Positions 1 to 47,690 of a stretch of 47,690 bases of DNA are shown here, one piece after another (the stretch's first letter is position 1; every line of letters begins with the position of its first letter). This stretch comes from a virus: positions 1-47,690 of the IMG/VR virus record IMGVR_UViG_3300037010_000943. One strand, 5' to 3'. The position numbers and the translations under genes were made by a program. The notes below the pieces were generated by a model. The model searched no databases. It saw nothing but the letters and a program-made list of their open reading frames with translations, and was not told the origin of the DNA.

Positions 1-995
<995 letters not shown>

Positions 996-1027
996 TCAAC
1001 ATTCCTCAAAGAAGAAGCAGGAAGTCT

Positions 1028-4000
1028 TTAATTACAGATGGCCTTACCCGTGATGGCGCGAGTCATGAACACCCTAACAGTGTTGAGATCATTGGGATCT
1101 GCATCGGTTCCGTAGATGATGTTTGCATCAAATTGCTGACCGTTGTCATAGGCCAAATCAACCGAGACATACTTACCTAGATTGTGGTGGACCACCCAGG
1201 CACTAGATGGTGTAGTCTGTTCATGGACATAGTTGGAATCGTTCACTGAGGCTCCTCCACCGGACTTGGCTTGGTCAGTGGGTAGATGGGGCTGGAATAC
1301 AAACTCAGTTGGAGAGATGGCCTTGCCTACCACTACAATCCACCTACAAGATGCGGCTGTGGTGTTGTAGTCCTGGTTAATTACTCCGTTTGGTCCAGCA
1401 AACATTACCATTCCTGGGCTTAAGACAGGCTCATCAATTGAGTAGACCTTGCCGTATTCCATAGCTAGTGGCACGGATTCATCAGCTTTTCCAGGCTTTA
1501 AAGTGATACCATCGAACCAAGGCGGAGTAGAAACATCCAATTCAGGGTGAATGGGGAGAATTTTACCGCTGGTGGAGATGAATGAGGCGGTGAGGTTTAA
1601 GATGGAGCCAATACCCACCGGGTAGCCGTAGGAGGCACTCTGAGCGGCCACAACTGTTGGATCGGACACTGTGACCATGAAGGACACTGTAGAGTCCTGA
1701 AGTAGCTCTACGGGGTTAACACCGTCTTGAGATATAAAGATCTGAACCTCATCGTTCTCGACTAATGGGAGCGCACCACTCAAACCAATTAAAGCCTCAT
1801 TGGTAGTTTTGTCTGAGGTGTTGGAGAGTAGGGTTTTCCCGTTAACTAGAATCTCAACTTTTCTAGTGGCTGGGGTAGAAGAGGTGCTAGTGTAGAAGGC
1901 TCCAGCCACAGTGTAGTCCCCAGTCTTTTTGACAATGAACTTGGTTGGGTCTGCAACATTCTTAGTGTGGTCGAATACTATAGTGGGGAAGGAAATCACA
2001 TAAGGTTCATTAGTGAGAAGCGTGAGTTTGTCCGAGGTGGAGACTTGGAATCCGACTACAGAAGAGGCTTCGTCAATGGTTGCTTGAATAGCTGTTATCT
2101 CACTGTCGATAGCGGCTGACATAGTATCACGGAATTTTAGGACAGTGGCATAGGACTTATTTAAATCCATCATCGCCATCTGTGTTGGAATAGGTAGAGC
2201 CAGGATATCAGGACGAGAGATGAAGGCTTGTTCATCAAAGGTCTTGCCATCTGCACTCCATCCGTTGTTTGAATCATCGGGTCTCCAACCTGGATCAATA
2301 TTGAAGTAGACGGCTTTGGGTAGATTAAGTAGTCCATCTCCGGGCTTCCATCCCAAGTCACGAGTCATGTAATCGGTCTTTAAATAAGAGAATAATTCAC
2401 CACTCGCAAGAGGACTTACGGCAGAATCAAGGATGAGCCAGTAGTTCATTACATAAGGAACATAACCATCTTCTTGCATCAGTGAGTCAAAATTTCCAGA
2501 CCACTCTCTCCAGAACTGGGAGTATCTATCTACTTCGGTGGCATTTGCAAACTGATCATAAACGAACTTGTATTGGGTTCTAGAAGTTCTCCAGGTAGTG
2601 TGATTTTCAATGTCAACCTCTCCCTTAGCTACGGCTTGGTTGACTAGATCAATTGTAAGAGAAGGTAATTTTATGAGTTGAGGGTAGTTGGCTTTCCCGT
2701 TTGATGACTCTACGATGCTAGTAAATGTGGAATTGTAGGTTGCAGGGAAGAAGTCCAAATCATCAAGGGTAACTCTCGATAGATAGTCATCAGAAGCATA
2801 GGAATCCCATCTGACCTCTCTAGTATACCCAAGTAGCCCAGCTTCAATGAACGATAGCATCCAATAGGTGTGGTTGGCGTCATCTGCGTTAGCAAACGAA
2901 ATAAACTTATCAATGAGTGGGAGGGACTTAGGTCCACGCTTTACTTCCCCTTCGAAGGAATTATAAGGAACAGGATTAGCTTCTAGATACGCGATAGTAG
3001 GTTGAATAAATTCTTCAAAAACATGCTGGAATTCAGGAATCCACAAACCCTTTCTCAAGGTTCTTGCATTCTTCAGGTATAGAACCCAGGCGGCGGCTCG
3101 GTTTAAATCAAAGTTGTTGTCGATGATTTTTGCTAATGTGATTTCCTTGGAGAACAGGTTGTATAGATCCAGTCTTCTAGCCTGTGTGGAGGCATTAGGA
3201 GAGCTTAGGCCGTTGTTTGGAACTTGGATGTCGTTGTAGTCAGGGTCATCCACCTGAGGCACGGCTTCGGGAAGAATGAGGGCTACAACATTTTCTTCAA
3301 ACATGGAGGGTGGCATGGAGAAATTTGATACCACGATCTCTGCCTTTGGTAGAGATCCGGCCATATCCGAGTTAGGATTGAAATCTGGGGAAAGAACTGG
3401 GCTAGTTTGTGAGGCTGGGGCAACAAATGAATCGTAATAATCTTTGCTATTAAGCTGGTTCATGGTTGGAATAATTCCTCCGATTGGAGGGTTAAATACC
3501 TGATTGCCGTAGGTGACGCCACCGATGTTTAAATTCTTTGGGTAGTTCCTGAATATGTCTAGGTTGGGAGGCACAACTTTGCAGTTCCCGAAGGCAAATT
3601 TGGTGTCAAAAGTGAATTTTGTGTTAAAATTAAAGTTTAGATTGAACCCGTTCCAGCCCCAAACTAAATCTCCGAAGAGGTTGGGAAGGGAGGGGAGGTC
3701 AGGTAGTTTCCAGTTGCAGATCTCAGCGATTAAAGTTGCTAGGGCATTTAGAATTCCCTGGATCATGGCCTGCATTTTATTTTTAATGGCGATAAGAAGC
3801 TGAACTATCTGGATCAGAGCTTGGATGACCCCAATGACCTCATCCATTAGGGCCTTCATTTCCTTGATGATTTCAATTACATCCTTGATGTAAAGGAAGG
3901 GACGAACCTTATCACCCTGCTGTCCGTCTACACCTAATAGCTGAAGCTTGATCCAGAGTTTAATCTTGTCTTCCAGGTCTTTTTTGGCGTTCTTGGCCCA

Positions 4001-4147
4001 AAAAGTAGCGTCACCGATGGAGCTTTCAAGAAAGCGTCCCTGCTCCATAGCCTTATGGTAATTCTTTTGAACTTTAACTAAGGCAGAAGGAAGCTCCGGC
4101 CTAGTGATTGCTGGGCCTTTAGCTTGGACTGGAAATAGTTCTGGCAT
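1028..4147 (-). CDS. Large baseplate or tail-fibre structural protein
   Basis: A 1039-residue virion protein of no family I can name with certainty. The first 160 residues are helical and coiled-coil-like, with a hydrophobic Ile/Leu/Met-rich stretch near residues 90 to 140. The middle is unassigned. Residues around 750 to 830 (KTGDYTVAGAFYTS, then VNGKTLL and ENDEVQIFIS) look like a C1q/TNF-type jelly-roll. The C-terminal 80 residues contain WVVHHNLGKYVSVDL, a module also seen near the N-terminus of the adjacent collagen-like fibre. The start ATG lies behind AAGGAAT, nine bases after the spike-like gene. Position between spike and fibre suggests a baseplate periphery or fibre-attachment role (inference). 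Confidence 0.6.
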   Translation of the reverse strand: MPELFPVQAKGPAITRPELPSALVKVQKNYHKAMEQGRFLESSIGDATFWAKNAKKDLEDKIKLWIKLQLLGVDGQQGDKVRPFLYIKDVIEIIKEMKALMDEVIGVIQALIQIVQLLIAIKNKMQAMIQGILNALATLIAEICNWKLPDLPSLPNLFGDLVWGWNGFNLNFNFNTKFTFDTKFAFGNCKVVPPNLDIFRNYPKNLNIGGVTYGNQVFNPPIGGIIPTMNQLNSKDYYDSFVAPASQTSPVLSPDFNPNSDMAGSLPKAEIVVSNFSMPPSMFEENVVALILPEAVPQVDDPDYNDIQVPNNGLSSPNASTQARRLDLYNLFSKEITLAKIIDNNFDLNRAAAWVLYLKNARTLRKGLWIPEFQHVFEEFIQPTIAYLEANPVPYNSFEGEVKRGPKSLPLIDKFISFANADDANHTYWMLSFIEAGLLGYTREVRWDSYASDDYLSRVTLDDLDFFPATYNSTFTSIVESSNGKANYPQLIKLPSLTIDLVNQAVAKGEVDIENHTTWRTSRTQYKFVYDQFANATEVDRYSQFWREWSGNFDSLMQEDGYVPYVMNYWLILDSAVSPLASGELFSYLKTDYMTRDLGWKPGDGLLNLPKAVYFNIDPGWRPDDSNNGWSADGKTFDEQAFISRPDILALPIPTQMAMMDLNKSYATVLKFRDTMSAAIDSEITAIQATIDEASSVVGFQVSTSDKLTLLTNEPYVISFPTIVFDHTKNVADPTKFIVKKTGDYTVAGAFYTSTSSTPATRKVEILVNGKTLLSNTSDKTTNEALIGLSGALPLVENDEVQIFISQDGVNPVELLQDSTVSFMVTVSDPTVVAAQSASYGYPVGIGSILNLTASFISTSGKILPIHPELDVSTPPWFDGITLKPGKADESVPLAMEYGKVYSIDEPVLSPGMVMFAGPNGVINQDYNTTAASCRWIVVVGKAISPTEFVFQPHLPTDQAKSGGGASVNDSNYVHEQTTPSSAWVVHHNLGKYVSVDLAYDNGQQFDANIIYGTDADPNDLNTVRVFMTRAITGKAICN

Positions 4148-4156
4148 TAGTATTCC

Positions 4157-6502
4157 TTAGTTCGAATCGGCGGGAGAATCGTAGAATCCTTGGTTATGAA
4201 TAATTTCTGGAGCTTCTGTGGTGTGAACTACTGAAGCTCGGTCAATAATGGATAGTGACTTGTTCACCATCATAATCTTGGCTACATGAGTGGATCGGAC
4301 AGATTCAATTGAGATATCACCTGTAACATTCAAGTGTAGGTTTCCTCGGATGGCAATATCAACATCTCCGTTGATCTCCAATCTGAGTCCTTTCTTCTCG
4401 TTATTAGAGCCGATAGTGGCTTCAATACCACCATCGAATGCGGCTGTTAAAGATCTACCCTGCTTGTCCTTACCAACTGCGGCAACGATACCACCAGCCA
4501 AATCAGCGAGTAGTGACTGACCATTTTGCTCGTTGGCTCCAATACGAATTAGAATGTCTCTGACAGCGTGAATATCAGCGGATAGGCCAGTGGTGTCCAT
4601 ATCTCCAACGGCGTCACCTGACCAAGAGTAGGGTTGCACTTTCTGAACTGGAGATCCGGCTTTAGCGAGATCATGGAATCTGTAGTGACTGTCTCCGACT
4701 CCGTAGATGGGCCTACCCTTGCTTCTGGAGTCCTGGCGTGTTGCATCAAATGGTGACTGTTGTGCCCTTCCTTGTCCGTCTTCGTAGCCGTTACGGAGGT
4801 GCTTACGGCGCGAAGCCTTGTCTCTCGCTCCTAGGCGAAGAAGCATACCGCCGTCCAGGGAGGCGCGAAGAGATACATTTTCTCCAGCAATCTTAGAATT
4901 TAGATCACCAGCGTCACCCATTGATTTGAACTTGGACTTACCCCAGAACTGGATATCACGGGCCTGAATACTATCCTTTTTGCCTCTGATCTGAGTGTTT
5001 ACTGCTCTTCTAGTAGTTGGGAGGGATGTATCATCTGCTCCTAGGCGAAGAACGGTTCCGCCTAAAGTGGTGAGATCTAACGAGTCTTCATCATCCCTAT
5101 TCTTTCCAATTACTAATCTAACGCTTCCAAGGAAGTGACCGTCTAATGACCTACCAGCACCGTATGGATGCTCATAGGACTGTCCATCCCATGCAATGTT
5201 TTCTTTGGGGATAGTAGACCCGACTTCGAATTGAATATGACCTTCTTTGGTAATATCAAAACGAGTGGTGTTGTATTCATAAGGGAATCTCAATGACCAT
5301 GCGGAAGCGGCCATGCGGGTTTCCACCTGATCTGACTTCTTCACTACAGGGATATACCCGGATTCTACACTAGTTCCAAATCTACCTTCCTTGGTGTAAG
5401 GAAAGATAGTGGGCTTCAAAACTTTGCCATAGGTGGTCTTGTCGAAGGAATTAGACCCCACCAAAGTTCCTTCGGATTTTTCAATGATCCAACCCCTGCG
5501 TCTAGGCGAGGGTCCGTCACTGGTAGTAGGTCCAATGGGGGTTGAAGAGTTTAGAGGGTGATCCCATCCTTGATCAACCATGTAGGATTGATCCTCATAA
5601 GCTACTTTGAACTTGTCACCAAGATCTTTTACGGAGGTTCTAGACCACCATTCATCAGAAGTTTTAGATAACCCAAGCACCTTGTCTAAATAGTCGGACT
5701 CAAGCACCTCAAGGGGTAGAGGGAAGTCTAACGCGAATTCCTGGATCTTTTCAGTGCGTTCAACAATAGGTAGAAGATCTTGAGTACCCTTCTTGTATTT
5801 GTCTGATAGCTTACTGCTCTTAGAGGATAGATAGACTACCCACTCATTTGAACCGTCAGGCATGAGTCTGGGTGTTACATCGTCAGTGGAGGCATTAGGA
5901 CGATTGACTGGACCTTCAAAGGTCAAGCCAGCGTCAGTGTAGTTCACAGTTCTACCAGTGACTCCGAACTTTGTTCTCTTGAATGAATCAAGCTTCTCTC
6001 TAGAGAAGTCAGAGGATGTTCTGTCCCAACCCTCATCCATCTTCTCGGTGAAGCCAGCGGATAGCGTGGACACCTTCTGACCTGGATAAGCCTTGCGATA
6101 TACACCACGATTTCTATTGGTCCACCCATGAAGGCTATCCTTAGCGGTCATGGGACGAGTTGCGATGGCATCAATAGCTCGTAGTGTGTCGGTAACAATC
6201 CAGGTTGAGATGGCTAGTTCTGCCATTGATCCATGACCTTCTAGGAAGAAGGCTAAACCTATGGCACCCTCTTGAACCATCACCTCATCAGTAGACTCTG
6301 GTGAAGAGGCAACGGTGGGGAAGATCTTTACTTGGTTGTAGACGATGTTGGTGCGAGTATCCTCTACGGTTAGGATCTTGCTTTCGTAGTCTACTCGTCT
6401 TACAACGACAAGAAATCCAGCAAACTGCTCGGCCTCACGGCTACGCTGAGATACGGCCTGCTTTTCTGGAAGCTGTCTGTAGATTGTGGGATCTTCACTC
6501 AT
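4157..6502 (-). CDS. Baseplate spike protein, gp5/VgrG/gpV-like
   Basis: This 781-residue protein would be the central membrane-puncturing spike under the tail tube. Residues about 25 to 110 look like a small beta-barrel (FAGFLVVVRRVDYESKIL ... GAIGLAFFLEG), in keeping with the OB-fold that starts gpV and gp5 spikes. The C-terminal 120 residues are regular short beta repeats (DVDIAIRGNLHLNVTGDISI), typical of the triple-stranded beta-helix of gp5 and VgrG. The middle is long, polar and unassigned. Its start overlaps the stop of the hub gene by one base (TAATG), implying coupled translation. Hub-then-spike order matches known baseplate operons. Family assignment rests on pattern and context only. 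Confidence 0.65.
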   Translation of the reverse strand: MSEDPTIYRQLPEKQAVSQRSREAEQFAGFLVVVRRVDYESKILTVEDTRTNIVYNQVKIFPTVASSPESTDEVMVQEGAIGLAFFLEGHGSMAELAISTWIVTDTLRAIDAIATRPMTAKDSLHGWTNRNRGVYRKAYPGQKVSTLSAGFTEKMDEGWDRTSSDFSREKLDSFKRTKFGVTGRTVNYTDAGLTFEGPVNRPNASTDDVTPRLMPDGSNEWVVYLSSKSSKLSDKYKKGTQDLLPIVERTEKIQEFALDFPLPLEVLESDYLDKVLGLSKTSDEWWSRTSVKDLGDKFKVAYEDQSYMVDQGWDHPLNSSTPIGPTTSDGPSPRRRGWIIEKSEGTLVGSNSFDKTTYGKVLKPTIFPYTKEGRFGTSVESGYIPVVKKSDQVETRMAASAWSLRFPYEYNTTRFDITKEGHIQFEVGSTIPKENIAWDGQSYEHPYGAGRSLDGHFLGSVRLVIGKNRDDEDSLDLTTLGGTVLRLGADDTSLPTTRRAVNTQIRGKKDSIQARDIQFWGKSKFKSMGDAGDLNSKIAGENVSLRASLDGGMLLRLGARDKASRRKHLRNGYEDGQGRAQQSPFDATRQDSRSKGRPIYGVGDSHYRFHDLAKAGSPVQKVQPYSWSGDAVGDMDTTGLSADIHAVRDILIRIGANEQNGQSLLADLAGGIVAAVGKDKQGRSLTAAFDGGIEATIGSNNEKKGLRLEINGDVDIAIRGNLHLNVTGDISIESVRSTHVAKIMMVNKSLSIIDRASVVHTTEAPEIIHNQGFYDSPADSN

Positions 6503-9108
6503 TACTCAACCGTCCCTTTCCCTTGGTTAACCCAAGTCGCTTGAAGCTTTGACAGGCTTGAAGAGATTGAGCCTGGGGTTGCGTAAGTTCCTAGATCGGT
6601 GTTTTGTGGCAATAGAGACACATCACTATTACTATTACTGCCTTCGTTAAGAACTGATTTTAGATAATCTTGTGTGCCAGCAAGGAAAGACTCGGCTCTT
6701 TGTAGGGCGGATTGATCACTTGTAGGAGACACGGGTGGAGGAGTCACATCGACAACATTGGAGAAATCTGCGGAGTCAGCCATAGCTTGTAGCTGAGTAG
6801 AATCATTGTTAAGTCTATTACCTCCAGTGAAGTCCATCTCAAACGAAATGACATTAGAGCGATCAAATAACTGCAATTCATCCACAATTTTAGCGGCATC
6901 TCCACCAGTCTTTTCCGTAACTGTTCGCAATTGAGAAGCACTTGTTGGAGCTAGAACTGGAGTTGCCATACCAGCGTAGAGGAAGGCAGAGGAGGTCTTT
7001 AGGAGGGCTTTACTCTCAGCGGTTTTAGTTTCAATTCCTCTAGTGTCTTCAATTGTTCCGCCTCTAGTAAACTCATAAATGGCTTCGCTCACGGAGGAGT
7101 ATCGACCCCAAGCAAATGGAGTCATAACTTCATAGCCCTTTTCATCTGTGAAAGGCTGGGCTGAAGTTAGTTTATCAATGTAAACTCCATTGTTGGAAAC
7201 CACCTTCTTTCCGGCTGGACGCTCAGTGCTGATGTTATCAATATCAAATTCATCTCCAAAGAACTTTTCATCATCTTTCTGGACGGTCCAGTTCATGTCC
7301 TTAGAGTCGGTATGAGTTTCGAATAGGTTTCCAAGTTTCTTCTTAACATAGGAATCTATGGCATTTTGCTCATCCGAAGGCTTAAAGGGGTTATGGATAG
7401 TAGCTGGGGAACCAGTGACCAACAATCCTAGCTGATCTGCTTTCATCTGATCACTGTTGAATACAGTTGACCCTCCGCTCTTAGTCCACTTGTGAACTAG
7501 ATTAGGCTGGGAGGCGTACACGATGATGGGTTCCCCTTTCTCAGTCTTCTGATAAGTAGGAAATTGTGGTCTTTTACGGATGAAGTTACAGGTTAGCGAC
7601 ATATCTGCGCGACCACCAACATTGTATGAGACCCCTATCCCAGAGACATAAGCATACATATCAAGGTGTGGAATGAAGATTGGGAAGCCTAACCTCATCT
7701 CAGGTCTGAGAGGTATGGTGACATGATAAGTTCTGAAGTTTTTGTTAAGTTTCACCAACTCCATAGCGGCAAAGGCGAAGATAGCCTTTGAATTGTGTGA
7801 CAAGAAATTAAGCTGTCTAGGAGCTTCATCACGAACACCAAATTTACGAACTAGGTTTACATCAATGAAGGAGCCTACAGCCTTCAGGCTGTTTGCCATT
7901 CCCATTTGCCAGCCAGCGGGATTAAACCCACCCTGAACCGTCATTCTGGTTCTTCTAATGGCCGACTCATCTTCCATGTAGTTCTCACCTAAAACTTCGG
8001 ATAGGTGAATGATGAATGGGTTAGAATACTCGGATAGGTTCTCATCCTTGATCTTGGAGGTATCCCCAATGATGGTGGAATCTAGGTTGTAGAGAGGCGG
8101 TTTAATGATGATAGACCCGTCTACATCCTGATAACCCTCATAGCCAATGGACTCAATGGCGGCTCTAACGATCTCAAGTCTAGGCATGATCTTACCCTGG
8201 AACAATTGGATAGATCCTAGAGCAAACTCAGGTAGGTGCCTTCTGATAGAGTTTGTCAGGTAGTTGTTTGCCTGACTCTCTACACTGGAAGCCTCTGCTC
8301 CAGAAGCCTTGGTGGTGTCCTTGGTGTTCTTCACATCTTGTGACTTAGCGTCTACACTATCTGGCTGAGCTACTGTTTCCTTGTAACCAAATAGGTGGAC
8401 ATACTTTCTCAAATCGGTCAAGCGTTCTTGCCACTTGGCTATGAAGTTAGCCTTAAGACTGGCCGCAAGAGCCGAGTCTTTGATTTTTTCTTCCTTGGTC
8501 CCAATGGCAGTCTTCAAAAAACCGGAGTAATCCATCGCTCGTCTGAAGGTCGCCACAATAACTTGGTAAGCGTTCTTGTTAGAGTCCACCGTTTGCATTG
8601 GAGTCTGACTCTCAGAGGAATTAGACATGGTTGCTGGTGCGCGATCAGTCTGCATCAACTCCATCAAATGAAGAATTCCCACCACGGAAATTGCGATTTC
8701 AAGAGAAGTATTGTTCTCATTGTAGTCTACTGACTTAATCATCCCATTAAAAATTCTTCTGTAAACGGTATTACCTGTTGGGCTGAAGAAGTATGACTTT
8801 GCATAGATCCTCACCTCACTCATTGTGTCAATGAGTAGCCCCCCGCCTGGAGCCATGAACAACTGCTTGGAGCCGTTAGGAACTGAAAGATTGATGGAGC
8901 CTGATGGGATTAAATTATCAACACCATAGTTTGTTGCTATTGCAGTAACATAGTCATTGAAGTTTACGGTGGTGTAGTTGTTAGACTCATCCTTCAAATA
9001 AGGGTTAATGAAAAATGGAAGCCCATCAATATACACAACCATATCAGGAGCGGTCTTGATGATCTCTCTACTAGGCGCGGATTGAATGATGTTTCTGATT
9101 TGAGTCAT
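6502..9108 (-). CDS. Baseplate hub protein, gp27/gpD-like
   Basis: An 868-residue structural protein. Its first 150 residues are beta-rich (MVVYIDGLPFFINPYL, PSGSINLSVPNGSKQ, RRIFNGMIKSVDYNENN). This resembles the N-terminal domain of tail hub proteins, where a ring domain defines a local coordinate and 'FNGMI' precedes a derivative-like strand. A second beta-rich stretch near residues 440 to 520 (FRTYHVTIPLRPEMRLG ... YVSGIGVSYNVGG) fits a hub tube domain. The C-terminal 350 residues look extended and low in complexity. Both ends overlap neighbours at TAATG. Placement between the transglycosylase/baseplate pair and the spike supports a hub role; the assignment is by context and fold-like pattern. 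Confidence 0.6.
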   Translation of the reverse strand: MTQIRNIIQSAPSREIIKTAPDMVVYIDGLPFFINPYLKDESNNYTTVNFNDYVTAIATNYGVDNLIPSGSINLSVPNGSKQLFMAPGGGLLIDTMSEVRIYAKSYFFSPTGNTVYRRIFNGMIKSVDYNENNTSLEIAISVVGILHLMELMQTDRAPATMSNSSESQTPMQTVDSNKNAYQVIVATFRRAMDYSGFLKTAIGTKEEKIKDSALAASLKANFIAKWQERLTDLRKYVHLFGYKETVAQPDSVDAKSQDVKNTKDTTKASGAEASSVESQANNYLTNSIRRHLPEFALGSIQLFQGKIMPRLEIVRAAIESIGYEGYQDVDGSIIIKPPLYNLDSTIIGDTSKIKDENLSEYSNPFIIHLSEVLGENYMEDESAIRRTRMTVQGGFNPAGWQMGMANSLKAVGSFIDVNLVRKFGVRDEAPRQLNFLSHNSKAIFAFAAMELVKLNKNFRTYHVTIPLRPEMRLGFPIFIPHLDMYAYVSGIGVSYNVGGRADMSLTCNFIRKRPQFPTYQKTEKGEPIIVYASQPNLVHKWTKSGGSTVFNSDQMKADQLGLLVTGSPATIHNPFKPSDEQNAIDSYVKKKLGNLFETHTDSKDMNWTVQKDDEKFFGDEFDIDNISTERPAGKKVVSNNGVYIDKLTSAQPFTDEKGYEVMTPFAWGRYSSVSEAIYEFTRGGTIEDTRGIETKTAESKALLKTSSAFLYAGMATPVLAPTSASQLRTVTEKTGGDAAKIVDELQLFDRSNVISFEMDFTGGNRLNNDSTQLQAMADSADFSNVVDVTPPPVSPTSDQSALQRAESFLAGTQDYLKSVLNEGSNSNSDVSLLPQNTDLGTYATPGSISSSLSKLQATWVNQGKGTVE

Positions 9109-10079
9109 TATAAGTTTCCTTCTGACCCAAATAACTGCATACGAACTAATGCGTCTGCGATGAGAGGGGTTTGATTGTTGTAGGATGTTTGACCAAAGGC
9201 GGTTCTTGGGTCCACGATACCTTGTTGAATACCTTGAGTTAGAATCTCGTTTTGAATGGCGGCATCTGACTGCTTTGCAGATTCTTCTTTGGCGGCGGCA
9301 TCAGCAGCGTATTCCGCCTCTTGCTGTGCTTTTGCTTCTAGCATATCAAGAACTTCTTTGGAGTGGCCTCTGTAGACACTATTTACGATGGGACTTCTCC
9401 AAGGAGATTCCTTCTTATAGTCTTCCTTCCAAGCTAGAAAACCGAGATCAAACTTGTTGTAGTAGGGGGTGTCGGCTGTGCTAGAGAGACTCATAGTAGT
9501 GAACATCCCTCTCCAGATGAAGTTTCCAACTTTTAATTCAACATCCTGGTGATATTTAATTCTTCGTCTAGTAAAGTCGGCGGCAAATACATTCGTTGAG
9601 TTAAGATCATCTCCTTCAAAGGTATAGCCATTGTTTTCAAAAAGATTCATTAACTCCATGATGTTTCTATAACTAATACTGAATTCTTCAAATGCGTCAG
9701 TGGTTCCGTTGAAGTGGTATTGCCCTGCGGTGGAGCCAGAGATGTGGAGGTCGATGGTGTCCTCCCCCCATACCCCAAACTGCCACCCGGCTCTGGTCAT
9801 GGAATGTGAGTCTAAGGTCTGGTGAGCGACTGAAATAGTTTTAGGGTTGACTAGGAAACGGTAGACATAGTTTTCACCTTTTCTGTTTAGGAGTCTGACG
9901 GTCACATAGTCGGTTAGGGTGGCCTTTACATTGGAAATGGCACTAATGGCCGTTTCATCATCCTCCCCTGTCACTCCAACATCAACGGGAATGATTCTCT
10001 TTTCCCCACGAATGGGAAGTAGCCCCACTCTTTGCGCGGTGGTTAGGTCATAATCTGTTGGGAATAGAATATCTGACAT
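9108..10079 (-). CDS. Baseplate protein, paralogue of the transglycosylase-linked domain
   Basis: A 323-residue tail protein. Residues about 70 to 220 (YRFLVNPKTISVAHQT, WQFGVWGEDTIDLHISGSTAGQY, YRNIMELMNLFENNGYTF) parallel, element by element, the C-terminal half of the next gene upstream (TFSINLKEFA, HMTFWGMEPDTITGSGSTGVF, FVELLSLFRNNGITRYK). The two therefore look like a tandem duplication. Both end in a segment describing a membrane-proximal tail ring (WRGMFTTMSLSSTAD versus YHGYFKSLSWTMDAE). Residues 245 to 290 are an Ala/Glu-rich helix. Start and stop abut neighbouring genes (TAAATG upstream, TAATG downstream). A structural ring in the baseplate is inferred. Confidence 0.6.
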   Translation of the reverse strand: MSDILFPTDYDLTTAQRVGLLPIRGEKRIIPVDVGVTGEDDETAISAISNVKATLTDYVTVRLLNRKGENYVYRFLVNPKTISVAHQTLDSHSMTRAGWQFGVWGEDTIDLHISGSTAGQYHFNGTTDAFEEFSISYRNIMELMNLFENNGYTFEGDDLNSTNVFAADFTRRRIKYHQDVELKVGNFIWRGMFTTMSLSSTADTPYYNKFDLGFLAWKEDYKKESPWRSPIVNSVYRGHSKEVLDMLEAKAQQEAEYAADAAAKEESAKQSDAAIQNEILTQGIQQGIVDPRTAFGQTSYNNQTPLIADALVRMQLFGSEGNL

Positions 10080-11489
10080 TTAGGCTCTGGGGTAGAATAC
10101 AAAGGAAACGGTCTTCTGGACTTGGAAGGTGAAATCAAACTTCCACTGGAATGGATTCTCAGCGTCCATTGTCCATGAAAGGGATTTGAAATACCCGTGG
10201 TAGTAATTACTCTTAAACTTCATCACGACATTACCTTTAACCATAACATCGTTGTTTCTAGCATTTCTAGTGTAAGAGGTGTCTCCATATTTCTCGGACC
10301 ACACAGATTGCTGGATTTGGTCACGATTAATAGTCACGGAATCCCCATCTTCGTAGTTATCTCTCTTGTAGCGGGTGATGCCGTTGTTTCTGAATAGGGA
10401 TAGAAGCTCCACAAAGGCATCTTGAGCGGCTACGCGAAGTCTGGAGTTTCTTGGTGTGTTCAGAAGTGGAGCGCCCTGTCCTGCCTCTTCTGCGGCGTCA
10501 AATAGCTCGTCTGGAGTAACAGCAAGACTCATCAAGTCCGTAACTCCAAACTGGTTCATGAACACACCAGTAGAACCAGAGCCGGTAATTGTGTCTGGCT
10601 CCATCCCCCAGAAAGTCATGTGGAACCCGGTTCTTGTGTTAGATTTATTGATAATGTGTTTCATATTGATAGTTTCGGAATCAAGGCTACAATTGAGCTT
10701 TACAGTAAGGGGTGAGTCCTTTGTTGCCATTAAAGGTGAAGCAAATTCCTTTAGATTGATGGAGAAGGTAACGGGGTACTGAAGTTTCTTAAGGTGCGGA
10801 TTACCAACTAGAAGATCTTGGTCTTCGTACCAGGGGAGAGAGTCTAGACCCTCGTCAATGAAGAGAGAGCGGGTGTTCCCTTCTGTAACGATGGAGGCTT
10901 CTACCGAATCAGAAACCAGTGGAACATAGTCAGATGGCGGACCTTCTGTGACGGTTTGTGAGGTAGATGAAGCTTCGGATGTATTTGAGCCTGCCGTGTG
11001 AGTTCCACCAGTCGAGGCTTGCATCCCAGCGGCCTTAGTCCATTTTACGATGTAGGAAGGGTCTCCCCTTCCAGCCTCTAGGACTGCTTGCTTATTAGCT
11101 TCGACATCTGACCACCCTTGAGCTACGAGCGCCTTAAAACGGAGACCAGCTTTAGGGCCAGCGTTGTAGGCTACTGCCACAGCCTTCATGTCCCCATTCA
11201 TCTCAGTTGTTAGTTGAGATACTAGTGCGGCGGCGGCTCTACTCTGTTCAGCAGGATTGGTTGAATAATCACCAGTAATCAGCTTATCTTTGACTAGGCC
11301 AGCCCAGGTCTCTCTCCTAATTTGAAAAAGTCCGGTAGATTCCTTCTCATCGGATGGCTTAGGTGCTGGATTAAACGAAGATTCCACCTGTGCAAACGCA
11401 AGCATGACCTTAGGATCTTGCTTCCAAGTTCTTGCACCAGAAGTGATCGCATCACGAACTGATGGGGATGGAGAAGGAGATTTACCCAT
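10080..11489 (-). CDS. Tail lytic transglycosylase fused to a baseplate domain
   Basis: The first 140 residues are an SLT-type lytic transglycosylase. The motifs are VESSFNP with the presumed catalytic Glu36, TGLFQI about 17 residues on, and VAYNAGP near residue 100. Enzymes of this family cleave the MurNAc-GlcNAc bond of peptidoglycan, and in phage tails they open the wall locally during entry. A Ser/Thr-rich linker (about residues 155 to 185) leads to a beta-rich C-terminal half homologous in pattern to the following gene, with WGMEPDTITGSGSTG as a landmark. It lies directly after the tape measure with a one-base TAATG overlap. The enzyme is therefore probably carried in the virion, not a free endolysin. 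Confidence 0.8.
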   Translation of the reverse strand: MGKSPSPSPSVRDAITSGARTWKQDPKVMLAFAQVESSFNPAPKPSDEKESTGLFQIRRETWAGLVKDKLITGDYSTNPAEQSRAAAALVSQLTTEMNGDMKAVAVAYNAGPKAGLRFKALVAQGWSDVEANKQAVLEAGRGDPSYIVKWTKAAGMQASTGGTHTAGSNTSEASSTSQTVTEGPPSDYVPLVSDSVEASIVTEGNTRSLFIDEGLDSLPWYEDQDLLVGNPHLKKLQYPVTFSINLKEFASPLMATKDSPLTVKLNCSLDSETINMKHIINKSNTRTGFHMTFWGMEPDTITGSGSTGVFMNQFGVTDLMSLAVTPDELFDAAEEAGQGAPLLNTPRNSRLRVAAQDAFVELLSLFRNNGITRYKRDNYEDGDSVTINRDQIQQSVWSEKYGDTSYTRNARNNDVMVKGNVVMKFKSNYYHGYFKSLSWTMDAENPFQWKFDFTFQVQKTVSFVFYPRA

Positions 11490-14400
11490 TACTTAGCCGT
11501 TTCTCCAGCTACATTAGTGCCTTTGATGGCACCAAGCACTGTGGACGCATCAACATTGGTGTAGTTATTTGTGATGTTAGCTTTGAATTCGGTATCCACC
11601 TTAGCTCTTTCTGCATCGGTGCTGGCGGCTTTAATGTCATCCTGGTATTTCTTGATATCAGCGATTAGATCCCTACCAAGGGTGTCCCCTGCAACTGCGC
11701 CATTCTTTAGGAATCCTGAGAAATCACCGCTATCTAGTTTACTGAGAGTGGCGGTAACTGCACTATCAACAGCTTGATCTTGAGCATTGACATCAGAAAG
11801 TGTGGTGGCCTTTACGGGTCCACCGTTTAAAGCTTTTTTATGTTTGTCAATATCAGCCTGTGTAAACTTAGCGTTAGTATCAAACACTGTCAGGCCGTCC
11901 ATAGCGGTTCCTGATTGGAACCTATTCATCTGGCTACCTAGAACAGCTAGTCTCTTCCCCATATCCTCAGTTAGAGTTTTTTCCTCTTTGGCTTTACTCA
12001 ACATTTCATACTCATCTCTGGCTTGAGTGATGCGCGATTTTAGGGCATCCCTCATGCCTGCGTCTTCAATTGACTTGTCCGAATCTACCTTTTTAAAAGC
12101 TTCATCAGCTTGGGATCTGTAGAAGTCGCGCTCTCCTTGAGTTCCAGTGTGACCGTACGCATCAGCGATTTCGATTCCCTTTTTGTTACTTTCTGCGTCA
12201 CTCTTGAATATACTAAAGGTGAAGATATCTACTACTACGGATAGCATCTTAATGATGTTGTCGAGAAGGGCCTTAAGTGTGTTTTTAATGATGGAGAGTG
12301 GGTCAGTGATCGACTTGTAGTTGTCGGCTGATTTCTTCTCTTCTGCATCACGCATTTCTTTGGTGATTACTTCGGCCATCTTATTAGCGCCAGCACCACT
12401 AGACAAGAACTTCTGGAATTCTGGAGATTGCATAACTTGATCGAGGGATTTACCTTTCATCCCAGGCTTGGTATTCTGAAATTCCTTGGCTAATTGCATC
12501 TGGGCAGCGGGTAAGGCCCCTGTTAACCCCTTTACATCAGAGATTCCTAACTGTTGTGCCATCAAACTGAATCCAGGGTTTGATATGATCTTGGCTCGTT
12601 TTTCTCTATCTGAAAAATCCGAAATATCTTTCCCACCCATGTTCTTAACAAGAACATTTAGAAGCGCCATCTGCTGAGCAGTTTCACCTTCTCTTGTAGC
12701 ACCAACACTCATGTCCACGCCAGCCATTGCAACTACATCACCAGACTTGAATGCTCTTTCTCTAGCTGATAGATTGCTTCTATTGTTTAAGTACTGACTC
12801 TGTAAACTACCATACTGCTTCTTGTCAAGATCTGACATGCCCTCAATCTTTTTATTAACCAACTCGTTAATGTCTGCGTCAGACATCTTCTCTAGGTCAG
12901 AACTCTTGATACCTAGTTGCCCAGCTAGTGCATCTCCAGAAGCTTGAGACTGCCTTCTGTAGTTATCAAGTAGACCTTTTCTATCGTCTTTCGACATAGT
13001 GTCATAGGCAAAGGCTCTCTGTTCAAAGCTCTTCTCCCCACCAGAAACGGCCTTCATCATTTCAGACATATACTCCGCTGTGTATTTCCCCGACTTACCC
13101 ATTGCTGTGATGACGGCAACGGTGTCGGCAAGTGTTTTATTAAATCTACTAAACTGTCCAGTGATCTGATCAATCAATCCGAGGTACTTAGTTGTTGTCA
13201 AACCAGTGGCGGAAACACCCTTGTTGATATTAATGAATAGGTCTTCTGTCTGCTGGAATGACTGGTTGAACTCGGTGATGGCTTTAGCTGTGAGTGCGAC
13301 CGACTCCTGGTTACTCATCCCGAGGTTGCTACCAAAAATATATGAGTTACGCATGATACCACCCATAGCAGTCGTAGCTTGTCCTCCCTCCAAGGCTCCT
13401 TGTGCAGACTGACCTGTTCCCATACCTCTGATGCCAATACCATTTTCTACGAGACTCTTCATGATCTCTAGATTTTTATCAAAGTTCATCCCCATAACGG
13501 AGGTAGAAAAAGATAAGGGCTTTTCTGGTGTTAACTTGTCAATCATACCACTATAAACACCACGAACATCAGTGTTTCCGGCTAGGAGCCCACCCTTACC
13601 AAGTCCCTGGTAAATGTCATTTTTCCTCTTTGCTACAGAACCCACAGCCTCTAGAAGAGTTGAGAATACAGTGATCATTGGAGACATCTTCCCCATCATT
13701 GACATGACATCCATACCACCACCAGCGGTAATAGACCCACCACCTTGAGCAAACATTTTGGTAAGGGTCTGACCTCCCCCGTTTGCCACTTGTCTAGCCA
13801 TCACCTTTGCAAGACCCTTGTCAATCCAACCCATAGGGTTCATTCTACTCTTCCCAGAAGCCTCAAAGCCATCAGCCAATAGCTTCCTCTTGGCATCTTT
13901 GTCATCACCACTTAAAATTTTTCTAGCATCTTGCTGAGCCTTCCACCCGGCTCCTCCTTCGGCCATGTGTTTCTTCATCTCTTTGGCATCAGTTCTCATT
14001 TTTGAGAAAGCGTCAGTAATGTTCTTGAACTGGAATGCATTGATATCCTTGAATACACTAGCTACGGAACCTAAGGCGGAGCCTAAGCTGGTCATTCCAG
14101 CCTTGGCTTTTTTGAAATCAATAGAATCCACACCCTTGACTACACTATTGACGGTATCTTCCAACTTCTCCCACTCATCGTCAAGAAGCATAACTCCGCT
14201 AGCTAGCTTAACTTGGGCTGTTGTCATCGCCTCAATCTGCTTTGTTAATGCCTTCTCAGTCTCTAGAGTGAGGTTCTTTGTTTTCCTCAAATCCTCTGCA
14301 TTTTTAATCATCTTCTTTAATGCTTCATTGGCCTTGTCTATAGCGCCTGGGGCAGACCAATCAGTTCTAGCGAGATCCTTAGCAGATTTGCCAAGAGTCT

Positions 14401-14614
14401 TTAACAAAGCACTCATATCTTCAGTGTCAGCTAGGGTGTCCTTCAGATTGTCACCTAAACGCTTAACATGATCGCTAAGTTTCTTAGCGGGGTCAATGGA
14501 CTCTTTGAACCCCTTCGTAAATTCAGCTAGAGATGTGCTGATAGCCGCTGAGTTGGTGTGCAAAGTGGCTACTGCGGCGGTTAGGTCTTTGATCTGTTGA
14601 GCGTTTGAGGCCAT
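11489..14614 (-). CDS. Tail tape measure protein
   Basis: A 1041-residue, largely helical protein following three chaperone-position genes and preceding the baseplate genes: the standard tape-measure position. The N-terminal 250 residues are heptad-like (LTAAVATLHTNSAAISTSL, KKLSDHVKRLGDNLKDTL). Residues about 270 to 340 are Gly/Met-rich. A hydrophobic segment near residue 790 (IIKMLSVVVDIFTFSIF) could be the membrane-inserting part seen in other tape measures. By the usual rule of about 0.15 nm per residue the tail would be near 150 nm (inference from length only). The start ATG has an AAGGT ribosome site nine bases past the previous stop. No peptidase domain was recognised. Confidence 0.85.
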   Translation of the reverse strand: MASNAQQIKDLTAAVATLHTNSAAISTSLAEFTKGFKESIDPAKKLSDHVKRLGDNLKDTLADTEDMSALLKTLGKSAKDLARTDWSAPGAIDKANEALKKMIKNAEDLRKTKNLTLETEKALTKQIEAMTTAQVKLASGVMLLDDEWEKLEDTVNSVVKGVDSIDFKKAKAGMTSLGSALGSVASVFKDINAFQFKNITDAFSKMRTDAKEMKKHMAEGGAGWKAQQDARKILSGDDKDAKRKLLADGFEASGKSRMNPMGWIDKGLAKVMARQVANGGGQTLTKMFAQGGGSITAGGGMDVMSMMGKMSPMITVFSTLLEAVGSVAKRKNDIYQGLGKGGLLAGNTDVRGVYSGMIDKLTPEKPLSFSTSVMGMNFDKNLEIMKSLVENGIGIRGMGTGQSAQGALEGGQATTAMGGIMRNSYIFGSNLGMSNQESVALTAKAITEFNQSFQQTEDLFININKGVSATGLTTTKYLGLIDQITGQFSRFNKTLADTVAVITAMGKSGKYTAEYMSEMMKAVSGGEKSFEQRAFAYDTMSKDDRKGLLDNYRRQSQASGDALAGQLGIKSSDLEKMSDADINELVNKKIEGMSDLDKKQYGSLQSQYLNNRSNLSARERAFKSGDVVAMAGVDMSVGATREGETAQQMALLNVLVKNMGGKDISDFSDREKRAKIISNPGFSLMAQQLGISDVKGLTGALPAAQMQLAKEFQNTKPGMKGKSLDQVMQSPEFQKFLSSGAGANKMAEVITKEMRDAEEKKSADNYKSITDPLSIIKNTLKALLDNIIKMLSVVVDIFTFSIFKSDAESNKKGIEIADAYGHTGTQGERDFYRSQADEAFKKVDSDKSIEDAGMRDALKSRITQARDEYEMLSKAKEEKTLTEDMGKRLAVLGSQMNRFQSGTAMDGLTVFDTNAKFTQADIDKHKKALNGGPVKATTLSDVNAQDQAVDSAVTATLSKLDSGDFSGFLKNGAVAGDTLGRDLIADIKKYQDDIKAASTDAERAKVDTEFKANITNNYTNVDASTVLGAIKGTNVAGETAK

Positions 14615-14622
14615 TATTTACC

Positions 14623-15219
14623 TTAGTCGGAATCTCTCATCTCTTTGATGGAATCCTTTACAACTTCACGGTTAATTTCTTCAATCTCTTCTAGAGCCTT
14701 CTGGAAGAATCTCTTTTCTACATCCGTCATGATGGCGGCGTCTGGTAGAGACTCATAAAGTCTGTCTTCAATTCTCTGACAGTGGACCATTAGGATCTTC
14801 CACAGAACATTGACGGTTTCCTGACCCCAACCCATAAGTAAATCTCTTAGGATGGGACGGATGTTACCTTCGTTCCCAGTAATGGGGTTTACGATGAAGA
14901 TTGAGGTGGCGTCCTTTAAGGAGATGCCATTAATCCAACTGATAGCTCTGGAGAGAACCTCGCACTTGATTCTGGTTACCCAGGCGTGTCCTTTTAGCTC
15001 TTCGGCACTGTATAGGGACTGAATTTCAGCCTCAGAGGGAATATTGGATAGACGGAGGCTGACGGTCTTGCCATCCACAGTCAGTTTGATGAGTTCTTCG
15101 GTGTCTTCAATACCGAATCCCTGTAATCCTGCAATAATCTCGTCCACACTAAGGGTCACTGGTTCAGGTTGAACCTCTTCGACCTTCTTAGGTTTTACGA
15201 TTGCCTTCTTCGTTGCCAT
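14623..15219 (-). CDS. Putative tail assembly chaperone or tail accessory protein
   Basis: A 198-residue acidic, helical protein located just upstream of the tape measure, where tail assembly chaperones normally sit. It opens with a Lys-rich tail (MATKKAIVKPKKVEEV), then a short beta region (IKLTVDGKTVSLRLSNIPSE), then mostly helix ending in EEIEEINREVVKDSIKEM. The ribosome site AAGGAG is clear and the start unambiguous. It is preceded by a small hairpin. No sequence family is recognised, so the function is by position only; a minor tail protein is equally possible. Confidence 0.45.
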   Translation of the reverse strand: MATKKAIVKPKKVEEVQPEPVTLSVDEIIAGLQGFGIEDTEELIKLTVDGKTVSLRLSNIPSEAEIQSLYSAEELKGHAWVTRIKCEVLSRAISWINGISLKDATSIFIVNPITGNEGNIRPILRDLLMGWGQETVNVLWKILMVHCQRIEDRLYESLPDAAIMTDVEKRFFQKALEEIEEINREVVKDSIKEMRDSD

Positions 15220-15233
15220 TAAAACTCCTTCTA

Positions 15234-15251
15234 AAATTGGATCGCCAATTT
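15234..15251 (-). other. Short perfect hairpin between two tail genes
   Basis: A perfect 7-base stem (AAATTGG / CCAATTT) with a 4-base loop lies in the only sizeable gap of this part of the operon, just upstream of the ribosome site of the next gene on the minus strand. It is too weak for a confident terminator and may serve as an RNA processing or stability signal. Confidence 0.4.
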
Positions 15252-15263
15252 GGGTTATTTTAT

Positions 15264-16361
15264 TTACACATACTTACTGAGTCGGGTCTCAACAGGTGCC
15301 TCTTCGTCTGCTTGATTAAGTAAGTCTCGCTTTTGCTTCTCTTGAATCCATCCATACTTCTGGGTATGAATCTCTCGCTCCCTCTTCTTGACCTCTGCCT
15401 CGGTTCTCACCACCATAATTTCATTGGCATCTGCGGCTTCAAGGATTTCTCGGCGTCTAGCGATGAGTTCATCCACTCTTCTGCGTTTTTCCTCTTCTTC
15501 TCGTAGTTGTGACTGGTGAAAGGCGTCCATTAGCTGTTCGTGCTTGTCACCCTCGTTCATCCCTCTCATCTCCCTCATTAGACCCTCGGTAGAGTTATCC
15601 TGGTGGGAGTGACCGTAGCCATCATGTAAATTTTGGTCAGTTTTGACGCTGAGGAAGTTGATAACATCCATCCAGGGCTCAATTGAGTCGGTTCTCAGCG
15701 AAGCTAGGGCCTGGGAGATGGCATTATTGTAGTTGTCAGCACCCTTCCCCACGAAAGCCTTGGCTATGGTTCCAGCGTTTTGAGCGTTCTCAAGCCTCTC
15801 AATGGTAGTCTCACGAATTCGGCAAAGGGAGACCCAAAGCTGGAGGATGTCAGGGGAAGATAACTGCTTTAACTCTTTACCATCAGGTAGAACAATACGC
15901 TTAGGAGCCAAAAGATCGGAGGAGTGGGACGCAGATAATCTAAAGGAGGTATTGGTAGACACAAAGGCTGAGACATAAGGGTAGAGACTTAAGTCAGCTA
16001 GGTTAAGGCTCAGAATGACTCGTAGAATGGTGTTTAACTCCACGCTATCAAGGTCATTGACCTCCTCCGAAGTCAAGGTAGTGGTGTGAAGCAGTAATTG
16101 TTCGATTCTTGTGTTCTCATCAGGATACCAGATGTCAAGCTGTTTCTTTTCATTGAAGGGTAGGGCCTTAACCCAACCAATCTGTTCACCCTTCAGGCTC
16201 AAGGGCCTAACCCTAGCTCCAAAGGTTATTAGTTCTGACATGGCATCCGTAGTCTTAATCTTGACCTCTTCTGCGAAGGCAGAGCTTCTGACAGCTACCC
16301 TACCTTCGTTGATCTCTTTCATGAAATCGGTGCCGAGACTACTCATCGCTCCACCCATCAT
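15264..16361 (-). CDS. Tail-region protein of unknown function, possible chaperone-associated
   Basis: A 365-residue protein with no recognised family. The first 200 residues are a mixed fold with repeated references to hydrophobic strands. Residues about 270 to 350 form a long charged helix (QLREEEEKRRRVDELIARRR). The start is uncertain: two adjacent ATG codons at 16361 and 16358 lie inside the last codons of the upstream gene, and a third ATG at 16346 overlaps that gene's stop. The 23-base overlap implies coupled translation. By position between the membrane protein and the tape measure it belongs to the tail operon and could work in tail assembly. Confidence 0.5.
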   Translation of the reverse strand: MMGGAMSSLGTDFMKEINEGRVAVRSSAFAEEVKIKTTDAMSELITFGARVRPLSLKGEQIGWVKALPFNEKKQLDIWYPDENTRIEQLLLHTTTLTSEEVNDLDSVELNTILRVILSLNLADLSLYPYVSAFVSTNTSFRLSASHSSDLLAPKRIVLPDGKELKQLSSPDILQLWVSLCRIRETTIERLENAQNAGTIAKAFVGKGADNYNNAISQALASLRTDSIEPWMDVINFLSVKTDQNLHDGYGHSHQDNSTEGLMREMRGMNEGDKHEQLMDAFHQSQLREEEEKRRRVDELIARRREILEAADANEIMVVRTEAEVKKREREIHTQKYGWIQEKQKRDLLNQADEEAPVETRLSKYV

Positions 16362-16842
16362 TATTCAATTCCGACTTTTCCTTCAAAACTGCACCCTTGT
16401 AACCGGAGTTCCTGATGATCTCACGACTGAGTTCCATTTCGTCCTTCAACGCCTGCTTCCCGAACTGTTTGGCAAAGCTCTCTTCTACATCACTGAGCAT
16501 TTCATCCTTCTGCGCCTCTTCCCTTTCCAACTCAGCCTTGAATTCCACGGCTTCAGGTGCCGACCAAGGGATTGGGGCAGTAAGAAGGCGTCTGTCATCC
16601 TGGGAGCCCATGTAGATGATGTAAAGCCTCTCTTGAATGGGGATGGGTAAGGACTTCAAGACCTTGAATGCGTCCTCGTAGTTCATCGGAGTCCCGGCTA
16701 CAGAGTGAAGGGCGGTAGCCATCACCTCCAACTTAGAAAACTTCTTGGTGTTGGATAGAGACTCCTTCCAGGTCATACGCCTGAATATGAATTTGTAGCC
16801 CTTAAGCTCGATGGGTATCTCTTCCTTCACTGGAGGTAGCAT
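16339..16842 (-). CDS. Putative tail assembly chaperone
   Basis: A 167-residue helical acidic protein. Residues 18 to 70 (FRRMTWKESLSNTKKF, ATALHSVAGTPMNYEDAFK, LPIPIQERLYIIYMGSQ) show the helix pattern seen in phage proteins that bind tape measures (an E/K-rich helix, then a 'LP..i...l...Y.g' segment). This matches many chaperone-annotated tail genes but is not diagnostic. Its start overlaps the previous stop (TAATG), and its last 23 bases overlap the next gene, which is in another frame. No slippery heptamer was seen at that overlap. Confidence 0.4.
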   Translation of the reverse strand: MLPPVKEEIPIELKGYKFIFRRMTWKESLSNTKKFSKLEVMATALHSVAGTPMNYEDAFKVLKSLPIPIQERLYIIYMGSQDDRRLLTAPIPWSAPEAVEFKAELEREEAQKDEMLSDVEESFAKQFGKQALKDEMELSREIIRNSGYKGAVLKEKSELNNDGWSDE

Positions 16843-17363
16843 TAATCGTCCGATCCTTGCCCTGGAATACTAGTTTTAACTGGTGGTGGAACTGGATGTG
16901 GTTTCTCAGCAACCTTTCGCCCAGTCTGGATTGGAATCTTGATTGCCTGAGTGGATGGAACCCCTGAGGGTGGTAGCCCAGTGACACCTGAAGGCTTCAA
17001 AGGCTTGGAATAGTCAGCATCACTATCATTAATACTGCTCCCTCCACCCATTATACCACCGCTCTTTATCTGAGCGATGTATTTCCAAACATTGATTCCA
17101 TATAAACTTAGAGCCGTGGCCGCTAGAATCATGTAGAACCAAGAGAACTTATTGATGCCTTCAACCAGGATTTTAACTACATTAGCATCCTGAGTCCAAT
17201 ATAACTTCCACAGGAATACACCTGTGATGCTCCCAACGGAGACTACTAGGAGGGTGAAGATCATTATCCCAATGACCCTAGACGAACTCGGCATACCGTT
17301 ATCGTCTGAAACCATCCTCTTCAGGAATGCCATTAAATCTCTCATAGGTTTCCAATCCGCCAT
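16842..17363 (-). CDS. Two-pass membrane protein, holin candidate
   Basis: A 173-residue protein with two clear membrane segments, about residues 27 to 50 (VIGIMIFTLLVVSVGSITGV) and 73 to 95 (FSWFYMILAATALSLYGI). A short N-terminal cytosolic stretch ends in DDNGMPSSSR, a context common just before the first segment of holin-like phage proteins. The C-terminal 75 residues are Pro/Gly/Lys-rich and probably disordered. It is the first gene of the leftward operon, with a strong GGAGAGGGAG ribosome site. A holin role (pore formation releasing lysin) fits but no lysin gene adjoins it; a tail-associated membrane protein is an alternative. Confidence 0.45.
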   Translation of the reverse strand: MADWKPMRDLMAFLKRMVSDDNGMPSSSRVIGIMIFTLLVVSVGSITGVFLWKLYWTQDANVVKILVEGINKFSWFYMILAATALSLYGINVWKYIAQIKSGGIMGGGSSINDSDADYSKPLKPSGVTGLPPSGVPSTQAIKIPIQTGRKVAEKPHPVPPPVKTSIPGQGSDD

Positions 17364-17558
17364 CTCCCTCTCCTATCTAGGGCACTGAAACCCATCTGAC
17401 GAAATTCGCTTACAACTCAAGGAAAACAAACTCACACCGGAAAATTAGAGTTTTTTCAGGTTTTGGACCATTTTGAGGGGTGTTCGAAAGTTGACAGGCT
17501 AATGTTTTCAACAACTTAGGGTCCATTCGAAGTGTATAGGGGCCTCGTTTCCTATAAT

Positions 17559-17585
17559 AAAGTACAGCAAAAGACTTCTGTCTTT
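17559..17585 (+). repeat. 27-bp direct repeat, left copy
   Basis: These 27 bases, beginning AAAGTACAGCAAAAGAC and ending in CTGTCTTT, recur exactly at 19089-19115, 1530 bases away. This copy is non-coding and forms the left arm, loop and start of the right arm of a hairpin. The two copies bracket the two-ORF segment 17724-19130. Confidence 0.95.
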
Positions 17586-17592
17586 TGTACTT
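17560..17592 (+). other. Bulged hairpin upstream of the rightward promoter
   Basis: The arms AAGTAC + AAAAGAC and GTCTTTT + GTACTT pair over 13 bases with a 3-base AGC bulge and a TTCT loop. No T-run follows on either strand, so it is not a standard terminator. The inner part of the stem is kept in the second copy of the 27-bp repeat, while the outer right arm is not. It may be an operator or an RNA-binding site. Confidence 0.6.
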
Positions 17593-17616
17593 AAAAAAGA
17601 CATATATATGTATAAT
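17585..17616 (+). promoter_or_regulatory. Probable promoter for the rightward unknown gene
   Basis: TATAAT at 17611-17616 has TTGTAC beginning 26 bases upstream (17585). Three other promoters in this window share that TTG-to-TATAAT distance. The leader to the ATG at 17724 would be about 100 bases. Confidence 0.5.
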
Positions 17617-17723
17617 ATCTTTTCTTCTCTTTATGGTTTTCAGACCCCCTATGAAACCAGGAAAAAGAAATCCGCTTCCGATTCCCCAGAATAGAGTAAC
17701 AAACCTTTGAGGACTATTTCTGG

Positions 17724-18650
17724 ATGACCACCTTCACCGTGAAGACTATCAAGGCTACGAGTGACCTACCTAGGGTCTTCCCCGAGCCTATGCCTTTCTT
17801 CCAGAAGGGGGAGTTCCGCCGATACAAGTCCGTGATGATGGATGCCGAGTGGTGGGATGGCTCTGTTTGGTCCCGTGGTGCCACCTCCGGGGGCTCCGGC
17901 CTCCTGAAAGGCATTGCTCCTTGTGAGCGTAAGCACACGGACTATTCCATCGAAGGGGATAAGATAGCATTTTCCTCTGAGTTCTGCAAAGAAGAGTTTT
18001 CTATCAAGAAAATCCGCCACCGTAAGTCTATTGGCTTGAAGGACATAATCGGCATGGAAGCCATGTTCCAAGACTACTTGAAGGCTTGGAACCTACTCGT
18101 GGACCTGGACCAAAAGGGTATCCAGTTAGGTCGCGGTCTCCTGAAGACCGACTCTAACCTAGCCCGTGCCTTCGCAGAAAGCCCCTTCTACACGCTCAGA
18201 GCCTTGAAAGAGTATCTGAAGCGCAGAGGTCGCTCTTCAAGCCCCCTGAGGCATAAGAGGCTCCACCGTCTGAACACCGTACCGTTGGATTTGAGAAACT
18301 ACCCAGGTATTCAATCTGAAGTTGCCCTCTACCTCAAGTCAGTAGGCTCAGATCTCAGGCGAGTGGTCTCAACTCGCTTGGTTAGGAAATCTGACAAGCG
18401 ATTCTTGGTATCATTCACCTTCACAGCTCCCGATGTAGTGAGGGAAGTGAACTTAGAAGATAGTTCCATCAATTTTTGCCGAGATCCAAGACTTGTTGAC
18501 ATCGGTTGCTCGTTCTCTGAGAAAGGCTTGAGCATCGTTGTTCAAAACGCCTTCGAAGATCGAGAGTTTTACACTATAAGTCCTGCATTATTAGAAAATG
18601 TGAAGAACTTCCTTGACAAGTTCTTCAAAGAAATCAAGGGTAAGGTCTGA
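17724..18650 (+). CDS. Unknown protein, first ORF of the repeat-bounded segment
   Basis: A 308-residue protein that I do not recognise. The start ATG follows GAGGA ten bases upstream. It is mixed alpha/beta and basic, with an Arg/Lys/Ser-rich patch near residues 165 to 190 (LKRRGRSSSPLRHKRLHRL) that could bind nucleic acid. It has two conserved-looking aromatic segments near the N-terminus (MMDAEWWDGSVWSRG). No membrane segment or signal peptide is visible. It ends at a TGA (18648-18650), after which the same reading frame stays open to 19130. A promoter-like AT-rich region and a bulged hairpin lie immediately upstream. Function unknown; a nucleic-acid-binding or regulatory protein is one guess. 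Confidence 0.75.
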   Translation: MTTFTVKTIKATSDLPRVFPEPMPFFQKGEFRRYKSVMMDAEWWDGSVWSRGATSGGSGLLKGIAPCERKHTDYSIEGDKIAFSSEFCKEEFSIKKIRHRKSIGLKDIIGMEAMFQDYLKAWNLLVDLDQKGIQLGRGLLKTDSNLARAFAESPFYTLRALKEYLKRRGRSSSPLRHKRLHRLNTVPLDLRNYPGIQSEVALYLKSVGSDLRRVVSTRLVRKSDKRFLVSFTFTAPDVVREVNLEDSSINFCRDPRLVDIGCSFSEKGLSIVVQNAFEDREFYTISPALLENVKNFLDKFFKEIKGKV

Positions 18651-18740
18651 TCCCTAAGTCTAGACGGATCTAGCGTTACACCTAAAAATCTCCTGGGGAT
18701 TCATAAAGAATTCACTCGCAGATGTGGAGTTCTAAAGGCG

Positions 18741-19130
18741 GTGGGTGCTATAGAATTCTACTTAACTCCAAGACTTGTCTCACTTGGGGAGCAATATCCG
18801 AAAGATACGCCGTTCTACGATTCCAAGCACCTAAAAGTGTGGGAGCGTAAACTACTAGCTGAAAACGAGGAGTTTGCTACAATCATGGGATTAACTGGAG
18901 CGCAAGTTCTAGTCAAGTATACCTGTAACGGCCTGATTTCCCATACTGGGACCAAGGTTTTGCCGGAAACTATGGCTAACTATGCTCTCCAACTGGCTTT
19001 GGCGAAATATGATATGTGGCACGGTGCTACATTCATGGATCGTGGAACCTGTCGCACAGTCCGAAAAAGGTTGGATCGCCGTAAAGAAAAAGTACAGCAA
19101 AAGACTTCTGTCTTTCGACATAGACCCTGA
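18741..19130 (+). CDS. Unknown protein, in frame behind a TGA from the preceding ORF
   Basis: A 129-residue ORF if the GTG at 18741 is used, but that codon has no properly spaced ribosome site and no ATG starts this frame. The frame is open all the way back to 18651, giving 160 codons directly after the TGA of the 308-residue ORF. The upstream extension (LLGIHKEFTRRCGVLKAV) reads like normal protein. It may therefore be made by TGA readthrough, by termination-reinitiation, or from an unseen start. The C-terminus is very basic (RKRLDRRKEKVQQKTS) and its last codons carry the second 27-bp repeat. No family recognised. Confidence 0.5.
   Translation: MGAIEFYLTPRLVSLGEQYPKDTPFYDSKHLKVWERKLLAENEEFATIMGLTGAQVLVKYTCNGLISHTGTKVLPETMANYALQLALAKYDMWHGATFMDRGTCRTVRKRLDRRKEKVQQKTSVFRHRP
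19089..19115 (+). repeat. 27-bp direct repeat, right copy
   Basis: Exact second copy of the sequence at 17559-17585. Here it is coding and specifies KVQQKTSVF at the end of the basic ORF, stopping 15 bases before that ORF's end. It keeps a 6-base stem (AAAGAC / GTCTTT) with a TTCT loop. Confidence 0.95.
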
Positions 19131-19260
19131 CTATGTAAGCCTTCCAGGTCCATTTTTACACCTGGATTGCGATGGATAGTGCCTGCAACCTTGCGGGTGT
19201 GATCACAGGGTATCCAAGTTTGAGTGGGAATCTCAGACAGGAAACCGCCTTCCCCTTCTG
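19131..19260 (+). ncRNA. Possible structured RNA with a B12-box-like segment
   Basis: A non-coding stretch with small hairpins: CCAGG/CCTGG around 19144-19165 and CCTGCA/TGCGGG near 19182-19197. CACAG (19204-19208), then GGGAA (19226-19230), then AGACAGGAAACCGCC (19235-19249) follow. That order and spacing resemble the 3' half of cobalamin riboswitches (CACUG, GGGAA, then B12 box AGYCAGGAGACCUGCC). The 5' core motif (GGUG..AA..CC) was not found and two B12-box positions differ, so this is a weak candidate. A B12-dependent reductase lies 3.8 kb downstream, which makes the resemblance worth testing. Confidence 0.25.
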
Positions 19261-19293
19261 AAATGGAGGGTCACGCACCACAGGATGCGGGGG

Positions 19294-19322
19294 TTGGACA
19301 AAATAGTGGGTAATAGTATAAT
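19294..19322 (+). promoter_or_regulatory. Sigma70-like promoter for the glycosylation fusion gene
   Basis: TTGGAC at 19294-19299 and TATAAT at 19317-19322 are separated by exactly 17 bases, the standard spacing. Transcription would start near 19330, leaving about a 50-base leader to the ATG at 19382. Confidence 0.7.
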
Positions 19323-19381
19323 GGAACTAGAGCCACAAAGTCCCCAGGATTAGTTAAGCCTGAAAAATTAAAGGAGTTTTC

Positions 19382-22084
19382 ATGGGTATTTGCCCCATTT
19401 GTAGAACAGAATCTACCGCTAAGTTTCAGGACACACCTTACTGGGTTTGTCCCTCCTGCGATTGCTGGTATCAACAGCCGATGACCGAAAAGGTTTATGA
19501 AGCTGACCACGAAAAAGTCAATGGGGATTTCGCTGGACACCTTATGTCAGATTACGAAAAGGGTGTAAACGATTGGCTTGCCGGAAGCATTCTGGAACGC
19601 TGGTTCAACAATCAACCCATCAAAACACTCGACATTGGTTCCAAGTATCCCTACCTAGCTCATTGCTTCAAAAACAGAGGTTGTGAAGCCTACGGCATGG
19701 ATAACATCGAGATAGTTCCTGAGTATTCAAAGGAGCTAGATGTCCCAATGTTAATGGCCGACTTTGAGCAAATTTCAGAGGAAACCATAACGGATTGGAC
19801 GAAGACAAATAAGTTTGATCTCATCACAATGATTCATTGTTTTGAGCATATGTATAACCCCTTAGAGACTCTCAAGAAGTTAAAGAAGCTTCTGACCGAT
19901 GATGGTATTCTGTTCCTCAGATTGCCTCAGCACAATGTCAGCGGCTTTGAGAGAGACCTAACCTCAGGCCACTTCACCATCCATCCATTCTTCCATTCCT
20001 TCTCTAGTATTCTTGAGTTGCTAGTTCAGGCTCAAGATCAGTTCACAATTGAGTGGTATGGTCCTATGGATGGTGCTGGTCAGGGTGATATAGTTCTGAA
20101 ACCCTTGAAGAAGAAGCCAAAGCTCTACACCGGAATGATTGTCAAGAATGAAGAGAGAGACCTTCCAAAGTGCCTTGACTCTATCAAAAATGTGACGGAT
20201 GGTGTGGTTATCATCGACACGGGTTCAACCGATAGGACAGTTCAGGTAGCTAGGGAAAGAGGAGCTTTTGTAACTCAATATCTAGGTGCCTCTAAGCTGG
20301 ACACCAAGCGCGATTGGAAGCTCTGGGACTTCGCCAAGGCCAGAAACGAGTTTGTAAACATCATTGACTCCTATCCTGATGCCGACTACCTTCTTTGGAT
20401 GGACGCTGATGACATTCTCAAGACTCCCCAGAATCTCAAGAGAGCTTTATACTTAAATGAGTATGATGCCTTCGGAGTAATGATGGAGACTGATGTCAAA
20501 TGGGTTCATCATCGCATGTGGAAAACTCGTAAGGGCATTCATTTTGAAGGTGCTATTCATGAGTATCCCGTTCTTGGGGACAGTCACACTTTCGTCATCA
20601 GCGATTGTATAATTCATCACGATGGCGCACCAAATCCAGGTGAGTCTTCCAACCAGAGAAACCTTCGCATTCTTGAAAAAGAATGGGAGGAGAATCCCAA
20701 CTCAAGAACCGCATTCTATCTAGCTAACACCCATAAGGACGCTGGTAGATGGCCCGAAGCTGTTCAATATTACACTGAGCGCATCAAGATGGGCCATTTT
20801 TTCTACGATGAGTGGCTGTTTTCCTATCTCTACAAAGCTAGATGCCAGAGAGCAAATCGTGATGTAGCTGGAGCTACCGCCACCCTCTATGAAGCCATCA
20901 GTCATCAACCCGATTGGTCTGAATTCTGGATGGAACTAGCTTACATCTTCTCCGATTCAGGCGAGTGGGAGAAGTGCATTTCCGCATGTTTGATGGCAAA
21001 AAATAACAAACCCGCTCCAACACAACTTTGGAGGGAAATGAATAAATACACTGATCAGCCTCTCCGAATCATGACTTTCTGCTACGATAACCTTGGGAAA
21101 ACCCAAGACGCCATCAATTGCGCGGAGCAGGCTAAGGAAGCCATCGGAGTAGAGGACGCCAGTTGGGACCAGCACCTCGACTATCTCAAGTCTAAGGTGG
21201 TAAAGAAGTTGAATGGCATAGCTTTAAATCGTCCCGGCGCTATTGGGGACATCATCATGACCCTAAACCTAATTCCCGAGTTGAAAAAGCAAAATCCAGG
21301 ACAGAAGATCTCCTACTTCTGTCACCCTTCCATCGGCTCTGCCTTGTTTGAACTTATGAAAGACGCTGGAGTAGACGAGGTTAGAGACTTCAATGAATTT
21401 GATGCCTCTAAGTTTGATAAGGCAATCAACCTTGTCGGATACCCTCTTCACGAGAACTACCCATACACACCTATGAAGCGACACCTCCTAGAGTACTTCT
21501 CTGATGAAGTGGGAATCGAACCTAAGATCTACTCACTGGAAGCCAAGTACCCGCTCCCAAGCACTAAGAAATACGCAACCCTTCACACCAAGGCTGGCTG
21601 GTCTCACTATAAGGATTGGTCACAAGAGCGTTGGGCTGAGGTAGTAGCCGCTTGCCCTGAGATCACTTTTATTCAGATTGGTGCAGAGAACGACCCCAAG
21701 ATTCCTGGAGCCGTCCACAGCTTCCTAGGTAACCCCTTAATGGATTCCGTGAAGCTCATTGCCAACGCTACAATCCATGTAGGCATCGACTCTTTCTCCA
21801 ACCATGTGACTAACATGGTTAAGACCCCAGCCGTCATCCTGTGGGGTTCCACACAGCCGTCAGCCGCAGGCTATGAACAGAACACGAACCTATCCGTGGG
21901 CTTACCCTGTCAACCTTGCTTTAAGGAAGATCCTCGCATGACCATCCACCCTCTTGGACCCTGCGACAATCCTCCCGGTCAGACCTATGACTTCCCCAAA
22001 CATGGCTGTATGGCTCAACTTCAGACTTCAACCGTCATTGAAGCTGTCAAAAATCTGTGGAATGAAGTATTAGGGAAGGAGTGA
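19382..22084 (+). CDS. Methyltransferase - GT2 glycosyltransferase - TPR - GT9 glycosyltransferase fusion
   Basis: A 900-residue protein with at least three enzyme domains. Residues 1 to 30 hold a CPIC...CPSC zinc-ribbon-like pair. Residues about 60 to 240 are a class I SAM methyltransferase (TLDIGSKYPYLAHCF, FDLITMIHCFEHMYNP, DGILFLRLPQ). Residues about 249 to 430 are a family 2 glycosyltransferase (GMIVKNEERDLPKCLDSI, IDTGSTDRT, LLWMDADDIL as the metal-binding DxD). Residues about 430 to 600 look like TPR helices. Residues about 610 to 895 resemble family 9, heptosyltransferase-type enzymes (NRPGAIGDIIMTLNLIPEL, IGAENDPKIPG, HVGIDSFSNHV). The ATG follows AAGGAG. It could glycosylate phage DNA, virion proteins or host surface sugars; substrate is not readable from sequence. 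Confidence 0.85.
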   Translation: MGICPICRTESTAKFQDTPYWVCPSCDCWYQQPMTEKVYEADHEKVNGDFAGHLMSDYEKGVNDWLAGSILERWFNNQPIKTLDIGSKYPYLAHCFKNRGCEAYGMDNIEIVPEYSKELDVPMLMADFEQISEETITDWTKTNKFDLITMIHCFEHMYNPLETLKKLKKLLTDDGILFLRLPQHNVSGFERDLTSGHFTIHPFFHSFSSILELLVQAQDQFTIEWYGPMDGAGQGDIVLKPLKKKPKLYTGMIVKNEERDLPKCLDSIKNVTDGVVIIDTGSTDRTVQVARERGAFVTQYLGASKLDTKRDWKLWDFAKARNEFVNIIDSYPDADYLLWMDADDILKTPQNLKRALYLNEYDAFGVMMETDVKWVHHRMWKTRKGIHFEGAIHEYPVLGDSHTFVISDCIIHHDGAPNPGESSNQRNLRILEKEWEENPNSRTAFYLANTHKDAGRWPEAVQYYTERIKMGHFFYDEWLFSYLYKARCQRANRDVAGATATLYEAISHQPDWSEFWMELAYIFSDSGEWEKCISACLMAKNNKPAPTQLWREMNKYTDQPLRIMTFCYDNLGKTQDAINCAEQAKEAIGVEDASWDQHLDYLKSKVVKKLNGIALNRPGAIGDIIMTLNLIPELKKQNPGQKISYFCHPSIGSALFELMKDAGVDEVRDFNEFDASKFDKAINLVGYPLHENYPYTPMKRHLLEYFSDEVGIEPKIYSLEAKYPLPSTKKYATLHTKAGWSHYKDWSQERWAEVVAACPEITFIQIGAENDPKIPGAVHSFLGNPLMDSVKLIANATIHVGIDSFSNHVTNMVKTPAVILWGSTQPSAAGYEQNTNLSVGLPCQPCFKEDPRMTIHPLGPCDNPPGQTYDFPKHGCMAQLQTSTVIEAVKNLWNEVLGKE

Positions 22085-22926
22085 GGAATTTAACAGTGTC
22101 GGATCTATCCCTACATGCAGGTCTTAAACCAGTTGGAACAGTAGGCAAAAAGAACTTCTATCATTTTAGAGGTGCCGCATTCTCCAAGTGTAATGACCAC
22201 ATATTTAGAAAAGCCTTGATGAATTGCTCTTGGCGTTTTCGAAAGAGGATCTTGGAGTCCATACGAGAATTCTTCTCAACTGGGCAATCGTTTGACACCG
22301 CAACTCTGGACATGACAACTGCTAATCTGAGGCGAGATTTTATTCTGATGTTCGGGACCGAGGCTGAGAAGAACGAGCAGTATACCGCTGAAGCCGACTT
22401 CCTTCCACTCAATCAGACCCCAAGTTACCACGATAGATATGCACTATTAACAGAGCTATCTAAGCTAAGAAGTAATGGCCCTTCACTTAACTCAGACCTT
22501 GAGTTGTCTCCGTCTGATCAGGTATCAATCCTGATTTCTGACACACTATCCTATGTAAAGAAGCACACTCTTGAGGTTGAACCCGAGTGGTTGACTTATG
22601 CCATCGGTAATGGTAAGAAGATTGGCAAGGCTTTCACGGTCCCCAATGTTGCCGCCGCAGATACTTTCCTTGACGATCTTCTAAAGGCCAAAGCCGAAGA
22701 GGAGAGAGGGATTGAATTGTCTCAAGGTTACCAAGGATTTAGGGCCTTAGGATTTATGGGAGTTGATCCCTTTTTATTTGACCCGAAAATCATGGAGTAT
22801 GAGGATAGTTTAATTACTTTCATCCTAGAAAGTATGTATGATCCTAACAACGCCACATCCATGACCTTTGAAAAGTCAGACTTCGGTATTCCAGATTTGG
22901 ATTCACTTTTAGATGGTGAAAAGTGA
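22081..22926 (+). CDS. Unknown protein between the glycosylation fusion and nrdJ
   Basis: A 281-residue protein of unrecognised family. It starts at a GTG overlapping the TGA of the upstream gene (GTGA), with GGAAGGA just upstream, so translation is probably coupled. It is helical overall, with charged segments such as KAKAEEERGIELSQ and an acidic C-terminus (SDFGIPDLDSLLDGEK). No metal-binding cluster, membrane segment or nucleotide motif was seen. Its place in the operon suggests co-expression with the fusion enzyme and RNR, which does not define its role. Confidence 0.7.
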   Translation: MRNLTVSDLSLHAGLKPVGTVGKKNFYHFRGAAFSKCNDHIFRKALMNCSWRFRKRILESIREFFSTGQSFDTATLDMTTANLRRDFILMFGTEAEKNEQYTAEADFLPLNQTPSYHDRYALLTELSKLRSNGPSLNSDLELSPSDQVSILISDTLSYVKKHTLEVEPEWLTYAIGNGKKIGKAFTVPNVAAADTFLDDLLKAKAEEERGIELSQGYQGFRALGFMGVDPFLFDPKIMEYEDSLITFILESMYDPNNATSMTFEKSDFGIPDLDSLLDGEK

Positions 22927-23013
22927 TCAAGTAAGACAACTTGGTGAAGCTAATTTACTCCCCCAATGAACCGGAACGGTTTTAGCGGAAAACTACATTT
23001 TTTGAGAGGTGTT

Positions 23014-25632
23014 ATGTCAGCAGATATTTCCAGTCACGATACCCTGGTAGCGAAATTCCTATCAGATAAAGGGTTTTTAGACCCAACTCCACAACAACTT
23101 AGTAAGGCAGAATCCTATGCTACCTGCTACGAGTGGTATCTAGAAAACCAAAAAGTTACTGAAAATACTGCCGCAATCGCTTCCGATGTCTGGGTTAACA
23201 AATATGCCCTACATGATTCGGATGGGACTTGTCTAGAATCTACTCCCGCAGATACCTGGGATCGTGAAGCCGTTGCGATGGCCCTAGAGGAAGTCAGAAC
23301 CAACCCTACCAACAAGGACTACAACTACTGGTATAACGAGTTCATTTCTGCCCTAAGAGACTGGAAGTACTCCCCTCAGGGTAGTGGAATGTATGCCCTC
23401 GGGAACCCCCATGTAAAGGCTTCTGTCAGCAATTGCTTCGTAGCTCCTCCCCCTAAGGACAACCTGGAGTCCATCTTCGACACCGCTAAATACATGGCTA
23501 GAACCTACGCTAGTCGTGGTGGAGTCGGTATCAACTTCAATTACCTTCGTCCTTACGGTGCGCTAACAAACAATGCGGCTAAAACCTCTACTGGTGCCGC
23601 TAGCTTCATGGATTTTTACTCCTATGTGACTGGAATGATCGGTCAGGAAGGTCGCCGTGGAGCCTTGATGGAATGCATGACCGTCCATCACCCCGATATC
23701 GTCCGTTTCATTGAGATGAAGACAGACAAGCCTCTACAGCCTTTCTTTAGTGAATTGGCTGAAGCTGGGATTGACATTAACGATTGGCGTTATGCTCCCA
23801 TCGCTGACAGGCTCAAGTCCACTTCCTTCGCCAATGTGTCTGTAATGGTTTCTGACGAGTTCATGGATGCTGTGAAAAATGGAACAGACTACGAGCAGAG
23901 ATTTACTTTCGTTGGTGATGCTAGCAAGTATGCCCCTATGTCTAAGATGGTCAGTGCTGAATCCATCTGGTCTACATTGATGCAGTCTGCTTGGAAGTCG
24001 GCTGAGCCTGGAATTCTATTCTGGGATAACATTGCCAGAGAATCCACTTCCGACTATTACGGCCAGTTGGAAAACTTTGAATTCACTGATCCTATGACTG
24101 GTGAAGTGAAGATCCTCCCCTTCATGGACTTCCGTGTATCCGCTACTAATCCTTGTGGAGAACAGCCGCTACCTGCTGATGATAGCTGTTGCTTGGGAAC
24201 TCACTACCTACCCGCCTTCGTCACAAATCCTTGGACCTCTGCCGCTTCATTCGATTACGAAGAATATGGCCGTGTGCTTCGCATTGCCGTGAGAGCGCAG
24301 GACAATATCAAGGGAATTGATGCCATGAGTCTATCAATTCCCAGCCAGAGAGCTATGGCTATTCTTCTTCGCCGCATCGGTCTAGGTAACACAGGTCTTT
24401 CTGACTGCATGGCCTCACTTGGCATTCGCTACGATACCGAAGCCGCTATCGAATTCGTTGAGAAGCTTTATGCATATCTTCGTGATGTCGCTTACTCTGA
24501 ATCCGTCAATCTCGCTAAGGAAAAGGGTTCATTCCTAGCCTTTAACTGGGAGAAACATAAGAACAGTCCCTTCATTCAGAGACTTCCAAAGGCAATTCAG
24601 AATGACATCAAGAAGTACGGTATTCGCAATGTAGCCCTTCTCACCCAGGCTCCAAACGGTAGCATGAGTATCGAAATGAGAAATTGCTCCTCGGGTTCAG
24701 AGCCTACATTCCTTCGTGCTAGCACTCGCAATGTCAAGATCAATGGCACCAATGAAGTAGTTCAGTACACCATCTATCATCAGGCCATTCAGGACGCTAT
24801 GGACGCTGGTTGGACTAAGGATCAAATTGAAGCCATCTTCGTTGAAGCTGGTGACATCAATCCCAGAATGCGAGTTCGTCTACAGGGTGTTATGCAAAAG
24901 TTCATTGACTCCGCTATCTCCATCACCACCAACCTAAAATCTACTGCTACCGTTGAGGAAGTGAGAGATCTCTATGAGATGGCTCATGAGTATGGTTGCA
25001 AGGGATTCACAGTCTACCGCGATGGTTGCAGAACTGGTGTATTGAATGCGATCAAGCCTAAAGTAGTCACTGGCGACAAGGTTGAGAGACCTAAGAAGAC
25101 AGAAGTGGATGTTCACAAGACCAAGTACAAGGAAAAGAATTACATGATCCTTGTCGGTAAGCACGAGGGTAAGGCCATCGAAATCTTTGGTGGTGAGGAA
25201 GCAGGATTGAGTCTTCCAACTCATTACCACTCTGCCACTCTAACCAAGAAATCCAGAGGTCACTACACTCTTGAGATCCAGCTTTCTGAGGATGAAGAGG
25301 ATGTTCTCAAGGTCAATAACATCGGAGCTAGATTTCCAGCCCAGGATGTTATGACCCTAACTAGAATGTTGAGTTTATCTCTCCGCAATGGCATTAGCGT
25401 TGGGGATATCGTGGACCAGCTTAATAAGGCCGCATCTTCACTATATGATGCTCCAGCCGTATTCGCTCGTGTTCTCAAGCAGTATATTCCTGACGAAGAA
25501 GTCATTTCTAAGGAGAAGGCCAAAGGGAAACCCTGTCCTGAGTGCGGAGAGGCCCTTGATTTTAGACGCGAATCGGGATGCTTGGTTGAGTTCTGCACCT
25601 CTTGTAACTTCAGTAATAGTAAGTGTGGTTAG
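23014..25632 (+). CDS. nrdJ: Adenosylcobalamin-dependent (class II) ribonucleotide reductase
   Basis: Reduces ribonucleotides to deoxyribonucleotides using a 5'-deoxyadenosyl radical from coenzyme B12, so it works with or without oxygen and needs no small subunit. Visible family motifs are NCFVAPPPKDNLESIFDT, YASRGGVGINFNYLRP, GRRGALMECMTVHHPDI, the active-site segment NPCGEQPLPADDSCCLG, and APNGSMSIEMRNCSSGSEP. The C-terminus has a CPECG...CTSC zinc-ribbon with trailing Cys, typical of the longer NrdJ type, whose terminal cysteines relay electrons from thioredoxin. ATG 23014 is preferred (872 residues) because GAGAGG precedes it; an in-frame ATG at 22966 lacks a ribosome site. No intein interrupts it. 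Confidence 0.95.
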   Translation: MSADISSHDTLVAKFLSDKGFLDPTPQQLSKAESYATCYEWYLENQKVTENTAAIASDVWVNKYALHDSDGTCLESTPADTWDREAVAMALEEVRTNPTNKDYNYWYNEFISALRDWKYSPQGSGMYALGNPHVKASVSNCFVAPPPKDNLESIFDTAKYMARTYASRGGVGINFNYLRPYGALTNNAAKTSTGAASFMDFYSYVTGMIGQEGRRGALMECMTVHHPDIVRFIEMKTDKPLQPFFSELAEAGIDINDWRYAPIADRLKSTSFANVSVMVSDEFMDAVKNGTDYEQRFTFVGDASKYAPMSKMVSAESIWSTLMQSAWKSAEPGILFWDNIARESTSDYYGQLENFEFTDPMTGEVKILPFMDFRVSATNPCGEQPLPADDSCCLGTHYLPAFVTNPWTSAASFDYEEYGRVLRIAVRAQDNIKGIDAMSLSIPSQRAMAILLRRIGLGNTGLSDCMASLGIRYDTEAAIEFVEKLYAYLRDVAYSESVNLAKEKGSFLAFNWEKHKNSPFIQRLPKAIQNDIKKYGIRNVALLTQAPNGSMSIEMRNCSSGSEPTFLRASTRNVKINGTNEVVQYTIYHQAIQDAMDAGWTKDQIEAIFVEAGDINPRMRVRLQGVMQKFIDSAISITTNLKSTATVEEVRDLYEMAHEYGCKGFTVYRDGCRTGVLNAIKPKVVTGDKVERPKKTEVDVHKTKYKEKNYMILVGKHEGKAIEIFGGEEAGLSLPTHYHSATLTKKSRGHYTLEIQLSEDEEDVLKVNNIGARFPAQDVMTLTRMLSLSLRNGISVGDIVDQLNKAASSLYDAPAVFARVLKQYIPDEEVISKEKAKGKPCPECGEALDFRRESGCLVEFCTSCNFSNSKCG

Positions 25633-25640
25633 CCAACTTA

Positions 25641-25672
25641 CCAGCCCCCTAGGGGCTATTGATAGGGGCTGG
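25641..25672 (+). promoter_or_regulatory. Competing hairpins covering the ribosome site of the endonuclease-dUTPase gene
   Basis: CCAGCCCC (25641-25648) can pair with GGGGCTGG (25665-25672), burying the AGGGG ribosome site. Alternatively AGCCCC pairs with GGGGCT (25643-25657), which would leave the ribosome site free. Only one can form at a time. This could be a weak terminator after nrdJ or a translational control element. Confidence 0.45.
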
Positions 25673-25674
25673 AA

Positions 25675-26943
25675 ATGATAAAAGAAGAAATAAAATTCCT
25701 AACCAAAGGATCACACGCAGTAGTCACTGTGACTTGTGACTTTGGGGTATCCAATAAATGTAGGGGCCAATACAGTTACCCCTATAAGGATGCCCTTAGA
25801 TTTAGAAATAGCAATAATGGCAAGGATATATGCTTATTTTGCTCAAGAACCCTTAAATTCTCTGGAAGGGGAAACCCCAGTATGAAATACCCGCTCGATG
25901 ACAACCTTTTTTCTGTTATAGATACACATGAAAAAGCCTATGTCCTAGGATTAATTGCCGCAGATGGTTCTATAGGGAGGGGGGTGGTTAACATCTCCTT
26001 AAAAGAATCAGATGAGTCCAGTTTTAACCTTCTTACCTCTATTGCCAAGTGGTCTCAATGTGGTCCCGTTACCTCAAAGAAAAACAAGGATATTTGTGGA
26101 ATAACATTTAACTCAACTCAGATTGTCACAGATGTTGCCTCCCACCTTGGATTGAGTTCCTATGGTAAAAAGTGTTTTGATATTAAGTTTCCCTTGCTTC
26201 CCCCGGAACTGACTCTCTCCTTCATAGCAGGATTCTTTGATGGAGATGGTTGTGTGACTCAAGATAGTGAATTTTACAATTATCCTCGATGCAACTTTGC
26301 CTCTGGATCGTTGGAGTTTCTTGAAAGTATTCAATCTTTTCTAGGAGTTTCCTCGTCTATAGCTAAAGGGGCCTGTAATCACTTAGAGTATGCAGGGTCC
26401 AACGCTCTTGATATTTTAGGTAGAATTTACAGCATTACCCCATTCAAGTTAGAAAGAAAATACCAACTTTTTAAAAAACTAGCTGCATGGCTTCCTTCTT
26501 TTGGTCCCGGCACAACCTTAGCCACCTTTAAATGTGTGAGAACAAGCTCTGAAGCTAAAATTCCCAGTAAAACCAACATCTCTGACTCTGGGTATGATGT
26601 TACAATCATTTCTAAGCTAAAAACAATTGGAGATGTAGAGTTTTTTGACACGGGTATCAAAATTCAACCAGCCCCAGGTTGGTGGTTGGCTCTCGTTCCT
26701 AGAAGTTCAATCTCAAAAACAGGTTACATGCTAGCTAATAATCTTGGGGTAATTGACCAGAGCTACACAGGAAACATAATTGTGGCGCTTAGAAAAGTAG
26801 ATAAACTTGCCCCCGATTTGGAATTACCACTAAAGATCGCACAAATAGTTCCAATGCCTGCATCCCATTTTGAGATTGAGGAAGTAGAATCGCTTGAAGT
26901 CACAAATAGAGGAATCGGGGGATTTGGAAGTACCGGAAGCTGA
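25675..26943 (+). CDS. dut: LAGLIDADG homing endonuclease fused to dUTPase
   Basis: A 422-residue two-part protein. The N-terminal 80 residues contain four cysteines in a zinc-finger-like pattern (CDFGVSNKC ... CLFC). Two LAGLIDADG motifs follow: YVLGLIAADGSIG (about residue 89) and FIAGFFDGDGCV (about 183), both with the catalytic acidic residue. From about residue 285 a complete trimeric-type dUTPase begins: motif 1 AKIPSKTNISDSGYDV, motif 2 PRSSIS, motif 3 LGVIDQSYTGNI, and C-terminal motif 5 RGIGGFGSTGS. dUTPase converts dUTP to dUMP and keeps uracil out of DNA. There is no Cys/Ser first residue and no His-Asn splice end before the dUTPase, so this is not an ordinary intein. It lies 42 bases after nrdJ. 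Confidence 0.9.
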   Translation: MIKEEIKFLTKGSHAVVTVTCDFGVSNKCRGQYSYPYKDALRFRNSNNGKDICLFCSRTLKFSGRGNPSMKYPLDDNLFSVIDTHEKAYVLGLIAADGSIGRGVVNISLKESDESSFNLLTSIAKWSQCGPVTSKKNKDICGITFNSTQIVTDVASHLGLSSYGKKCFDIKFPLLPPELTLSFIAGFFDGDGCVTQDSEFYNYPRCNFASGSLEFLESIQSFLGVSSSIAKGACNHLEYAGSNALDILGRIYSITPFKLERKYQLFKKLAAWLPSFGPGTTLATFKCVRTSSEAKIPSKTNISDSGYDVTIISKLKTIGDVEFFDTGIKIQPAPGWWLALVPRSSISKTGYMLANNLGVIDQSYTGNIIVALRKVDKLAPDLELPLKIAQIVPMPASHFEIEEVESLEVTNRGIGGFGSTGS

Positions 26944-27014
26944 GTTTCAAACTATTTGTGTAGTCTTTATGTTGAAATGACCTCACCTTTATCACATTGC
27001 TCAGATGGTTTTTG

Positions 27015-27062
27015 CACCTCTAGCTATTGCAAAATGCCACATTAAAGGCATCCCTAGAGGTG
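27015..27062 (+). other. Nested inverted repeat in the intergenic region after dut
   Basis: CACCTCTAG (27015-27023) pairs with CTAGAGGTG (27054-27062), enclosing a second stem ATGCC/GGCAT (27034-27038, 27047-27051). No T-run follows, so intrinsic termination is doubtful. The whole gap 26944-27173 is non-coding; the part after this structure holds A-rich sequence and a TATAAG at 27122-27127 that might be the -10 of the next gene. Confidence 0.45.
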
Positions 27063-27173
27063 AAGGTGGCCTAGGAAGCACAGGAAAATAAAGAAAATGT
27101 AAGTTGGCACCAAAATCGCAGTATAAGTAATCAGACTCTACGGCCCATGCGCCAATTTAAGGAGAGCCACCCA

Positions 27174-27377
27174 ATGAAGAATACCCTACTCGCCGCACTA
27201 CTCGCCACCAGCACCCTAGCTTTCGCTCAGGCTCCTCACGAGACCGCCAAGGCCGCTCCCGCTGTCAAGGCTGAGGTGAAGGCCCCTGCCGCTCCTGCTA
27301 AGGCAGAAGTCAAGAAGGCCAAGAAGCACAAGAAGGCTGTCAAGAAGACCGCTCCTAAGGCTGAAGTCAAGAAGTAA
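27174..27377 (+). CDS. Small exported Lys/Ala-rich protein, acid-shock-protein-like
   Basis: Sixty-seven residues from the ATG that follows AAGGAG nine bases upstream; an ATG at 27147 is not supported. Residues 1 to about 18 are a textbook Sec signal peptide (MKNTLLAALLATSTLAFAQA) with a likely cleavage after AFA or AQA. The mature part is nearly all Ala, Lys, Pro and Val with repeated KAEVK units and a KKHKK core, so it is strongly basic and probably unfolded. Composition and layout resemble the Asr acid-shock proteins of Gram-negative bacteria. In a phage it might neutralise acid, coat envelope polyanions or protect DNA at lysis; all are guesses. A strong terminator follows directly. Confidence 0.75.
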   Translation: MKNTLLAALLATSTLAFAQAPHETAKAAPAVKAEVKAPAAPAKAEVKKAKKHKKAVKKTAPKAEVKK

Positions 27378-27392
27378 CAGCATTTAGTCTAA

Positions 27393-27430
27393 AAATTGCC
27401 CCAAGAACCTAAAAATTCTTGGGGCAATTT
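27393..27430 (+). terminator. Intrinsic terminator after the exported basic protein
   Basis: A perfect 15-base stem (AAATTGCCCCAAGAA and its complement) with an 8-base loop, followed by TTTGTATTT. Confidence 0.9.
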
Positions 27431-27450
27431 GTATTTAGGTTCGGTATAAT
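27419..27450 (+). promoter_or_regulatory. Promoter with GGTATAAT for the HAD-like gene
   Basis: TATAAT at 27445-27450 lies 6 bases before a GG(A/T)-rich ribosome site and 18 bases before the ATG at 27469. TTGGGG starts 26 bases upstream of it, inside the right arm of the terminator. The leader is very short. Confidence 0.6.
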
Positions 27451-27468
27451 AGGGTTGGAGGTATTCAT

Positions 27469-28011
27469 ATGTCCAAATTCTCGGAACTCAATCGAACCTA
27501 CAATCTCTCCGAAGACCAACCTGACCTTCTGGCTACAGGGGTTAATATGCGTGATTTGATGGTAATGTTTGACTTGGAGGCTACTGTCGTTGACAGTTGG
27601 CACTCCGCATGTCCCCTACCTAAGAAAATAGGCTACATGAACTCATTCATCAATTCTTTCCTAGCTACAGACCGTGAAATGCATAATGCTCCCAAGTTCG
27701 GAGTCTTCAGTTTCGCCATTGATCATCCACACGAGCGTCAAATTGGCCGTAACCTTGCTTCTCATACAGGACGGAACATCGAAGTTGATGATAAGTGGGT
27801 TCCCTGCTGGTCCGATTTTGAGGCTCTCGTTAGGCTGAGGTCCGATCTCCAGAAGTGGGAAATCGTCAATCTCTACGGTAAGGACAAGATGTTTGATCTG
27901 TGGACTCGCCAGTTCCCTGAGACCGATTTTATCTTGTTTGATGACTGCCTACCCGACAAGGACTCGACCACTATTCGTGATGGTCAGATGGTCCGTAAAA
28001 TTCGTGTTTGA
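27469..28011 (+). CDS. HAD-like hydrolase (tentative), degenerate motif I
   Basis: A 180-residue cytosolic protein with GGAGG eight bases before its ATG. Residues about 31 to 40 read LMVMFDLEATVVDSW, which looks like HAD motif I (DxDxT/V) except that the second Asp is Glu. Near the C-terminus DFILFDDCLPDKDSTTI matches the shape of HAD motif III/IV (a paired Asp after a hydrophobic strand). HAD enzymes of phages include 5'/3' nucleic-acid phosphatases and nucleotidases. Just downstream lie three ligase-type genes, so an end-healing role is attractive but unproven. A 3'-5' exonuclease-like reading of the first motif was considered and fits less well. Confidence 0.4.
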   Translation: MSKFSELNRTYNLSEDQPDLLATGVNMRDLMVMFDLEATVVDSWHSACPLPKKIGYMNSFINSFLATDREMHNAPKFGVFSFAIDHPHERQIGRNLASHTGRNIEVDDKWVPCWSDFEALVRLRSDLQKWEIVNLYGKDKMFDLWTRQFPETDFILFDDCLPDKDSTTIRDGQMVRKIRV

Positions 28012-28014
28012 AAT

Positions 28015-28046
28015 TTGGTAGGATTCTGGGGCCACCCTGGTATAAT
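28015..28046 (+). promoter_or_regulatory. Promoter with GGTATAAT before the unknown 228-residue gene
   Basis: TATAAT at 28041-28046 with the extended -10 form TGGTATAAT; TTGGTA begins 26 bases upstream at 28015. The ATG at 28066 follows a GGAGG site within about 20 bases. Confidence 0.6.
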
Positions 28047-28065
28047 GACTATGGAGGCAATACAC

Positions 28066-28752
28066 ATGGCTAAAATGGATATGTTCGCTACCGCTGAGAA
28101 AGTCGCCGCTACCCCCACTAAGAAGGCTGGTAAGAAGGAGAAGGAGACTGTCGTTCTCGGCTCCGACCTCGACAATCTTTCGGCGGCTACGGCTGTCATC
28201 AAGTCTCTTGAAGGTGTCTCGGCTATTTACGAGGCTAAGGTCAAGGCCAACATGCTCAAGCTCTTCGCCAACATGGGGACCGAAGCTCACAAGCGTCCTG
28301 CCAACTTCGAAGGCACGGGTAGTGTGTCTACTGCTTCGTGCGAACTCAAGAAACGAGCTAGCACTTCGGTTCTGACCGCTGAAGAGGCCGCGATGCTGAC
28401 TGAAAAGGGCATCAAACTGGATGAAAAGGAAGTTCGCCCTGAGGCTTATCTGTTCAATCAGGCTATTCTGCTTGATCCCGTGCTTCGCAAGAAGGTCAGT
28501 GACGCTCTGAGCAAGATTGACTTCGGCGGCATCGCTCCCATTCTCCACCAGGAGCGCGAAGTGAAGAAGATCATCCACGAGGATTCGTTGGATCAGGTCT
28601 TCATGCTGACCGAGAACGAGGAAGATGCCGAATCTCTCCTCCCTACTGTTGGTGTTCTCTCCATCAAGCCCAAGTTTGATGGGACTCTGAGTGAGGCTGT
28701 CTCGATGCTTGAGGCCGCTGGTGTTACCCTTAAGGCTAAGGAGGCCAAATAA
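28066..28752 (+). CDS. Unknown cytosolic protein
   Basis: A 228-residue protein with no recognised family. The ATG at 28066 has GGAGG eight bases upstream and lies downstream of the promoter, so upstream TTG/ATG codons are rejected as starts. After a Lys-rich N-terminus (KKAGKKEKETVVLG) it is mostly helical and acidic (LDNLSAATAVIKSLEGV, ILHQEREVKKIIHEDSLDQ). No nucleotide-binding or metal motif was seen. Base composition here is GC-richer in the third codon position than the neighbouring genes (many -GC and -CC endings), which may reflect high expression. Its stop overlaps the start of a 24-codon ORF (TAATG). Confidence 0.75.
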   Translation: MAKMDMFATAEKVAATPTKKAGKKEKETVVLGSDLDNLSAATAVIKSLEGVSAIYEAKVKANMLKLFANMGTEAHKRPANFEGTGSVSTASCELKKRASTSVLTAEEAAMLTEKGIKLDEKEVRPEAYLFNQAILLDPVLRKKVSDALSKIDFGGIAPILHQEREVKKIIHEDSLDQVFMLTENEEDAESLLPTVGVLSIKPKFDGTLSEAVSMLEAAGVTLKAKEAK

Positions 28753-28826
28753 TGATGCTCATGTGGTGGGTATCTCTCACTAAGGAACAACAGGAAGCTT
28801 ACATCCTTCTTTACGGGAGCAAGTAA
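28752..28826 (+). CDS. 24-residue microprotein or leader ORF
   Basis: ATG overlaps the preceding TAA and the TAA overlaps the next ATG, giving a fully coupled chain. The peptide is aromatic and hydrophobic at its start (MMLMWWVSLTKEQQEAYIL) and could sit on a membrane. It may be a real microprotein or a relay that carries ribosomes to the next gene, whose own GGGAG site lies inside this ORF. Confidence 0.45.
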   Translation: MMLMWWVSLTKEQQEAYILLYGSK

Positions 28827-29059
28827 TGAGACTTTTGTGCTATGTTAAGGGCCACCAGTATCGTCTTCTGATGGAGCGGTGGATTGAACCCAAGGATGAG
28901 AACGACCATCTTTCACTTTTGAGGTTCATGGAGTGTTCCCACTGTATGCAGGTTCTTTCAACAATCACTCACCCAGATGATTACAAGAGCAAGTGGTCAG
29001 TCGCAACAAAGTTCGATCATCGAACCCTTCCGCCTAAAACAGAAACGGAGAAATCATGA
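28826..29059 (+). CDS. Small unknown protein with a Cys pair
   Basis: Seventy-seven residues with a ribosome site GGGAG inside the preceding microORF. A lone CSHC motif near residue 36 and Cys5 could bind metal, but a full zinc-binding set is not visible. It ends in an ATGA overlap with the next gene. Family unknown. Confidence 0.6.
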   Translation: MRLLCYVKGHQYRLLMERWIEPKDENDHLSLLRFMECSHCMQVLSTITHPDDYKSKWSVATKFDHRTLPPKTETEKS

Positions 29060-29277
29060 GTCACTTTTACGGATTGATGCAGGGTAGTCGTGGTGAAACC
29101 ACTCGTTGTGGGACCAAGAATTCCGGTCTAAGCACTACAGCCGCATCTTGGAATGGGGCCATCAATACGGTCCTTTACCAGAATGAGGAAGGTAAGGATT
29201 GCTATCGTGTGGTCCAGATCCCCTGGCGAGGTCGTGGTGTCACTAAGGTCATTGCTGAAGGCGTAATCGGAGAGTAA
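29056..29277 (+). CDS. Small conserved-looking phage protein of unknown function
   Basis: Seventy-three residues beginning MSHFYGLMQGSRGETTRCG. Proteins with this opening (a short aromatic start, 'GxRGExTRCG', then 'TTAASW.GA') are common small hypotheticals in tailed phages, with no known function. A short beta-rich middle (NTVLYQNEEGKDCYRVVQI) and a Gly-rich end are visible. ATG overlaps the previous TGA; a strong terminator follows. Confidence 0.65.
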   Translation: MSHFYGLMQGSRGETTRCGTKNSGLSTTAASWNGAINTVLYQNEEGKDCYRVVQIPWRGRGVTKVIAEGVIGE

Positions 29278-29292
29278 AATCCAAGAAAAAAC

Positions 29293-29328
29293 AAAGTAAA
29301 AGCCCTATTGAGGGCTTTTACTTTTATA
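29293..29328 (+). terminator. Intrinsic terminator
   Basis: A perfect 14-base stem (AAAGTAAAAGCCCT and complement) with loop ATTG, ending in a T-rich tail CTTTTAT. Confidence 0.9.
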
Positions 29329-29359
29329 GAATCCTTTTTGTAGACATAAGGAGGGCGGA

Positions 29360-29560
29360 ATGGCTACTGATGATCAGCGAGTAATAAAGGCTTTTGAGGT
29401 CTTCCGTACGGAGAGGAAACGCAGAATGGCTGCTTATGTGCTGAAGCACAAAGAAATTTTCCTTGAATTAGCCAGACTAGAGGGGAATCTCGTGGTGATT
29501 CAAACACTTACCAATCTTAAAGAAGGTGATACTTCTTCGATAAAATTGGTGTTAAACTAA
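29360..29560 (+). CDS. Small basic helical protein of unknown function
   Basis: Sixty-six residues with a strong AAGGAGG ribosome site. It is one or two helices with an Arg/Lys-rich centre (FRTERKRRMAAYVLKHKE), compatible with nucleic-acid or protein binding. It is the only gene between a terminator and the next promoter; its own promoter was not identified. Confidence 0.6.
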   Translation: MATDDQRVIKAFEVFRTERKRRMAAYVLKHKEIFLELARLEGNLVVIQTLTNLKEGDTSSIKLVLN

Positions 29561-29577
29561 GAACAGTCAGGTATAAT
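29546..29577 (+). promoter_or_regulatory. Promoter with GGTATAAT for the first ligase-type gene
   Basis: TATAAT at 29572-29577 with TTGGTG starting 26 bases upstream at 29546. GTGGAGG and the ATG at 29592 follow within 15 bases, so the leader is minimal. Confidence 0.6.
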
Positions 29578-29591
29578 GGTGTGGAGGCACA

Positions 29592-30182
29592 ATGTTCCTT
29601 TACCCACCTCGACCTGAGAGAGCTGTCATTCCCGGCCACCTTCCTGTGTTTGAGGGTATGGGTTTCTCTGCCGAATACAAAAAGAACGGGACTTGCACAA
29701 CTATTGAAACCGATGATGGTCTCAAGTCCTGGACACGGCACAATGAACCCCATAAAGCCTGGAATATAAACGAGTTTCCGGCAAAAGACATGCTTTTGAA
29801 GATTGAGGACTCCTATTTTGTGGCTGAACTACTCCACTCTAAGGGTGTCGGAGTTAAGGACACCCTGTATGTGTTCGACATCCTAAAGTATCAGGGTAAG
29901 ATGCTAACTGGGATGACCCTCATGGAGCGAAGAGCCATCCTTCACACCCTTTGGCCTATCCAGAAGGTTCACTACTCCCATTTCGAAGTCCACAAAAATC
30001 TTTGGGTAGCTCGGTGGTTTGAGTGTGGTTTTGTTGAGATTTTTAACGGTATTACTAAAATAGAGGACGAAGGTATCGTTCTCAAAGACCCCAAGGCCAC
30101 TCTCCTTCCATGCTACAAAGAAGGAACCAATGCAGGATGGCAAGTAAAATGCCGCAAACCAACCAAGAATTACTCTTTTTGA
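29592..30182 (+). CDS. ATP-dependent ligase-family nucleotidyltransferase (compact)
   Basis: A 196-residue adenylation core. Motif I is EYKKNG with the presumed AMP-accepting Lys30. Motif III/IIIa-like strands are YFVAELLH and LYVFDILKY, motif IV is EDEGIVLK and motif V is WQVKCRK. No OB-fold or second domain follows, so it is shorter than typical DNA ligases (usually over 250 residues). It may be a minimal DNA or RNA ligase, or a capping-like nucleotidyltransferase. It is the first of three KxxG proteins within 2.4 kb, preceded by its own promoter; nick sealing in DNA or RNA is the likely role. Confidence 0.75.
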   Translation: MFLYPPRPERAVIPGHLPVFEGMGFSAEYKKNGTCTTIETDDGLKSWTRHNEPHKAWNINEFPAKDMLLKIEDSYFVAELLHSKGVGVKDTLYVFDILKYQGKMLTGMTLMERRAILHTLWPIQKVHYSHFEVHKNLWVARWFECGFVEIFNGITKIEDEGIVLKDPKATLLPCYKEGTNAGWQVKCRKPTKNYSF

Positions 30183-30211
30183 GGCCCATGTGCCAGACGA
30201 ACGAATAACTC

Positions 30212-30228
30212 AGTATCATGTAAAAATT
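30212..30228 (+). promoter_or_regulatory. AGTATCATGTAAAAATT motif, putative promoter
   Basis: Fifteen of 17 bases match the motif at 47571-47587, and its first part matches 32028-32041. It lies 38 bases before the ATG of the RNA ligase gene, with TATCAT in the place of a -10. Confidence 0.45.
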
Positions 30229-30265
30229 CTAATGAGAATCCGAGAAGAATTTAGAGGAGAGTAAC

Positions 30266-31300
30266 ATGGAAAGAAAACTAGCCAGTATTCAAAGAGTTCT
30301 AGCCCTAGACCCAATTGAGGGTGCGGATCGTATCGAGGTCGCTACTGTTCAGGGTTGGAAGATCGTGTGTCAGAAGGGCCTTTATGCCGTTGGTGACTTG
30401 GTGGTGTACTTTGAAATTGATAGCTTTATCCCAACCAAAGTAGCTCCATTCCTAACCAAGCCAGAACACTCTCCAAAGGTGTTCAACGAGGTTGAAGGTG
30501 AGCGTTTAAAGACCGTCAAGCTTCGTGGACAGGTCTCTCAGGGTCTCCTACTACCACTTTGGGAGGAGACCATCAAGGACAAGGTTCAAGGTCTTGAAGA
30601 GGGCACAGACCTCACTGAGCTACTGGGTATCCAGAAGTGGGAAGCCCCGCTACCCGCTCAGCTTGCTGGACAGGCAAAAGGTATGTTCCCAGCCTTCATT
30701 CGTAAGACTGACCAGGAAAGAATTCAGAACCTTCTACGCTATTTTGACACTTACAAGGATGAGCTATTTGAAGAATCCATCAAACTAGATGGCTCCTCGA
30801 TGACGGTCTACAAGAATGATGGGGACTTCGGTGTCTGTAGCCGCAACCTCAACCTAAAAGAGACCGAAGGCAACTCGTTCTGGGACATGGCAAACAAGCT
30901 GAATCTCCGTGATAAGCTGATGGCTATCGGTAAGAACATTGCCATCCAGGGTGAGCTTATTGGCGAGGGTATCCAAGGAAATCATGAAGGTATCAAGGGT
31001 CAGGACTTCTATGTCTTCGACATTTGGGACATCGACAACCGAAGGTACTGCACCCCTGACGAGCGCAGAGACATCCTAGCTCAAATTCCAGGCATCAAGG
31101 AAGTTCCTGTAACCGAGAAGGCCATTGCCATCTTCCAAGTCTATGACACAGTTGACAAGCTCCTAGCTCATGCCGATGGACCAAGCCTCAAGGCCGCTAT
31201 TCGTGAGGGCCTAGTATACAAAAGCTGTAATCTCATTAATGGTGAGACCGTCAGCTTCAAAGCCATTAGCAATAAATTCCTACTTAAAAAGGGAGATTAA
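30266..31300 (+). CDS. RNA ligase, Deinococcus DraRnl (Rnl5) type
   Basis: A 344-residue ATP-dependent RNA ligase. The first 120 residues are an OB-fold-like domain (LASIQRVLALDPIEGADRIE, LVVYFEIDSFIPTKVAPFL, GQVSQGLLLPL). Adenylation motifs follow: KLDGSS with Lys173, SRN, FYVFDIWDI, EGLVYK and FKAISNKF. An N-terminal OB module before the catalytic Lys near residue 170 is the layout of DraRnl, which seals breaks with an RNA 3'-OH. An excellent GAGGAGAG ribosome site precedes the ATG. The stop overlaps the start of the next ligase (TAATG), so both are translated together. Confidence 0.9.
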   Translation: MERKLASIQRVLALDPIEGADRIEVATVQGWKIVCQKGLYAVGDLVVYFEIDSFIPTKVAPFLTKPEHSPKVFNEVEGERLKTVKLRGQVSQGLLLPLWEETIKDKVQGLEEGTDLTELLGIQKWEAPLPAQLAGQAKGMFPAFIRKTDQERIQNLLRYFDTYKDELFEESIKLDGSSMTVYKNDGDFGVCSRNLNLKETEGNSFWDMANKLNLRDKLMAIGKNIAIQGELIGEGIQGNHEGIKGQDFYVFDIWDIDNRRYCTPDERRDILAQIPGIKEVPVTEKAIAIFQVYDTVDKLLAHADGPSLKAAIREGLVYKSCNLINGETVSFKAISNKFLLKKGD

Positions 31301-31899
31301 TGAAGCAGTATCCTTCTATTCCACGAGAGCTACAGAATATTCCAGTCTACGCTTTCGACAAATTGGATGGGTCCAACATTCGTACAGAATGGCACCCTAA
31401 GAAGGGCCTGTGGAAATTTGGATCTCGCACACAGTTGATTGATGAAACCTCTCCTCTAGGAGAAGCAATCGGCCTCATCAATCAACACAGCGAAGCTATT
31501 CACAAGGAACTACGAGATATGGGAGCCGAGGGAGCCACGCTCTTTTTCGAATTTTTTGGTGCTAGCTCTTTTGCAGGAACCCATTATGATGAAACTCATC
31601 GAGTATCCTTAATTGATGTCTCTATTTACAAAAAAGGTTTTATGAATCCTGGGGATTTCAATAAATCATTCAAAGAGATTCCTAAAGCTGGAATGCTTTA
31701 CTACGGCAACTGCAATAGAGAATTTGTTGAGGCAGTAAAAACAGGTAATCTTGAGGGGATGACATTCGAAGGTGTTGTTTGCAAAGCCTCCAGAGCAAAA
31801 GCCAGCCACTCGCCTATCATGTTCAAAGTAAAGAATCAAGCTTGGATTGAAAAACTGCGCTCCACTGTTCCTGCCGATCAATTTGAGGTACTACTATGA
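31300..31899 (+). CDS. RNA ligase, Rnl2-like adenylation core
   Basis: A 199-residue ligase. Motif I is KLDGSN with Lys21, motif III region FFEFFG, a strand HRVSLIDVS, motif IV FEGVVCK and motif V MFKVKNQ followed by WIEKL. The catalytic Lys lies close to the N-terminus, as in T4 Rnl2-type ligases, and no C-terminal domain is present. It starts inside the stop of the DraRnl-like gene and overlaps a 47-residue Cys-containing ORF at its end. It probably seals nicks in RNA or RNA-containing duplexes. Two different RNA ligases side by side suggest different substrates. Confidence 0.85.
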   Translation: MKQYPSIPRELQNIPVYAFDKLDGSNIRTEWHPKKGLWKFGSRTQLIDETSPLGEAIGLINQHSEAIHKELRDMGAEGATLFFEFFGASSFAGTHYDETHRVSLIDVSIYKKGFMNPGDFNKSFKEIPKAGMLYYGNCNREFVEAVKTGNLEGMTFEGVVCKASRAKASHSPIMFKVKNQAWIEKLRSTVPADQFEVLL

Positions 31900-32039
31900 T
31901 TCAGGTTGTTAATTCAGTCCCAAACCCATTAGCGGTCAAGCATGTAATCTGCCTAAATTGTGGAGTCACCCTATCATGTTTACAGGCAAATTCGCTGTCT
32001 AAAGTGCGACAAGACGACATAACTCTGAGTATTAGGTAA
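31896..32039 (+). CDS. 47-residue protein with half a zinc ribbon
   Basis: ATG overlaps the ligase stop (ATGA). It contains CLNCGVTLSC, one CxxC plus a third Cys, near residues 19 to 28. Too short to be a complete zinc ribbon unless it dimerises. It ends 12 bases before the AAA+ gene, so it lies in the same transcript. Function unknown. Confidence 0.5.
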   Translation: MIQVVNSVPNPLAVKHVICLNCGVTLSCLQANSLSKVRQDDITLSIR

Positions 32040-32041
32040 AG
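32028..32041 (+). promoter_or_regulatory. AGTATTAGGTAAAG motif, putative promoter
   Basis: Thirteen of 14 bases match the first part of the motif at 47571. It lies 11 bases before the AAA+ ATG and overlaps the end of the 47-residue ORF. If it is a -10 (TATTAG) the leader is almost absent. Confidence 0.35.
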
Positions 32042-32051
32042 TGAGGAAATA

Positions 32052-33131
32052 ATGACTAAACCAGTTGAAGGTCAAAATCCAGGTTTAATTTCTATGTTCA
32101 GTAAGCCTTGCGGTGAGCCTGATGTGACCTCGTGTGACTCAGAAGACAGCTTTAAGCCCAAGCTTCGTGGTGGAATGGATCGAGAACGCCTTGAGATGCT
32201 CAATAAGGTCGCAAGAGTCCTTATCAGTGACGGCAATGATCGCTTGGCCGCTCAATTCACTGGTCTATTCGCTCCAGCCACCGCTAACTCCGGTTGGGCC
32301 GACAAAGATGGAACCGTTTTTTCTGTTCAGGAATTTCGCCCTAATCTCCGTCCTGGGGTTTACTCCACTGGCATTACCAACAACGGTCAGCCCTATCTGG
32401 TCAATGAAACTCCAGTTACGGATGACCTCTTAACCCTCCCCGATTCCAGAACTGTCTCCCTAATTGCAGAATTTGAACGATTCTGGTCTCTAGAAGAGAC
32501 CTTCAAGGTCAACGGGTTCCTACACAAGCGAGGGTTCTTCCTCGTTGGACCTCCAGGTTCCGGTAAGACCTCTATCATTCAACTACTCTCTAAGAGCCTA
32601 GTTGACAACTTTGATGGAATCGTGCTTTACCTGGAAAACCCCAACATCGGTTACTCCTGTCTCAGAATGATCCGCTCTATTGAACCCGATAGAAAAATCA
32701 TCTGCATTCTTGAGGATTTCGACTCCCTCATCAAGAACTACGAAGAAGCAGATTATCTAAGCCTATTCGATGGCGAAAAGTCCATTGACCATGTGGTTTA
32801 TGTGGCTACCACCAACTATCCTGAGGACATCGACAAGCGTTTCCTAGACCGTCCCAGCCGCTTTGACCAGATTGTGACCGTGGGCCTACCCTCCCTAGAG
32901 GATCGACTCTTCTACCTGACCGCAAAGGCTCCCGGTATCGACAAGGACACCCTTCTAGAGTGGGCCAAGGCCACTAAGGACTTCGGAATCGCCCATCTCA
33001 AGGAAATCATCGTAAGCGTAACATGCTTTAACTACTCATTTGAGGAGACTTTGAAGCGTCTAAAAGACCAGAAAAAGCTCATTTCATCAGAAAAACTGCA
33101 AGGAAAACAATCCGTAGGCTTCGACAGGTAA
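32052..33131 (+). CDS. AAA+ ATPase
   Basis: A 359-residue AAA+ protein. Walker A is GPPGSGKTS (residues 166 to 174). Walker B is ICILEDFDSLI, with Glu-Asp instead of the common Asp-Glu. Sensor 1 is ATTNYPEDID, and the arginine finger region is RPSRFDQ. This architecture is closest to classic AAA (FtsH/BCS1-like) modules that remodel or unfold partners. The N-terminal 150 residues are unassigned and would set the substrate. A ribosome site GTGAGGAAA precedes the ATG. Phage AAA+ proteins of this size often act in replication or virion assembly; the neighbouring ligases and HNH gene do not settle which. Confidence 0.8.
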   Translation: MTKPVEGQNPGLISMFSKPCGEPDVTSCDSEDSFKPKLRGGMDRERLEMLNKVARVLISDGNDRLAAQFTGLFAPATANSGWADKDGTVFSVQEFRPNLRPGVYSTGITNNGQPYLVNETPVTDDLLTLPDSRTVSLIAEFERFWSLEETFKVNGFLHKRGFFLVGPPGSGKTSIIQLLSKSLVDNFDGIVLYLENPNIGYSCLRMIRSIEPDRKIICILEDFDSLIKNYEEADYLSLFDGEKSIDHVVYVATTNYPEDIDKRFLDRPSRFDQIVTVGLPSLEDRLFYLTAKAPGIDKDTLLEWAKATKDFGIAHLKEIIVSVTCFNYSFEETLKRLKDQKKLISSEKLQGKQSVGFDR

Positions 33132-33135
33132 GAAA

Positions 33136-33176
33136 ATCTTTGGAGCCTTGGTATAATAGATAGAGGCTCCAAAGAT
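33136..33176 (+). promoter_or_regulatory. Promoter embedded in a 12-base inverted repeat
   Basis: ATCTTTGGAGCC (33136-33147) and its perfect complement (33165-33176) flank a 17-base centre that contains TTGGTATAAT with -10 at 33152-33157. The right arm is transcribed and is followed by a second small hairpin (GTTCTC/GAGAAC, 33188-33207) just before the ribosome site of the HNH gene. A symmetric operator is the simplest reading; the two arms cannot form one transcript hairpin from this promoter. Confidence 0.6.
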
Positions 33177-33217
33177 CGACTTTGGAGTTCTCCTTTAAAA
33201 GAGAACGAGGTAACTCT

Positions 33218-33730
33218 ATGGACAAGCGGAAGAAAAATATGGGAGAGCAGATCATCGCCGTGGACCGGAATTTCATTCCCATGATGACCGTTACTCGTAG
33301 ACACGCAGTTAAGGCTCTAGTTACAGAAAGAGCAGAGGTTCTAAACCTACCTAGCTGGTCTCGATCTGCATGGTCCGAAATGGACACCTTCTCAGACTTC
33401 AAGGTGATCATCTATCCTCACGCCCAGGCTGTGAAGGAGTCGAAGATCACTGTTGGTCGAGGTTTCCGTGGAATCCTGGAGCGTGACAAGCACATCTGCC
33501 AATATTGCGGTCCCGATGGCCCTAAGGCTACTACAATTGACCATGTTATCCCTCGTAGCCGTGGAGGTGGTAGCAACCCTGGTAACTTGGTTGCGTGTTG
33601 CTTCAAGTGTAACCAGAAGAAGGCCGACAGAACTCCTGACGAGGCAGGAATGCCTCTGATCCAGCCTGTTCGAAGTTTCCGCTGGAACCTGATGGAGAAG
33701 TTTCATGTTCTTTGTGAAACAACTTCTTAA
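33218..33730 (+). CDS. HNH endonuclease
   Basis: A 170-residue HNH-family nuclease, taking the ATG that follows GAACGAGG; a TTG further upstream lies inside the leader. Residues about 95 to 145 carry HICQYCGPDGPKATTIDHVI, then NLVACCFKCNQKKAD, giving the two CxxC pairs and the IDHVIP His of the HNH fold. It may be a free-standing homing endonuclease or a phage maturation/DNA-processing enzyme. Its own promoter in an inverted repeat and terminator downstream mark it as an independent cassette. The N-terminal 80 residues (VDRNFIPMMTVTRRHAVKAL) match those of HNH proteins found beside bacterial and phage genes. Confidence 0.85.
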   Translation: MDKRKKNMGEQIIAVDRNFIPMMTVTRRHAVKALVTERAEVLNLPSWSRSAWSEMDTFSDFKVIIYPHAQAVKESKITVGRGFRGILERDKHICQYCGPDGPKATTIDHVIPRSRGGGSNPGNLVACCFKCNQKKADRTPDEAGMPLIQPVRSFRWNLMEKFHVLCETTS

Positions 33731-33742
33731 CCTAACCTTCAA

Positions 33743-34000
33743 ATGAAACTTTTAGACCCCTTATTGAGAGGGGTCTTCTTGTTATTTAGAGCAAAGTTTC
33801 TGACCAAAAAGGGTTACGGCTTAGATATCTCCGGGGAAACCAAGGACGATACTAACCCTCAATACCGATCCATGCCACCTAATGACAGAACCAATGTGGC
33901 CCAAGAAGCGATGTCCAACCAGCATGATTTGGACAACAAAGCTAAGCTTAACAACACTCCTGAGACCCCTCAGCGCATGATGAAGACAAAAAGGGACTAA
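33743..34000 (+). CDS. Doubtful 85-residue ORF crossing the terminator
   Basis: The frame opens at ATG 33743 without a ribosome site, and the terminator hairpin lies in its first codons. The N-terminal part is therefore suspect. The last 60 residues are polar (DISGETKDDTNPQYRSMPP, NQHDLDNKAKLNNTPETPQ) and look like genuine coding sequence, perhaps from an unrecognised start such as a TTG at 33779. It ends three bases before the next ATG. It may be a small virion or scaffold-like protein, since it precedes the surface cassette. Confidence 0.4.
   Translation: MKLLDPLLRGVFLLFRAKFLTKKGYGLDISGETKDDTNPQYRSMPPNDRTNVAQEAMSNQHDLDNKAKLNNTPETPQRMMKTKRD
33754..33776 (+). terminator. Intrinsic terminator after the HNH gene
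   Basis: An 8-base stem (AGACCCCT/AGGGGTCT) with a 7-base loop, followed by TCTTGTTATTT. Confidence 0.75.
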
Positions 34001-34003
34001 GAC

Positions 34004-35224
34004 ATGACTCTAAAAATTCCAGTCGTATTTGATCCAGATACTAGACTTGTAGTAGAAGACCCAACTGGGTCCAGCGCACCATTTGAAGCTAAATCTGATG
34101 TGGCTCTTCTCGCTGGCAATTTCGTAAGCGTGTATAATGACGCCGGAGTTAGAAAGATTCGTCTAGCTGACGCCGCATCCAACCACTTCGCTACCGGATA
34201 TGTCCTTTCTACCGCCACTAATCTAGCCACTGTGTTCACAAGCGGTATTAACAAAGAGGTTCCTATTTATCAGGGTGATGGAGCGGGGGGTGGGTATACT
34301 TTCACTTCCGCAGATCTTGGTGTCTCCGTCTATCTCGACAATACCAATGCAGGTAAATTGACCAAAATTCTTCCCTCGGCCTCTAACTTCCAGAGAATTG
34401 GTGAAGTTATTGGAGTTGGAACAACCACTATGGAAGTGGCCTTCAAACCCTCTTTCATCACTCCCCAGGATACACTAACCTATAAGGGCACCTGGGATGC
34501 CTCCATCAATAACCCCGCCCTCACAAATACACCTCCTGGTGGAAGTAAGGGCTGGTACTATGTAGTCTCGGTCCAGGGTAACACTTCAATCGGTGGGATT
34601 AATGTATGGAATCCCGGTGACTGGGTTCTATCCAGCGGAACTTCTTGGAGTAAGATCGACAACTCCAATGGCCTCCAGCTAGCCACTACTGGTGTCCCAG
34701 TGGCTCTAGGAACTGCCGCACTAGGCGGATCTCCCTATGCCGCACCCTTAGACCATGTTCATCCAGATGTCACTAACACCACTCTACAGCGCCTTCTAGC
34801 TGACGGTGGTGGTGCTGTCCCATTACCTGATGGTGTAGCCGCAGTAGGGGACTCACTATTTGCCGCTAGGGAGAACCATGTTCACCCCAAAAACGCTGTA
34901 AAATCACCTATTCGCTATTTCTTTGAGACCCCTCTAGCCCTCACAGACCAACAGCCAGCCCTGAGAATTGACGCCGCTGGGAAGATTGTAGCCATTCGTT
35001 ACTACGCTCCTCCTGGAAGCACCGGGACTGGGACTATTGTGATCTACAGAAACGGAACCACGCTTTCTACCCTGTCACTATCGGGTGGAGACACTGGATT
35101 CGTTACAAAATCTGGATTCACTGAAACCACTTTGGCAGTTGGGGACATTATCAGCATTGCAGTAACGGGTGCTGGAACTGCGAGTAAAGTAACGGTCCAA
35201 CTTGATATCGAGCAATATGCTTAA
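34004..35224 (+). CDS. Virion surface or tail-fibre protein with HxH motifs
   Basis: A 406-residue structural protein. Residues 1 to about 130 resemble small capsid-decoration or fibre-head domains (beta-rich, ALLAGNFVSVYNDAGVRKI). Residues about 165 to 225 match a repeat seen in many fibres: YKGTWDASINNPALTN, GWYYVVSVQGNTS, WNPGDWVLSSGTSWSKID. Two DHVHP/NHVHP segments (about residues 248 and 289) give HxH sites like those that bind iron in fibre or spike tips. The C-terminal 100 residues form a jelly-roll-like domain (GKIVAIRYYAPPGS, NGTTLSTLSLSGGD). It opens the rightward surface cassette, away from the tail operon on the other strand. Confidence 0.65.
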   Translation: MTLKIPVVFDPDTRLVVEDPTGSSAPFEAKSDVALLAGNFVSVYNDAGVRKIRLADAASNHFATGYVLSTATNLATVFTSGINKEVPIYQGDGAGGGYTFTSADLGVSVYLDNTNAGKLTKILPSASNFQRIGEVIGVGTTTMEVAFKPSFITPQDTLTYKGTWDASINNPALTNTPPGGSKGWYYVVSVQGNTSIGGINVWNPGDWVLSSGTSWSKIDNSNGLQLATTGVPVALGTAALGGSPYAAPLDHVHPDVTNTTLQRLLADGGGAVPLPDGVAAVGDSLFAARENHVHPKNAVKSPIRYFFETPLALTDQQPALRIDAAGKIVAIRYYAPPGSTGTGTIVIYRNGTTLSTLSLSGGDTGFVTKSGFTETTLAVGDIISIAVTGAGTASKVTVQLDIEQYA

Positions 35225-35234
35225 GGAGTTTTAA

Positions 35235-35693
35235 ATGCCTGCTTATACCAATGTTCCTGTCGCCGTATCTGGGGCCTATGGTACTGCCTCACCCGCTAGT
35301 GGGTGGGTTTCTGGTGCAGCAGTAGATATCAGCGCCGAGCTAACCTTTGAATACGGGACTTCGGGGACGAACGAACTCTTTTATTCAGAAATCACCAGTA
35401 TTACCGGGGATCATGGTACATTTTACCCTACCACTACCACTACATATAACATGCATGTGTATTGGTACTGGGAGATAGTTGATAAGTATGACGATTCGGT
35501 AATATCCTCTGACTATGGGGATGGGCCAGCCTCGATAACTGTTACAATTCCAGCCAAAATTACTTCATTCACCTTATCTCCCACCCCAGACCCTCAAAAT
35601 GTGTTATTTGGGACTCCGCTAACCCTAAATGGTCAATTTGTCAATCAAACTAGTGGCACTATCACTAATACCTATGTGAACCCCAACAACTAA
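35235..35693 (+). CDS. Small virion-associated beta protein with a truncated Ig-like end
   Basis: A 152-residue protein with an AAGGAG site. Residues 1 to about 105 are a beta domain rich in Tyr/Trp (TTTTTYNMHVYWYWEIVDKY). The last 45 residues (ITSFTLSPTPDPQNVLFGT) match the opening strands of the Ig-like repeats in the next gene, but the domain stops half-way. The next gene begins one base after its stop in another frame, so the pair may once have been one protein. No slippery site joins them now. Confidence 0.6.
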   Translation: MPAYTNVPVAVSGAYGTASPASGWVSGAAVDISAELTFEYGTSGTNELFYSEITSITGDHGTFYPTTTTTYNMHVYWYWEIVDKYDDSVISSDYGDGPASITVTIPAKITSFTLSPTPDPQNVLFGTPLTLNGQFVNQTSGTITNTYVNPNN

Positions 35694-35694
35694 T

Positions 35695-38600
35695 ATGCCA
35701 GTTCCTCCTCCCTCCCCACCCAATCTAACCACTACACTGGTCACTAACCCCGTTAGTGGCACAAATTACTATACAACAGCTACTCATCCAGGAACAAATT
35801 ATTATGATTTGACGGTTCAGCCTGGGGGAGACACAAAAAGAATTGAAATTAGGGTTTTAAGTCCAGGGGCCAACCCTCCTTCCGGCCCTACCTATATGAC
35901 CGTCAATGGACTAGCCATGTTCAGTCAAGGCGGCGCACTAGATGTCTACTCCCCCGTGCTTTCATGGAATGCACATGGTTACGGCACTTTATTGGTGATG
36001 AATGCAACCACTGTTCAATGGACCGCCCCCTCCACCCCAGGTACATATTTAGTCTCCAATGATTATTCCTCAGGATCGCTCGGAGTTGTTTCTTCCAATG
36101 GTACATGGGTAACTGTTGTTGCTGCACCCACCGCTTCGTTAACTGGTGGGGTCACCATTACAAACGGTGGTTCCTGCCCCCTAACTCCCTCATTCACAGG
36201 GGGGACCGGAGTAGTTCAACCCGGAAGCATCTCAGTCACTTCTGGAACCTCCTTCAATGTTTCCCCTACTTCAAACACCACCTACACTCTAACTGTAACA
36301 AATGCCGCAGGGGATACTGCTACCTCCTCCACCACTGTTATAGTGGTTGCTGCACCCAGCATCTCCTCATTTACAGCTTCGCCCTCTCCAATTACCGCTG
36401 GTGCAACTTCGAACTTAGTCCCCACTTTTTCAGGTGGCACTTGCTATATCGGAACTTCTCCTGGCGGAACCCAAATTACTGCTAATGCCTCAAGTGGATC
36501 AAGTTATTCAGTTACTCCAGGCACTACCACTATTTACTATATGACAGTTACCAATGCGGCTGGGGCTACGGCTACCGCGCAGGTTCAGATTACTGTTCTA
36601 CCAGTTCCAACGGCCTCGATTGTATGGAGCAGTGCTGGGACTGTGCCCTACGGAACTTGGGAAGGGGTTACTGCAACCTTCTCTGGCGGAACCGCCGTCA
36701 TCGGCTCCTCTCAGGGTGCCTCCGATTGGGTAAACGGGGCCACTTCCGGCACCCTCTACGGGATTACATCTTCATTAACTGGCACTCTCACCGCATGGGT
36801 TCGCGTGACCAATGGCGCAGGCACTTCTGTTGATGCCTCCGCAACTGTAAGTGTTCAGACCCCCGCTATTGCCGCTATCACTGGTGGAGGGGGTTATGTA
36901 ACCACAGGCTACACTAGAACCCTCTCCACAACCGTAACAGGTGCCGTAAATACTAATGTGAATTGGACTGTAAACACCGGATCAGTATCTCCAACCACAA
37001 CAGCAAGTGGGGCTAACACCACTTTCACCGCAGGACTCCCAGGTGTTGCAACCTTCACCGCTTACGCAGTTAACGGAGCAACTGTACAAACTACGATTAC
37101 CGTTGTCGCCGCACCAGCCATCTCATCCTTTACAACCAATAAAACCACTTCCACTACCGGATCTCAGGTAGTCCTAACCCCGACCTTTTCAAACGGAACC
37201 GGAAGTATTGACAATGGAATTGGTGCAGTCTCTTCAGGAACCTCCTACAGTGTTTATCCAACCTCCTCCACTACCTACACTCTAACTGTTACTAACCAAG
37301 CTGGTCAAACAGCCACTTCAACCGTGAATGTGACTGTAATTCCAAACCCCTCCATTTCCTCCTTCACAGCTTCTCCATCTAGCATTTCCGCAGGATCTTC
37401 CTCTACTTTGACCGGATCTTTCACGGGAGGAACTGGATCTATTAATCAAAGTGTTGGAGCCGTAACTTCCGGTGTCGGAAAATCCGTCACCAATATCACT
37501 ACCACCACTACCTACACCCTTACTGTAGATAACGGGGCAGGGACAACAACCACAGCTAACGCTACCGTAACTGTATATCCGCTTCCTGCTGCCTCTTCAC
37601 TAACCAACTCTTCGCCTGGTAGTAAGCTAACTGTGGGTCAATCCACCACCATTACTCCAACATTCTCTAACGGAACTGGAGCGGTTGTTTTTTCTGGGGT
37701 ATCTAGCGGAAGTTTAGGAGCCGTAACCTCGGGTTCTGGTGTTTCTAGCGGAGCATTGAACACTCCAGGCGTTGTTACCTTCACCTTAACTGTTACCAAC
37801 CCCGTTGGGGCCACAGCACAGACCACAACTGCTGTGACAGTCTACGCTATGCCTGTCGCAAGCTCTCTGACCTCCACTTCCACGACCATTACCGCAGGGT
37901 CTAGTGTAACTATTACTCCAACATTCTCTAGTGGAACTGGTAGCATCGACAATGGTGTTGGAGCCGTAACCTCGGGTTCTGGATATGTAGTTTCTCCAGC
38001 TTCCACCACAACCTTCACTCTGACTGTAACCAATCCTGCTGGCTATTCAGTGACTCAGAATGTCACTATCACCGTTGTCGCCGCACCTACAATCCCAACC
38101 TTTACTACTTCTCTAGCCGCTGTTACTGATGGAACCACCGTTACCTTGGTTTGGACTACTACCGGAGCTACTTCGGCCTCTATCAATCAGGGTGTCGGGT
38201 CTGTCGGAGTTAATTCCAGTACGATTGTCACTCCTCCAAGTAGTGCCGCAACCACATACACTTTAACGGCCACAAATGCCGCAGGAACTTCTGTAACTAG
38301 AACTGTGACCGTAACGGCTTGGGCACCACCCACCATTTCTAGCTTCACCTCCTCCTCCTTAACTCCCTTGCATGGTGCTTCAGTAAACTTGAACGGCGTA
38401 TACACCGCTCCTGGTGGTGGAACTGCAACTGTCGATAACGGAATTGGTGCAATCTCTTCTGGTGTTGACAAGGCCACTCCAACTCTACCTACAAACCCTG
38501 TTCAATCTGGGTCTGCGCCCATCACTTACACTCTAACAGTGACTAATGTAGTCGGTGCCTCTACGACTGCATCTGTAACTATCACCCCTCAGCTTGTAGT

Positions 38601-41166
38601 TGTAGGGACTCCTACTCCTGCTGGGGCCATTGGAGTCAATACCACTAAGTCCTACAGTGCAACCGTGACTGGAGCCGTGGATACCACCGTAACTTGGTCC
38701 CACACAGGCGTAACTGGAAGTTGGGTTGGAAACCAATTCACTCCCACTTCAACCGGAACCGCCACAATCCGTGCCACCTCTGTTGCCAACGCCGCTAAAA
38801 ATAGCTCCAATAGCGGAACTGGTGATCTAACTGTTGTCACAGCCGCATCTCCAACTGGATCTCTAGCCGCTTCAACCCTAGCTCCGCTAAGAGGTGCTAC
38901 CAATGTAACCATCACTCCAACTCACAACGGTTCTTCTGCGATTATTGGAACTACCTTAGGTGGGAGCGACATTTCTGCTAATGCCGCAACTGGTGTTAGC
39001 ATCGCTGTTCAGACTGGCGGATTTACTTCTCCCATCACCTACTATTTGAGGGTTACCAGCTTAGCTGGGGTTGTTTATGATGCTCCATCCGTTACCATCA
39101 CTCCTCAAACCGTGTCAGTGGCCGTGTCCCCAACTACCGCCTCACCTCAAGTTGGCGGAACCGTCAATTTAACCGCAACGGTAACAGGGGCTACAGACAA
39201 CACCGTAACTTGGTCTGTAGCCACTGTAGGGAGTGGTCTAACGCCTAGTGCCACCACCGCTGTTTTCGTAGCACCAGCCGTACCAGGAACTTACACCATC
39301 TATGCCGCATCCGTGTCTGATCCTACAAAGAACGCCACTTGTGTAATCACCATTCCAACCGTCACCATCTCTGCTTCCGCAGTAAAAACCACTCTTCTTG
39401 CCGGAGAGACAACTAACTGCTCAGCAACCGTCACCAACGCAGTAAACACCGCTGTAACTTGGTCCATTGATGGAGGAGCTTCGGCTGTTAATGGTTCTAT
39501 CACCGTAGGTGGTGTATACACCGCTGGAACCGGAACAGGAACCGTAGTCAGAGCAACATCCGTAGCTGACGCAACCAAATCTGCTACTATCACCATGACG
39601 GTTAGTGCCATCACTGTCTCTGTAGCACCAACCTCTACCTCTGTTGCCATCAACGGCACCACCACCCTCACTCCAACCGTTTCTGGTGCAGTCGTAGGGC
39701 TACAGGGAGTCACTTGGTCAGTAGATGGTGGAGCAACCTATGGAACCGTTAACTCTAGTGGTGTGTATACTGCCCCAGCTACCTCACCCTCGGGTGGAAT
39801 TGCAACTGTTAGGGCCACATCCACAGCTAACCCCGCCAAGTCAGGAACCTCCGCTGTCACAGTGGTCAATCTTCCTGTAATTTCAGGGTTCACTAGTTCC
39901 GTAGTCTCTCCTCAGGTCGGCCAAACCTACACCCTAACCGCCACCTTCTCTGGAGGAACTGGATCTGTCAATCAGGGTGTTGGAGCCGTGACCTCTGGGA
40001 CCCCAACTGCACCTAGAACCGCCACCCTAACCGCAGTTACTTTCACTCTCACCGCTACAAATGCCATTTCTGGAAGCACCCAACGAAGTCTAACGGTAAC
40101 TCCTCAGACTGTTTCTGTTTCAGTCCTACCTACAACGAAGACCCTACTAGCAGGAGAGTCGGCTACCTTCGCATCCTCTGTAACCGGAGCCGTAGACACT
40201 TCGGTCATCTGGTCTACTACCTATGGCACAATTAACGCCTCGGGCCAGTTCACAGCACCTCTAACTTCGGTTCCTGGAAATACGCTGACTGTCACCGCAA
40301 CCTCTGTTGCTGATCCCTCCAAGTCTGCCTCCGCTACTGTAACGATGACTCCCGTTGTAGTGACTGTTCTAGCGACTAAGGTCTTGACGATTGGAACTAC
40401 CTTCACAACGCCTGCCACTGTGACCGGAGCAGTTAATACCTCTGTAACTTGGTCTATCGCATCCGGGGTAGGGTCTGTTTCAAACGGAAATACCTACAAC
40501 GCTTCTACAGTCGGGACCAGTGTTCTGAGAGCAACTTCAGTCATTGATCCAACTAAATACGCTGATTGTGTTATTACCGTAGTGGGGGCCGGAGAGATCT
40601 CCTCGTTCTCCGCCACCTCCCCCAATTACGGTGGATTTGCCGTTCTAACCCCTGTTTTTGCCTCTGGAACTGCAACAATCACTCCAACACTCCCTGGAAA
40701 CCCCAGCATCATAAGAAGTGGTCAAGGCTACGATACCGGGCCTTTGACTGCTAAATCTAATGTCTTCACCCTGACTGTGACTAACGCCGCAGGTGATCAT
40801 ACCTCTGTGGATGTCACTGTAACCGTCCCAACCGTTATTCTTAACGGCCCAACCGTTCCAGGTGTTGCCGCATCAAACACCGCCATTGTTCTAGTCAATT
40901 CTGTCACAAAGATTAGCGCAACAGCTACTTACTGCGTAGATACCTCTGTAAGTTGGACCTGTAGTGTTGGGAACCTCTCTGTTTCCACCTCCAACTCCCC
41001 AGATAACTTCATCTACTGGACTGCACCATCGGTGGCCCACCCATTGGGTGACCCAGCCTACATCACCGCAACCTCCGTTGCCGATCCCACCATAACTCGC
41101 ACTATTCCAATTATTGTGGCCTACCCTGTCTACTCTGGAAAGAAATCTGCCCTAGCTTCCTCTTAA
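35695..41166 (+). CDS. Giant Ig-like repeat protein, probable surface adhesin or fibre
   Basis: A 1823-residue protein made almost wholly of about twenty Ig-like domains of 75 to 90 residues. From about residue 140 to 960 most repeats begin 'xISSFTASPSSI' and end 'TYTLTVTNAAG...VTV'. From about residue 965 onward many are Big2-type with an AVxTxVTWS core and ATSVADPxKSA. There is no signal peptide or catalytic motif. Ig-like domains on phage virions bind bacterial surface carbohydrates weakly, helping adsorption. There is no ribosome site, so translation probably couples to the preceding gene. Several repeats are near-identical at the DNA level, which favours domain shuffling. Confidence 0.9.
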   Translation: MPVPPPSPPNLTTTLVTNPVSGTNYYTTATHPGTNYYDLTVQPGGDTKRIEIRVLSPGANPPSGPTYMTVNGLAMFSQGGALDVYSPVLSWNAHGYGTLLVMNATTVQWTAPSTPGTYLVSNDYSSGSLGVVSSNGTWVTVVAAPTASLTGGVTITNGGSCPLTPSFTGGTGVVQPGSISVTSGTSFNVSPTSNTTYTLTVTNAAGDTATSSTTVIVVAAPSISSFTASPSPITAGATSNLVPTFSGGTCYIGTSPGGTQITANASSGSSYSVTPGTTTIYYMTVTNAAGATATAQVQITVLPVPTASIVWSSAGTVPYGTWEGVTATFSGGTAVIGSSQGASDWVNGATSGTLYGITSSLTGTLTAWVRVTNGAGTSVDASATVSVQTPAIAAITGGGGYVTTGYTRTLSTTVTGAVNTNVNWTVNTGSVSPTTTASGANTTFTAGLPGVATFTAYAVNGATVQTTITVVAAPAISSFTTNKTTSTTGSQVVLTPTFSNGTGSIDNGIGAVSSGTSYSVYPTSSTTYTLTVTNQAGQTATSTVNVTVIPNPSISSFTASPSSISAGSSSTLTGSFTGGTGSINQSVGAVTSGVGKSVTNITTTTTYTLTVDNGAGTTTTANATVTVYPLPAASSLTNSSPGSKLTVGQSTTITPTFSNGTGAVVFSGVSSGSLGAVTSGSGVSSGALNTPGVVTFTLTVTNPVGATAQTTTAVTVYAMPVASSLTSTSTTITAGSSVTITPTFSSGTGSIDNGVGAVTSGSGYVVSPASTTTFTLTVTNPAGYSVTQNVTITVVAAPTIPTFTTSLAAVTDGTTVTLVWTTTGATSASINQGVGSVGVNSSTIVTPPSSAATTYTLTATNAAGTSVTRTVTVTAWAPPTISSFTSSSLTPLHGASVNLNGVYTAPGGGTATVDNGIGAISSGVDKATPTLPTNPVQSGSAPITYTLTVTNVVGASTTASVTITPQLVVVGTPTPAGAIGVNTTKSYSATVTGAVDTTVTWSHTGVTGSWVGNQFTPTSTGTATIRATSVANAAKNSSNSGTGDLTVVTAASPTGSLAASTLAPLRGATNVTITPTHNGSSAIIGTTLGGSDISANAATGVSIAVQTGGFTSPITYYLRVTSLAGVVYDAPSVTITPQTVSVAVSPTTASPQVGGTVNLTATVTGATDNTVTWSVATVGSGLTPSATTAVFVAPAVPGTYTIYAASVSDPTKNATCVITIPTVTISASAVKTTLLAGETTNCSATVTNAVNTAVTWSIDGGASAVNGSITVGGVYTAGTGTGTVVRATSVADATKSATITMTVSAITVSVAPTSTSVAINGTTTLTPTVSGAVVGLQGVTWSVDGGATYGTVNSSGVYTAPATSPSGGIATVRATSTANPAKSGTSAVTVVNLPVISGFTSSVVSPQVGQTYTLTATFSGGTGSVNQGVGAVTSGTPTAPRTATLTAVTFTLTATNAISGSTQRSLTVTPQTVSVSVLPTTKTLLAGESATFASSVTGAVDTSVIWSTTYGTINASGQFTAPLTSVPGNTLTVTATSVADPSKSASATVTMTPVVVTVLATKVLTIGTTFTTPATVTGAVNTSVTWSIASGVGSVSNGNTYNASTVGTSVLRATSVIDPTKYADCVITVVGAGEISSFSATSPNYGGFAVLTPVFASGTATITPTLPGNPSIIRSGQGYDTGPLTAKSNVFTLTVTNAAGDHTSVDVTVTVPTVILNGPTVPGVAASNTAIVLVNSVTKISATATYCVDTSVSWTCSVGNLSVSTSNSPDNFIYWTAPSVAHPLGDPAYITATSVADPTITRTIPIIVAYPVYSGKKSALASS

Positions 41167-41172
41167 AACCAG

Positions 41173-41178
41173 TATAAT
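41173..41178 (+). promoter_or_regulatory. AGTATAAT promoter before the replication cluster
   Basis: TATAAT seven bases after the stop of the Ig-like gene, 30 bases before GTG 41203. The upstream TTG element seen at some other promoters is absent at 26 bases. It would start the cluster 41203-47572. Confidence 0.5.
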
Positions 41179-41202
41179 AAGGTGAGGCTAGGAGGACGAA
41201 CA

Positions 41203-41841
41203 GTGGAGTCGTATGAGGATTTCTATTCATTACTAGAGAAGTTGAAGGCAAAAGGCCAGAAATTCGATGGAAAAACCCTGAAAAAGTTGGCATACCATCA
41301 ACTTGATCTAGCCGCCATTGGAAATGCTGGCCCATGCAAGTGTTCAAGCGGGTTAGTTCGCAAAGAGAAGATGCTTCGCCGCCATGCCTTTGTTGCAAAG
41401 CCAACGATTGATGACGATAGGGACTATTTGGAGCAGACTGGTATGCTTGATGGGGTTTTGGATGACCGTAACCACAATACCGGCTTTCCGAGATGGGAAG
41501 AACTCTCTAATATTCTAAAGCTTTGGTTCAAACTCTGTTGTATTGAGATTCACCTAGATTCTCCCAACATTCGATTGACCGAAGCTATTGCTCTATTTAA
41601 GAAATGTGCCGCAGAAGGTAGCATCCCTCATCAGTTAGCCCTGATGCATATTTCGGAATTCCAGTCCATCCTTCAAATGACCAAGAGATTGAATGATGAA
41701 ACCATCAGGAACGCCTGTAACCAAGCAGCATACACCCTGAAAGAATTCATGACCCCTGATGATGTTGAAATAGCCGACAACAAGACCCTAGACAATTACT
41801 CATGCAGTTCCTACTGTTTCCGAGCCATTAATGAACATTGA
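41203..41841 (+). CDS. Unknown protein upstream of the helicase
   Basis: A 212-residue protein starting at GTG 41203, eight bases after AGGAGG; the earlier GTG at 41182 lies before that ribosome site. A CKCSSG motif near residue 46 and several charged helices (YEDFYSLLEKLKAKG, LALMHISEFQSILQMTKRL) are visible. No known family. Its last 11 bases overlap the helicase start, so it is translated with it and may be a replication accessory factor. Confidence 0.65.
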   Translation: MESYEDFYSLLEKLKAKGQKFDGKTLKKLAYHQLDLAAIGNAGPCKCSSGLVRKEKMLRRHAFVAKPTIDDDRDYLEQTGMLDGVLDDRNHNTGFPRWEELSNILKLWFKLCCIEIHLDSPNIRLTEAIALFKKCAAEGSIPHQLALMHISEFQSILQMTKRLNDETIRNACNQAAYTLKEFMTPDDVEIADNKTLDNYSCSSYCFRAINEH

Positions 41842-44467
41842 TAGCCTCAAAGCAGGCTTCCCATTCCCAGAAATTAGACCATCCCAAGAGAAGGCACTAG
41901 AGAAATTAGCCTCCAATCTTGAGAAGGGTAAGCGATTCTCCATTTTTGAACTCCCGACAGGCATAGGTAAGTGTTTGGACCCTCTAACCCCAGTAATGTT
42001 GTTTTCTGGTGAAGTAGTCCCAGCCAACAGTGTCCGTATTGGTGATCTACTAATGGGGCCTGACTCGCTACCAAGGACGGTTATAGCTATCAGTCAGGGG
42101 CTAGATGAGATGTATGAAGTGACTCCAGTTAAAGGGATGTCTTACAGGGTCAACAAGGAGCATATACTGTCCCTAAAAACTACTCAGAGTGGGGCAACTA
42201 GAAAAATTTCGGAGTTTACAAAAGGCTCAGTTATAAATATTAAAGTTACAGATTATCTTAGTAAATCCAACTACTTTAAATGGTGTGCTAAGGGATACAG
42301 AGTCGGAGTTGATTTTCAAAAACAAGCTAGCTCACCAGTAGACCCTTATTATGTGGGACTTTGGCTAGGGGACGGAACCACTAGTACCCCGACTGAGATT
42401 ACCTCGATGGACTCAGAAATTGTTGATTACCTAACTTCGTTAGCATCCAAGTTTGGGTTAGTCGTGACAACTCGGAGTAACGGCTCAAAAGCTGTAGCTT
42501 ATAATCTAACCACCGGAATAACAGGGGGGAAGCCGGGTAGGAATCCCTTGTTAAATGCCATGAAATGCCTTGGCCTACATAGTAACTCAAAATTTATTCC
42601 AGAATTACTAAAATTTGGAAGCAGAGACACTAGATTAGAGTTGCTAGCCGGATACCTAGACGCTGATGGTTCTAAAGTGTCGGGAGGCTACGAAAGTATT
42701 TCGTCATTGCCTAACCTGTCTAACGCTATAGCATTTGTGGCTCGATCCTTAGGTTTAGCCGCTTATGTAACACCCTGTAAGAAATCTGACCAACACGGGA
42801 CTGTGGGGGACTACTACAGGGTTTCAATAAGCGGGGACTGTAGTGTTATTCCCGTTAAGTTACCAAGGAAAAGACAGGAGCCTAGACTTCAGAAAAAAGA
42901 TGTATTAGTGACTGGGATTTCCGTAAAAGCAACTGGAGTCGGGCCATTTTACGGCTTTACTCTGGACGGGGACGGGTTGTTTTTATTGGGGGATTTTACC
43001 GTCACCCATAACTCTGGCTTAGCCCTGAGTGTGGTTCAAGCCGCAGCTAAGGAACCCCAAAGTAAACCCTACACCTCTGGAGGGACGATCCTCACATCTC
43101 AAAAAATCCTTCAACAGCAATACCAAAATGAATTTGAACACCTAAATCTAATGGACCTAAGAGGTGCCTCTAACTACACTTGCACCGAACACGAAGACAC
43201 CACCTGTGATATCGGTCAACAACTTAACCGAATCTCCGGTAATGTTTGCTCTGTCTGCCCCTACAGGCAGGCTAAATCGGCATTTATGTCCCAACCTAAC
43301 GGGGTTACCAATTTTAGCTACTTCTTAACCGATTCAGCTTACAAAAAAGAGGAGGCAAAAAAGCTTCCTAAGAAGAAAGTTCTAGTTATTGACGAAGCTC
43401 ACAATACTGAATCATCCTTAGTCGGCCACTCTGAGATCAACATTTCTTCTATTAGAATGGGTGAACTAAATGTTCAACCCCCCAAACGAGTTCTTCAATT
43501 CACTGATATTAAGAGAGCTAAAGATTGGATTAATACCATTTTAAACCCCGCGATCTCCGCTTTGATCGGGCAGCTTGAGATGGAAATGCTGGAGAAAGGT
43601 GGGTCCAGGAGAGAGCTGTTGCCAATTGCAAAACGACTTACTTCTTACGAGCAATTTGCGGAAAATCTGGGTAAATTTATGGAATCTGAGTCCCTATTGT
43701 GGTTTATTAACCAGACTGAGACCGGGATCAACATCAAACCCCTCAGAGGGGATGTATTTGCTGAGGAGCTTTTGTTTAGTCGAGCCGAACACATTGTTAT
43801 GATGTCAGCAACCATCCTAGATCCTAAGACCTTCACCCGTAATCTAGGAATCAACCCCAAAGAGTGTGGTTATATGAGTCTACCCTCAGAATTCCCGGTG
43901 TCAAACCGTCAAGTTATCTTTGCCCCAGCGGGTAGCATGTCCTTCAAGAACTATGACACTACACTACCCAAACTCCTAAAGCGAATTGACAGAGTGCTTA
44001 CCAAGCATAGTGAGGAGAAAGGTATCATCCACTGTAATTCGTTCAAACTTTCACAGCACATCATGGATCATTTTGCTGGAACCCCACATGGCGCTAGGTT
44101 GCTCACACATGACTCTAAAAACCGTGGAATGGTTGTTGACTACCATATGACTAGCTCCAAACCAACGGTCCTTCTAAGCCCCTCTATGACCGAAGGGCTG
44201 GATCTCAGGGACGACCTGTCTAGATTCCAGGTTATAGCTAAGTGTCCTTGGGGAAGTTTGGCAGATCCGTATATTAGAACCAGAATGGAGATGGACGAAA
44301 CTTGGTATACTTGGCAAGCCTGCCTCCACTTGGTTCAGAGTATTGGTCGTTCAGTTAGATCAAAGGATGATTATGCAACAAGTTATATTCTGGATTCAGA
44401 CACTATTAGACTATTTAATTCTGGTATGCTACCAGAATGGTGGTTAGAGGCACTGGAATTCAGATGA
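41831..44467 (+). CDS. dinG: DinG/XPD-family helicase interrupted by an intein
   Basis: The 878-codon ORF encodes a 531-residue superfamily 2 helicase plus a 347-residue intein (residues 48 to 394). The extein shows Walker A ELPTGIGK joined to S after splicing, four iron-sulphur cysteines (C451, C459, C473, C476), Walker B IDEAHNTES (about residue 521) and motif VI QSIGRSVR near the C-terminus. This fits the DinG/XPD group, which unwinds 5'-to-3' on DNA or R-loops with ATP. The intein splits the catalytic GK|S, so the enzyme is inactive until spliced. Its start overlaps the upstream unknown gene and its stop overlaps a 33-residue ORF. Confidence 0.9.
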   Translation: MNIDSLKAGFPFPEIRPSQEKALEKLASNLEKGKRFSIFELPTGIGKCLDPLTPVMLFSGEVVPANSVRIGDLLMGPDSLPRTVIAISQGLDEMYEVTPVKGMSYRVNKEHILSLKTTQSGATRKISEFTKGSVINIKVTDYLSKSNYFKWCAKGYRVGVDFQKQASSPVDPYYVGLWLGDGTTSTPTEITSMDSEIVDYLTSLASKFGLVVTTRSNGSKAVAYNLTTGITGGKPGRNPLLNAMKCLGLHSNSKFIPELLKFGSRDTRLELLAGYLDADGSKVSGGYESISSLPNLSNAIAFVARSLGLAAYVTPCKKSDQHGTVGDYYRVSISGDCSVIPVKLPRKRQEPRLQKKDVLVTGISVKATGVGPFYGFTLDGDGLFLLGDFTVTHNSGLALSVVQAAAKEPQSKPYTSGGTILTSQKILQQQYQNEFEHLNLMDLRGASNYTCTEHEDTTCDIGQQLNRISGNVCSVCPYRQAKSAFMSQPNGVTNFSYFLTDSAYKKEEAKKLPKKKVLVIDEAHNTESSLVGHSEINISSIRMGELNVQPPKRVLQFTDIKRAKDWINTILNPAISALIGQLEMEMLEKGGSRRELLPIAKRLTSYEQFAENLGKFMESESLLWFINQTETGINIKPLRGDVFAEELLFSRAEHIVMMSATILDPKTFTRNLGINPKECGYMSLPSEFPVSNRQVIFAPAGSMSFKNYDTTLPKLLKRIDRVLTKHSEEKGIIHCNSFKLSQHIMDHFAGTPHGARLLTHDSKNRGMVVDYHMTSSKPTVLLSPSMTEGLDLRDDLSRFQVIAKCPWGSLADPYIRTRMEMDETWYTWQACLHLVQSIGRSVRSKDDYATSYILDSDTIRLFNSGMLPEWWLEALEFR
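41972..43012 (+). mobile_element. Endonuclease-bearing intein in the Walker A of the helicase
   Basis: A 347-residue insertion with Cys1 at its first codon and His-Asn at its end, followed by Ser+1: a complete set of splicing residues. LAGLIDADG-type motifs YYVGLWLGDGTTS and LLAGYLDADGSKV indicate an intact homing endonuclease. The first block (CLDPLTPVMLFSGEVVPANS) and last block (FYGFTLDGDGLFLLGDFTV) are canonical intein ends. P-loops are favoured insertion sites because they are highly conserved. Confidence 0.95.
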
Positions 44468-44565
44468 CACCCTTCTTTGCTCTCACCCCTAGTTTCAAGA
44501 AATCGAAAGTTGGTTTGGTTGGAGTCCATCGAATTCAGGTAATAAAGACAGAGGCAGGTAAGTAG
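44464..44565 (+). CDS. 33-residue coupled microORF between two helicase genes
   Basis: ATG overlaps the helicase TGA, and the TAG overlaps the GTG of the next helicase (TAGTG). The peptide is small and basic (MTPFFALTPSFKKSKVGLVG). It may simply guide ribosomes to the next gene, or be a genuine microprotein. Confidence 0.4.
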   Translation: MTPFFALTPSFKKSKVGLVGVHRIQVIKTEAGK

Positions 44566-46019
44566 TGGCAAATTTTGATAGAATTTTTCATAATCTACTC
44601 CGACATGGGGATAGCGCAACTGAATCTCAACGAGCTTTGGATGCCTGTAACTGGCTATCTGACCATTTGTCAACGATTAGAAAAATTTCTGACAGTACCG
44701 AAGCGGAACTAATTGGATTCGTCTACAACTTCTGGTCAACCCACAAGAAAGCCCCCAGCATAGACATCTTAAAAGAGTCTATTGAGCGTAAGTCCTCTTC
44801 TCCCCTACTTTCTGAACGAATCACAGAGTATGAAGAGCTTTATGAAGAGCTTAACCTTCACTCTGTTCTAGATTTAGATCAAATCTTAGCGGATAGAGTT
44901 GAAGAGTATGAAACTCAGAGGCTATCTGATGTATTGAAGGTAGTCAGGCAGATCAACTCTGGTTCAGTTGAAGAGCCTAAGACGAAGAAAAAGCTGTCCG
45001 GTCCAAAAGATGCTATGCGCTACCTCTTCCAGCAGGTTGAGCGTGGCACCCTGGCAACTGGTAGTAAAAATTCTCACGGATCTCTCAACGAGAACGGTAG
45101 CTACATTCGTGAACTCTATGAGAAGTTCAAATCCGAGCGTCTTGCTGGCAGACTTAGAATTTACACTCACATCAACGGCATTGATGACCACCTCGCCGTA
45201 AAGCGAGGCGACTTTGTAGGTGTTCTAGGCTATGCGGGTCAGAGAAAATCCGCCCTCTGTCGCTCCATCGCTTACTATGCAGCCCTAGACGGTTTCAATG
45301 TTCTCCATATTACTCTTGAGCAGACCTATGAAGAAGAGTTGATCATCTATGGTATCATGCATTCTTACCACCCAAAGTGGGGCAGTCGTTTCAAGCTTGA
45401 TAAGAAAGCTTTCGATGATGGAAACTTCACTGATGAAGAAGAAGCATTCCTATTCAACGAAGTCATTCCAGATCTTCCCAATCTTCCTGGTAAGCTTCTC
45501 ATTCGTCAGCCCATCGAAAGCACCACTTGGGATGCCGTAAAGACCACCGCTGAAATTGCAAACCAAACCGACCAACTTGATATTCTTCTGGTGGACTACC
45601 TCACGCTTTGCGAGACTAGGACAGGTAAAAAAGAAGAGATGGAAGTAGTTATCAAAGACGCTAAGCAGTTCGCCCTACACTTCGACAATGGTAGAGGCGT
45701 GGTTTTCATGACTCCAGTTCAGGGTAACCGTGCTGGGTGGGAGAAGGCTGGGGAGAGCGAAGGTCGATGGGAAATCAACGGTGTCAATATGTATTCTGAG
45801 TTCGATAAATCGGTTGATACTATGCTGACGGTCTTCTTGAACGATGATCTAAAAGCTGAGAAGGCATTGGTGGTTTCATCTGCAAAGACTAGACGCTCTG
45901 AGGGTGTCCCAGTGTTCAAGGCAGCGATGCAAAACAACTGTGGTTTGGTGTCAAATATGAACTCAGTCTGTCTTGTTGAAGACAAACGAATGGACGATAT
46001 CATTGAGACTTTCTTCTAA
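44565..46019 (+). CDS. DnaB-like replicative helicase with an atypical P-loop
   Basis: A 484-residue protein. Residues 1 to about 200 are helical and acidic. From about residue 210 a RecA-type ATPase follows: GVLGYAGQRKSALCRSIA as Walker A (residues 222 to 229), VLHITLEQTYEEELI as the next conserved segment, and DILLVDYLTL as Walker B (Asp344). GQRKS lacks the usual Gly before Lys, although the Lys and Ser are kept. DnaB-type hexamers unwind the fork ahead of the polymerase. It starts at GTG 44565 and ends by overlapping an unknown gene. A RecA-like recombinase is the alternative reading. Confidence 0.75.
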   Translation: MANFDRIFHNLLRHGDSATESQRALDACNWLSDHLSTIRKISDSTEAELIGFVYNFWSTHKKAPSIDILKESIERKSSSPLLSERITEYEELYEELNLHSVLDLDQILADRVEEYETQRLSDVLKVVRQINSGSVEEPKTKKKLSGPKDAMRYLFQQVERGTLATGSKNSHGSLNENGSYIRELYEKFKSERLAGRLRIYTHINGIDDHLAVKRGDFVGVLGYAGQRKSALCRSIAYYAALDGFNVLHITLEQTYEEELIIYGIMHSYHPKWGSRFKLDKKAFDDGNFTDEEEAFLFNEVIPDLPNLPGKLLIRQPIESTTWDAVKTTAEIANQTDQLDILLVDYLTLCETRTGKKEEMEVVIKDAKQFALHFDNGRGVVFMTPVQGNRAGWEKAGESEGRWEINGVNMYSEFDKSVDTMLTVFLNDDLKAEKALVVSSAKTRRSEGVPVFKAAMQNNCGLVSNMNSVCLVEDKRMDDIIETFF

Positions 46020-46312
46020 TGAGAAAACTTGTGGAAAGAGATGCGGTCAGTCTTTTTCTCCTGTTGGAGAGCTACATCCCTATGGACACTCCTCCAAATA
46101 TTCAAATTCGCCGCAATATGAAAGGTAGGTTGTGTATTCGTCATGAAGCCACAACCTTTGGAAGAGCATGGGTAGTAGATTTCTACTCAAAAGACTTTTA
46201 TTACACCCTAGTTCAACCCGAAACTCACCAAACATTCAAAACTCCCCTATCCCTCATCTCATACCTCTACCGTAGCCTAGGACTTAACTATGACAAAATT
46301 ACTAAAAGTTGA
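46019..46312 (+). CDS. Unknown small protein
   Basis: Ninety-seven residues starting in TAATG with the helicase stop. Mixed beta strands in the centre (PNIQIRRNMKGRLCIRHE, FYYTLVQPET) and a hydrophobic helix at the end. No family recognised. Its last 23 bases overlap the next gene in another frame. A helicase accessory role is possible by position only. Confidence 0.6.
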   Translation: MRKLVERDAVSLFLLLESYIPMDTPPNIQIRRNMKGRLCIRHEATTFGRAWVVDFYSKDFYYTLVQPETHQTFKTPLSLISYLYRSLGLNYDKITKS

Positions 46313-47000
46313 TACACTTGAAGACCTTCAGACTTACATACTGAAGCAGAAAGAATTTACTGAAAAAGCTAAGCGAGAACTCCAACGAGTTTCAGACGCC
46401 GTTCCAGTAATTCTCGGTCCTGATGGGACATTTTCAGATTCAACTACAAATGATATCATTCGTAGAGTGACAGGTCTTTTCCACAATTACGCTTCGCTAC
46501 CAACCCTCACAGAATACGCGCAAAATCCAACCTTAACCAGAGATGCAACTTGGGGAGGCTCCTTTGGCGTGTCCTCAGTCCTAGGCACCGTAATTCTGCG
46601 CTCCTTAGTCGAGTCGTTCCCCGAATTCAGTGTATCTGTCAAGCCAATTTTTATCAAAGTGATGAAAGAGCTTTACTCTCCTGAAGACGGAGAAGACCGC
46701 TCCATGATGGAGAGAGTGATGGACAACCTCAATTTCTCCATCAGAGACAAAGGGAACAAAGAGATTCTAGGGGAACAAAGAGATCGCATCATTAAGAACA
46801 GAGTGGCTCTGCTTATGGAAGTTATTGCCAAGGTTATGGCAGATTACGGACTAGTCGAGATCAATAAGCAGGAAGATAATATTGAAACCAGCATAACACC
46901 TCTAGGGATCAGAGTATACTTGCATATCATAGATGTAGAGCGGTATATTAATGAGATGTCAACGGTATACAAGGAACTAGCTAATAAAAAGGCAGTATAA
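46290..47000 (+). CDS. Unknown protein with a possible winged-helix end
   Basis: A 236-residue helical protein. It has no recognised family, but residues about 185 to 225 (NRVALLMEVIAKVMADYG, then ITPLGIRVYLHI) resemble the helix-wing end of winged-helix DNA-binding domains. The first 180 residues are amphipathic helices. Translation overlaps the gene before it and the thymidine kinase after it (TAATG), so the three are coupled. A DNA-binding or replication factor is suggested, not shown. Confidence 0.55.
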   Translation: MTKLLKVDTLEDLQTYILKQKEFTEKAKRELQRVSDAVPVILGPDGTFSDSTTNDIIRRVTGLFHNYASLPTLTEYAQNPTLTRDATWGGSFGVSSVLGTVILRSLVESFPEFSVSVKPIFIKVMKELYSPEDGEDRSMMERVMDNLNFSIRDKGNKEILGEQRDRIIKNRVALLMEVIAKVMADYGLVEINKQEDNIETSITPLGIRVYLHIIDVERYINEMSTVYKELANKKAV

Positions 47001-47572
47001 TGGCTAAACTATACTTTCGTTACGGAGCCATGAACTCCGGTAAATCCACCCAACTTCTTCAAGTAGCCTATAACTACGAAGAGAGGCACCAAAAGGTGTG
47101 GGTAATAAAGCCATCCATCGACAATCGAGAGGGTGCAGATATAATTAAACCCCGCATTGGTTTAGAGAGGCGGGTAGACTGGCTCATTAACCCAAATTCT
47201 AATATAAAAGAAATAGTAGAATTGTGTCAAAAACCGGACTGCATTTTAGTTGATGAAGCCCAGTTCTTGACAAAAGACCAGATTTGGCAACTTACCGAAG
47301 TGGTAGATAGACTCAATGTTCCAGTGATTTGTTACGGTATTCGTGCCGATGCTTTTGGCGACTTATTCCCAGGTTCATCCCAACTTATGGCCGTAGCAGA
47401 CACAATCGAAGAACTCAAGACAATCTGCTGGTGCGGTAAAAAAGCAATTATTAACGCAAGAATTAGAGATGGTCATGTTGTCTACTCCGGGGAGCAAGTA
47501 TGTGTGGGTGGAAATGACCAATACATATCACTTTGTCGAAATCATTGGAGAATGGACCAGATCAAACCGTAG
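47000..47572 (+). CDS. tdk: Thymidine kinase, type II
   Basis: Phosphorylates thymidine to dTMP with ATP, feeding the dTTP pool. Motifs in order: Walker A GAMNSGKST (residues 8 to 16), DEAQFLTKDQIWQL with catalytic Glu, YGIRADAFGDLFPGS, then the lasso and a zinc-site set (CWCG ... CVGG ... C.NHW). At 190 residues it has the usual length of the type II family found in bacteria and phages. It starts in a TAATG overlap. With nrdJ and dut this completes a dNTP supply set. Confidence 0.95.
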   Translation: MAKLYFRYGAMNSGKSTQLLQVAYNYEERHQKVWVIKPSIDNREGADIIKPRIGLERRVDWLINPNSNIKEIVELCQKPDCILVDEAQFLTKDQIWQLTEVVDRLNVPVICYGIRADAFGDLFPGSSQLMAVADTIEELKTICWCGKKAIINARIRDGHVVYSGEQVCVGGNDQYISLCRNHWRMDQIKP

Positions 47573-47587
47573 TATTATGTAAAGATT
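47571..47587 (+). promoter_or_regulatory. AGTATTATGTAAAGATT motif, putative promoter
   Basis: TATTAT with the same flanks as the motif at 30212 (15 of 17 bases). It overlaps the end of thymidine kinase and lies 13 bases before the ATG of the HAD-family gene, with AGGAGG between. Confidence 0.45.
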
Positions 47588-47600
47588 AAAAGGAGGCTGG

Positions 47601-47690
47601 ATGTTCAAGTCCACCAAAGTAGCTGTCATTTTTGACTTCGATAAGACCCTATCACCTAACTACATGCAAAAGGTGGTCTTTGAGAGCTAC
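47601..47690 (+). CDS. HAD-family phosphatase (partial, runs off right edge)
   Basis: Thirty residues are visible from ATG 47601, eight bases after AGGAGG. VAVIFDFDKTLSP is a perfect HAD motif I (DxDxT with the nucleophilic Asp and the acid/base Asp). In a phage such enzymes may act on nucleotides, sugars or nucleic-acid ends. The rest lies outside the window. Confidence 0.8.
   Translation, partial: MFKSTKVAVIFDFDKTLSPNYMQKVVFESY

Follow-up and report, generated by a model that had tools for sequence, protein, structure and literature searches.

Huge phages often carry several RNA ligases, and the question that we address here is which of these ligases repairs what. That a jumbo phage can encode multiple RNA ligases is already published: Iyer et al. 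(2021, PMC7824862) give XacN1 with three Rnl2 paralogues and, as in the phage studied here, several ATP-dependent RNA ligases together with tRNAs and RlaP for RNA repair; in the passages concerned, ligases lying side by side are not reported and a compact DNA-ligase-like family is not described. The DNA analyzed here (the window) is a virus record of 47,690 bases that matches part of a 221-kb IMG/VR contig (G001) at 99.985–100% identity, and in it three ligase genes, designated A, B, and C, lie consecutively on one strand at 29592–31899. An initial annotation had interpreted these genes as one dedicated RNA-repair system. We consider it probable that they are three independently acquired covalent nucleotidyltransferases (NTases), of which B and C would serve RNA repair, with tRNA the likeliest substrate of C, and A would stand apart in association with a partner gene of its own.

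The three genes are real, with exactly these coordinates and intact catalytic motifs. Chance is excluded by the near-invariance of the catalytic residues in the family alignments (44 A-family and 42 C-family sequences) and by confidently predicted NTase folds, and the ligase genes have relatives in phages whose genomes are as large as 735 kb. The initial annotation had also proposed that three different ligase types are present, and this was upheld by the Pfam and NCBIfam family assignments, folds, BLASTP, and profile comparisons. Recent duplication of a single ligase gene into three, for which the shared NTase fold and the adjacency are the only points in favor, is ruled out as a practically negligible possibility: BLASTP returned no significant match between A and C or between B and C, profile–profile comparisons gave probabilities of 0.3% for A–C and 30% for C–B, and each of the three genes has a separate set of relatives.

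The sequence of gene B (30266–31300, + strand, 344 aa) identifies it as a full-length RNA ligase of the Rnl5/DraRnl–NgrRnl type, a new member of the known Rnl5 family. The protein scored 238 bits with the NCBIfam model TIGR02306 (RNA_lig_DRB0094; cut-off 151 bits) over residues 5–341 of 344, and aligned over its whole length with the Naegleria ligase NgrRnl (E 8.7e-84). It combines an N-terminal OB domain (PF21189, residues 5–98) with an NTase domain (PF09414, residues 170–334), an architecture that it shares with both Deinococcus DraRnl (DRB0094) and NgrRnl; its catalytic residues K173, E230, E314, and K332 align with those of the family, and no essential difference from the family was seen. 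Homologues of B occur in more than 300 phage records, and a role in RNA repair is plausible for this gene.

Gene C (31300–31899, + strand, 199 aa) encodes a minimal NTase of the RNA-ligase type that lacks a C-terminal domain, with the motif residues K21-L-D-G-S-N, R43, E84, D106, E157, and K176/K178. It matched Pfam RNA_ligase (PF09414) with 30.9 bits against a cut-off of 27 and PHROG 548 'RNA ligase' at 2e-17, and PF09414 was likewise matched by 11 of 11 members of set A2, with which the gene C family was tested. Across the 42 aligned C-family sequences, K21, D23, G24, E84, D106, E157, G158, K162, K176, and K178 are invariant or nearly so, and R43 is present in 38. The AlphaFold model is an NTase domain (pLDDT 92.6) whose top PDB folds are T4 Rnl1, NgrRnl, T4 Rnl2, and TbREL1. 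C thus has the NTase fold and motif set of the PF09414 domains of T4 Rnl2 and Rnl1 and of trypanosome REL1; unlike these enzymes, it stops soon after motif V, and its large-phage family usually adjoins tRNA genes. The label of an Rnl2-like core, given to C initially, therefore holds for the look of the NTase domain and fails for Rnl2 proper, as the Rnl2 equivalog model TIGR02307 did not match and the C-terminal domain is missing.

The neighborhoods of C homologues are rich in tRNA genes. In 16.6-kb intervals around C from 20 contigs, tRNA genes were present in 17 (mean 6.7), compared with 7 of 40 control intervals of equal length drawn from these contigs at a distance from C (mean 0.65; Fisher p = 6e-7). 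The same held among non-redundant loci, where tRNA genes were found in 35 of 44 C intervals and 16 of 58 A intervals, and 408 of the 410 tRNA genes near C lay on its strand, the 80 C loci having been picked as the top matches in a pattern scan rather than sampled at random. Genes for EF-Ts, peptidyl-tRNA hydrolase (PTH2), GroES, and NAD salvage also lie near C in several loci. Published huge and Lak phages have tRNA genes near C homologues in several records, XacN1 having none within 5 kb. In the phage of the window itself, C is outside the tRNA array: the 37 tRNA genes of G001 occupy 53,655–64,191, about 30 kb away from the ligases, with an NT5C-type HAD gene at the edge of the array and a gene for the repair nucleotidyltransferase RlaP at the end of the same contig. 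This 221-kb contig, which may be incomplete, yielded no AAA_33 polynucleotide kinase. An RNA-repair role, especially in tRNA repair, is well supported for C by the linkage of its family to tRNA genes, and C is most likely a minimal RNA ligase whose family, one of large phages, is associated with these genes, with tRNA sealing as its likeliest function. Searches that covered open-license papers gave no published description of this linkage to tRNA arrays, nor one of the A family and its partner.

Several details of the C loci were recorded alongside these counts. Among L058–L137, the C-family loci, tRNA genes lie alongside C in many huge phages, often with genes for EF-Ts, PTH2, GroES, NAMPT, and NadM–Nudix. 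In about ten C loci (L076:9604-11507 and related loci), C is followed downstream by a HAD-like ORF and by one that resembles Rnl1 by eye, neither with a Pfam match, and together with C these may form an RNA-repair cluster. In phage contigs, tmRNA genes were seen near C and A genes (L059:14735-15083 and L145:14579-14931).

Gene A (29592–30182, + strand, 196 aa) is a compact stand-alone NTase of a KxNG family, and is nearest to DNA ligases both by sequence and by predicted fold. Its motifs are I, K30-x-N-G (K30-K-N32-G33); Ia, R49-H50; III, E79; IIIa, D96; IV, E160-G161 with K165; and V, K186-x-R188. In the alignment of 44 A-family sequences, K30, R49, H50, E79, D96, E160, G161, K165, K186, and R188 are invariant or nearly so; profile searches for the family used two narrow alignments. 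The match to Pfam DNA_ligase_A_M (PF01068) scored 33.7 bits (cut-off 26.2; E 3.7e-8) and covers only the second half of the protein, and the AlphaFold model (pLDDT 95.5) is an NTase domain for which the top PDB folds are the NTase domains of DNA ligase III, DNA ligase IV, and LigD. The fold and the order of the motifs are those of the ATP-dependent DNA ligases (the Lig3, Lig4, and LigD NTase domains, PF01068) and of the minimal ligases of phages and Chlorella virus (PMC8455567). Unlike ATP-dependent DNA ligases, A ends at residue 196, just past motif V, without an OB domain or motif VI; in motif I, Asn replaces the Asp of the KxDG signature in 43 of 44 aligned sequences; motif V reads KxR in nearly all members; an N-terminal PPRP that is specific to the A family stands at residues 5–8; and a separate partner gene is linked to A. 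Its relatives are similarly short (196–278 aa), and none was found in cellular genomes in one scan of 84,980 species, a scan limited by its patterns. The best reading of these features is that A is a DNA-ligase-like adenylyltransferase or ligase that is separate from, and lies outside, a putative RNA-repair unit of B and C. In a further A-carrying phage, L142:12332-13414 encodes a fusion of a WGR domain with an NTase domain of the DNA-ligase type, and similar WGR–NTase frames of 374 aa are present in G037 and G038, again in phages that carry A.

The partner gene of A (28033–28752, + strand) encodes an uncharacterized protein whose start is uncertain, the ORF opening at 28015. A profile built from the window's ORF at 28015–28752 detected family members at 61 of 105 A loci, at 0 of 79 C loci, and in 0 of 40 control intervals; among non-redundant loci the counts were 38 of 66 for A and 0 of 54 for C. 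The partner mostly lies upstream of A on the same strand and is often adjacent, and adjacency is not constant, with 13 of 39 partner matches within 300 bp of A. In published huge phages, the two genes adjoin in the complete genome LR756501 and are both present but apart in LR745206 and LR756502, and a search of 50,697 phage records, at the sensitivity applied, gave no further relatives of the partner. Searches of Pfam, PHROG, and the PDB returned no family match for the partner. The linkage may in part reflect shared phage ancestry. Even so, these sequence neighborhoods make it more likely that the functional companion of A is the 28033–28752 protein rather than B or C. We tentatively entertain, as a fairly unlikely extension, that A and this protein are the two subunits of a hitherto undescribed ligase of huge phages. 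The catalytic subunit would then be the KxNG protein, which is NTase only, and its substrate-binding domain would be provided in trans, as it is in trypanosome RNA-editing ligases. As part of the same tentative reading, the substrate would be one handled by neither the DNA ligase nor the RNA ligases of the phage, such as nicks in RNA–DNA hybrids or a particular cleaved RNA.

Against this background, it seems rather improbable that A, B, and C make up a single operon dedicated to repair, in which each damaged substrate has its own enzyme and an upstream HAD-like protein heals the ends, as was first proposed. The layout is certainly compact: all three genes are on the same strand, ribosome-binding-like GGAGG/GGAGA sequences lie directly 5' of A and of B, the stop codon of B overlaps the start of C (TAATG), and A is separated from B by no more than 83 bp, which makes co-transcription of the three genes possible. 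A 14-bp terminator-like inverted repeat (29293–29324) between the partner and A-B-C may separate two transcription units, in a scan in which such sites were overall no commoner than in shuffled sequence. The differing ligase types, the 37 tRNA genes and the RlaP gene that accompany the ligases in this phage, and the specialized roles argued for multiple phage RNA ligases by Iyer et al. (2021, PMC7824862) would suit such an operon as well. What weighs against it is that the arrangement is not kept elsewhere. In a sister phage (73–85% identity in B), B, the AAA ATPase gene, an HNH gene, and the tail genes follow in the same order, yet A and C are missing from the syntenic site; other genes stand in the place of A, and a GIY-YIG/NUMOD3 homing-endonuclease gene (L011:6022-6744, − strand) sits where C is in the window. 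The AAA ATPase gene (32052–33131, + strand), which the sister phage keeps together with B at 69% identity, and B flank the site that C occupies, which is possibly an insertion hot spot; between C and the ATPase gene, a 47-aa ORF with one CxxC (31896–32039, + strand) overlaps the stop of C. Within 8 kb on each side of 79 other C-family genes, an A-family gene was seen in two cases, and a B-family gene in two loci that are related to each other. Among 105 other A-family loci, a set in which some places are counted twice, a C-family gene was seen at one, and a few have B-like genes. None of these 184 other A- or C-family loci had all three genes within 8 kb, the nearest case (L190) being a C gene that adjoins A with only a weak B-profile match in a neighboring short frame. 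Among 27 C-carrying contigs longer than 200 kb, only 3 contain an A gene and most contain two to four PF09414 RNA-ligase genes, so several ligases per phage are ordinary and the tight A-B-C cluster is not. The linkage of A to a different gene family counts against a single operon too, as does the gene at 27469–28011 (+ strand), initially called HAD-like and credited with end healing. Its DLEAT/LFDD pattern is only suggestive, with Glu in place of the usual second Asp; searches of Pfam, PHROGs, NCBIfam, and the PDB gave no HAD match, none of 50,697 phage records yielded a relative, and its reading as a HAD/Pnkp-type end-healing gene is not supported. The adjacency of the three ligases is thus probably a product of modular accretion or a chance meeting rather than one machine, the coupling of B and C possibly being functional, and finding ligase genes physically clustered in a phage does not in itself argue for a joint pathway. 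Of the RNA and tRNA repair proposed initially for the whole trio, the parts concerning C and, as a plausible role, B are retained, and A is left outside the unit.

Two further explanations concern what A does. One, which we regard as distinctly unlikely, holds that A is the DNA ligase of the phage cut down to its catalytic core, with action on RNA left to B and C alone. It draws on the matches of A to DNA ligase models and DNA ligase folds and on the fact that no other DNA ligase was seen in the 221-kb contig, which may be incomplete; nevertheless, 13 or 14 of 19 A-carrying contigs, a set that includes the parent contig of the window and G006, also have a full-length ATP or NAD DNA ligase, as do most A-carrying contigs longer than 200 kb and also G002 and G003. 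Since most A-carrying phages have such an enzyme, A is unlikely to be a replicative ligase. DNA ligases use the OB domain to close on the nick, and the lack of this domain in A, like its KxNG motif I and its family's KxR motif V, speaks against the same explanation. The other holds that A, and possibly C, is not a ligase at all and instead caps or AMPylates ends or proteins as an adenylyl- or nucleotidyltransferase. This is very doubtful: A and C do consist of the NTase domain only, without the second domain that is usual in end-joining enzymes, and some A-family members have weak matches to mRNA-capping enzymes, but the motif set fits ligases better, and the NTase domain of Rnl2, when isolated, retains the ability to seal pre-adenylylated ends.

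Returning to three independently acquired NTases, genomic linkage is not activity, and from the genes, motifs, predicted folds, and genomic associations described above we infer enzymatic activities, substrates, an anti-nuclease purpose, and a role for the partner as follows. The active-site lysine of B would take AMP from ATP and transfer it onto a 5'-phosphate RNA end, after which attack by the 3'-OH would seal the nick. C, translationally coupled to B, would re-seal tRNAs of the phage or the host that have been cut by host nucleases, and B and C, the 37 tRNA genes, and RlaP as an end-restoring nucleotidyltransferase would plausibly serve RNA repair together. For A, which has no OB domain, the 28033–28752 protein might supply substrate binding in trans. 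Family-level gene neighborhoods in this way turn the question of which ligase repairs what into testable assignments, namely tRNA sealing for the C family with its tRNA genes, and a new substrate or a split ligase for the A family with its uncharacterized partner.

A comparison with known defense-system proteins (PADLOC) gave zero matches for A, B, C, and the partner of A. Two other ORFs of the window stood out by eye only: a helicase-like ORF at 41831–44467, in which the Walker A region looks to be interrupted by an intein (GIGKCLDP...THNSG), and an ORF at 25675–26943, in which a dUTPase-like C-terminal part is fused to an N-terminal part resembling a homing endonuclease.
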